Source: Hydractinia symbiolongicarpus (taxonomy: Eukaryota > Cnidaria > Hydrozoa > Anthoathecata > Hydractiniidae). Taken from it: a stretch of DNA of 64,000 bases. Positions 1-64,000 of the stretch are shown one piece after another (the first letter of the stretch is position 1; every line of letters starts with the position of its first letter). The notes under the pieces were generated by a model that made no database searches, was not told the DNA's origin, and was given only the letters and a program-made list of their open reading frames with translations. Made by a program: the position numbers and the translations under genes. The stretch is from NCBI RefSeq assembly GCF_029227915.1, contig NC_079882.1, positions 10,912,001 to 10,976,000 of the forward strand, given 5' to 3'.

Positions 1-62
1 TCTTCTGTTTCACCATTTACCTCCTCCTCTGAAACACCATTATCAAGAAACTCATTCCCCAT
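1..62 (-). CDS. Possible first coding exon of a divergent gene (partial)
   Basis: Read on the minus strand, an ATG at 62-60 opens a frame that stays open to the window edge and begins MGNEFLDNGVSEEEVNGE. The reading is acidic and has no recognised domain. It lies about 420 bp from the OCIAD start on the opposite strand, which is a typical head-to-head promoter spacing. A GAG/GTAAAT donor-like site inside it could end the exon earlier. The stretch is short, so it could be chance; the family cannot be named. Confidence 0.3.
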   Translation of the reverse strand, partial: MGNEFLDNGVSEEEVNGETE

Positions 63-481
63 TCCTAATTTTTCTACCAAAAATTTTTACCTAAAAAAGT
101 AAAAATAACATTATCAACGGTATTGCATATTTCACATATCTTATATTTTATAGATTAGATACAACTGCAACTGTGTTTTTTTTTCCAGAATTCAAGTTAG
201 CATACACAAAAAATGGTTTATTAACAGTTTAGATTCCTTTCTTGCACAAACACTAACATGACCAATTTTCGACATTTTGCCTTTTTTTATTTTCCTGTTG
301 TTGTCATGTGGTCACACGGCTCATAATATAGATCAGTGGCCTAGTGTTATTATTACTACAGGTGTACTTGACCCGGCATTAGTTTTACTTTCGTTTTTTG
401 GAAACAGGCCGTATTGAGCTGTGGCTATCAATCACGGTTTTAGGTTGTGTTGTGTGGCGAGCTAAAAGCTAGAGTGAAAAA

Positions 482-3400
482 ATGAATAAATCTGAACAAA
501 ATAAAAGATTTAAAGATCCTCATGCCCGAGCGCCGGTTAAGGTATGTTTGACTCTTATCTTTTTCAAGTGGTTTTTTAGTTCCTCAAAAGTTTTATGAGG
601 GCTTTTTAGACTTAGTTATTATGAAGTTTTTCATGCAGCACAGCAACTTGTTTTACTTAGCTCCTAATGCTGACCTGACTGACCTGACTGACCTGACTGG
701 ATTTGCAGTTTACCTATATATAGGACTATGCCCCTCCTTCTCTTTCAGTTTTTCTTCTCAGCAGAAGAAAAGTGCTATCTTCCCCTGTGTCTGCCATGTT
801 TGTGACTCCTTGTAAAAAAGTGTGACAACATAGTTTACAGAATGGTCTTTTGACTTTGCACAATGCACTTGAATAAACAGGATAGCTAAATGGATAAAGT
901 TGGAGCACATGGAGTTACTAAAACTTTGAGTTATGTGCTGATTTGATTGTTAGCTAACTTAACCATTGATAGAAAAACTACTTTTCCTACTTATTGATAG
1001 AAAAACTACTTTTCCTACTTTTCCTACTTATTGTACAAAACCCTAAAGCTCCCCTCTGTTGTTTTGGAAACATTTTTAGCAAGAGTTGGCACCCTCATTT
1101 AAAGTTCCAAAATCTTGTTACTCAATTTTTCGAGTGTATACTTCATGTTTTCTTGAACCTCAAAAACTTACTCTGTGGCTCTTTTTTAAAGTTTGATTTT
1201 GACCTTATCCAAAAAAAACTAAACATATATCCAATAAGATCATGCGTAAATAAAGCGTTAAACAAAGGCGGTAAAATAAAGACTAATATTTTGGTTGACC
1301 AAATGTTAGCCCGAGATATTTAATCTCTTCACTCCTCTTTAAAGGAATAACCATATAATTGATAGATTTGTTCTAAACTTTTTACAAGAGTTAGCTGCAT
1401 TCTACCTGTTAAGTAGGACTCGGACCATCTTTGATGCCAAAACACCATAGATTTTTTAACAAAATTTATGATCAACAGTGTCAAAATCTTTTTTAAGGTG
1501 AGTAAGCACAGCACAAACATATTGTTGGTCTAGCTCAGTAAGAATAAAATCAGAGACATCGACTAATGCAGTTTTAGTCGAAATCCTGACTGTCTGTCAT
1601 TTAGGAAGTTGTGCATAGAAATAAAATGAGCAATTTGCTCATGCTCTAATTTTCATTGGAATTGGCAGAATGGAGATAGACAGATAATTAGTAGGATTAG
1701 TTTTATTGTCACTTTCAAAATAGGTGAGACCTTTAGGTACATAGCCAGTAAATAAAGATTTGTTGAAAAGACTTAAAAATAAACATATACTAAAACTGAC
1801 GAATCTTCTTTTAGCAGTCACGAACCAATTCCATCCAAGCCTGTAGCTTTATTAAGTTTTAGTAAACTCATTATTTTTTGACACTTTTGGTTTCAATGGG
1901 AGCCCACCAAAAAACGTGTCTGCTAACAAGTGGATTAACATTAGTAGAGCCAGAAGAATATTTTGAGGCTAGTTTGGCACCAATACTGACAAAAAATGAA
2001 TTAAATCTGTTTAAAATTTCTTTTGGGTGAGATGTTTCTGTATCATCGTTTTGGACTATATGCTTGTTTTATTCAGGTAATATTTCCTGACTTATCAGGA
2101 ACCAGTTTTTTAGGCTTTTGAAAAGTTGTTTGACTGTTTTGAAAGCCTGCAAAACATTGTAGTACTCGTTTTTGAGTCGATTTTTGAGACCTATTACCTG
2201 GTTCCTTTTCTGTTTGAAAGCTTTCCAGTTTATGGTAAATTTTGTTTTTGATGCTTTCTATTTAAGGAGTCTTTTTCTTTGATGGCTATAATTAATTCGT
2301 CTGGCCGGAAAGTCTATGTATTTCGAAAGGGGCATGTTTGTCAGCCACTGTTTTAACAATTTTATTCAGTTTCTCACATGCTTCATCAAGGTAATATTAA
2401 TTATTAAAATATGACCTATTATTAAATTATGTCTAAATTCCTGAGGTCCTTCAAAAAAGCCTTGGCATTTTCAATTTGGAAATAAGTTGTAAAAAAGTGA
2501 CTAAATTAAAAAAATTAGATGGCAAAAACTGACTAATATAATTATTTATATAATTCTGCCAAATAAATTCTTTAATAGATATAAAGAAAATTATTAAATA
2601 TTTCATAGAATGAGATGTTTTTGCAAGTGTTAGGAAAATCTTTCCGTAATAAAAAACCTGTTTTTTTACTTTTCTATGATGGCATATGAAACATATAAAT
2701 GTTCTATTTACAATAACTTAACTTCTACTTACCAAAAAACTCTTCTGCTCACTAAATAAAACATTTCTAATCTATAAAAAAAAACAGTTCTACTAACCAA
2801 AAAACACTTCTACTCACTAAGAAAAATGCTACTTACTAAATAAAGTACTTCTACTTCCTAAATAAAACACTTTTACTCAAAAACAATGCTTCTATTTGCA
2901 AAAAAAAGGCTTCTAATCAATAAATTTTAATTTTTGCTAAAAAAAACTGTGAATGTCTGTCTGTCTGTCTGTCCGTCCATCCGTCCGTATGTACTTCGAA
3001 TAAGTTCAATAGCAAACAAAAGCTGCTTAAATTTAACCTTCGTCACTCTTCGCTGTTAATTTAAGTTTGTTGTTAAAGTTTATTGTATGTTCACACTTTA
3101 ATGGAACCTCAGGTATAAAATGATGTTAGACTTATATTATAGAGCTTAAAAAATTGGTTAACAAGTCTTTTTGTTATCGAGATATTTACATTTAAAGAAT
3201 TTCAGATTTAATGATGTTAAATAAATTATGATGTTATATTAAGTAATAGCTAATTTTGACATTTTCATTAATTTTAGACCTGTTGAGGGATATGCATTTA
3301 AACTTTACCAATGCATAGAGATTCTAAAGGTGAATTGATTAAGACTTGGTAATCAACTTTTTAAGCTCTATAATATAAGTCCAACATCATTTTATACCTT

Positions 3401-6400
3401 GGGTTCCATTTAATAAATCTAAAAACATAAGTTGCATGAGTCTTAGCTTGGCAATTCATGTGTTTTTATATAATTATCAATATTCTCTACTAATAAGGGC
3501 AGGTTTATTGTACAAGTTCCCAAGGGTTCACATGGCACTATATATTCTTAAACCTTTTTTTATATAAGAAACAGAAATATAAGAATCAAGATTAGTGTCC
3601 TGTCTCCTTATGGAGTATTTTGCAGTTAAAAGACATGTTTTATTTGTCATTTCTTTGTCATTATCTTTGTCCAGTTAATTTTTTAAACATTTCAGACAAT
3701 TCATTGGAATTGAAAAGGGTAACGTAACAAAATAATTTTTAGCCTCATAAAAAAATAATGTTTTCATGACCACCAGTACTATGACATTTCCTTTTTTTAC
3801 GCAGTTGACCCAAGAGGAAATTCAGGTTTTAAAAGAATGCAGAGTCAACAGTTTATATTACCGAGGTAAAGATATATATATATATTTGTGATTTGCAAAT
3901 ATTTTTCAGCATTGCTGTTTACAAAATATATTTTGAAGACTTTTTATTCAGGTATTCCAGCAGGTATATTTTCCGTCATTGTTGCCAGAGGTGCAGTAAA
4001 AAGTGGTGAGTTCATTATGCTATACCGTTAATCCTTGAGTTCTTCCTTTTTTTAATTTTTGGCGAAAGTACAGGATAATACTTTTTTTATAAAACATAAC
4101 GTTTTTTCATATTCAGACAGAGAGGAGGATTTTTAAGCATATGCTAAGCATATTGCCCAATCTTGTTGAATCCTTCTTATGTGTTTTTTTTTGTGTTATG
4201 AGTATTTTAATTGGGCACATGTATTTCTTATTCCTTATACACAATAAAACTTAATTAAAACCACTATACTGTGTAAACTTGCTTTGTAAAACTGTACCTT
4301 TAGTTTTGTCGCTCCTCATTCAAATGTAAAAGCGGGACCATATTGTATTATTCCATAAGTTTTTCGGTTTTTAATTTGTTTTTGCAATAAGCATAACCTA
4401 AGTATACTCTAAGCCTGTTTGTGTTTTTCCCGGAAGCATATTTCAGCCTGAATTTGAATTTTCACATGCTTATAAAAACATGTATTTTCAGTTCTTTTTA
4501 ATCAAAAGATAAAATTAGGGAATTTAATTGGAATTATATTTCGTTGGTACACATATGCTCTTGATTAGTTTGAAACGTTTTTACCAGTAATCAGTTTGTA
4601 TACTCTACAAACTTGTCAAATTTCATGACTTAGACATAATATTTTCGCGATATTTGTTCTGCAGGCACTTTAAGTCCCTGCCCCGTCCAGGGGGTTACAC
4701 CAGGCAAAAGAGACTGGTTCCAATAAAACTGAGAAGTGTTAGCAATTTCTTGTCTTCTCTCCGTTTAGGTTACTTTCCCAGACTTCAACGATGGTCGGGG
4801 GCGTTTTATGCAGGTGAGTAAACTCGTGTGTGTTTAAAATCATTACATTTTCTAGTTAACAGCTTTTTTTGTTACATCATTTTAGGCATGTTTGGTTTAG
4901 GCATGTTTTCAGGAGTGGCATCTTACAGAGATGAATGTTTTCGAAAGATTATGAGTTTGGAGAATTCGGTACTTGCCGAACAGTTTCGAAATTTTCAGAG
5001 GGAGTATGATTTGTTAATTGTTTGTTTGTTTGTTTGTTTTTTAAACATTATTTTATTGATTTTAATGTGTACTAGCAACTGTATTTGTTTTTAGACATGG
5101 TTTACCTGTCAATCAGTCTCCAAAATCAGGTAAAGCTGTTTTACTTTGACTTTTCATGAAAAATTGTAGATTGGGAACAGTTCTAATATATCAAAATATT
5201 TGTTTTGATTGGTTTTACTTCCCATATTATAAAAGTAAATAAAATGTCACGTGTCGTGTTACTCAATTTATGTAATATAAAAGAACTACGAGCCAGGTCA
5301 AACCTGTAAAACGTTTATTCTAATCAATGTACTACAGAGAATCTTATAGGGTAATTGCTTTGAAATGTGTGACATAGCTACCTTGATTGGTTCAATCACC
5401 ATAAAAATAAACCCAGAGAAGTAAAGAATACTGGACATTTTTACCACCAGTAAATTTTATCATTCCTTGCTTATAACCGAGAATAAATTTTAACATTTTT
5501 AAAAAAATAAAATTGTTATTTTTGCTTTATAATGTAATTACCGAAACTGAAATCGAAATTTCTTTGTCTTCGTTTGACGTTTATTTTGTTTCACATTCCT
5601 CCAAAAGAAAGAAATGTGATACAGTCCTTAGCAAGTTCATGTTAATTTGGCATTTTACCCCTTCCTCCCTCCCTCCCCCTCTCCTCCCCCTCTCCTATTA
5701 ATTTTTGCTAATAAAGTATATTATATTATATTTTATTATATTGTTTAGAATTTACCGAAGCTAGTCAACACAGCGAGATAAGTGATACAACATCTACAAG
5801 CGACGTCGATTCTCTTCTAATGAAACGAATGCAAGACCAAGGTAAATGGGCTGAATTGCGACAAGCCTCAAGGCAGTCTCACATTCCAACAAAATCAAGT
5901 GAGAAAGGTTTATCTTATGAGGAACTGCGGCTGCGAAATCGTTCAAAACGACAAGGAGAGACAGAGAACCATGTGTTAGATAAGGTGAGATTTGTGATAC
6001 TTTAAAAAGCAGAAGTATTTGTATGGGCATTGTAAGCAGGTTAATTTGTAAATGTCCCTTCCCCTGTGAAAAAGTTAACAAATTCGACTTTTAACAATTT
6101 GACAGACAAGGTTTGTGAAGTTCCTTTAAGCTTCTCGAACAAAGCAGTTTTAAATTCAATTTTTTTCTTTAATGTTTTAGACTCGAGCGATGGATTTTGA
6201 AAGCTTTACGTCGTCAAATTTCAACGACAATAAATCAGCACTGGACTTTTCCAAAGATGACGAAATAAAAACATCTCTCTTTACGCCAGATACGAACTCG
6301 AGTTACGAAAATAAAAAACCTCCTGTTGATAGCAAGCAACGTAAAACATACGCGCAAGGTGACCATTTTAAATTCCAGTTTTTATTTTCAACGCCTCTTG

Positions 6401-6965
6401 TTTGCTTTCTTTAAAAACACTAGCTTCACAAAATTGCTTTACAAGGTCGTTCATCTTACGTTCGGTAAATACGATTTATTATGATTTCTTTATAAATTGC
6501 CTGTGAACTCTAATTTTCGCACTTACGACTCTTAAGAGGAAATATTCTCACTTCCTTTCCGCTTGTGAAAAATGAGTGGATTACTCTCTTTAGATTTCAA
6601 AATACGATTTTTTGCTTTTAAAGACAAACAGAAGTGAAGTATTGAATATTTTCTCAACTCTGAGTGTTTGACCTTTCTACCGGACGGACGGATTAGGGAT
6701 CATCTTTGGACTTTCAAAACCTGTGGAATGTTTGTAATGCACGCTCTTAGAAGCGTTATTTGTGTGTGCTACATGAGCTCAGCAATATTTGAGACCATGA
6801 AATGCGAGTAATTTTTTGACTAGCAGAAATTTACAGTTAGTCTTTCTTTCTTCAGCATACACAGCAAAAAAGGGGGGCTTCAGGTCGCCACGAACAAAAT
6901 ACTTTCATTCTGAATTACAATATCTATTATTTATTTATCTGGATCCTGACCTTATGATCCGATAA
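482..6965 (+). CDS. OCIAD1: OCIA domain-containing protein (OCIAD1/asrij-like)
   Basis: Exons by splice signals and phase: 482-541, 3805-3865, 3952-4005, 4769-4813, 4886-5003, 5095-5129, 5749-5984, 6181-6358, and a tentative last exon 6856-6965 (TAA). The first five exons encode residues 1-112. They include the OCIA domain (about 21-112), with TQEEIQVLKEC, two hydrophobic segments, and ECFRKIMSLENSVLAEQFR, which closely resembles the vertebrate OCIAD1 tail of the domain. Exon 7 carries the YEELRLRNR motif also seen in OCIAD1. The family sits in endosomal and mitochondrial inner membranes and is linked to stem-cell maintenance and complex III assembly. The C-terminus is uncertain: without the last splice, the frame stops at 6414 (280 aa instead of 298). 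Neither ending shows the usual KYGD-type tail. Confidence 0.88.
965..1034. repeat. Short tandem duplication
   Basis: A 27-bp stretch containing TTGATAGAAAAACTAC is repeated almost immediately. A shorter TTTTCCTACTT repeat follows. It lies in OCIAD intron 1 and has no coding content. Confidence 0.7.
1320..2300 (-). pseudogene. Degenerate non-LTR retrotransposon reverse transcriptase (CR1/RTE-like)
   Basis: Minus-strand readings in changing frames resemble successive parts of a LINE reverse transcriptase. At about 2160-1950 there is FNSFFVSIGAKLAS, typical of the region before RT domain 0. At about 1800-1660 there is SLFNKSLFTGYVPKGL, followed by NPTNYLSISILP, as in RT blocks 1-2. At about 1510-1400 there is HLKKDFDTVDHK, which matches the block A core where DLKKAFDTVDH is usual. 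Several stops and frameshifts break it, so it is dead. It lies antisense in the long OCIAD first intron. Assignment rests on motif memory, and the clade is uncertain. Confidence 0.75.
2949..2990. repeat. (CTGT)n/(CCGT)n simple repeat
   Basis: Runs of CTGT units pass into CCGT/CCAT units. Such tracts often mark the tail of a mobile element. Confidence 0.75.
3098..3413. mobile_element. MITE with ~60-bp terminal inverted repeats
   Basis: The left arm (about 3098-3163) begins ATGGAACCTCAGGTATAAAA. The right arm (about 3345-3413) is its inverted copy with few mismatches, both passing through GACTTATATTATAGAGCTTA. The roughly 190-bp core has no ORF. This is a non-autonomous DNA transposon or foldback element in OCIAD intron 1. 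Superfamily is unknown. Confidence 0.75.
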
Positions 6966-6980
6966 CAAATTTATAGTTGG

Positions 6981-7041
6981 TCAAGAACCAGGGAGGATCA
7001 AGCGACCAGGGAGGGTCAAGGGACCAGGAAGGGTCAAGGGA
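6981..7041. repeat. Minisatellite, ~19-bp unit, about three copies
   Basis: Units resembling GGACCAGGGAGGGTCAAG repeat about three times. It lies directly after the proposed OCIAD stop. Confidence 0.75.
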
Positions 7042-7880
7042 CTGCTCAAAATTGCGCTACCAGATATTCTTAAACGTTGTGTATATTGTAAGCTCTGATT
7101 GTATGGATGTAAAGGGAACAAACTATTAGCCAACTGCACGACGTTATCTTTCTAAAAAATTAACTATTCATTTCCAGTTGTCTAGAAGAAGTTCCACTAA
7201 TTATGCATGACATCATCAACTAGCCTTGAGCGGGGTTTTGTGTTTAGCAGTTTTCGAAGGCATATATGTTTGTATAGTGTTTTTAGCCATCCCGTTTTGC
7301 ATGAATTTTAATATTTAGTTATTATAATTATGATTGATAGCCCCAATTACATAAAAGCTAGTTAATTATGTCATAATTTTGCATAGTTAACGAGGGCCTG
7401 ATAAGTCTTCTCAAAAAACAAAAAAATAAAAAGATTTTAGGCAAGAGGTATACTTAGAATGTTGAGGCAGAATATTGAACTGATGCATCTGAAAAAGAGG
7501 GGAAAATTATTCGTCCGTTTTTCGTGACAAGGTATGTCTATTTTCGCACCTCTCAATCTATATTTAGAACTTAGTAGCATTTAACCACACATTTTGTTTA
7601 CCCATCATGTTCTACTTTTTTTTCACACTACCGTTGTGCTCCGGCGGGAGTTGTGTTTATTGTCAGCCGATACGACGACAACAAACTGCGCAAACTCCCT
7701 GCACCGCCCAGGTCCACTACTTAAATGTCAGCTCAATTTTCAATTACGACCTAACTCCGGTATATCGAAAGGCCTAGAAGTGCTAAACACTTCAAGCAGT
7801 GGGGGCATAAAAGCATTCACAAAACACTCGAATTAAAGATTAAATACACATTCTTAATTGTCGATAAATGAATACAAATG
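7042..7880. other. Gene-poor spacer
   Basis: I see no supportable gene here. A plus-strand open frame at 7594-7836 has no recognisable motif, and its upstream context looks random. Confidence 0.4.
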
Positions 7881-7888
7881 TCCTAATG

Positions 7889-8437
7889 TTAAATATAAAA
7901 TATAGCTACGATCACCAACCCTACCGACCGAGATGCTTCGGGTGATCCGTACGTCCTGTCTCCGTGGTGTTGTACAAACATCTCCTGTTTCGTGCAGTAT
8001 ACTGCACAAACTTGTGCAAACGTTGTGCACTGGCGCGTGTAATTCCAAACAAACGGGATGCCATTTCTACCATACATGTTTTCGTTTGGTGTTGCGTTTA
8101 AGATATCGTTGAACGGGTTTGAATGGGGGTTTGCTTTATTTAGGTTTGGGGAGCTGACGCCATTGGTGAAATATCCAGGGATCTGGACAAACGTTGTGCA
8201 CTGGCGCGTGTAATTTCAAACAAACGGGATGCCATTTCTACCATACATGTTTTCGTTTGGTGCTGCGTTTAAGATATCGTTGAACGGGTTTGAATGGGGG
8301 TTTGCTTTATTTAGGTTTGGGGAGCTGACGCCATTGGTGAAATATCCAGGGATCTGGACATATTTGTATGGATTAGGAGGTATGGGTACGAGGTGTATCA
8401 ATTGAGTTTGGACGTTACCTTGTAACAGTTGCTTCAT
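7889..8437 (-). pseudogene. Unidentified minus-strand reading with an in-frame 57-codon duplication
   Basis: From an ATG at 8437 the minus frame reads PNPYKYVQIPGYFTNGVSSP and continues to a TGA near 8217. Past that stop, the same frame repeats the 57-residue block and continues to about 7889 with several Cys (QVCAVYC). The two copies lie exactly 171 bp (57 codons) apart, so the frame is kept. They differ at a TGG-to-TGA change that makes the stop in the upstream copy. The residue bias (N, P, Y, G) does not look random. I do not recognise a family. It could be a broken gene or a coding exon with an acquired stop. Confidence 0.35.
8018..8360. repeat. 171-bp tandem duplication (two near-identical copies)
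   Basis: Copy 1 is about 8018-8188 and copy 2 about 8189-8360. The period is fixed by GATCTGGACA at 8180 and 8351 and by CGTTGTGCA at 8021 and 8192. Only a few substitutions separate them, so the duplication is recent. 171 is a multiple of three. Confidence 0.92.
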
Positions 8438-8830
8438 AAAATCAGTTTAGTAATTTACTCATTTGTGACCACATGGGAGTGTGAGAAGCCAATCAACTTT
8501 CCTGGTTTCTATAGTCGTGTTATGAAGTGCCATTAAGAGAGAAACGACAACTGACAACCTCGTTATTACGTTTGTTAAGATGAGGAGGAAGTTTTGCTAT
8601 GATAAATGACTTCATTCATTGTGTTCTTGATAAGTAACGAATAACCAAAGCAGCGTCAAACAAAGGAGCATGGGGGACTTGCTCTGCAGGTTCACATGCT
8701 AATCTATCTCCCTCCCTTCCCACAATTTACGTCGAAATGTTGAATTACATGCATAAAAGTTAATTCTTAACTTGTCTTAACCATGACTTTCTTTTTCTCT
8801 CATTTTTAATAATTAAAACACGCGTTGCAG

Positions 8831-8967
8831 CATTGGTGCCAGCTTTTGTTGTCATGGCAACAATATTAAGCTTAATGAACGTGTGTCAGCAGAGTATCAG
8901 CTCTGGTGTCATGAATGTTGACCCACATGATCATCGACATTTGAAGAATCCGGGAGTCGTCAAATAA
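8831..8967 (+). CDS. Possible terminal exon with a membrane anchor
   Basis: After a pyrimidine-poor but valid CGTTGCAG acceptor, a phase-1 exon reads about 45 residues to TAA at 8965-8967. It contains a hydrophobic stretch (VPAFVVMATILSLMNVC) and then a His/Asp-rich polar tail. The OCIAD exon ending at 6358 has a compatible phase, so it could be an alternative OCIAD 3' exon, but OCIAD proteins are not known to end this way. No independent upstream exon was found. Function unknown. Confidence 0.25.
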
Positions 8968-9298
8968 CTTCAGGTTAATTAGTTGTAGCACTTTTTTTGG
9001 ATTTAGTCTTGCGTTGCTTTCGTGGAAACGTTATTTCAATGCTGGTTAGTTTTCATATAGTTATCAACTATGTTATTTTTTTCTAATAAAAACCTGTATT
9101 TGTTTAAGATAAAAAAATTTCTTTGCAGCTGATTCATCCTTGGTTGTATGTTTAATAAGCTGTTGGAAAAAATCACACAACACGCATTCGCTTATTTTTT
9201 CATTCTCATTTTGTGTTATTTTCATTAAAAAAGTCATTGTTTCTCAGGTAAAATTTGTTTGTGATACGAGCTAGTAGAAACCAGGTCTTTAGACGGCC

Positions 9299-9304
9299 TA
9301 TAAA
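9299..9304 (+). promoter_or_regulatory. TATA box of the AmiD-like gene
   Basis: TATAAA lies 67 bp before the chosen ATG, which leaves room for a start site near 9330 and a 5' leader of about 40 nt. It supports independent eukaryotic transcription of the intronless gene downstream. Confidence 0.55.
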
Positions 9305-9370
9305 TGGCCGCAGTCTCACGCACTTTTACTATTCGTGGTAAGGATTCTCTCTCACACTTTGCTTAGCAAC

Positions 9371-10168
9371 ATGAAGGTTTTAGTGGTTTTATGTTTGTTC
9401 GTTGTGTGCAGTGAAAGTAAGAAAACGAAGATGTACGAAATCAGTGACGAATACAAAGCTAAAAGCTATAACAACAGACAACGCTTCTTGGTATTGCATT
9501 ACACTGCTGCTAATTTGCAAAGATCTTTAAATATCCTCACCGGGGATAGAGTGAGCTCACATTATGTCGTTCCAGAAGGTCCCATAGATGGTAAAAGAAA
9601 GATATACCGATTGGTGCCAGAAGAGCGACGTGCGTACACCCAAGGAGTAAGTTTTTGGCGTGGGCGGAATAATTTGAATGATCAAGGCGTTAGTCTGGAG
9701 ATTGTTAATTTAGGATTTGAAGACAAAAAAGATGGCGGGCGCCATTGGTTCAAGTTTGCACCATATCAAATTGACTCTGTCATTCAGATAAGTAAAGATA
9801 TTATAAAACGTTATGACATTGAAGCAACAAATGTTTTTGGGCATGGGGATTGTGCACCTGGAAGAAAGGTAGATCCTGGCCCATTGTTTCCATGGAAACA
9901 GTTGTACGAGAACGGCGTCGGAGCTTGGCCCGATGACAGTGACGTCCAGTGCTTTATGCGCTCTTTAAATGACAATGTAGATGTGAAAGAATTTCAAGAA
10001 GGTTTGGCGAAATACGGTTACAAGGTCAACACAGATGGAGTTATTACTGCCGAAACTCGAAACGTCGTTATCGCCTTTCAAATGCATTTTCGGCAAACGA
10101 AGTTTGACGGCGTGATAGATAAGGAATCGATGGCGATTTTGAAAGCTCTTCTTAAAAAATACCGATGA
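9371..10168 (+). CDS. Bacterial-type AmiD N-acetylmuramoyl-L-alanine amidase, secreted, intronless
   Basis: A 265-aa uninterrupted frame. It should hydrolyse the amide bond between N-acetylmuramic acid and L-alanine in peptidoglycan. Residues 1-16 (MKVLVVLCLFVVCSES) form a secretion signal. An Amidase_2 domain spans about 35-195, and a C-terminal PG_binding_1 domain spans about 200-260. Zinc ligands by comparison with E. coli AmiD are H43 (LVLHYTAA), H158 (FGHGDCAP) and D168 (KVDPGPLFPW), with catalytic Glu E110 (VSLEIVN). All are present. Domain order and the block GPLFPWKQL...GVGAWPDD match proteobacterial AmiD far better than animal PGRPs. No introns are present, unlike every other cellular gene here. 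C13 is not in a good lipobox, so the lipoprotein anchor of AmiD seems replaced by plain secretion. Likely horizontal transfer with an antibacterial or microbiome-control role (inference). The frame is open upstream to 9335, but the only ATG is at 9371. Confidence 0.95.
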   Translation: MKVLVVLCLFVVCSESKKTKMYEISDEYKAKSYNNRQRFLVLHYTAANLQRSLNILTGDRVSSHYVVPEGPIDGKRKIYRLVPEERRAYTQGVSFWRGRNNLNDQGVSLEIVNLGFEDKKDGGRHWFKFAPYQIDSVIQISKDIIKRYDIEATNVFGHGDCAPGRKVDPGPLFPWKQLYENGVGAWPDDSDVQCFMRSLNDNVDVKEFQEGLAKYGYKVNTDGVITAETRNVVIAFQMHFRQTKFDGVIDKESMAILKALLKKYR

Positions 10169-12796
10169 ACTTTAAACTAAACAACATTGCGTTTCACAAA
10201 TTTTTTTTTTAAGCTTGATTTAAGATTTTGTTGTTGTTATATTTGGATTCAATACAGCTAACTTATTGTGTGTAAAAATTTTAACTACTGCAGACAGTCC
10301 TGTTTTGCCACAGTTAAATGGTTCTTAACATTTTTGACTACTCTTGATCAGACCTTGATCAGACCAGGCATCAAATATAAGATATTTATTTCATTGCTGT
10401 ATGATTTTGAAAATTTAAGACTTTAGCTTTTAAAATAATTTTTTTCTCTGTTTAAAAAAACTGACAGCTTTTGCGTGTTTGCTATAATTAACCCAAATAA
10501 AATCCGGATTTTTTAAATTCTTTAAAAAGTTGCATTGAATCTGTTCTCTGTTCATTGTCCATTTACAGTAGAAGACCAAGCCTGATATTTCTTTTTACCC
10601 GGAAATCGATGAGAGTAAGTTGAGAGAAATCATCAAGGAAAGTTTAGTTGAATAGGATATCTTATCGGATAAAAATTGTGGGACGCAATATTCGTCACCT
10701 TCAACAAAAAATAGTGAGACAGTATAGAAATTTTGAATTTCGACGCTACAAGTAATTATATTGGATATTTCTAGGATCATGCAATTTGACCTTGTGCAAC
10801 AGGTCAATGTTCACGGTGGATCTTGATTAGATTCAAACTCCTAAAATGTGGTAATTGTTCCTGGAGGGGGTCAAATTAGGGGTCCTTTGTCGCGTCAGGC
10901 GTATAATGTTTTATACGGCAGAAGTGTTACAAAGTGTGACTGACCTAACACATCTGCAAATGACGCACTTCGCGACATTTTTGCTAAATTCGTCAAACGC
11001 CCAAAAAAGTTTCATTGTGTCACAGTTTCTGTGTGAGGTGGGGTGTGTAGATGAAACTTTCTTCCATTTTTTCAAGTTCCTTTATGAATATTCACAATAA
11101 ATTATGCATAAAAATCTGCTATTACGTCAATTCGCAGCTTCCGTACTATAAATCAACTGCTTCGCTAATATATAGTGCCTTTCTATAATTCCTAATATCG
11201 ACCATTTGTAGTTACGTTATCGTTAAGCGTGAATGAAAAATATTTGGGGAGAGCTCAGCCCCCTCCCCGAATACTTTTTTAAAGAATGAGTTTTAAAAAA
11301 ACATCAAATATAGTAAAGATTGTTCTCGCTTTAAAACACATCCAAATTTACTGGTTTTGTTTTGGATATAATTTCCAATGGCAACATTTTTGTAGAAAAT
11401 ATTAATGAGTACCAAACAAATTTCTACCTGTTTAATTTTGCTCGTGTTGCCAATTCCGCTTCATGCTAGTGTCTTCTTCAAGTGAGTGGCTTCCGCCTCA
11501 TGTGCAAAGTGAGTGCTATTCGTCTTATGCATGAAATAGTATTGACTGAGGGCGAATTTTGTTTACATGTATCAGTCTCGAGGTGGTTTCTATATTACTC
11601 ATATTTTTTTTATTTAGTTATTATCTTACATTATCTTTCAACTTTAATTGTATTTGTCAATTCAATCCATTAGGGGAAGAAAGTGTTTGCGGAAGAAATT
11701 TTTGAGGTTCAGCTTTACCGCAAAGTTTTTTGTTTTTTTCGGGGGAAAACATTCGTGGTTCTACAAAAATGCTCACCTATTTTCAAATAGTTTTTATACA
11801 TATTGTCTTATAGAAGGAATAGAATGGAATATTTTGTCTTATAGAAGGAAATTTCTTAAACACGCATCTCTTATTGACATATTTGGCGGGAAAATTTTTG
11901 ACGGTTCACGACTGGCTTTACTTTTGGCGGGAATAAACTTTTTCATTTAATGTTTCTTGATGTACATTTTCGAGCAAGTAATTTTACATCGTAAAATACA
12001 ACCTAAACAAAGTGAACCATGTTTTGTAGATATATTTTGCACCAGCAACTCGGAGATATTTAAAAATCACCTTCACCTTTTTTGACATAAATATAGCAGT
12101 TTTGTTTGTTGTTTAAGAATATTTGTAAAGATGAATTGCCGTTATATTGTATACTGCACGACAATACTCTCGTGCCTACTCGTGCAATAAATTTTAACGC
12201 GACACAAAGCAAATGCGCGGGAAAAAAATTCGATAAGCAACAAGTTCAGCATTGGTTAAATTAATATAAAAAAACGTGTCAATAATAACGGTTTTAAGGT
12301 AATATGGTAAATTGCAGCGCTTTTTTGCTACTATTTTCTGCTTAAACTTACGCTTTTTTACAAGTTATATTGAAAAGCAGCATGAAACTCGAACCCTTTG
12401 AAAAACAAAGCATCAGCTAAACAACAGTCAGCTGTGACTTAGTAAAAGCAAACAAAAATAGACAAACAACAGAGATTATAAAAACAACAATAGTTTCCAA
12501 GGCATCCTGTTTAACAAATTATGTAAGTTTGATGCAAAAAATGATGAAAATTTAAGTTTAATTTTGATCAGCGCTGTATTCTATCTGAGCAAGCAATCAT
12601 GTGGGTTTCAAAGTAGATATACAACAAACAACATGTGAACAATAGTTCAAGCATGACAAAGAGAGGGAAAAAATTTAAGCAGCCTAATGTTGTTGATATA
12701 AAAAGTCGTGTATTTCACGTGCAAATCCAAGTATCTTATCCAGAAACTTAAAAAGATAATTAAAATTCCTAAATTATTTGTTTGTTTACTTTCAGC
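10169..12796. other. Gene-poor intergenic stretch
   Basis: I see no supportable gene. Near 11690-11940, scattered GCGGGAA/ATTTTTG motifs look like fragments of a degenerate interspersed repeat. Open frames at 10855 and 11648 lack motifs and have low-complexity composition. Confidence 0.4.
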
Positions 12797-12936
12797 CACA
12801 AGAAGAAAAAATGCATACGGGGATGAAATTGAATGAATATTGGAAAATGCTCGACGCAATTTTTGTCGTCATCAAGGATGTCGAAGTACCTCAGAATGAC
12901 GTCACTCAGAATATTTCACCTGATCGAAAAATATGA
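12797..12936 (+). CDS. Weak candidate exon, unidentified
   Basis: A good acceptor (GTTTACTTTCAG, at 12785-12796) is followed by an open phase-0 reading of 46 codons, rich in charged residues (KLNEYWKMLDAIFVVIKDVEV), ending TGA. No partner exon with a donor was found upstream. Could be a decayed gene or chance. Confidence 0.15.
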
Positions 12937-14199
12937 ATACATAGCAGTGATATATACATATTTATGTAAATTATATTATAAAAAAACTATCTGAGATTTG
13001 TGCAGGAATGCATCAGGAATTTTAACGATGTATTTCATCTTGCTCAGGCGTATGCGCGTTTTCATTACTCAATATTGAAACCGAAGTTTTTTCTAACATT
13101 AAGACCTGGCCTGTCCTTTTAGTTGAAAACTAGGCTCACCCCTGGATGAGAAACTGTATTTAATCAAATTTGAGTATTTATACTAATTTAATAAGACAAG
13201 AACTAAAAGATATTCTAGCAGCAAAAACAATGACAAAAGCTAAAAGGTTTGTCCTGAAGCTGTAAGTAACATCTGGACAAAATGTCAGCTAGAATAACCG
13301 CGGATAAAGTGGGAAAATGTTTCAAAAATTATCAATCTTGAAAAAAGACGATAATTCCGTGCTTCCGAGTATTAGCTAAGAAATTTTCCAAACATTTTTG
13401 GAAAACAGTTCTCACATCAATACTATAAAAGTCTTGTCGTGTATTTATGGTTGTCATTGGTTGACCAACGTCTTCCACATTACGCTGCTCGGGTATCTGC
13501 TCATGATTTGCAGACCAAGACATCGAGGATATTCAACCAATACTCACACAGTCAATGAATTTACTTTTTGCTCGAATTTGAGGAGGTCATTCAAATTCAC
13601 TATTCTCGTTCTCTTATTGTCAACGCAGTTTTTGAAGCCAGAGTTAAATGTGTTAACTTTCAAACATGAACAACTCTGCTAAGATATGTTCCAGATACGA
13701 AACTGCTGGGCAAGCCTATCAAGGCTGTCGTAAAGTGCTGTTTCTTGTCCGAATTTGACAAACTTAAACCGCTGCTGGTGAAAATGAAGAAGATGGTAAC
13801 GGTTCTCCTTCAGATGATATCAGATTCAGAGAAGAGCTATTTTCTGAAATTGAACACTGTTAGCTTTTCGGGAGATGACCCACAAGAGCATTCAATCACA
13901 AAAACCTTGAATGTGATTCTTCTCACTTTTTTTATGCATTGCACCATTTCAACACGTTAGGGCCACGGTAGATTTTGGAATAATTTGGGGGTCGGAGCAG
14001 GGAGTTTCTGATTCGGAGACCGGTGTAGCTACCGGTCTAGAGTTTCGATACCGGCGCGAGAATTTCGTCGAAAATCTTTAAGTTACCTAACTTTAGCATC
14101 TTAAAATCTGTAGCGATGTATATCAAATGTGGAGCAAGGTCAATGTTTAAAGAAGTTATGAAGGTATTATGAAGTCGTGTGTGGGACAAAAAGAGCAAC
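12937..14199. other. Intergenic stretch before LONRF
   Basis: No gene recognised. Open frames on both strands around 13332-13682 overlap each other and carry no family motif. Confidence 0.35.
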
Positions 14200-19091
<4,892 letters not shown>

Positions 19092-20403
19092 GCCAGCTTA
19101 AACTCGTTGAGCCAGCTTATTTATCACAAGGCCACAAATTCGCGAATTTACGTATTTGCACTTTCATTCTCAAATATTTTTATTTTCTTTAAAAAAAAGT
19201 TAAAAAAATAAACTTTGTTTTGTTCTTAGTCTATAAAGGCATTCAAACTAAGTACTAAGTCTCGACATTCTTATAAATTCTGTTCTTAAAATAGAAAACT
19301 TGTATTATTTTCTTGCTAAACTCGTGAAGAAAGTTTCAGATATTTCTTATGCTCTTGTTCAATTTGCCATGTTTCATTATTCGAAAAGTACTTCATTAGA
19401 GATTCACAATTATAAATCTTTGGGAGAATAAACTTTCGCGAATCAAGAATTACGTAGTTTCATGAAAATGCTATAAATAGGCTAGTTTTCTTCAGTTACA
19501 TAACTTTGTCAAATTTCGTGTTTAGCACTCGTGATAAAATATGTGAATGTAAAAAAAAAATGATGACAGTCTATTTTTGGTAAAGTATTGATATTTTTTG
19601 ATAAAACAGTAGTTCTGTGAGTAATAAAGAGTACAAATATAGTCTTATTAAAAAAGAACCTATATGGAATGAAGTCATGTGATATTTGCCCATAAAAAAA
19701 AGTATATAAAATCACTGTAGGTTTCTAAAAAACTGACTTCCCCGAAATTAGGTATTCTTAATATTGTAACTAATTTTTTACTATTGTACTATTGTCCGAG
19801 TATTTTTTTTAATTCACTGTAGATTTTAGAAATGTATAAATGACTAATATTTTTATAAAGCGGAAAATTATTTATAAATTAAATTCTGTTTGATCTCATA
19901 ACTGCCTCACCGGTCTTTAAGCAACACACTACGTTCTTCAACCCAACCTCGTCCCCAGGGGCTTTTGCCTTTTTGACATGCTTGACATAGGCAACAAATC
20001 CTGGGGACAAGGATGTTCTTGCTTTTTACATATTTATACCTGCCATGCCATGCCATGCTGACATTTTTTGAAAAATTATACCATGCTTAAACCCATTTAA
20101 ATCTGAGGAAGGGCGGGATCGTGAAAGGGCTTACAGATAAAACAAAAAACTCTTAATGACTTATTTTTAAGGTTTGATTAAACTTTAAATACAAAAGCTG
20201 TATTATATTATGTCAATCTCTTTAAGAAATACTCTGAAAGTTGAAAGTCCCCCTGTTAACTGTTTTCCACTATATCAGCCATTGTTGTTTGTTGCAAAGT
20301 TTTTAGAGAACTTTTTTTGTAAGTTATCTATTTGCCGGATCTTTTTTGACCTTTTTTTCCGTCATGACGAATGGCTCTTTTGCCCCTCCGCGTTCTCCCA
20401 GTA
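19092..20403. other. Intergenic, with repeat fragments
   Basis: A polyadenylation-type AATAAA follows LONRF near 19206. Fragments of a CGCGAATTT-type repeat lie at 19138-19450. A short inverted pair (CTCGTCCCCAGG / CCTGGGGACAAGG) at 19940-20010 looks like a small foldback element. No gene seen. Confidence 0.4.
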
Positions 20404-20515
20404 GATGGCTCCAAATAGGCTGACAACACCACACTTGCTGTTGTGGAGGCGAACTCGAACCTGAAACTTCATGATCACAAGTCCAATGCTCAACTCACTA
20501 CACTATATCCACCAT
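20404..20515 (-). mobile_element. tRNA-derived SINE (family B) copy
   Basis: On the minus strand, a pol III B-box-like CAGGTTCGAGTTCGCC follows a tRNA-like 5' half, and then GTGTTGTCAGCCTATTTGGA. The same arrangement occurs near 28215 and 63500, so it is a repeat family and not a functional tRNA. Confidence 0.6.
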
Positions 20516-20570
20516 CTGAAATTGTGATAAACTTCCATCTTCATTTTTTTATTTATTCTGCTCTAATAAG

Positions 20571-20602
20571 AAATACAAGTGTGGGGCGCCACACTTGTAT
20601 TT
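20571..20602. repeat. Perfect 14-bp stem hairpin
   Basis: AAATACAAGTGTGG is followed by loop GGCG and the exact complement. At 20714-20729 there is a second perfect palindrome (AAGCGCCCGGGCGCTT) followed by TTATTTACGGTA. The latter resembles the tip of a DNA transposon. Confidence 0.8.
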
Positions 20603-20729
20603 CTATTTTTTCTTCATAACTATGAGAAGGAAGTTAAAAAAAAAAAAAATTCTAAAAAAAAAAATAAACCGCCCCTGCCAAATAAGCGCCCCTGTTGAGA
20701 TGAAACTTTTAAATAAGCGCCCGGGCGCT

Positions 20730-21278
20730 TAATCTGTTATTTACGGTATTGTCTCCGCAATTACAAAATATCTGCTGCGCATGCGTGATTTATAAAATTT
20801 CGTACTAACATGAAAATTTACATAAAACTCTGTATACATCATCACATTAACATACTAAATCCTTCAACACATCTTAAAAAACAGGTGTTACTATGACAAC
20901 ATTATGGTGTGTAAAAATGGAATGTTGCGATTTTCTTTGATTATAACATGCATTTAAATTTGTTTCCTTGCGTACCTGTTACACTTTTTGCAGGAATAGA
21001 GGGATCAAAAATAAGCGTAATTTATCAAGATGATTCTAAAACGCCTGGTAACCAACCTTATTATCAGATTCTTATGAAAATATGAAGACTTACCATTATT
21101 AAATAACGGACTGGACACAAGGAGGTTATCAAAACTTATAAGGAACGAGTGCCACATATTCTTAAAGACTACTTGAACGAGTCTTGAGGTTGATCCACAG
21201 CGTAGGTAAAAATATTTCAAACTAGAAAAAAAAATTTATAAACTACGTTATGTAATTTTCTTTTTCTTGCATTTTTAG
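20730..21278. other. Upstream region of the secreted helical protein gene
   Basis: No gene seen. An acceptor (ATTTTTAG, ending at 21278) precedes the coding start by ten bases, so a 5' untranslated exon should lie within this stretch or further left. Confidence 0.4.
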
Positions 21279-21288
21279 GTACAGAAAC

Positions 21289-23192
21289 ATGAAGATTCTT
21301 ATTGTCATTTCATCTGTTATTCTTTTGGCGTCAGCCAAGTTGAATCCTGACCTCTTGAAAAAGACACATGATCTATCTAATGATGCAAAACAACTTCATT
21401 CTTTCGTCACTGAAATGATATTGGATAACATTGAGGAAGGAAAAAGCATTTTCCATGCAGAACTTGCAAGCCTAAAGGAAGAGTTGGAAAAATTGACCGA
21501 AAAAATTACAGTACCAGAAGAGGGTATTTATTTATTTTATTTTTGACTTGACAGAGAATATAAATGAAAGGAAAAAACGTGAGGAGTTACTTGAAGGCTA
21601 TGCGGGCTGTCATTTTGTACCCTGATCTGTTTGCTTGGTGTTATGGTGTTTTAGAAATAGTTAAAAATCCAGCTTTCAGATCTTATTTTTACGTGAATCA
21701 ATGTTAAGTTGAAGCAACATAATAATTTATTTCATACTTTCCACACAAATTATGAACCAACTCTTTATATAACATTTGTATATTTACCGTTCTAGTGTCC
21801 TTCTTTTCTAAAGAAGAAGGAAAAGAGAGAAAAGAATTTCTGGAGAAGGTAAAAGAAAAAATGACGGCGACAAGCCTTGAAGTTGTACGAGCAGTTTTCG
21901 AAGCCGCACGACATTGTCGTGGCGACGATGATGTTGTGATAGGAAGAATTCTCGGCAAAAAGTCGGAAAAACGTGACAACGAAGAAGCTACTAGTAAGCT
22001 ATGTCGAATGTGTTCTACCGTCAGTAATCTAACGGGTAAAAGTTTATGTGACTCGTCAACGTGTACTTCTAGGTTGTCTGCAAGGAAACCCTGAGAGAGA
22101 AAATATTGCAAGCATGCTGTTGGATCTTGACACGCTTGTCCAAAATGGTTTCCTCAAGATTGCGCAAGGTTTCATTAAAGCTTACCAAGAGATTATGGCA
22201 AACCACTTGGAAGACTGTGAGAATATTTTTAGAACTAAATTTTATGTTGCTAAATCTCGCGTAATCTTCATTTTCGCGCAAGACAAGGTGTGTAGTTGCA
22301 AATAATACGGGAGATAGATCCATCTTGCGCAATTTATGTACGCAGAAACTAAATTGTGCGAATGAAAAGAGTTTTCTTTTTCTAATTCCAAGCTAAGCGT
22401 CGATTATCCACCTTTGTATGTCATAAATCGGCGTTCTGTCCAAGTGACTGGTTGTTCCCTGAGTCTTTTAAAAGCTGACGGCTATTCCGGTTCTGAATTA
22501 TCTATTAATTCCAAGTCTTTCTAAAAACATTTACTTTGTGTCTAGTGATCCCTCGAAGTATTGATTCAGACGTAAAACTTCTTCAAGAGGCATCTGGCGA
22601 GAGACTTGATTCTGTATTGGATCGCATCGATTTAACACTTGAGCAAATGGTAAAAGCTGCAAAATATTTTGATGAGCACAAGAAAATGATGTGTGAGTGA
22701 CGATATTATTTTAAGTTCTAAGCCAATACAATACTTCCCTTTTTTTGGCGAAATTAAATCCCTGCGAAATGTATAATTTAGTTGAATTTTTCTCCAAATT
22801 TGACAAAGAAATAAAAGGAAGGAATTGAAAAGTTGAAAGATTTCTTTCGATATTTTCTGCCGTTTGTATGCTTACTTTAACAGAAACCTCAATGCAATCT
22901 TTTGCTCGCTGTTAATCGCGAAAACAGATTCTGCCAAACTTTTGGATCAACTTATGAAAATAGAATTCGACTTTTCAATTTTAATCTTTTTTTTTTATTA
23001 AATTAGCCTCCACATATTTGTTATAATATATATATTTATTTTATAGTTGTCGAGGTGAAAAAAACTCAAGCTGCAATGAAATCTGTTGATAAGGATGGCC
23101 AACAGAAAGTTTCAAGTGCCATCAGAGATGTTTACTCAGATGCAAGAGATGCTTTTAAAACTATTCGCGAGGCTCTCCGTAAAAAAGAGTAG
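21289..23192 (+). CDS. Orphan secreted, helix-rich protein
   Basis: Five coding exons, 21289-21523, 21796-21993, 22073-22216, 22546-22692 and 23047-23192, all join in phase 1 and give 289 aa. Residues 1-17 (MKILIVISSVILLASAK) are a signal peptide. The rest is almost entirely amphipathic helix with heptad-like patterns (e.g. ELASLKEELEKLTEKI, RLDSVLDRIDLTLEQM), is rich in Lys and Glu, and contains very few Cys. There are no transmembrane segments after the signal. I do not recognise a family. Apolipoprotein-like or extracellular coiled-coil scaffolds share this look. The uniform phase-1 introns suggest an exon-repeat origin. An AATAAA lies at 23332. Confidence 0.8.
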
Positions 23193-24712
23193 TGCAAAGA
23201 AAGAGAAATAATGATTAAAAATAATTCACTTGTTTTTCATCTGTTTGCCCGGTATAAAAGTTCGGATTTTGACATCATTTTCCACGAGAACTCATCGATT
23301 TAGCACCCTTTTCCCTCCCCTTTGTGTTCAAAATAAATTACTTCATGTGATTTTAAGATTTCCAAAAATGTAGCTAGTTTTTTTTTATCTCCAATTCAGA
23401 TATGGAACTGCGAGAAATGTTATTTATTCTTATGACGTTCTTAAGGCATTAACATTCTAGCCGGCTTTCAATTTATTTTTAATTTTATCCTTTTGGCTAC
23501 ATCGCATAATTAATTACCAAAATGTCCGTAGATTTTTATTTTTGAAAAAGCCTTTTGTCCAAAACATTGTGACATCGAAATTTTTTCGTTCTCTGTAAGC
23601 GTAAAATTGCTTGCAATATTTGGCATACATTAGCCACAAGAAGTTTTCATAACCACATAAATCATTAACAGAGATGGTTGCCAAAACCTTTAAAATGGCA
23701 AAGATCTAGCACTACAGAATTCTCCTTAAAATTTTTGACTCGTGCATATTTCCAGAATCGGCGCGAGTTATTTTCTTTTTAAACAGGCAAGCATTATCCA
23801 AATGGAGCAGGTTTTCACTTGAAACTTTCTTTTTAGAATGGTACATTTTTTGGATATTGTTGACTAGCTTTAATCCTGACTCTACACAAGAAGGTGTGGT
23901 GTTATTAGGAAGAACATGTAGCAACATAATTAAAAAATTAAGTATAAATTTCTTTTAGTTAAGGTGATCTCCAATACTTGGGTTTCGTTGGTCCATATGT
24001 TGTTTACGCTGAATTCATGACTCCAACACATTGGAACTTAGGTTGGTTTTCATTAACATCTACATTTGTTCTGCAACACCTTATGTCGCCTTGTTATATG
24101 ACTCCTTTGACGACGTTACGGCGACTTGTTGTACAACAGTTACTCGACAAATTTTAAGTCAATGGAAACCGACCTTTACTTTTATTATAATACACACGAC
24201 AACAAAATGCTTGTCTTCGCTTTCCACTTCCCACTATGTCCAACAATTTATATTGAGTAGCCTACATTAACCAAACTACAATTCAGCTCATAACAAAATA
24301 TAGATAAGACGATATTTAGGAAAGGAAAACAACGAATTCTTAACGTTAAAAACTTATTACACTAGACTGTGACAAATTGGTGGAAATTTTTGATTCACAA
24401 TACACAGGTACACACAAACACAAACGAATTATAAATACATAGTGTAAGATCGATGGACCAAGGCTAGCATTATTTTTAATTATAGAAGGTAGATTTTATG
24501 TGCATCATAGCTATCAGGTATTTGTTGACTTTTCTTATGCAATCACAAAAAACAAAGCTGTGCCTTATTGATCACCTCTTTTTCCTGTTTTTATGAAACA
24601 TTTTTTGGGTTGAACTTATAAATTGAATGGTATTAAAGAAAGTAATGTTATGCAACGTATCTATCTTTGCAAGTCATCATAACATTAACAGTAAATGGAT
24701 TAGCATCGTCAC
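23193..24712. other. Intergenic region between converging genes
   Basis: Contains the polyadenylation signal at 23332-23337 of the upstream gene. Open frames on both strands (23712-23927, 24031-24270) have no motifs. No gene supported. Confidence 0.4.
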
Positions 24713-24718
24713 TTTATT
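24713..24718 (-). terminator. Polyadenylation signal of LYPLA
   Basis: AATAAA on the minus strand lies about 42 nt downstream of the thioesterase stop codon. Confidence 0.5.
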
Positions 24719-24759
24719 TTTTTAATAAATCATCCAGTGTTGTTAAATACGGTGCGAGA

Positions 24760-27700
24760 TCACGAAGAATTTGGTAACACTTTCTCTAAGAACTCTGCCA
24801 CGTCATTCATTTCCTACAAAAAAATGGCAAGAAAACATAAAATCTCTTTATTAGTAGCTGTATTTTGTCTGTATATTAAAAATGGCTGGCCCAAGGCCTT
24901 ATTCCAAACCCCCGTCTAAGTAGATTATTACACCATATCAACAGGCAGAAAAAATCACGAAATATCGATGTAGTAAATATGTACGGCAGGCGAAAATCTG
25001 AGGAACAGCGAACCCGCGGATTTTTTCAAGGGCTAGCGACTATTCTTCTATATTAAAACCCGTATTTAGTCTCTGCGCATATTGGTCGAGTCACAGCTTT
25101 ATTTCGATCCCTCACAAAGTCAATAATTTTCTAACGGGCGCCCTCGAGGATTTTTTGTGATTTTTGTAAAAGGCTACAGAGAAAGGGAGCCTTGCCAGAA
25201 AGATTCTAACAGTTAAAGCCAAGTGAAGTTTTGTGTAATTGATACATAAACGTTTGTGATTGACATCATGGTTTTTCTTGGAGAGGTTTATGTATATGCT
25301 ATAAATATTTTTTAATCAGCTTTTTCCGTTCTTGCAAGTTCAATTTTGGGACTTTAATGATGCAGCGTTTTTTTTGGGCTTTTGTACCATGTATTCACAC
25401 TGCACAAATCATTACACAATTGAATTTTAACGCAAGATCACAACAATTACGGACATAACAACATTGTCCAAACAGAATCTCCTTGCCAAACCTTTGCATC
25501 CGGCATGCCGCGAAAGCTTTTGCAGATGTGTGGGCCAGGAAAAACAGCGATTAAAATGTTACCTGCAGTTTCTGCCATGTCCGCAATACGGAACAATAAA
25601 CAAACGGCCCGCTAGGGTCTGAATAATTGGGAAAATGGAACATGCTGACAACAAAAATTAGTATGGGTTAACATTTTAAAACTACTGTAAAAAATGAGCG
25701 CATAGTAAAAATTTAATCCTTGCTAATACTTATGCAATGATTGTTATTTAAATCCAAAATTGCAAAAACATTTAAGTTTGTTGTTAAAACATACCTTTGG
25801 ACTTGAACTATGCACCATATTTTTGTATGTATTGAAGGTTACATCAGTATAGTATTGCTTGAGAACGGTGCTAGTCATCATACCAAATTGATATTTCACA
25901 ATTGGATCTACATCACCTGTATAATAATTGGAAAAATATCAATTACTGCATGAAATATTTTCAACTTACATAAGGAAAATCACATACCGTGTCCGATGAG
26001 TATGGGTGTGTCTTTGTTTGCTTCTTTACGGTTCTAAAAATAAATTTAGTTTTAAAAATATATATACAAATATATAAACAAGATTTTAAAAACAAATGAA
26101 TAGCCGAAGTGAAAACGTACCGCTGGGAATTTTTGGTGTTGAGACATAAAAGAACTTAATCCAATACAGCCAGCTAGTTTTTCTTCACTTGTTATAAAAG
26201 TATGTAAGGCTGTTGAGCCACCCTGACTAAAGCCACCTAAATTATAAGAAACAACAAGTAAATTTAGATGCACTTAGTACCAGAAGAAGGGCTTACAAAA
26301 TTTATATCTCCATTATATATCTCCGTTATATACACATGTTATTAGCTGCGCAACATGTTGTACCACACACAATACAGAATTCTCCCGATGACGTTTCTTC
26401 AAAACCTTTTTTGTTAGGAATTGTTTTAGTAAATGAACATTAAAAGCAATATGACAGAAAAAGTATATATAATGACAATATTCTAATAAATATCATTTTT
26501 TTATAATAAAGTTATAATGCTCATTGGCATAACTAATTATTCGAAGTTCAGTTTTGTTTATCATAAAGAAATGAATGGAATAAATGATAAAGTTCTTTTG
26601 CTCATTTCACAACTTTTTGATATGAGTGATAGAAGATACAATCATGTTCTTTTTGGCCTTATCTTAAAATTGCCAGACAGCATCTTCCGACGAATGCTCC
26701 GCTCTTTTTAGATGTTGTGTAGAACAAAGCAAGCAATGTTGAAAACGCACCAGTTTTTTGTAATGACCATATTCTGAACTAAGTGGCAGGGCTGATATCA
26801 GCAAAAAAATGCCTAAACGTTAAAGTCTTAAGTTTGTTTTTGTGAACACAAGTAGATTTCTAAAAGAAAAACAATCGTTTTGTGTGCATGGAGTATATAA
26901 GTCAGATCGATTTTTGTATTGCATAAATACAGTGTGTCAATTCCGAATTACAAATTTTTGTTACCAATAACTATTCTATTTGCAGGGATACCAATTTTCC
27001 CCTCTTCTTGAATAAGTTTCTTTACTAAAAAAGAAGAAGAAGAATCATTACTGTTTTTTACCAATATTCAATTGTTCTAAGTTGCAGTCCAGTTTTAAAT
27101 TAGTAATTGTCAAAACGGAAATTATATTTTCAACACAAAACACCAAGAAAAAAAGTGAATATATCACAAAATATTTGATGCGTTACTTGAGTTTGCTGAT
27201 TTCTCTAATCCTTCATCATCTTCTTTACCATCAAAACTTAATGATTTTATATCAAACCTAAAAAATCAAGTCCCAAATGTAAAACAATACATTTGCTTTA
27301 GGGATTGGCGTTCTGGGTTTGTAGTTTGATATCAAGAAAACATTTTTTTTAGATAGGAAAGTTTTGTGAGCATGCACTTACCAAGAAGGCATTTTCATCC
27401 CAGCATTTAAGGTGACTGCTTGTACAGGTCTAAAATAAGTAAATAAATAAGTAAAAATAAACAAACAAACAAATAATGAATTGATGAATAAATAAAATGA
27501 AAAATTATATAAATAAACAATAAAATGCAGATAAAATTTTAGCAGGAGGAAATAAAATGAAAAACTTACGCATTAGGACACATATATTTCACATATGGCA
27601 ATGCAATATCCTCAAAACCTGCTAACCAACCATGCCTACAAAATATTTTTCAAGCAAGGTGACCTAATTTTAAATTCAAAAGTCTTTATAACTAAAACAT

Positions 27701-30030
27701 AAATAAGTTGGACACATACACTAAAATTAAAAATAGTTTTACCCCGTATCACCAAGACCATGTAGAAAAATAACCTAAAATTAAATATAAATTTTAGTTC
27801 AACGAACCAAGGAAATACATTATTATCATTATTAACAATTATAATTTTACAGGTTGACTACGTCAGAAATATTTAAAATCCTGGTATCAATGTAGGACCT
27901 GTAAAACAGCTATATCACAAAACTATATACAGATAAGCAGTTTGGCTGCAAATCTACAGAAATTTTCGGAAGTTATCAAGAAATGAACTTTATATAGTAC
28001 TGGCATCTTGTAATGATATTTTACACCTTTTTTACATATATACTTTCGCTTGGTACAAAAATCAGGTGCATGGAACATCAAACTTTTTTCTAATTTTTAA
28101 TGATGTCAATAAAGCTATGACTTTCTTTTCTAATTAGCAAGACAGTAAGAGGAAGTAAGAAGTAACAGGAAGTAAGTAGTAACAGCAAGTTTAACAAACC
28201 AAGTCTAGCTGGTTTTAAATGGGCTGACAACATTACATTTACAGTGCGTTTGAGTGGACACTCGAACCTGCAACCTTATGATTACAATCTGATTGCACTA
28301 CCCCTACACCATCTCTGTCTGCAATGCTAAGTATATTTGGCTTCTTCTTTACTTTATTAGAATATTTCCTTCATTTAGTTTTAGAATAAATAGAATTCAT
28401 AAAATGTTTTTTATTTGCATACAAACTTATTGCATTAAGAATTCAATTATTGTACATTCTGTTTTTTTACTAACATTGCAACATCTAAATGCTATATTAC
28501 AAAATTATCTCACAATGAACAGAAGAAAAAAAACCCTGCAAAACAAAGTAAACATAACAACAAAAAATAACAATTAAAGCAACAGTCCCATTTTACTCCC
28601 TGCGAAAATCGTCTAAAAAAATGTCTATATGTCTGGTGTTAAGGATACGGTAGCCCTTTTGACACATGTTCAGTATATTTAAAATATCTCCTTAACATGT
28701 GCCTTTTTTAAAAACATTTTTATATATTATAAAACATTCATAAATTCCCTACGATATATAAGAAAATTAATTTGTGAAAAAAAAACTGGAATGAAGAAAA
28801 AAAAAATCCAAACAAAAAAATGCTCTCCCTTGTTAAAGCTTTGGTAACACCCCACTCCATCAATTTTTTTTGTTTAAAAATACATCGTTGTATTGCTCTT
28901 ATTCAGCTCTACAATATCTTACTATATCTTTTTTTTAAAAAAAAAATATTTGTTCTCAAGTTATAATGCATTTTGTCTAAAATACTACAAAAATCCATGA
29001 ATTTATCTCGTTTGATGAATCATTCGGCGATAACTCGAAAATTATTCAAATTTCGATATAAAAAAAACAAGAATTTGTAGCCAGACATGTAACTGTTTCA
29101 AAAAAAATTGTTTCGCTAGTTTTCAGCGAAATGGAGGGGAGTTACCAACGCAAACAGGCAATGTATTGACCCAATTTCTTGTTTCGAGAAAAAAAAGCTT
29201 AAACATTGGAATATTAACCTTGTTAATAATTAATGAGTCGAAACATTTTTGGTATAAATAAAAATTTGTATTGATAAATGTAAAACATGGCTTCTAAACG
29301 TACAAATAAAAACGATGATAATAGAAAAATAAATAATAAAAAAGCAGCATGTGAAAGAAAAAGTATAACATTATAACTTTACAGTATTTATAAAAATGCA
29401 GAATAATTTATAGCTTGCTAATAAGTGTGCATGGTGAATTATATTACTAATACTTTAAAGTCTTTAATTTTAATAGAGTGTGGGTGTTTGAAAGAAAATT
29501 AAATTTGTGACTCATATTCGGGGCAAGATCAAAAATAATGTTATAAAAAAATACATTTTCCCCCTTTTTCATCCCACCAAAAAAACTTTATATTATATTT
29601 TTTCTAAAACTTACTGGAAACTCAACATGGAAGTTACATCCGTGAAAAAAAACCTGAAAAATTTCAACTCTAGGGGGCTACTGTATATATTTTTTTAAAA
29701 CTGGCTTTAGGTTTAGGTTAGTTAAAAAGGCATCACATTGTTTATCATATTTAGTCCTTTTATATACATTTTATTACTATTAGTTTATTATTAATAATTT
29801 TTGTATATATAGCACCTTTTTAATGTTTACACTACTGTAGCAGGTACATATATATATATATAATAAAGTCCTGGGAACTAGATTGTTAAATGCCTATCAA
29901 TAATGCTGAAAAACACTTGTGGTATTACTCTAGTCCAGGAACTAAACAACTTAATAGATACAAATACAGTAAGAAGAGTACTTACAGTAGCAGTATGTTT
30001 TGCTTTTGGCAATATCGTTGGACAAGCCAT
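24760..30030 (-). CDS. LYPLA: Acyl-protein thioesterase / lysophospholipase, LYPLA family
   Basis: Ten minus-strand exons: 29986-30030, 27743-27774, 27570-27635, 27382-27429, 27187-27257, 26965-27024, 26121-26236, 25988-26033, 25795-25916, 24760-24813. They sum to 660 nt, phases agree, and the product is 219 aa, close to the usual ~230. It is an alpha/beta hydrolase that removes S-palmitoyl groups from proteins such as Ras and G-alpha. Seen: oxyanion-side HGLGDTGHGW (20-29), nucleophile S111 in GGFSQGGS, Asp in GHGDVDPIV (D165, with D163 nearby), and catalytic H197 in KNMVHSS. C3 in MACPTILPK could be the site of the enzyme's own palmitoylation. Intron 1 is 2.2 kb and holds a SINE. LYPLA1 versus LYPLA2 cannot be told. 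Confidence 0.95.
28210..28320 (-). mobile_element. tRNA-derived SINE (family B) copy
   Basis: On the minus strand, GATGGTGTAGGGGTAGTGC (A-box region) leads to GTTGCAGGTTCGAGTGTCC (B box) and then TGTTGTCAGCCCATTT, matching the copies at 20404 and 63488. It is inserted in LYPLA intron 1. Confidence 0.65.
28321..29985. other. Rest of LYPLA intron 1
   Basis: Very AT-rich with many A and T runs. A (TA)n tract lies at 29849-29863. No gene seen. Confidence 0.6.
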
Positions 30031-31428
30031 ATTATATATATATATATAGTTTTTTATGCTATAACATAAAAGTATAAGTACATTATATTAATCACATAAA
30101 ATTAGCTAGTTATCGAGAGAATCTAGTCTAATTAGGTTATCCTAAGAAATATGATTAGATAGTGTAACCCGACTAATTCACTAACAAAGGCGAAATTTGA
30201 GTCACGGATTCGGTACATTTGTGAAAAACAATAAAGCAAACAAATGGTAAAACTGGCATGCAGTCCCAAAAAAAATCAATTTATCTTTCATACTGTATCA
30301 TGTCTTTCCCACTTCCACTTAAGGCAGAAGTCTCTTTTGTGCATCCAAGCGCCCCAATGCTCACCGGAAAGAGAAATGCGCCCATAAACTTAAATTGGTA
30401 TCAAATTAAGCAAACTCATTGGTTGAAACAAGTGAAACCATGGGAACGACGATGATTGACAAAACAGAACTTGAAATAAAAAAGGAAATCAGGTTTGTAT
30501 TAAAAAGAAAGAACAAAATAATGGCTGCGACTTTTTTAATTTTTGCAGAAAAAATTTTCACCATACCAGCCAACCGACTCACTTTTCTTATTACAAATGA
30601 CGCTGAGAGTGGCGTTAGATTTCTATCTGTTATCTGTATATAAAGTAATAACATCATCTTAGTTGTATAGCCAGTAGATTGGTAAAACGCGAAACTTTAA
30701 AGTAACTAATAGCAATGTTATGTTTTATCTGAAAATATTTCATATAATTGCTCTGTGAAAGCATTAAGCACTCGTTACTGGAAATTTGTGTACTTATTTC
30801 TTCCCCATCCAGAAGTACAGCACTACCATCCAAGAATCAATCACTAAATAAAATGCTTTAAGAATAACATGAATGCGAAAAACTCTGGTTTTAGTTGGTT
30901 TGCTTTAAGACCATACCAACACCACAGAAAACAAATTATTTAAAGTTTATAGGCTACAGAGCCTGTTCTGCCAAGATTGCGAACGTGGCCTATTTATAAA
31001 CGGGATGACCAGATCATGTATGCATGATCGATTATGTTTTTTTGCCCCATTATGTCTGGGTGAGCGGATTATAAATGCTAATATAATGGCTGGTCAGGCA
31101 AGCTGTGATTGGCATTTTTTTAGAAGTTTTGTGAATGAGACATTGACAAATTATTGTCACAGAATGATGGATTTCCTGCTTTATGTACCTGGGTAAGCTT
31201 TTTATATCGTTTGTACACCTGTCATTCCAAATAACTAATTTTAAAGCTGTGAATTTCATGTTGAACATGATAATTTTTATAATAGTGAATGTTTAAACCT
31301 CTAATATATTGGAGCACAACTGATCAGTGCTTCAAAAAGTGAATTAAGAGTGAATTAATAGTGATTTAAAATTTGCTTTGATTTTTCTAATTTCACACTG
31401 TTCTTGGAAGTTTTGTTGAACATATAAC
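30031..31428. other. LYPLA upstream region
   Basis: A plus-strand ATG at 30439 with a short polar reading could be a divergent first exon, but no partner exon was found. Around 30990-31100 a segment (TTTATAAACGGG, GATTATGTT) resembles the minisatellite monomer at 34455-34925 and is probably the same repeat family. Confidence 0.35.
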
Positions 31429-31750
31429 TTATTTCTGTGTGACAAAACATTGTTTATCTCCAAGACCTCTTACTGAAATTGACAGGCAAGATATTTTATT
31501 GTAATAAGCTGCAGACCGACTCGTCAAGAACTCTTCTTTGAATTGAGACATCCTTGGAGATTGAACTTTTATTAACTTGTGAAACTTAGGGGCAATGTCC
31601 ATACTCAAATTGCAGCAAGAAATATCAATTGGAAAACACCCACGAAGGTTATTAGCAATGTTTTTGATGTGGTAATTTGATAAAAATGAAAGTTTTGAAT
31701 CTGATAAAAAATCTTCTAGTTTCAAAATTTTTTCGCACAAAATTCTCTTT
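31429..31750 (-). CDS. Weak candidate exon, unidentified
   Basis: A minus-strand open reading of about 105 codons runs without stop from near 31750 and meets a GTAAGA donor near 31450. The composition is protein-like (e.g. DIAPKFHKLIKVQSPRM) and there are four Cys. I do not recognise it. It could be a lost exon of a mobile element or of a gene on this strand. Confidence 0.2.
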
Positions 31751-32560
31751 TCTTAGGTGAGGTAGTGCAGCATGGAATATCAAACAATGAATCAGTTAGT
31801 CAAAGGAATATTTCTTCTCGATTTAAAGCATTTATTACATTAAAAATATGAACTAACAAAGGGTTTCACACCCGTTATTTTATGTTAATTGGTAAAATCT
31901 GAGCCTATCATTGTTTTTCAGTTGTTCTTAATTTTTCACACAATCTTAACTCATTGCTCTGATAAAGTGTGTTTTTGTAAAAAAGACTGTAGTACGATAA
32001 AATTCTCTTCTTCATCTTTTTGGTAAATGATAAAACCATGTTAAGGAACATAATATGAACATAACATAAATTTAAATAAATATATATTACAAGGGTATAA
32101 CAAAAAGCAGATGACACAAGTAACAACTTCATCTCTCGGCCCTTTTGCCTTTTCGAGACTAGGAAAACAGCTTAAGTAAATAAAGATCTGGGGTAGCCAA
32201 GCTAGATACAGCCTTAACATACTAAAAAAATCTATATCTAAAGCATACATAATAAGTATATATACACAATATCAGCAGGAATATATTCTAACAAAGCAAT
32301 GAAAAAAGTTTAACTTCAATGTATTGCAACATGTCAGCATATACACGTCGAAATGGCAATTCAACATCATAAACCTGTAATACAAATTCACATACTATTT
32401 TCAACCATTTGTGCGCTATTTATGTTGAATAATTATTGTTAAAGCATACTACTAGCTGTAACTTATCACTTTAACCTACACCTTGTACAATGAAATGAAT
32501 TTATTCTCCCCTGTCTGCCTTTATAAACGCAGAATTCATAATGAAACGTCAATTTTATTT

Positions 32561-34336
32561 TCAGTTGAGTTGAAGAAAGAAATACATACCGTCGCGTGGC
32601 TGCTCAGCATGACATTTGTAATTCATTTGCTCTTCAACAGACATGGAGAAAAAGTCGACGTCTTCATCATCATCAAGGTTAGAATCAGTGATAACCGCCG
32701 ATTGTTTTAAAACAGTCGGTATGATTGTAGTGGATGGCGGTCGTCCAAACACTAGCTCATACGGAGTACATCCTGTAGCGCTAAGTTGTTGTGTGTTGAT
32801 GGCATCTGTTGAAAAAGTGGAAAATATAATCAAGTACTGACAGTTCGACCTGCATTTCAGAACTATTGTTGTCAACTTACAACATATTTGTGGCAACCAC
32901 GAGCTCCATGGTTTGGTGTCACTGGGACACTCAGCCATCATGACCGATATGCTATGTTCCACATTAATAAGAGCTTGTTCAATCATGCCTTGACTCTGTG
33001 GATGGCGAGGACGACCACGAACCACCTGAATCTCCCCCGGCCAAGCTTCGATAATATGATCTATTGATTTACTTACAAATTCTGAACCGTTATCAGAATG
33101 AAAGATCTTTGGCGGTCCAAACAATGAAAATATTTTTTCCAACTCAACTGCAATTGGAGCGCTTTCCTTTTTCTCCAGGGCAGCAAGAAAATTAAATCTC
33201 GACCAATGATCAATGGAATGAAGGATATATTTATAGTCTCCATCAGGCATATGACTCATGTCTATTAAATCAACCTAAAAATGCAAAAAGTGTAATGGTA
33301 TCAAACAGGGACATGCAAATGTTTGAAAAATATTAAACTAAACATATGTAAATCCTATAAGCATTTGATGTCGAGGCAAATAAAATTTTTCTTTAATATA
33401 AACTTATCATCTCAGTTTGAAAAAATTTTTTTTCCAAAAGTCAAGACAATTTTAAGAAAATCATGAGGCTCCGGATGAAAAATCAAGCACATTTTACATG
33501 AAAAATTAAAGAGCATTTTGTTATTTTACTTCATGTGGCTTTCAGTCTCTTAGGTATAACATGTATGCAGGTATACAGTGTATGCAAAATTACTTGGAGG
33601 CGTTTCATGAAGCCATTTGATATAATGGCCTTGATGGGCGGTACAGTCTTCTGTGGCTTTTTTAAGTGGCAAGTTTCACAAAGATTGATATACTCTTCAA
33701 TAGCCGATCTTGGGATACCCCAAAATGAACTTGCAACCTGAGTAGGAGAAAGAAGAATTGAGTAATTATTTGTATCAATCTTTATATTTTGTCTAGGGTA
33801 CAATTTTTTATGTAAATATATATTCATGCTTAATTAATTCTTCTAAGAGTAGAAAGCACTAAATACCTTTTTGTAGGTCTTTTTCACACCAGCGTGATTT
33901 AATTCATTACAGTGAACTGAGTGTATGATGTCAAAGAATTCATCTACGTATGCCACTCTTAAGTAACCTTCAGGTATCAATTGATTACCTGTATTGTTTT
34001 TCTGAAAAAAGAAACAGTTATATATAGTAATTATAGAGATTATTGAACATCGAACTAAAAATTTGATATCACAATTTTTTTACTTACAGCTTGTTTTGAA
34101 GGTACAATCAAAATATCCACCATTCCCAGCTCTTTGCAGTTTATAAGCTTAAACTTCTTGATAAATAACCTGAATCGACGTGCTTCTGCACCCTTGTTAC
34201 TGTCTGGCTCTTCACTTTTTAAGTACTGGGAAATTTTCTTCCCCAACTCTCTTGTTATTGTGCCACTTGTTGGTCTTTTTCCAGTGGCTGTGTAACGCTG
34301 GGCAAATTGTTCAAATTTTTGGCGATGACCTTCCAT
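32561..34336 (-). CDS. KRBA2-like integrase (rve) gene, spliced and frame-intact
   Basis: Minus-strand exons 34088-34336, 33867-34001, 33594-33737, 32881-33274 and 32590-32805 join in phase to about 379 aa. The end is then either read-through to a stop at 32561 or a spliced stop near 32367. Domains: a short N-terminal helical region; an HHCC-type zinc module split across exons 2-3 (HCNELNHAG, then CETCHLKK); and an integrase catalytic core with the DDE triad in HSIDHWSRF, HSDNGSEF and QSQGMIEQ, then YELVFGRPP. It resembles the KRBA2/SCAND3 class of host genes derived from mobile-element integrase. No reverse transcriptase, gag or long terminal repeats are visible. Either a domesticated gene or a young DNA-transposon-type element. 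Biochemical activity is possible because all three acidic residues are present. Confidence 0.85.
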
Positions 34337-34454
34337 GGCTTAACTAAAACTAGTATAGCTCAGACGATTGCAAAATTTAAATGAAAGTTTTATTAAGACA
34401 TTTTATTCGAAATTGTAACAGACTAAACATCCTCTCCGGCCATTGAAAACTAGG

Positions 34455-34925
34455 CATGGCAAAAAAACATAAGCCGGGCTGCCCCAATTATGTTTCTTCA
34501 ATAAGTTAGAAATAATATAAAGTGTTGCACATCAGCTGACCTGCCCCAATTATGTTCACTCTATAAGTGAAAAATAATATAAGTGTTGTATATAAGCCGG
34601 GCTGCCATGATTATGTTCGTTCTATAAGTTAGAAATAATAAAAAATGTTGTATATAAGCCAGCCTGCCCAGATTATGTTCATTCTAAAGTGCCTAATAAA
34701 ATTAGACTGTGGTACATAAACCGACCTGCCCTGATATGTTCGTTCTATAAGTGCCAAATAATATTTTAACTTTCGTGCATAAGTGCCAAATAATATAAAA
34801 AGTGCCGTACATAAGCTGGCCCGACTCAATTATGTTCATATTATAAGTACCAAATAATAGAACTGTCGTGCATAGCTATACATAAGCCGCCAATTCCGAT
34901 TATGTTGCCCCGATTATGTTTTTAC
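34455..34925. repeat. Minisatellite, ~75-80-bp unit, about six diverged copies
   Basis: Each unit contains ATAAGCCGGGCTGCC-like, ATTATGTTCNTTCTATAAGT-like and AAATAATATAAA-like blocks. Copies have diverged by substitutions and small deletions. It sits just upstream of the integrase gene. Confidence 0.85.
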
Positions 34926-37493
34926 GGTCCTGTTTATAAACGGGGTAAGCTGCCATAAATAATTCAGGCAGCATTCATAATCCGGGCAGAAAAAAACCTA
35001 GCTAACTAGCTGGCTTCATATTTTTTAGTTTTATTACAAATTTACAATTTTCAAGGGCTTCTTGAAAAAAATGCAACATATGTATGTTAAAAAAGTAGCT
35101 AACTAACTAGCTAAAGAGATAGCTAGCTAGCACCACCACTAGCTAGCTCTGCCATTATATGTCAAAAGTTTTATTAGACCCCTTCCCATATATAGACGTC
35201 GTCTCTTTAGCTAGCTATCTTACTTCAATTAAATATGTGTTTTGAAGAAGGCTTAATTTAACATACATGTTACACACAATAACGAAATATTAAGCAACAA
35301 CTTCTTTTATTAATGTAAGTATAGCTAGATGCAACAAAACACAAGAGAGACGCAACAGCTTTTTCCGCCATCTTGGTTACTTGAATCACGCACCCAAATG
35401 GAGCAGTAGACCCCTTTTACTACAAACCGCACGCGCACCACCTACGACTTTTCACTTTTTTTAACGGTTGTTTTAGCGAATTTGTGCATCACCTAACATG
35501 AAAAATAAAAAAAACAATTTTCACCTCTTTCCCACTGACTTGTGTCTTCACAAATTTGTTTGTTTTTTCCTAATAACTTAAAATTGGGGTTTTGTGGGCG
35601 CTTGTAATGTTAAAGGGCGTATTTCACTGCTTCCTTTGCCTGCAGCTTTTTTCTCAAATTATTTTAGACGTCTTCCATCTTTCTATTTTGTCAACTGGCA
35701 CACTACTTGATCGTTCGTAAACACAACTTTAAGCCATGTTTCGTGTGATTGTTCAATAGAATTGGTCTACTTCTTTATTGAAAGAGTGTTTCAAACTCCA
35801 AATTTATAATAATACAGATTAAACATAAATTTTAAATACGAAGGTTTTTAACTTCCTTGTTTATCTGGGGCCGAATACACGAAATGCTACAAGATATGAC
35901 ATGGCCGCAATTTTCGCCCACTTATATAAGAGTCACAAACGCAAGCCATGATAGATAGATAAATATTATTTCGTCGTTATATAAATGTTACAGGTTTTAA
36001 TTTCTTTAAATATTTACAAAAATAGCTGGAGCAAAAAAGAAGGCACGAGTTGCCTTATCACCAAGCCCTGTTTTTAAGCAAAAAGAAAAAAAATTAAAAT
36101 AATAATAAATATAGAATATCAAATATAGTAAAGAAATATTTTAACCATATCGACTAAAAAAATGAATATAATCCACAAAGTACGAGTGTGTATCTAAAAA
36201 TATTTATGTCTATAAGTTCTTAAAAATTTTAGGAGCTCTTTCCAAGCTCGACCCCAGCACCTTTTAAAACGCAGCGCCGTTGAGAAACAAATAATCCTGG
36301 AGACGAGGTTGAGCTCTTTCCTAATTGGAAATCAGATCTCAAAAAACATCATCCAGCCTGACCTGAAGAATAGTTTTGCTTTAAGGTGTGTCTTCGATAT
36401 AGATATACACAAAAAAGCTATACTTACTCAAGCTGATTCTATGACGATAGACATTTTGTAAACCTCTGAAATATTTTTTAAAAAAAACACCACAAATTTT
36501 TGCGATTTAATTTTCGCAAAAAAGTTTTATTTAGCACCTAATAAAACAACGCAACAGAGAGCAGCGCAAAAAACTCTGCAACACCCTACCTCTAATTTCA
36601 CATACGAAGATATGAAACAGTTCACTATAACAGATTTTAAAAACCACAAGCTGCTAAAATACACCACAAGAAATATAAAAACAACGTCTATTTGTATATT
36701 GTTGCTTCTACGCGCCTGTTTTTTGTTCCAATATAAAAAGACCAGTTTGTTGAAAAAGCAAGTTCTATACTTTGAAATCCATGATATTAAAATCAGCCGT
36801 TGCTTGTTGTACTGTAAACATGAAAACAAAGCTGGTCACCTGGCCTCTTTTTCCCCTCCCTAGAAACAATGGTGCAGCTATGCTTCGATCTTGGTAAGGT
36901 TGACCATGAAAAATATAGTTGTGACAAGAAAAGTACTAAAAAATCGTTTTTTATTTCTAGTTTTCTTTCCACAATAAATATCCAAATTGTACATAATTCT
37001 AATAAAATAAAAATGTATGTTATTTCAATTTCCAAACAGATAAAAATGAAGAACTATAGTTCTTCATTTTGGCCAATAGTCCGAAGTCGATAATGTGTCC
37101 AAATGAACGTCTGAAAAAAGAAAAAAATAGTTGAAAACAACATCTGCAAAAAAAACACTTTTCAAAAGACATATTTTCTTTCTTTTCTAATATATTTTAT
37201 TTTTAGTTTTAGAATTCTAAATCATTATATGCTAAACGATGCACAGGGTTTTAAGATCTTTTTTTCTTAAATTTCCTCCTTAAATATTAAATGTTACAAA
37301 AGCAATTGGTTTCAATTAATTCTGGACTTTTGATGAAGTTTATTCGGCTTGAAGAGTTTAAAAATTTTTTTTAAAAAGTTCTTTCTGTTCTGAAAATATC
37401 CGCATTTAAATTTATGCAGAGCTCTATGAGAAATTTATGCAGAGCTCTATGAGAAATTTATGCAGAGCTCTATGAGAGCATGCAAACATTATT
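34926..37493. other. Spacer between the integrase gene and the ST7 3' end
   Basis: Contains CTAGCTAGCT-rich low-complexity sequence (about 35040-35220). A minus-strand ATGGCGG in a YY1-like context lies at 35371, opening a 33-codon frame. A short foldback lies at 36238-36325. A short triplication lies at 37411-37476. No gene is convincingly supported. Confidence 0.4.
37411..37476. repeat. 23-bp tandem triplication
   Basis: ATGCAGAGCTCTATGAGAAA-type units occur three times with essentially no differences. It abuts the ST7 3' end. Confidence 0.9.
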
Positions 37494-37499
37494 TTTATT
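37494..37499 (-). terminator. Polyadenylation signal of ST7
   Basis: Minus-strand AATAAA about 32 nt beyond the ST7 stop. Confidence 0.5.
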
Positions 37500-37530
37500 T
37501 AAGTTTGAAGTTACGTCAAAAATATACCTT

Positions 37531-40500
37531 CTACAGGGTGGTAACATGTTGCCATATATGCGGAGGAAATAAATCTTCAAACTTTTGAAGCATAGATGTA
37601 AGAGGAAAAGCAAACCAAGTTACCACCTAAAATAAAATAAAAAATTGCGCTATTCTTCGACACTTACTAACAACATCATCTTTGGCACTTTAAATCGGGA
37701 AATGTTTTACTTACGGTATTGGCCCCAAACCCCATTTCATCGGGGAACTGGTAAGTAAGTAGGGCTAACATGGCGGATAGCGAACAAAGAGCAGCAGCCA
37801 ACAAGAAAAAGAAAGGCAGCTCCTTTTGTGGATAAACAGAAACTTGATGGAAATCTGAAAGATACACACAAAATTTACATAAATCTGACCTAATCATAAA
37901 AATCTGCTCAGGTTGGTGAAAGTGAGAATACCTGGCAGTAATTCTTTATCTGCAGCCTCTGTGCATGTCGGGTAAGGATGAAAAAGATGGCCTTTTTCCA
38001 AAGGATAGGGTAATAAGCGAAATGCTAAATAAAAAAGTTAAAAGACAGTTTAAATACAAAATATAGCGATTTAAATTAATTAAACAGCTTTGGGCCCTTG
38101 TCATCTCGGTGTCACTCGCAAAATTTGACGTCGTTTGGAAAGACCTTTTCCCCATCACCATAGAAATAGGAATTGACGACTTATACAGCAAGAATAAAGA
38201 AAAAAATACAACCGAATATAAGCAAGTGCCTATTCATAAGTAACGAGCTTATAAACTGAGTACAACTTACTTCCTTCCCAAGTACAACTTAATAAATTTA
38301 AAGCTCCATCCACACGTTTCCAATGTTGAAGATGGAAAAATGCATACGCGATGGCTTCACTGTCTCCACGTTTGAGTATATGCTCTGGAGGTAGAATCAC
38401 ACTTTTTTCTTCTAGTAGATACTGAAAAAAAAGTCATGTAGCATTACCAAAAGAATTTGTAAAATACAGCGAACTTAAAATGGCCAACAGTTTGGGGAAA
38501 GGAAAAATAAGCCCATCTATCGATTCAGTTACATTTTTTAAGCTTACAAATGTAACAGGGATTATAAAAGGGATTATTATACTAAGACTAACTTACTATA
38601 TGGAATTTTTGCAAAGATTAATTTTTTGCGAATTTCAAGCAATAAGAACAATTTGCAGAAAGAAAACAATTTTTTGCAGAGAATTATTTTTGCGAATCGT
38701 GCCTTTTTTTCCGGGAAGACTTATTTGTCAAAATAACGAAAAGCCACTAAATTCGCGAAAATTAATGTCGTTAAGGTATTGTTTCGTTGTCGCAAAAATA
38801 CTATATAATTCAACCTCTTAACAAAGAAAATATACTGCTTAAAATAGTCAAATGTATTCTTGTAAACAAACAAACGTTTAGTATATACAACATGCAACTG
38901 GTTAAATAAAGAAATTGGTATTGTGAGATATATCTTTTCATTCTTTCAAAACCAGAATGATTGCGAAGGTTTTTCTAATTTTGTTTTACCTACATTGATC
39001 ACTTTGAGAATACAAAGCACGGGCTAGTAAAAAAATTTGTGTGTTGATTGACTTACTTTTGGTACGTGTGGGTTGAACTCCACTGCTCGATGTATAGCTT
39101 CAACAGCACTTATTTCAGTAGGACTCAGTCCCCTTTTAGCAGCTATATCTGGTGAAAATCTAAAAACAAAAGTGCATAACTACTCTCAGACCTGCTGGGT
39201 ACTAATTTTGGCGAATGACTTAAAAACGTTATAAAATATTTTGAACATCCTTTGCTTTATATTTAGCGAGAGATACTTTTACTTTGAAAATCTGTTTCAT
39301 TAAATATTGACTTCCTTGATATCCTTTGCTAGATTATTCTTAGAATTTCGCAGAATATTTAGGAGGTTCCAAAACCTGCTAAAAACCCCCGCGAGAATTA
39401 ATTAATACGAATGTCATTCGTAAAAAGCCAAAATCATTTTCACTTACTTATCTGCTACCGCTCTTGCTTTTAATAAAGCAGCTGTGTAACATATTGTTGC
39501 TGATTTCGGTAAGCTAATATCTAAAAGAAAGTGTTGCAAAGATCTAACAAAGTTGTTTTCAAGCACTACATTATGTAGAAGTAAAATTTAAACTTATGTA
39601 AAACACGCACCGTCATACTTTGTGAGCACTTGCTAAAATAAAAAATAAAAAAAATACTGAAAAAATATATATATATTGTGCTATACATTTAACTAGTCCT
39701 TGGTCCAAGGACATATCCACGGAAATTTACTCGTCTTACATGTCCATTTACAACTTCGTACATAAATATTTTATGTATTCTTAGCACAACTTTCTTTAGC
39801 AGACAGAATACGGGTTGCGAAAATTTACTTTTCTAAAATTTTACTTCAAAATGATTGGAACTCCATCCTTGTCACTTCAGAATAACAAAATTATTTCTCT
39901 CCCTATGTTATTAATATAATCACAATTCCTGCATTAACTCTGACCAAGGAAGCCCCTTGCTCGGACACATTTTTCTACCCCACCCATCTAGATATTCAAA
40001 AAAAAACACAATATTTACCTGCACTTCAGAATAAGCTTGTAACTCAAGCAACGCTTCGATTAAATTTTCATGAATGTTTAAAACACTTAGGAATGGAAAT
40101 TCTTTTAATAACTAAATAAAAATATATATACATAAAACACATAATAAACCCATTTTTATGGAAAAATTTTTAGTTTCAAAATTAACATGGAAAATAATTT
40201 TACATCTTTCATCATTTTAACAGCTTCTTTCGTTCGACCAAGCTTCCTCGCACACATTGCTAATCTTCGTTTTACATAAACACAAACATTGGTATCTCGA
40301 CCTAAAGTGTAAAAAGGCGGGAAAAGGAAAATGGAAGAAAACATATGATTGAAAAACAGTCTGTTTTTGACAAGAATATAAACATATAGTATAACAAAAC
40401 TTAAAGAAGAGCAAACGCGACAACAACATACGGTATTCTTAACACCAATCAACGAAAATTAAGCGAGAGAGAATCTTTTGTCGTATAAGGTAGAATGTTT

Positions 40501-43500
40501 TAATAAGAAACGAAAGTTGGTTCGTCAGTTGTAGAGGTAAACATTTTTTTTATAACGTTAATGAGTATTTCTTCAAAAACGTTTGTATGTCTCCAGTTGA
40601 ATTCGAAGTAAACATCAAATTTTTTAACTTGCACACCAAGTTTTTTATTGCCCGGTGTTTGTTCGATTTGTGCTAAATTTAGAAACATTACGACATCAAA
40701 GCGTATTCTTCGTCTACTCGCTCAGTTTTCAGTTATCACTGTAGGATTTGACATCAAGAATGTGAGGTATTTGCCTTACGATGACAGGCTTCAGCTTCTT
40801 CGTCAGCTGACAAACTATTATATTGTTTTAAACAATTTTGACTTGCACCCAGTGCTTGCTTGAAGAAAGCTTCAGCCTATAAAGTATAAATTTTATGTAA
40901 TAATTAGTTCGAATTAAAAGAATAAAAAATATAAAAATATATAAAAATATATGATAAGTAATGAAATATTTTTTTAATTTTTATAAACAAATTTATCATA
41001 AATTTTGGCCTTTTACATAAGGAAATCAGCATATTTCCTGTCTCCGATTTCCAGTAATAAATCTACACAAAAGGCACTGAAAATCGTAGTAGCAAAAAAC
41101 GACACCCGCAAAAACCATAATCCTCTTAAAAAAGAACAGTGCAGGCAAAAAAATGATTCGATAGCCCTGAAAAAAATCTTGGTCTAATGTTGCTGACTGT
41201 CTGTTCCTGCAAATTGTACTTGTATGTTCCGATTTAAACTCTTACAGTAATTTCGAAATCCAATAATATATTTCCCTACCTCTTCAATTGTTGTAGATTC
41301 TTCTTCTGCCAACAAAACATACGCAGTTGGACAACTAAAATATGACACATTGGAAATGCAAAAACTGACTTTATATATAGAAATAAACAATAAACACATA
41401 CTCACTTAGTCTGTGATTCATGTAAAGCCTCATGAGCTAAAGCAATCCTTTTCTCAGGATTTCTCTCTTTCCATGCTTTTAACATTTCTAAATGTAAATG
41501 TCAGACATTTACGTTCAGAAACTTACCTTCTTTGATAATAATAACTTATACTTCACATGTGCAACAAGAAGACAAAATAGCTTCAAATATCATGCCTTCA
41601 ATTACAACCTTTAAGAAGATGGAATTGTATAAAAGAATTTCGTAGAATGTAATTCTCAATCAAAAAAGCATAATATATCGTCTTTGTATGAACAAAGGTT
41701 TTAGATTAGTATAGTAACACTTATTTTAAAAGAGTACCACATTTCAAAACGAACCAAGCAATAGCGTTATCATTTGTATAAGAATTTCCACATGGTGAAA
41801 AAAACATTGAGTTTATATGAAAGAGCTTTGAAAATTGTGCAGGAATCTTTTTATTTTTTTATAAAACATTTTTTCAGATTATGACATTATGTTGGTGAGA
41901 AACAAACGTGGGTATAAATGATAATCAGAATAAATAAATATGAAAGTCCATATAAATACTCTATGTAAAACTAAAAGAGACTAAAACATATTCTGGAGAA
42001 AAATTTCCTTTTTAACAAAATTAAAAGATTCCTGTACAACTTTGTATGCTTTTTCATATAAACGCAACTTGTTTTTCACAGGGAAAAAAACTTAAAAATG
42101 ATAACGCTTGGGCTCGGTTCCTTATGGAATAGTTCCTGTTTTTAACAAGAAGCAAGATGGTGAATTTTACAAAATTAATATTTTTGGAAAAACATAAACT
42201 TACTCAAGTCGCCAGGTCGTCCATTAGATTGATCTCTTGAGCATGTAAAAAACGACTAAAAATAATTAGTTTTATTTAAATTTTAAATTCACAAAAAAAT
42301 TCTTTTATGAAAACATTACAACATCACATACTAAATGGTCTTTTTCTGACAATGATAAATCATAAGCTGTCAATGCTTTCAGGTTTAAAGTCCACTGCAA
42401 TCTAAACAAAAAAGAGTGATATTCTCATATAACTGCTTTGTTTTTCTCTACTTAACAGTGGAACACCTTTTCCCAGCTGCCAATCTCTCTCCTCTCTGAG
42501 GCAAGGCCATCATTACTTCAAAGCCTATTTATTGTCATTTTGTAGCTTCAGACAGAAATAGTATTTTTTATTTTCTTTGGTGGAAATATAATATTTTTTA
42601 ACAAAGAAAGAATCAAGGCGGAATGAAGTAACATCACTTATAAATTCCCATGCAATCTTCCTCAATCAAAAAAAAATTATTTGTCAACTCCCTTGTTAAA
42701 GGAAAACAGACTAAAAGAGTGTCTCCCTCAAGTGGCACTGCTTAAGGTAAATTTCCATCTAGAAATTTCCATCAAACGGTTGACAAGTGGTTTCTTTCTT
42801 GTTGAGACTAAAGAGAAGTCTACAACAACAAACAGAATTTTCCCGCCAAATCTGTACGGCAAACATCTTTGCCTCCGCACTTATCAAGGTCAGGATCATT
42901 TTAATCTGAAATAATACTATAAAACGAATGTTTCATCTCATTCGCATCGCCTGATGATGAGAGAAGGATCTCTCGAAACGTCGTTAAACGTAAATCTTCA
43001 GGTCCAGAACATGATAAACAATCATATCGAAAAAGAAACTGGACTGACAAATCAAAAGATTTTTAGAAATAAGGAGAAATTGGCTTTTGAATTTTCATTA
43101 GGAACCCTTATTTGTTGTACAATTTAATGGGGGCTCACCTTTCGTCTTAGCAGATTAGTATGCCACTAAAATTTAAGGCTATCTATAAATACCTTTGATA
43201 TTCAGCTCCACGTAACAGACTCATTGGATTACGCCAGACTTTGCATTCTAAACAAATCAAGGTAACACATATACCCAGGGGTTCCAGGGCAAAAACACAG
43301 ATTTTATTCATGATTTTATGCCAATTTACACCCTATTTTTATGCTATTTTATGTTTTTTACTTCTAATTTCATGCCATTTTTATGAAAATTTAGCTAATT
43401 TTATGCCAATTTTATGCCAATGCCTAAATTTGATAACTGTATGGTTCAATGGCCCTTACTAATTTCTTACAGATTTGACGAATCTCCTACAAAAACTGGA

Positions 43501-46500
43501 TAACCCTTGGAAAACTGGTTAAACACATAAAAAGTGCTTTAAATTTGCTTTGACATACTCTATACTGTTACCACCAAGGTTCATTGCTAAACAATGGATT
43601 AAATCAATCAAGTCTAAGGGTTTCTCTCTTAAATTTGATTCTGGTTTTTATCAACTATCTGCAAAGCTCTTCTTTTTCTTGGCTTAGGAATAAACTGCCT
43701 TGACTTAGACTTAACTTGCCATCTTCGGAACTAGCTGTAAATGTCCTCTGGTTGATAAGATCTTTTTTTGACCCAGATGCATGACACTTTGCATGTGTTT
43801 TTACTTGAGATAACCCACTGTTGTCAATTTTAAATGCTTTAACACAAATTTTACAATAAGCTGAAAATTTATCATTTTTAACTAAACTGAGCCAAGGTTA
43901 GCTTTTCCTCACTCTGGAGGGTGTTTAATTAATCACTATTGTAATAACTAACCTTAAAAAAAGTTGCTCTACTCTCTTCTCAACTTAAATAATTGCTACA
44001 AACTCTGGGAAATGTCATAAGAATAATAAATGCTGAGTAAAGAGCAAATAAAAGTTTGGAGAACACGTACAGAAATTATGATTTTTTATGCCAACAAATC
44101 AATTTCATGCTAATTTTATGATTTTTGAAAAAAATTGCTCATTTTATGATTTTTATGATTTTATGCTAGTTGGGACCCCTGTATATATCACTGTATAACA
44201 ATTTGTGAAATGTCTATTTGGCTATAGAGATCGCGAAAAGCGGCAACAAACCTGCAATAAGCTGTTTTACATTTGATTGTTCTGAGCCAAGTCCAAGTAT
44301 AGGAGCAATATGTGCAAGTGAGAATTGCTCAATAAATGATGTTCCGTTTTTTCGGAAATACCACCATTCAAATAACTAAAAAAAGGATTAAAATCATCTT
44401 TGTTTATAATTATGTATCATTGGAAACCATTAATTTAAGCATGCTTCCTTGAATAAATGCATTTTTATTGTTTAAAAACAAACAGATACATACCAAAGCA
44501 AAACCAGATAGAAAGGAGTAAGTTCCAGTCAATGCAACGAAAAATTTAGGTGTAAGTGTTGAGAGAACAATTCCAGCTAAAATAAAATATCAAGAAATTT
44601 ACCAGCTTGCTTGAACTTCATTATAAAGGTAGTTTGTCTGTCAACTTTCTATCTTTATCACATAATGTTTACACAAAATTAATTTCCTGTCGCATTATCT
44701 TGCAATCAAATCTAATAATTGGATGTTCTGGTTAAAATTTTTCATGAATTGCTTGCCCCCTTCTTCCAACTCTCCTTGATCAGGCGCCTCCTGATATTCT
44801 TCTGTTATATAGCTATGAAAGAAAATAGTAACCCTAGTCTCCATGAGCTCCTCTACCACATTTGGTTGTACCGAAAGGTTTTACTAAAATAATTAAGCCT
44901 TTCATCATGGTGCCAAGGTTGGAACATCTTAGATACATGCTAGACTGAAGTAAAACATCACAACCCATAAACTTACATGATATGACATACAAAAATGATG
45001 TTTTACACACTTTCTCTATACAATTCTAACAATATTTGTCCTTTGTTTGAAAATTAATTTAATATTTCTATATGGATCTGTCCAATAATTTTTTTTAAGT
45101 TTTCCTAATGACCCCTGCTTTTGAGCATTAAAAACTGATATATTATGTTAAAGGGACTGTCCGGTAAAAAAATAAGTTTTATTATATCAACTAATATGTA
45201 CTTATTACTAAAGAATATCTGCATCTTTTAAAACATAATATATTAATACGCTTATGTAAGTTGTTTTCTTTTTTTCAATTCCCTCGTGAAGCATCACCTT
45301 TGGATCGCCATTTTGTTTGAATAATTCAGCATGAATGAGAGGCTAAACACACATGTTTCCCCTGACGTAGCACAATGGTGAGAAAATCAAAACAAAACGC
45401 GCTAGCCCGTTAAAGGATAGACCGGAACAAAAAATCTTATTGACTTATTTTATTTTCGTTTATTATTTTTTAAGTCAGTTAATACCCCCGTGTAGCATAT
45501 ATTCGGAAATGTGTTATAAATAATTTATCAGATTTCACAGGTTCTGTTATTATTCGCTAAAGGCGCTTCGCTGAAGATAAAATTTAAAGATCAAAATGTA
45601 AAAGAGGCCGCTTCAGCGCGACATTACGCAATTTCCCCTCGAAAGCAAACTAAATAACATTTTTGTTTCTTTTTGTGAAACAACTCTGAACGGAGAAAGG
45701 TCGAAAAACTTGCTGTTAGTATGGCCTACTGTTCGGCGTACGGTTGTAAAAACAACATTTAGTCAAACAAAGATAAAAGCTTCTTTCTAATGCCTAAGAA
45801 TCCTGAAGTTAGCAAAGCCTGGATTGCCGCAATTAACAGAACAAAGCTGCCAGCTAAAGTATTTCTATGCTCTGACCATTTTGAAGAAACCTGCTTTGAC
45901 CCAAGCTGGAAACTTCAGAATGAATTATTTTATAAAGATCGTCCTTGCAAACGGCGGTTGATTCCAAATTCTGTGCCGACAATTTTTTGTCATAAGACTG
46001 CCCCTAAGGAACGTACATCCTCCACATCGCGAGCCAAACGAAGTCAATCTAAAGACGTAAGCAAATCTGTTTTTTTTATAAGAATGTTAATGTTGAAAAT
46101 TATTCTTAATTTCCTCGTATTTTGCTATTGGTATTGACAAAGCCTTGAATGTTCCTAACATTTCTCGAGTATATCATCTTCGTTCCCATTCCTTTTTATT
46201 ACTTCGTTCGATCGTTATTAGTTGGTGAAGTCAGCCTTGGTTGAAGATTCTGAGCAATTATGTTTAATCGATAATGAAGTTGAAGTTGAAGTTGAATCCA
46301 AATTATCAATTGGAATACAGGCCATACCAAAAACACAAAGGAGTGCAACCCAATATAAAGATACGTCAGTACGAAGTACATGTACACAAACGTCGTGTTC
46401 TGTAGCAGATGCGCAAACGCAAACCCAAGTAGCTGTTGTACATGCTTCTTATCAAACTGAAAATGAAACGGACACAGATAACGGTATGGCTTTCGACTTT

Positions 46501-49500
46501 ATTTCATTTTCATGCTTAACCGAAGTGGCAAATTATTTTGTAATTTTTAAGAATGTATATGTTTTCAGATTCAAATTGTACTGATTCCTCATTTAATTCC
46601 GATTTGGATGACGTGAACCTATAAAGCGCAGCAGCAGCTCTGAACAGTACATTCAATATCCTACACAAAGGTAAATATTTTCTTATACTTGCACGAATTT
46701 ACAATGAAAAAATTATTAATGAAGGAACTGTTTATATCGTTTTTCTTCATTTAATACTTCAGGTAATATAAGCAACACATTGGAAATGCTGGGATTGTCG
46801 AATTTAATTGAACCACCAACTTCTGAATTTTCACACGAGGGACACGATTTGGACAAGGACGTAATTTCCGATGGCGACAATGAGAGTGAGGATGATGAAT
46901 GGCTAGTCAAATCTCTTGAGAGGTAACAAAACAAAAATAAATTTCCAACCACTTCCATAAAGTTGTATTTATGAATCTATTTTTTGCATATTCCTTATTT
47001 CAGGGCTGATAAAAGTGACCCTAATTATTCAATTAGTCAAGAGATGGATGAAGGAGAAGACGAAGAACAAGAACAAGAACGTATTGAACATCGAAACATG
47101 GAGCCATGCAAGCAAAAAACTTACTTGGTGTACGAAACATGTATCAAAGGGCTGATTAAGTATTGCATAAAGTGTGGTTCCATCATAGACAGTGAAAGCA
47201 TCAGCAAAGTTAAGAATACTGGCAGTCAGCTAACGTACAAGATACAGTGTGTAAAAGGTTAAGTAAAACATTTATTGTTCGATTCTGAAAAATAGCCTGT
47301 AGCTCCCTCCTAGGTTCTAATTTAATTGTTGAATTTTAGGTTGTAACTACAACTGGTCTGGTCAACCGAAACTAAATTGCACCAAAGGAGCTGGTAATTT
47401 ACACTTACCCGCTGCTATTGAACTAGCTGGAATAACATTTAACAAAATGTTAAAATTTGCAAACATATTAAACTTGCAATTCATTTCCAAAACCATGTAC
47501 TACGAGCATCGTGGCAACTTTGTTTACCCAGAGGTAGATCATGCTTGGCGAAAAGAAAAACAGATACTGTCACGTGAAATTACAAATGAAAATCGGCAGC
47601 TAGAACTTGCCGTTGACGGTCAATGTGATACACCTGGTCACAACGCCACCTACAGTACCGTATCGGCGATGGACTGCCAGACAAACAAAATATTAAATTT
47701 CAGCATAGTACACGTGAAGGTAAATTTGTTTACGTTTGAGTGTTCCTAAATATATATTTCTATCTTATCGGCTTTTAACTTCTTCTTACATTTAGGAGGT
47801 AACCAGCTCACAAGCAATGGAAAAAGAAGGTTTTATCAGATGTATCTAAGAACTTCAAGAAGACATGGAACTTCCAATACGTGTGATTTCCACTGATAGG
47901 CATCCCTCCATAAAGAAGCTAATGAGGACCGACCCAAGATTTACAAAAATTATTCATCAGTTCGATCCTTGGCACATTGGGAAGGGACTCGTTAAAAAGT
48001 TAATAAAGGCTTCAAAAAAGAAAGGTATGTTACTTTTGTTGAAGAGTGATTAAGATCTCAATGTGCGGATTTTATTAAATTATTTCTTCATAGACTTAAA
48101 CATACTTGCAAGCTGGGCACCTGCAATGGTCAACCACCTGTACTGGTCAATCCATAATTGTAATGGTAGTGGAAAAGAGTTAGTTGAAAGATTTACGTCG
48201 ATAATTCACCACTCTGTCAACTGACATACCTTTACCCACAACAAGACATACAAAGCTTGCGACCATCCAAGATTAAATGAGGAAGAGACAGAAAGAAAAA
48301 AGTGGCTTGTGATGGGTTCTGAAGCTCACAACAAATTTGTTAAAATTGTGACACAGCCTTGCCTTGTAAAAGATCTTGAAAAGCTTACGGAGCAAATCAA
48401 CACTACCCTCTTGGAAGTTTTTCATTCACTGAAAATTAGGTACTTGCCAAAGTCAACCTTTTTTAAAATGGAAAAGATGCTCGCTGGTACCCAACTCGCT
48501 ATTTTAGATCACAACCACAACATCAACAGAGAACAGGTATATAAAACATTGCAAATTTTATGTTTTTGATATTAAATATGCAATATTTTGTATGTGCTCT
48601 GATAATCTTTAGAAACACTCAGTTAACGAAGAAGGAATTCGGAAACCACTTTTCAAAGTCGCGTATTCCAAACCGATCAAAAGATTTGTATCCAAAATTG
48701 TGAAAGTTGATAAGGATTATGGCTACTTACACTATATCCTGCAAAAAATAATGAACGCGCCGAAAGTAAAAAAAAAGTTTCAGAAAGAAATCGGATGAAA
48801 CGCCAACTGTCTTTAAAGATTACTCCCGATGACAGGCCACCTCGCGAAGAAATTATCGAAAAATCGACCAAATATAAACGTATAAAATTGTAAATATAAA
48901 ATTTCTAATACACGTTTTTAATTTTTAAGCAATCCAATGAATACTTCTTTTAACGTTTCCTAAATTTGCACAAAAAAATCTATTACTATGTTTCCTAAAA
49001 AACAGATTCTTATACGAAAAAAATGTGTATGACTTTTGTAAATATGTACAAGTAGTGTATATAATAACTATTCGTCTTCTATCTCCGCTATCCAAGGAAA
49101 ATCCATTTCAACCAGTTCTCCCCCTTCTGTGTCACCCTTAAACCCAGTGTATCGTCCATCTACACTAGGATACTCCTCCCTGATCTTACAAACTGCACAC
49201 GCTGGTATGACACGTCGTACACCTCGCCCAAGTTTGTTGTGGATAAACCAGCAAAACTGTCGATAAGCACCATAACGGTACGTCCCAAAATTTTTAGCAA
49301 AATAAGTTAAGTCAATCGTCGAATTTTTAGTAACGCGGGAGAGATTAAATAGATTACCTATTTGGTACATGGTCACGCTCAGGTAAACCGCAACTTTCCC
49401 GGTCATATAGCGCGACTAACGCTGTCCATAACACATCTTTCAACAACACGATGTAGTTAAAATGTGGATGCTGTGTGATGCATTCCTGATCTTAAAATAA

Positions 49501-52500
49501 TTATCATGAAGTTAGAAAAAAGTCTGGAAATATAAACTCCCCTTATTATTTTTGGAAATATATAAAAATAAATCGCTACCATTAAGATTGAAGTATTTTA
49601 TGGCATCGATTTTAACACAGCAAACACACTCTTTCTCTGTTGGCATCCTCTCACATTTACCACAACGACACCAATCAGTAACAGGCTTACACAATCTAGG
49701 ATTTTGCTGAGGATCGAAGTCTGCCTGATCATCAAAAGCATCATTAAAAACCCGCCTAGGCTGTGAAGCTATTTCGGAATCTGATCTTTCTGGTTCATAC
49801 TGAAATCGTAATACCGTGAAATTTTTGTTCGACGAAGACATATTAATAATCGTATTTCATAATTTGTAGAGAAGAGTTTAAAATTAAAAGTTTTTTTAAA
49901 TAAGTTTCTAAACAGTTAACTTCTAGGGGGGTTCATATTTTGTACTGAAAACGCTACACACTTTCGCTATATAGTCTGTTTTTCACCACTGTTCTACGTC
50001 ACATGCATAATTACGCATAATAAATTTTTAACCCAGGCCGTTTTGCGCGCATTTGCAGCAACGAGACGAAGCCATGCTTTAACAACATCTACGATAAAAA
50101 GGTTTGTTTATATATGTGATTAAGTGAATAATATCAAAAAAGAAAGGTATTTTCTATGTCATAATTTTAAATTACAAATAATATTTTAAAATAATTTTTC
50201 ACTGGACAGTCCCTTTAAAGCAAACAATAGCTACATCTGGGACGAGTACTGAACCAGTTTGATCATTAAAAATTAAAATTAAAAAGTAGTTCCAATGAGT
50301 CTTGCATTAAAATACATGCATTGATTGGAACATATCAGTACCAGAATTTTTTATTTGGCCCCTTTGTGAGCAACTCTAATCCAAATATTCTCTGCTAACT
50401 GTTATTTCAAAAATTCTTTGCAGTTTTAGACTGACTAATTCAAGGCAATATCATCACACCACCACACTGCCTAGCCATTCAGTGCAACCGATTTCTAGAA
50501 TACAAGCATACAAAGACATTTTTTTTTTACTAGACCATCTCCATTTTAAATATTTTGTTGATTCAAATAACTTCACAATGGAACAAAACATTTTTTTTTT
50601 GTTTCACTCAGTGGTCCCGTGTGGTACCTAAGACATGTTCTATTTGTTTGTTTTTTACAATTACTTATATTAACATAATGTAGTAATTACTAATAGAAAA
50701 ATTAAATAAAAAGTATCCTAATTATTGGCAAATTTTTCCAGGATGATTTGGCACATGTAAGCAAAAAACACAAGTCAATGTGTTATAGGTGAACATTCAG
50801 GTGTGCTACATTGGTTAACCAAAAAATATAAAATTTAGCATTTTGCATGTGCTATCAATAACATGTCATTTCACAATGTTGGGGGAGGGGAGGGGGTATG
50901 TGTGCTATGGCACTCATACTCAGCACATTTACTTAGAATGAGATTGTTTTGATTGCATTTTTTTCTCTTTTTTTTATATAGAGACACAAGGGACCTCTTT
51001 TTTCATAGCATATTAACCTTCACAGTTTATAAAGTACTCTATATACGTGTGTGTCCTCACAGGCAAGATAAGAAGGATCACATAGGCAAAATTGAATATT
51101 TGCTAAATTTATAGACTAAATTGCACTGAAATTGTTTTTTTCTTGACTATTATTTTTACTTTTTAAGAACAGACTTTACTTGTTGCAGTCAACTACTACC
51201 ACTACTTAATGCAGGTCAAAATTACAATGGCAGCTAAAAGGTGACATAGACCTAGAACAAAATAGTATAAAAAATTAACTAAAAAAACATAAATAATAAA
51301 ACGAGTCATAAAAGGAGTTGGAAGATTTTAGAGCCTGATGTAAACTACCAGTCGGAAAATGAAGACAACTAGTTCTGGACTAGTTGCATGAGAGAATAAT
51401 AATAATAATGTTTTTATATTCATATTTATCAAATTTATCTATTAATTACATAAACTTGAGGAAATATATGAACATAAAAATACAGCTATGACGGTAAAAA
51501 TAAATACATGTGCATGTTTTACATGGCTAGCCTCACAAATATTGCAGGATTTTTCCATCGATTATATCCAGGAGAGGCTATGCCTGGGGAGTCCTGAGGT
51601 ATATAATGCTCATTTTGAGCTATACAAACCCAATAAGGGTCCATGCTCTACCAGACAACTTCCTGCAACATCCAACAATCCACACAGCGTGCCATAGACA
51701 GATAGATAGATGTGCATATTTTACATGGCTAGCCTCACTAATATCGAGGGATATACCCTGTCTATTATTTCCAGGAGGGGCCATAGCTTAGATGAAGAGT
51801 CCTAGAGTATTTAATGCTTGTTTTGAGCTACGCAGACCCAATTAGGGCCCGCGCTCTACTAGACAACTCCCAGCAACATCCAACGGCCCACACATGGAGC
51901 CATCTCCACAATTTCCCTCACATGGCTTGGGTTAACCAGGGGCTATGGTAACATTTACTCACCCATGTTGAATCGCCGTCAAGAGGAATCGAACAACGGT
52001 CTCCTGCACAGAGTACGAGAAATATAACCACTAATCTACGGCGCCTCTCCCTAATTTTCCCTACATGACTTGGGGTAACACAGGCTATGGTAACATTTAC
52101 TCCTGCAAAGGTGAATCAAACCTTAGTCTCCTGTTATGGCTTACTTCTCTTCTTGATGAAGACAATGCACTTAATCATAGTGCCGTGTTTTTCCTGCGCG
52201 CATCAAACATTACGTAATGCCATCCAAAAAAGATGTGTGTGCCAAAATGGAGGTAACAAAACATTAGTGCAGAAAAACACAAAGCAAAAAAAAGCAAGAA
52301 AAAGGAAAAAGACCGACTAACTGCTGTGTTATAGGATTCATGAACAGCCAATACTCCTTGGAAAAATGAAAAGAGACTGAATGTTCAATAAACAAGGGTT
52401 TATGTCATCATTCGTGCTCATGCAAAGCACCATTCGTTAATGCACATGTTATGGTTCAAATTATAGTTAAACGATCGCTTTCTAAAAGCATATATTAGAT

Positions 52501-53676
52501 TTCTACTTTGCGTAATCCATTTCTAAAAATTACTTTTCTAAACAAGCACAAAAGTGACAACAAAGATTGCCCATAGATGCTGTGCTTGGAGCAGTATGAA
52601 GATAGATAGATAGATAGATAGATGTGCATATTTTACATGGCTAGCCTCACAAATTTCGAGGGATATACCCTGTCTATTATTTCCAGGAGGGGCCATGGCG
52701 TAGATGGAGAGTCCTAGAGTATTTAATGCTCATTTTGAGCTACGCAGACCCAATTAGAGCCCGCGCTCTACTAGACAACTCCCGGCAACATCCAACGGCC
52801 CACACCGTGTGCCATCTTCCCAATTTCCCTCACATGGCTTGGGTTAACCCGGGGCTATGGTAACATTCACTCGCCCATGTTGAATCGCCGTCAAGAGGAA
52901 TCGAACCCCGGTCTCCCGCACAGAGTACGAGAGCTATAACCACTAATCTACGGCGCCAGTGCCAGTATAGAATGGTTAAAACATATAGTGAATAAATGTT
53001 GAAACCTGAATTTCCGCCACATTTTTATTGTAGATTTTGTTTGTTTTGAACGTTTTCCTCCGTGTTTGGTTGGTTTGTTTACATTTTTACCTCCATTTCT
53101 GTGTGCGCATCGGGCATTACATAAATCACTTTATACATGCGCAAGTAAATATCAGGACTATGATTCCATGTATTCTCTTCTTTTTTTTGATAACTTCACT
53201 TCTGTTGAAATACCTGGGTGTAATACTGACTGAGCCACATGCAGAGTGTTAAGTACAGAAGAGAAATGTCAAAATGCAGAGGAGAAGTGTGGGAATCGTA
53301 GAAGATAGGTGCTTTTAAATTAGAGGTGAGCCATAGGTGCCCATCAGAAAAAAATTGACAGAACTTTCTTGTTGGGAAGGTTCTTTCTGATTAACGCTAT
53401 TGCCTTTTTTGACAGACATTTTATCCACAAGTAGTGGAACAGCCTAGGTAAAACTTGTAAAAGCTTGCTCTATCACATAATAAATTTTTTTTTTTTACCC
53501 ATGTTTAACATTTCCTTCAATTTAAGCGGGCCGCGCAAAAACCATACGAGCGTTATGATTAATATAAACCAAATGCCCCATAAGTATTTCCAAGACCAAG
53601 ATATCCAAGAGTGCAGCTTGTTTAGGAAAGTAGATTCTTCATTGTTGATCTCAGAAATCTCTGTTTGCGACGCCAT
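37531..53676 (-). CDS. ST7: ST7 (suppressor of tumorigenicity 7) multi-pass membrane protein
   Basis: Eighteen minus-strand exons: 53499-53676, 44494-44576, 44252-44375, 43193-43247, 42332-42401, 42204-42255, 41406-41487, 41280-41334, 40780-40876, 40204-40301, 40019-40111, 39611-39632, 39448-39520, 39057-39159, 38271-38421, 37932-38024, 37715-37854, 37531-37626. They sum to 1665 nt with all phases agreeing, giving 554 aa (vertebrate ST7 is about 555-585). Exon 1 holds the first transmembrane segment ([19 protein letters not shown]). Later blocks are near-identical to the family: [100 protein letters not shown]. The C-terminus has [22 protein letters not shown]-like helices fill the middle. 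In vertebrates it is a putative tumour suppressor. The start ATG lies in AAAATGGCGTC. Intron 1 is 8.9 kb and full of mobile DNA. Confidence 0.96.
38422..39056 (-). other. ST7 intron with CGCGAA-type repeat
   Basis: Plus-strand segments such as TTTTTGCGAATTTCAAGCAA and AAATTCGCGAAAATTAATG recur, as near 19138-19450 and 39385-39420. They mark a short interspersed family spread through this window. No gene. Confidence 0.5.
42640..43090 (+). mobile_element. Penelope-like element fragment
   Basis: Lies in ST7 intron 4. The core, CGCCTGATGATGAGAGAAGG followed by a TCTCTC stem partner and GAAACGTCG, is the sequence commonly seen at the ends of Penelope-like retroelements. Flanking sequence has a short open frame (42681-42914) without a clear reverse transcriptase or GIY-YIG motif. 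Confidence 0.45.
42945..43000 (+). ncRNA. Hammerhead-ribozyme-like motif
   Basis: CTGATGA at 42951 is followed by a perfect 6-bp stem (GAGAGA, loop AGGA, TCTCTC), then GAAA, then a possible 4-bp stem III (ACGT ... ACGT) and A. These are the conserved core and stems II and III of a hammerhead. Stem I pairing across the outer flanks is poor, so it may be a relic. Hammerhead motifs are established in Penelope-like elements. Confidence 0.4.
43276..44181 (-). mobile_element. Degenerate hAT transposon relic, 906 bp
   Basis: Ends are CAGGGGTTCCA (left) and the inverted CAGGGGTCCCA (right), as in hAT elements. Flanking octamers (CATATACC and TATATATC) could be a diverged 8-bp target duplication. Subterminal regions are full of ATTTTATGCCA/TTTTATGATTTT repeats on both sides. 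It lies entirely within ST7 intron 3. Confidence 0.7.
43690..43905 (-). pseudogene. hAT transposase fragment: BED zinc finger
   Basis: The minus frame reads [20 protein letters not shown], and about 20 residues later HAKCH, giving a C-x2-C ... H-x3/4-H BED-type finger. Soon after, the frame stops. The catalytic RNase H-like and dimerisation regions are missing. This identifies the surrounding element as hAT. Confidence 0.7.
45148..45151. repeat. TTAA target-site duplication, left
   Basis: TTAA directly precedes the left terminal repeat of the Kolobok-type element and is repeated at 50215-50218. Confidence 0.85.
45721..48891 (+). pseudogene. Broken THAP-domain transposase (Kolobok-like)
   Basis: Exons by splice signals: 45721-46056, 46222-46493, 46569-46670, 46763-46922, 47004-47257, 47340-47719, 47796-48024, 48094-48536 and from 48613. 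The N-terminus is a C2CH THAP finger (CSAYGCKNN, later [36 protein letters not shown]). A Glu/Asp-rich linker and a Cys pair (YCIKCGS) follow. The catalytic part has Asp/His-rich blocks [19 protein letters not shown] and [16 protein letters not shown]. Four in-frame stops break it: TAG 45760, TAA 46622, TAA 47847 and TGA 48222. A run of nine A near 48770 probably shifts the last exon's frame. Damage is light, so inactivation is not ancient. Confidence 0.85.
49068..49841 (-). CDS. P2X7 C-terminal 'ballast'-domain protein carried inside the transposon
   Basis: Minus-strand exons 49580-49841, 49358-49490 and 49068-49284 have matching phases and total 203 codons. Seen: [11 protein letters not shown], the Cys cluster [20 protein letters not shown], then [18 protein letters not shown], and [20 protein letters not shown] followed by [17 protein letters not shown] and YTGFK. 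This is the zinc- and guanine-nucleotide-binding domain found at the C-terminus of vertebrate P2X7 receptors. Here it stands alone, with no P2X channel part. Invertebrates are known to have such stand-alone ballast proteins. The third exon would start after GG (49285-49286) where AG is expected, so splicing of this copy is probably broken. Otherwise no stops. It is antisense to, and convergent with, the transposase. Confidence 0.8.
50215..50218. repeat. TTAA target-site duplication, right
   Basis: TTAA directly follows the right terminal repeat, matching 45148-45151. Confidence 0.85.
50219..51504 (-). other. ST7 intron 1 between transposon and SINE cluster
   Basis: AT-rich with a G-rich run (50881-50900) and an (AAT)n tract near 51397. 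No gene seen. Confidence 0.6.
51505..52135 (-). mobile_element. SINE family A, older copy split by a nested copy
   Basis: Left part 51505-51696 (ACATGGCTAGCCTCACAAAT through CACACAGCGTGCCAT) and right part 52046-52135 (CTAATTTTCCCTACATGACT onward) match consecutive pieces of the complete copy at 52601-52957. A younger copy interrupts it. The tRNA-like head is truncated. Confidence 0.75.
51697..52045 (-). mobile_element. SINE family A, nested younger copy
   Basis: Runs from a short (GATA)n tail to GGCGCC with the tRNA-like head. It is about 90% like the copy at 52601 and is inserted inside the older copy. Confidence 0.85.
52136..52600 (-). other. Between SINE copies
   Basis: Intronic ST7 sequence. 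An open frame at 52087-52320 overlaps the SINE fragment and has no motif. Confidence 0.5.
52601..52957 (-). mobile_element. tRNA-derived SINE family A, complete copy
   Basis: On the minus strand it starts GGCGCCGTAGATTAGTGG (A-box region), continues to GACCGGGGTTCGATTCC (B box), has a roughly 270-bp unique body, and ends in a (TATC)n tail seen as GATA repeats at 52601-52622. A tRNA-like head plus a short-repeat tail defines a SINE. The head resembles a tRNA, but the body and multiple copies rule out a functional tRNA gene. Confidence 0.88.
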
Positions 53677-56600
53677 TTTGATTTATTATTATGTTCTGGA
53701 AGTGGTAAATGACGGACTAGTATTTTCCGGACTGTCACTATCAGGGTCTATCATGTTAAGTTTGGCATATTTTTTATGTTTATAGCAAAGATACATTACA
53801 ATTTCTATAACACTTAATAATTTAAGAATCTTAACGTCCTAAAAAATGAGGAAGTATTATATTTATGTTAAGTATTTCGAAATTATGCTTTAAATAACAA
53901 CATAAACAACCCCCGTCCAGACAATTGTATATACTAATTTTTAAAATGGTAGCTACGGTCGTGGTTAACTGTTCTCGTGCGCATGGGATGTTGGCAAAAG
54001 AGGTTTGCAGCACAGCAAACGAGGCAAAACACAGAGGCCCATTAGAACTATTCTAAACCAGAATTCCATTTTTTTTAATTTTATTTTGACCCCATGAAAT
54101 TAATATATAAGGGGTTGCAGAGGAATTTTTATTTACCGGTTCACAAGCCTCCAGATCAGGATTTCTTTCCGTGCAAGTTACTATAGCTAACAAATCAATA
54201 TTTAAAGTGTTGCGGAGTGGGAACAGTCTCCAAGTTCGCAAGCGAAAAATTACACTAGAAATAATTTTTTTAAGAATAGGGGTAGAGGTTGTAGAGCCCT
54301 TCTACTTCGTGCAACTTATAATGAAAATGGAGAATTTATTATAAACACAGCTAGCTACGCTTTTTAGCAAGTGATAAATGAACAAAACATTTCCGTTTTC
54401 TGTGTTTTGGGTTTTGAATTTGACAGTTCGAGGTTGTCGCTTAAGTGCCCTGGCTGTGAGTTTATTTAATTTTAAACTATTACTCTGGTTGCTTATTTAG
54501 ACTGAATAATTTTTCTTTGAATCGGTTCGCTTTGTTGCTGTAGTGATGATTGACATTTGGCTGGCTTAATCGACAAATTGCATTTGTGCTACATCAACCA
54601 TTTTTAAAATTTCGCTGGGTAAAAGAAACCTATAGTTCGTAGGGGGGGGGATTCCTTAAAAGGAGATAGAAGAATGATTAGCTTACGAAAAGTAATCACA
54701 ATAAAAATCTGTCTGGAAATGATGCTTAGCTATTAGATTTTGCTTCAAATTATTATTTTTGTTCAAACTTTCTAACATTGTTCTTAAAACTTCAACTGTG
54801 TCTAGCTATGCATTCTCTTCACCTAAAATATGAAAACTTTCACCTCCAAAAGAATTGTTATGACGTCAAACTAAATCGCCGAATTTGATCACTGGGTGCT
54901 TATTACAAACTTTTAAGAATAAGCATAATAGCAAAGCTATTTGAAATAAAAGTCTTTATTTCTATCATTTTCAACAACAACAAAAACGTCACATATTACA
55001 CACAACACATTACACCTAACTCGCAATGTGGCATGTTTAAATTTGGTGAATCGAACAAAGTTTTAAACGTCACAACATAACAGATAAACATTGTTTTAAG
55101 TTTGATTTCTTTGTTATTTTTTCATTTGAGAATTTGATAACCCAAAAACCTCAAACTACCCTGTGTGCACTGACTTTTACTGACAGTTATTAATCAGAAA
55201 CCAGTAACAACGACATTTAAGAGTCATTATACAACACACAGAAATTATATTAAAAATCTTTTATTTCCCTTCATAGATGTTAAAAGTAGGAACCAGCAGC
55301 ATTTTGAAGTAACTACCAGTACTATAAAGTAACCAGAAAGCCAGCCGTTTTTTAAGTTACTATCAGAGAAGCAGCAGTTTATTATCAGTTTACTTTTCAG
55401 AAGTTGTCTTTTTGAATAGAACTAAATGTTTTACGTGTGAGTTTGTGTAAGTTATTCGATGTTACAGCTTTTCGTTTTAAGCTTATGTATCTCCAAAGGT
55501 TTATAATGATTCTGTGTTCCTTTCGGTACATTTATTGAATCAAAATTAAGGTTTGGGTCAAATTCTATAAAACACTTAATAAAACACTTATAAGACACTT
55601 AATATAATGAACATACATGTTTCAAAAAGATTTCTTTTTTTTTAACTGTTTTTGTCCATAATATACGTTATATTTAGTTTACAATTTTATTACTTCGTTA
55701 TTTAAAATATTAATTTTGTTTTTTTTTAATTCTGGCGTGTGGTTTTAAAATACTAATACAAACAGTATATATTTTTTTCAAAAAGCCTTCAGTCTTTTAA
55801 TCAACTGTTGCATAAAGCCCGAGTCACACCAGACATAAACATTTCAGAAAAAAACATGTCATGAACTGTTGTGTACATTATAAAATGTTGCACATTCGAA
55901 GTGGCAGTTGCGTTCACTTCATTTTTATGTATTTAACTGGTCGTTCTCTTGTGGTTACATAAGTAAACTGCTGGTTCTCTGTTGGTTACTTTAAAATACT
56001 GGTGGTTCTCCAGTGGTTAGTCCTTGGTTAGAAATATTTTTGCTCACATAAATGGCAAATGGGCTTTGCTTGCGTTCAGCTTGCTCTGCTCACTTACTTA
56101 GCTCAACAACAAAATTGACTTTATAAAAATGCATTATTTACCACAGTGACAAGTTTTTTAAAAGACATTACAAAAACGTGCCTAATTTTCCCTGTATTAT
56201 TGCTTTTTTTTAACCTAATTTTCTATTAACAATCTAACATTATTTGCTGTTTCCTAGGTTTTTTGGTTTAAGAAATCTAGGAGGACAGAATCTTAGGAAT
56301 CATTTCATTGATTTCAAACAGGTGTGGTTACCTTCAAATAACATTATACCCCTAGAATAGGCATTATTATAGCCAGAGCTCTTCAGAGATAAACCTTCAC
56401 AAGTCTTTTTTTATCATATTTACAAAAAAAAAATGATTTAGTGCAGAAAGATTTTTCTTGTAGATTCTTTTTCGTGATATTTTTTCTAAAAGTTTAAGAG
56501 ATTGTTTTACATTAAAACAAACAGCTCTAATTTGCTTTGGTAAAAAGCTCTTGAGCTTCTTTCACTCCAGCTGGAAATGCAGCTGCTTATCATAAAAGTT

Positions 56601-56864
56601 TGAATAAAGAGCTTAACATCAAGAAATGTAAGACAAGGGATTGACAGAAATACCAAGACTTATAGAAACATGGGAATATTCACCTTAAAGAAAGATATTC
56701 TTGAAACATTTTTGAGGACTTCACAGGTTTTTTTGCTAAAATCTACAAAATCAAATTTCTTAAAAAATCATAACAGCTTATAATTTTAGTAAACCTGGAA
56801 TACTAATTTAAATTGTTACCAGTAAGTTGAATATAGAAAATTGACCTTTGATTTTGTTTTTTCA
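53677..56864. other. Head-to-head interval between ST7 and the ASZ1-like gene
   Basis: Should hold both promoters and a 5' untranslated exon of the plus-strand gene, because an acceptor lies at 56863-56864. A diverged inverted repeat seems to pair 55190-55400 with 55920-56040 (AAACTGCTG-TTCTCTG and GGTTACTTTA blocks), perhaps a MITE. No other gene seen. Confidence 0.5.
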
Positions 56865-56891
56865 GGTTTTAAAAAGCACAAATATATAAAA

Positions 56892-59800
56892 ATGAGTGGT
56901 ATTCCTGCTGGATTTGAGGGTGGCGATAGTGATGATGATTTTAATTACCAAGATTATGAAGATGTTCCTTACGATAATGACTTCGTCGAACAGAAAAAAA
57001 CACTGTAAGCATATGTATTGATATTACTCTGAAGTACAGTTCCGGTTATAACTATGCACAATGTTTACACCTTTTTCTTGATAATAACTTTTTACCTGTT
57101 GTTATGGTACCTTGCTACTTGTCTTATCTTATTTTTTAAAGCGGTACTAGTGTTGTTCATTGGTATGTTGTGTTGGAATCAAAATGCTTTTAAAATTTGT
57201 TTATTATTCATAATTCCTTTCAAATTTTTTTAGCATTTAACACTTGCATTTTCATTGTGAACCTCTATTCAGTTAGGTCATCATACAGTAATGCTTAAAT
57301 GTAACTTTGCATGTACCAAATAGTTATCACCTTTGCATAAACTTTTAGTAAGGTCAGAATTTTCATTGTCATTGTTAAGCTATTGGTAAATACATGGTAA
57401 AACAATAGAGAAATAGAAAAATCTGGATAATGTAACACTCTTACGAAAAAACTCACGCATTTTTTATATTTTTTTAAATAAAGTGTTTTTTTAAAATACA
57501 ATAGAGTTCATGTCTCGCAAAATAAAATGCATAATAACAAGGATAAGTTTTGCCTGTTTCACGTGTTTCACAAAAAAAGAAAACACACTGTACAAAGCTT
57601 AAACGTCCTAGTAAATTTGTTCTGAAATGACAAAAAGGCCATATGATGCTAAAAAATTGTGTATTTCGTTCTAAAATAAGGAGAAAACGTCCTGCAGAAA
57701 ATTATAAATTACTGTATTTATTTCTGGAAGAAGGAGAAAAAAACTCACAAAGCCTAAAATTGACATCTATCTTCTTAAATCACTAGAAATAAACCCTACA
57801 AAGCTTTTCAGCTTAAGGAATCACTGTATTTCTTTCTGGAAGAAGGAAAAAACAACCCTACGAAGCTAAAAATCACCATATTAAGTTCTTAAATGATGAG
57901 AAAACGAGCCTACAATGATTAAAGGTTCCCATACTTCGGTCTGACACGACAAGAAGACTTTCTGTTGAGTCTTAAAAATTGCTGTATTTAGTTACGAAAT
58001 ATGGCGACTCACAATAAATTTAAATAACTTTAGGAAGATGAAGATAAACAACTCAAGTTGTTGTTCTTAGGTCTGATTTTATGGTTTTAATAAAAAGTAA
58101 TTTCTCAGTGATCAAAGGATAAGCCTCCTGACTAGCCCCACAGTTTTTTGCTTCGTTTTACTTTTTAATTCTTTCAGTGCTGAAATAATCTTGAAATAAA
58201 CCACAACGTGTCACTCAAATTTGAGTGTGGTTGTTTTGCAATATTTTTTAAATGTCAGAAAAAATTTTTGTTTGTTCTCCTTCCCCTCCATTTTTTCTCA
58301 AATAGTAATTATTCTAGCTGCTCGTTCTGTCACCATACTTCTGGTTTGCTACTATTCTCTGGCTGTTCTGTTAATTCTGGTAGTTTCCTATTTTAGTCCT
58401 AATGGTAACAATCTTTTTTCTTCTTAATCACACCTTAGTTATGATTTAACAATTTTTTTAAAGGTTGTCATGTGAACATTTTGAATGCAGTGTTGTTTGT
58501 AACTATGAACAATTTAGTTCTAGGTTATTTGGCAAAAGTCTGGCATCTGAGGAAATGAAAAAAGAAGTTCGTTTGGACAATGAAATTGTAAAAAGTGCCA
58601 TAATGAAAGGGGATGTTGACAAATTAAAAAATGTTTTAGATCAAGGTATTTAATTTGTGTTTTGTAATTTGCATTATAATATTGTAATTGTTTTTGCTGT
58701 TATTGTTATAAGCTGTGTGCTGTGCTGAGTCAGACCAAATTCACAGCTTATATAAAACAAAATCTAGCCATGTTAAACCAAGCTTCACAGCTTACCTAGC
58801 TATGCTGCATGGCTTTGCATGGCCAGATTGAATGTACAAAACCAGATCCACACTGAGCTGAGCTGAGTCTTTTATAAAATTGTTTTTTTTTTAAGTTGTT
58901 ATACTGTTTGGAAGTTTTAGCAGAATCAAGCTCGGTTTGGCTCAACTCTTGTATGTTGAGCCAAGTGTTGCCAAGTCAAGCTGAACATAAGAGAGAATCT
59001 ATGTCCCTAAGGGGCATTTGTTTTTTAATTTAATTTCAAAATGCAAAAATCGAAATCTAAAATTATAAATTCAAAATTTCAAAAATCAATTCTTTTTAAA
59101 AAATTAAAATTCAAAATAAAATATTACAGCTGATGCAATGGACAGGTGGTTCAATTCGTTTATACCCCTTATTTCATAACCATAATTATGATCAATAACC
59201 TTATAGTTTTCCCGCATTTTTAGCTGACCCTTACATATTTAGGGGTTCCTTTAAACTGTTTTCACATGCTTTCAAATGAGTCTGGATCTTGCATTAACCC
59301 CTGTTTAAGTGTGTCCTGATACATGCCTATATAAACCCTCCACTGGAAGAGGGGTCCATCAGTAGCACTATTGGTTTAATAAATAAATTTTATGGATCCA
59401 GCATTTGTCTTTTCAATGGCAGTGATAAGGAACTCACTGAAGAAACACGGCGGAGAAGTTAAGCGTCCGCCCAAAGACTGACAATTATTTACAATGTAGC
59501 TTTGTGACATTAACATACCAGGGATTCTCATTGAATTTCAGAAAATTGTGATAATTTTACCTTGTTCTTCCTAGTTAGATGTTACATATTTTTGTATTAC
59601 GGAGGATGGAACATTTGATTGCTTTAGCCAGACATCATCAGGTACCTACTTCCATGTAGAAAAAGAGCCACTTTATGCCACAAATCTGGTTGGAAAACCT
59701 ATAACAATGAACAATGACATACCGTATTTTCTGGTATATAACCCGCACATCGTAAAACTCGCAGTTCAGCTTTTTTAAGGAGTTATAAACTAGATGCTAA

Positions 59801-62800
59801 TAGATAGCCTGCACCTTCGTATAACCCGCATAAAATTTTAATCAACTTGTTTTACTTACCTGCACCTTTGCATAACCCGCGATAGAGCTAGTTGCGTGTG
59901 TCTTATTAATTGTATTTTATATTTATTTTTCATATTTCCAGTGGCCGCCTGTTGCTTGATCGTAGCAAAGATAAAAAAAAAGAAAATTATCATCTATACT
60001 TTAATTTTATCATTTTTTAATATTTTTAACAGGAATTAATAATTAAGTCCTGGGCACTAGGTGGTGAGATACATGTCAATTAAACCTAAAAATGATACCT
60101 GCTATATTGCTCTATTACCAGAAGCAAATCATTTCAATGTGCTCTATGTGATTGCAAAGATATAAATAGATTAGAATTACATTCAACACAAAAGAAAAAT
60201 GATCTCTAGAATTGTGTTTCAGAGAGAGCTCACAATATTAGCATTGGCAAGCAATAGAAAGTTAAGGCAATTTCACTGTGTAAAAAAAATTAAATCACGT
60301 AGTTGAAGTAAGATTACGTAGATATAGGATCGAGCATGCAGTTATATTAATGTACGCATTTTATCCTGTTGGTATATACTATTTTCGTCGTTAAATTTAT
60401 AAATTTTAAATTTCACAACAAATGACAGAAAATATAAAACTTATCACATAACCCGCACCACATTATAACCCTCACCAACGGTGTAAGTCGTAAAAATAAA
60501 CTTATAACCCATGGGTTATATACCGGAAAATACAGTAGGTATGTTTCAAAGGTCAAAAATGTTGCAAGCAAAGTTTTTCTGGTGGACATAGAGAACAAAA
60601 AAATTGAAAGACTTCCATATATTAAATGCTTAATCCCATATGTGTTATAGATTAGAAAGACGCAAATATTTCACATTTCATGTTTGTAGTTAATCAGATA
60701 GAATTGCATTCATAACAATAAATGAAACAGAAGCAAACACAGAGATAGTTCATACAGATTTGACAATCATACATTAGTGCTAGTACGTAAGCAACTTATG
60801 TTATAAGGAATCCACAGTCACAAGAGGTACATGAATGTGACTGCAGATTTAGTCAAATTTTCCATCTTTACGGTAAGAAAGAGAACATTTTCTTCTCGCA
60901 GTAATAAACTTCTGGAAAGCATCAACACAAAAGGTCTTTGCTGTAAAACACTTTTACAGCAAAGACCAAAACATCTGGTTATATAAGGCCAAGACAAACA
61001 AACACACAGTGCACTAATTTTGGTAAGTGACTTTACTGCTGCCTGTTTTTCTAAATGCAAAATAATACAATATTACACGTAAACTAATCAGTTAAGTAAG
61101 AAAATGTTTTTACAATTTTTTCAAGTAAATTTTTCACACAATAAAAAAGACATCCTTTCCTTCCAAAATATTTTACTTTAATCTTATTTTCAGACAATAT
61201 AAAGGGAAAACTTACCAACCTTGTTCAACCTGAAGTGATTTTAAACTATATGGAACAGGATACACGCTAGGCAACACAGGAATCGATCATATTTGTAAGA
61301 ATCTGTGAGAAGTTAAAGCAAAGTTTTGACTGAGTGATATGTCATGGGTTGAGCTAAATTCCAGTGAAAATGTGTTCTTGCTACCGAAGAATGAATGGTT
61401 GCGATGAATGTGCAGATCAATGGTACTTGGAAATTCAAAACTACTTCCATTGTATATGTATTGTTTAAAATAAACAATTTTGACGAAGTACTTACAAAAA
61501 CATGTTCTATCTTCCCAAAGTTATAGACCTATCTTTAAAGTTAGGGAAAAGTCTGCATTTCCCAATCCTAAACTCTCCACGATATTTCAAGTTGGTGTGT
61601 TGACAACTGACAACTAGTTTTTATTTATCCGCTATCTTGTAATGATCAAAACAAATGGGTTTTTTTTTGTATATTTTTAATATATTTGTTAATATTTTCA
61701 AATTAGCAATAATTAATTACATCTTTCTTCTTCAGAACAATAAGGCAAGGAGTTGCTGAAAATAAGAACAAAATGAGAACAATGAAAAGCTGAAATTTTT
61801 ACTAATAATCTTTTCTTTGTGAAAAAGTGAATAAGTGCGCAAAACAAAAGGCGATTTTTTTTCTTTGAGTGTTCTTATTATAAAAACATTTAATGCAGAA
61901 AATCTAATTGCATCAATCAACACAGAAGTTAATTGTTCACCCATAACTTTCATTTTTGAGTGGCCATCAGTGAACAATGTTGACAGTTGGTAACAGCTGT
62001 CATTGATCAATTTTTTGTGAACTATTTCCAAAACTGCATCATAAACAGGTGTTTGAGCCCTTGAAATTTTACATGTCAAATTTTACACGTGATCAGTCTG
62101 GTTTTCAGGGTCGCTATGAAGGATAAAAAATTGTTTGACCTGGCGAAGATTGAAATTGCGAAACACAAACAAAATTTGAAATTTAAATTCTGATGTTTGA
62201 TTTGGGTTTTGAATTTCCAGATTTTTTTATTTTTCAAATTTTTATTTTAATTGAATTAAATCAAATGGCCCTAAAAGGGTACACACATTAAAGAGGGGAA
62301 AATTTTTGTAAGTTCTACTGACACAGCACAGCTTATATAATGGACTTTAATGGTTTTTTACTGTTGCATTTTATTTTACAGAAGTGATTAAAATTGTAAA
62401 TTAAAATTCTACAGGAAAGCAATTAGGCTTAAATATGGATAGTTGAGAAATACATTTTAAAGACATAAATTATTCCTAATGCTTCCTGAAACCTAATATT
62501 TTTAAATATTTTAAGAGCTATTTTATTGCGACAGTGATAATTATTGAAAAAAAGACGACGAGATCTATGACATTTCCATTGCACCGGCACTCAGGTCGGA
62601 ATGTTTACACTAATTCGAAAGTTTAAAAGAACAACATAAAATACTAAACAGGCTTGAACAGGAATAACATGCAATCATACACGCACACCTCTGTACATGC
62701 CATAATATCTCTTGGCGTGCGCAACATCACTCTACCCTCTGAGTTAACAATAATGTTATACTGCAAAATTCTGCCACAGATAAGGTCATCTTCGACAAAA

Positions 62801-63886
62801 CAAAGCCAAAAACAAAAAGAATATATATTTTTCTACAATATAGTTCAGTTGCCTCCTGCGTAAAATAAAATAGTAAGTGTGTAAATTTATTGTACTTAAA
62901 CATATTTTTGCCCTTCAACTGCGTACTACTATATCGTTAAAACATGTTGTAACCATAAAAATATTACCCCTATCTGTTTAGTTACTGTCATTAAATAATG
63001 TGGATGTCTTGAACAAGCAAGTTTATTCTAGACTACATTTTGACACTTATAGCCAAAACAGCAAACTCTACGCAGTGCACAGGCAAAGAAATTTTGTTAC
63101 TTAACTTTTTCAAATTTTTTTCCTCATTTTTATATTTTAAGGTCGCTTGCACTTTTAAAATTATCAAGGCTCTGAGCTGATGAGTTATTACAAACCATAA
63201 AAATCTGTCGTGCAGTTCTGCTCACTTGCCATGCAGATTTTGAGGTGTGTAGGGCCACACACCCACATTACGTTTATAAAAGAGGGAAGCAATCTTTTTG
63301 CTTTAGCACCATTTTTTATTGCTTTTATTTAGGTTTTGAGGTTGACATGCCATTACAATCTGGATGGACTTCATTAATGTATGCTGCTAATAATGGATTT
63401 GTAGAAGCTGTTGAATTGCTTCTAAAACACAAAGCATCTCCAAATTATCAATATGGTAAAGTTAAAATAATAAAAAATAATAAAAACGGAGTGGAATCGG
63501 CTTGTAATCATAGCGTTACAGGTTTGAGTCTCCGCACTGGCACACTGTAACTGTAGTGTCAGCCTATTTGGTGCCATATACTGATCAAGCTAGAGCAATG
63601 TTATATGTCTGGCGGTAATGTAACATAGTTATATTTCAGAAGGGGAGGAAGAGCAAGCCATTAGGATAGGCATTCCCAAGGACAATAAAACTTCTGTTAC
63701 TTGCTTATTTTAAAGCTAAATCATATTTTAATTTCCTGGTGGTATAATGTGTGCTATTATTGTTTCTTCAGATTTATTTACACCTGTTATGGCTGTATGT
63801 GTATCAACTAATAGAAATGAAGATCAGTTGGTCAGTTGTATCAAGATACTGATAGATTTTGGAGCAAAAATAAATGTTCATGACCG
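56892..63886 (+). CDS. ASZ1: ASZ1/GASZ-like ankyrin-repeat protein (5' part, runs off the window)
   Basis: Coding exons 56892-57004, 58464-58645 (two later in-frame acceptors, at 58491 and 58524, are possible), 63333-63455 and 63772-63886 are joined in phase. The N-terminus is acidic (GGDSDDDFNYQDYEDVPYDN), like ASZ1. The first ankyrin-type helix is IVKSAIMKGDVDKLKNVLDQG. A strong repeat GWTSLMYAANNGFVEAVELL follows. The third piece, LFTPVMAVCVSTNRNEDQ...CIKILIDFGAKINV, matches the ASZ1-specific insertion pattern between repeats. The SAM and basic regions lie beyond the edge. ASZ1 acts at mitochondria and nuage in piRNA biogenesis in germ cells. Another ankyrin protein cannot be excluded, but adjacency to ST7 as in vertebrates supports ASZ1. 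Confidence 0.72.
57005..58463 (+). other. ASZ1-like intron 1
   Basis: AT-rich. Repeated phrases such as CTTTCTGGAAGAAGGA and a block of similar 60-80-bp segments at 57590-58010 (GAGAAAAC, CCTACAAAGCT, CTGTATTT) suggest a highly diverged tandem repeat. No gene. Confidence 0.5.
59008..62274. mobile_element. Possible 3.3-kb inverted-repeat element in ASZ1-like intron 2
   Basis: The left end TAAGGGGCATTTG and the inverted right end TTAGGGCCATTTG are followed on both arms by similar AATTTAATT/AATTCAAAAT-rich sequence. The interior holds a younger MITE (59722) and a minus-strand open frame (61732-62079) that might be a transposase scrap. Target duplication is not clear. Confidence 0.35.
59722..60535. 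mobile_element. 814-bp MITE with TA target duplication
   Basis: CCGTATTTTCTGGTATATAA at the left and the inverted CTGTATTTTCCGGTATATAA at the right, flanked by TA. Internal ATAACCCGCA motifs recur near both ends. No coding content. The TA target suggests a Tc1/mariner relationship. Confidence 0.8.
63488..63700 (+). mobile_element. tRNA-derived SINE (family B) copy
   Basis: The plus strand carries CAGGTTTGAGTCTCCGC (B-box-like) followed by GTGTCAGCCTATTTGGTGCC, the same layout as the copies at 20404 and 28210. It is in ASZ1-like intron 3. Confidence 0.55.
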
Positions 63887-64000
63887 GTATGTAAAAGTTT
63901 ACCTGACTTTCTTCTTTCGAAATAGCTTATTTATTCCAAAATAGCTTCACTTATTCAAAAGTAAGTTCTGGCTTTGTTTTTTGATATTCGTATTTAGACA

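Follow-up and report, generated by a model that had tools for sequence, protein, structure and literature searches.

AmiD of Escherichia coli (PDB 2bh7, 3d2y, and 3d2z) is an outer-membrane lipoprotein with a lipobox cysteine, and the roles of the zinc triad are described in PMC2829048. According to the same paper, an amiD gene passed from bacteria into the genome of the aphid Acyrthosiphon pisum (ACYPI006531): the donor was rickettsial, the gene forms a clade with Orientia and Amoebophilus, it has an intron, and its expression is raised in bacteriocytes. A distant AmiD/AmpD relative in Trichoplax is mentioned there as well, and D. citri has an amiD of its own according to PMC9116674. In a review (PMC7308585), amidase PGRPs are described as clearing peptidoglycan fragments in flies and squid, and PGRPs are given as absent from Nematostella. 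Among the papers listed in our search of the open-licence literature, none dealt, by title or abstract, with AmiD transfer into cnidarians. The transfer of other genes into Hydra has reportedly been published (PMC3531485).

The locus described here is a real, intact gene for a bacterial-type AmiD amidase in the genome of Hydractinia symbiolongicarpus. Its features within the window (the whole stretch of DNA analyzed, 64,000 nt) are as follows.

9299..9306, + strand: TATAAATG, possible TATA box (weak; motif)
9371..10168, + strand: gene for an AmiD-type amidase in one open frame (265 aa and stop)
9371..9427, + strand: signal-peptide-like N-terminus, approximately residues 1-19, no lipobox (hydrophobic stretch; low model confidence)
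9473..9883, + strand: Amidase_2 catalytic domain, residues 35-171, with H43, E110, H158, K166, and D168 (Pfam, alignment)
9635..9646, + strand: clade signature Y-T-Q-G, residues 89-92 (alignment)
9980..10141, + strand: PG_binding_1 domain, residues 204-257 (Pfam)
10496..10501, + strand: AATAAA, possible polyadenylation signal (motif)

The initial annotation had proposed an uninterrupted frame, the AmiD order of domains, and a full set of zinc and catalytic residues, and all three were confirmed. The frame is open over 265 codons and ends with the stop at 10168. The mechanical start of this open reading frame is a GTG at 9335, and the database protein P0001, from a contig of 2398 bases that may be a transcript, starts at the Met matching 9371. 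Both Pfam matches were well over the curated cut-offs (Amidase_2, 2.2e-20; PG_binding_1, 1.7e-10), NCBIfam gave only matches below cut-off (the best being AmpD, 66.6 bits vs. 143 needed), and endolysin families of PHROGs matched the protein (best 1.4e-37, residues 27-264). In the alignment, H43, E110, H158, K166, and D168 occupy the zinc and catalytic columns, and each was found in all 21 members of the clade described below. The zinc ligands are H43, H158, and D168, the third being Asp as in AmiD; E110 and K166 correspond to the catalytic Glu and Lys of AmiD-type amidases. The likeness to E. coli AmiD is nearly full-length in both sequence and predicted fold: the match covers residues 21-264, the two-domain layout and the zinc and catalytic positions are shared, and identity on the predicted model was 44%. 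The proteins differ in that position 90 is Thr rather than His, and position 105 Gln rather than Thr, in the Hydractinia protein, which also has a secretory-like start and no lipobox. Pseudomonas aeruginosa AmpDh2 also differs from it in having His at position 90.

Claims made earlier about the ends of the gene were borne out in part. A TATA box can be pointed to at 9299-9306, but it is weak evidence, the window containing 73 copies of TATAAAWR against 45.7 expected. The proposed signal peptide stands as a hydrophobic, secretion-like start; a strongly hydrophobic N-terminal stretch was present in 19 of the 21 clade members, the exceptions being P0015, with a short N-terminus, and P0020, with none. 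The lipobox is indeed absent. By a simple pattern it was found in none of the 21 clade members, so the protein is of AmiD type but is not an AmiD lipoprotein in the E. coli sense. It need not have been lost within the animal, as initially suggested: it was also missing from all four sister proteins and present in just 36 of the 132 remaining database proteins, and it may already have been absent in the donor. Judged from its sequence, the amidase is most likely secreted. We also observed a pyrimidine-rich stretch at 9341-9374 that resembles a 3′ splice site, its terminal TTAG lying four bases upstream of the ATG; a noncoding first exon or the addition of a spliced leader is therefore possible.

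The window is eukaryotic nuclear genome. Approximately 4 kb downstream of the amidase gene, on the same strand, lies a gene for LONRF (RING, TPR, and LON substrate-binding domains), the only neighboring gene examined among those of the 21 clade members.

14200..15845, + strand: LONRF coding exon 1 (RING, TPR; Pfam, P0121 match; exon end read by eye)
17584..17780, + strand: LONRF coding exon 2 (LON substrate-binding domain; Pfam, P0121 match)
18610..19091, + strand: LONRF coding exon 3, stop included (Pfam, P0121 match)

The exon junctions are GT-AG, and for exons 2 and 3 the ends follow the best-matching model (219 of the last 259 residues vs. 158 and 160). LONRF was matched by P0121, a 774-aa protein in the database whose contig has 2498 bases. 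The match falls into three pieces (91, 100, and 95%) that cover 4.9 kb of the window, so P0121 comes from a spliced product. Thus, the amidase gene resides beside an intron-bearing eukaryotic gene. The neighbors had been described as split into many exons, and the one neighbor checked is split, but into three coding exons only. Upstream, the frame 4822-5091 gave a weak OCIA-domain match (0.0052, below the Pfam cut-off), which is suggestive of an exon of an OCIAD gene. Approximately 1 kb upstream of the amidase gene, a 171-base unit occurs as two head-to-tail copies (8017-8358) that are 98-99% identical; two neighboring minus-strand frames (7892-8215 and 8219-8446), without a Pfam match, overlie these repeats.

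The single-sequence search returned 5695 proteins at E below 0.001, the best 120 of which were taken, and the clade-profile search returned at least 120 proteins, 36 of them new relative to the first search. The 20 clade relatives of the window protein ranked 1-18, 20, and 23 among the 120 matches listed in the single-sequence search, with P0019, P0021, and P0022, which are not clade members, interspersed among them. By profile, clade members scored 400-464 bits and the next protein 376, the profile having been built from these same proteins. One relative, P0018, is a Hydra vulgaris protein labeled AmiD in the database, on a contig of 86,977,266 bases. It shares with the window protein the clade, the domain layout, Thr at position 90, and Gln at position 91, and differs in being 52-53% identical to it and in having Asn, not Gln, at position 105. 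We infer that the 19 remaining members are animal too.

The 21-member group was chosen by eye from the alignment before any tree was built, partly by residues near position 90. The careful tree contained 55 rows (21 clade members, 4 sisters, and 30 others) hand-chosen from 156 amidase proteins and 80 genome loci; AmpDh2 and AmpDh3 of P. aeruginosa were left out of the trees. The 21 members formed one clade (98/94), which united with the sisters P0019, P0022, P0026, and P0041 at 99/88; some branches inside the clade are open. A quick 80-row tree, which contained three of the sisters but not P0041, agreed (91 and 94). Masking six signature columns left the clade with a support of 89 and its union with the sisters with 67; when just the amidase domain, likewise masked, was used, the clade again had 89 and the union was not recovered. 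Thus, the single clade is fairly sturdy, whereas the sister relation is weak, and the four sisters may be bacterial or animal. The phylogeny against bacterial AmiD called for by the initial annotation gave one clade, in a tree without PGRP sequences. The bacterial origin, AmiD type, and animal residence it had proposed were supported; the gene is not private to this genome, as the clade includes the Hydra vulgaris protein.

Candidate donors were also considered. Rickettsia/Tisiphia as nearest kin was rejected for three such rows: their union with the 21 gave p-AU 0.007, in a tree that did not contain Orientia or the aphid gene. A phage donor was set aside. The phage collection contained 12 matching records, 4 of which (Escherichia/Salmonella records) covered at least 80% of the query; their identity of 43-46% was below the 47-55% seen for bacterial-type proteins. 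Among viral contigs, the single query found four stretches that matched a pattern, none of which encodes a relative, and the alignment query found 162 relatives; among the 80 kept, the best-scoring was 43% identical and one partial match 48%. Genome contigs contained at least 571 relatives; 80 of these, not the 80 nearest, were kept.

Residue, lipobox, and masking counts were made on an alignment of 236 rows (the window protein, 156 proteins, and 79 of the 80 genome loci). Position 90 was Thr in all 21 clade members, whereas the 215 other aligned members had His (209), Thr (4, the sisters), or Asp (2). Position 105 was Gln (19) or Asn (2) in the clade; among the 215 others, Asn occurred 9 times and Gln never. 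These full counts at positions 90 and 105 are partly a product of choice, because the group was picked partly on residues near 90. In addition, Cys161 (9851-9853), beside the conserved Asp160, was present in 16 of the 21 members, whereas Ile, Val, or Ala occupies this position in the other 215.

It is highly improbable that the gene belongs to a symbiont and was wrongly attached to animal DNA, through a bacterial contaminant or misassembly. The family is bacterial, and the gene differs from the one neighbor compared, LONRF, in GC content (41% vs. 32% in exon 1) and in CpG ratio (1.18 vs. 0.62), but the Hydra relative sits on a contig of 87 Mb, no N occurs anywhere in the window, the lipobox is missing, and no bacterial family rose above the cut-off in the 23 other window frames run through Pfam (approximately 72 further frames of at least 75 aa were left out). 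More improbable still is descent from a divergent PGRP of animals, with the AmiD layout reached by convergence. Amidase PGRPs (PGRP-LB, EsPGRP2) share the fold class and presumably the reaction, but they showed no sequence match, and their structural score was far lower; the similarity to known PGRPs is one of fold alone. When run against PDB sequences, the clade profile picked up six AmiD/AmpDh/AmpD sequences, each at 1.2e-17 or better; its matches up to E = 10 numbered 10 and included no PGRP, although PGRPs are present in PDB. PGRPs are not known to carry PG_binding_1, which this protein has, and the third zinc ligand is Cys in amidase PGRPs but Asp here.

Two further alternatives concern the history and the function of the gene. 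Several separate transfers from one bacterial lineage into different animals, rather than one ancestral transfer followed by descent, would fit the open inner branches; we consider such a history unlikely, given that the 21 form one clade with features of its own (Gln or Asn at position 105 in 21 of 21, Cys at position 161 in 16 of 21). A protein that is no longer an enzyme and serves as a peptidoglycan-binding receptor or structural protein might be suspected from the replacement by Thr of a His otherwise nearly constant at position 90, but every zinc and catalytic position is kept in all 21 members, and we consider this reading unlikely as well. The change at position 90 may have altered substrate or activity.

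The explanation that we favor, with a probability of roughly 0.85, is that amiD from a bacterium reached the germ line in an ancestor of the animal group that includes Hydra and has persisted there as a nuclear gene, intact and with no introns in its coding sequence; its product is most likely a secreted amidase. The direction, from bacterium to animal, and the secretion, activity, substrate, tissue, and biological role given to the product are our interpretation, and the muramyl amidase activity and symbiont control proposed initially are likewise putative. Once exported, the zinc-dependent amidase domain would cut the MurNAc-L-alanine bond in peptidoglycan or its fragments, and the C-terminal domain would anchor the enzyme on the wall. 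The enzyme would thereby degrade or detoxify bacterial wall material outside cells, the job of catalytic PGRPs in other animals; a role in handling bacteria is likely. This is a new case of a known kind of transfer, probably independent of the earlier ones. In the aphid too, amiD passed from bacteria into an animal genome and kept the zinc triad and the C-terminal tail, but the aphid gene has an intron, as stated in PMC2829048, and the Hydractinia gene has none in its coding sequence.

A bolder version is possible but doubtful: an early cnidarian, at least a hydrozoan, would have taken amiD from a Thr-bearing bacterial lineage, and the protein, with an altered catalytic domain, would since have been the main secreted peptidoglycan amidase in place of PGRPs. 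Its odds are slightly reduced because the sisters no longer joined the clade when the tree was confined to the masked amidase domain, and because they are possibly not bacterial. Bacterial enzymes are rarely kept by animals. Hydra is a host-microbe model that can be kept germ-free (PMC7308585), and an amidase long kept in its relatives would allow a direct test of the use of a captured enzyme where PGRPs may be missing, as well as comparison with the separate capture of amiD in aphids.

Elsewhere in the window, the minus-strand frames 32561-33259 and 33534-33833 matched the integrase core of retroelements (rve, 4.8e-10) and, weakly, H2C2. The frames 45763-46134 and 47333-47746 showed a THAP domain (2.5e-12) and, below the cut-off, a weak match to a Mutator-like transposase, and ankyrin repeats (3.5e-14) were found at 63176-63547, close to the window end.
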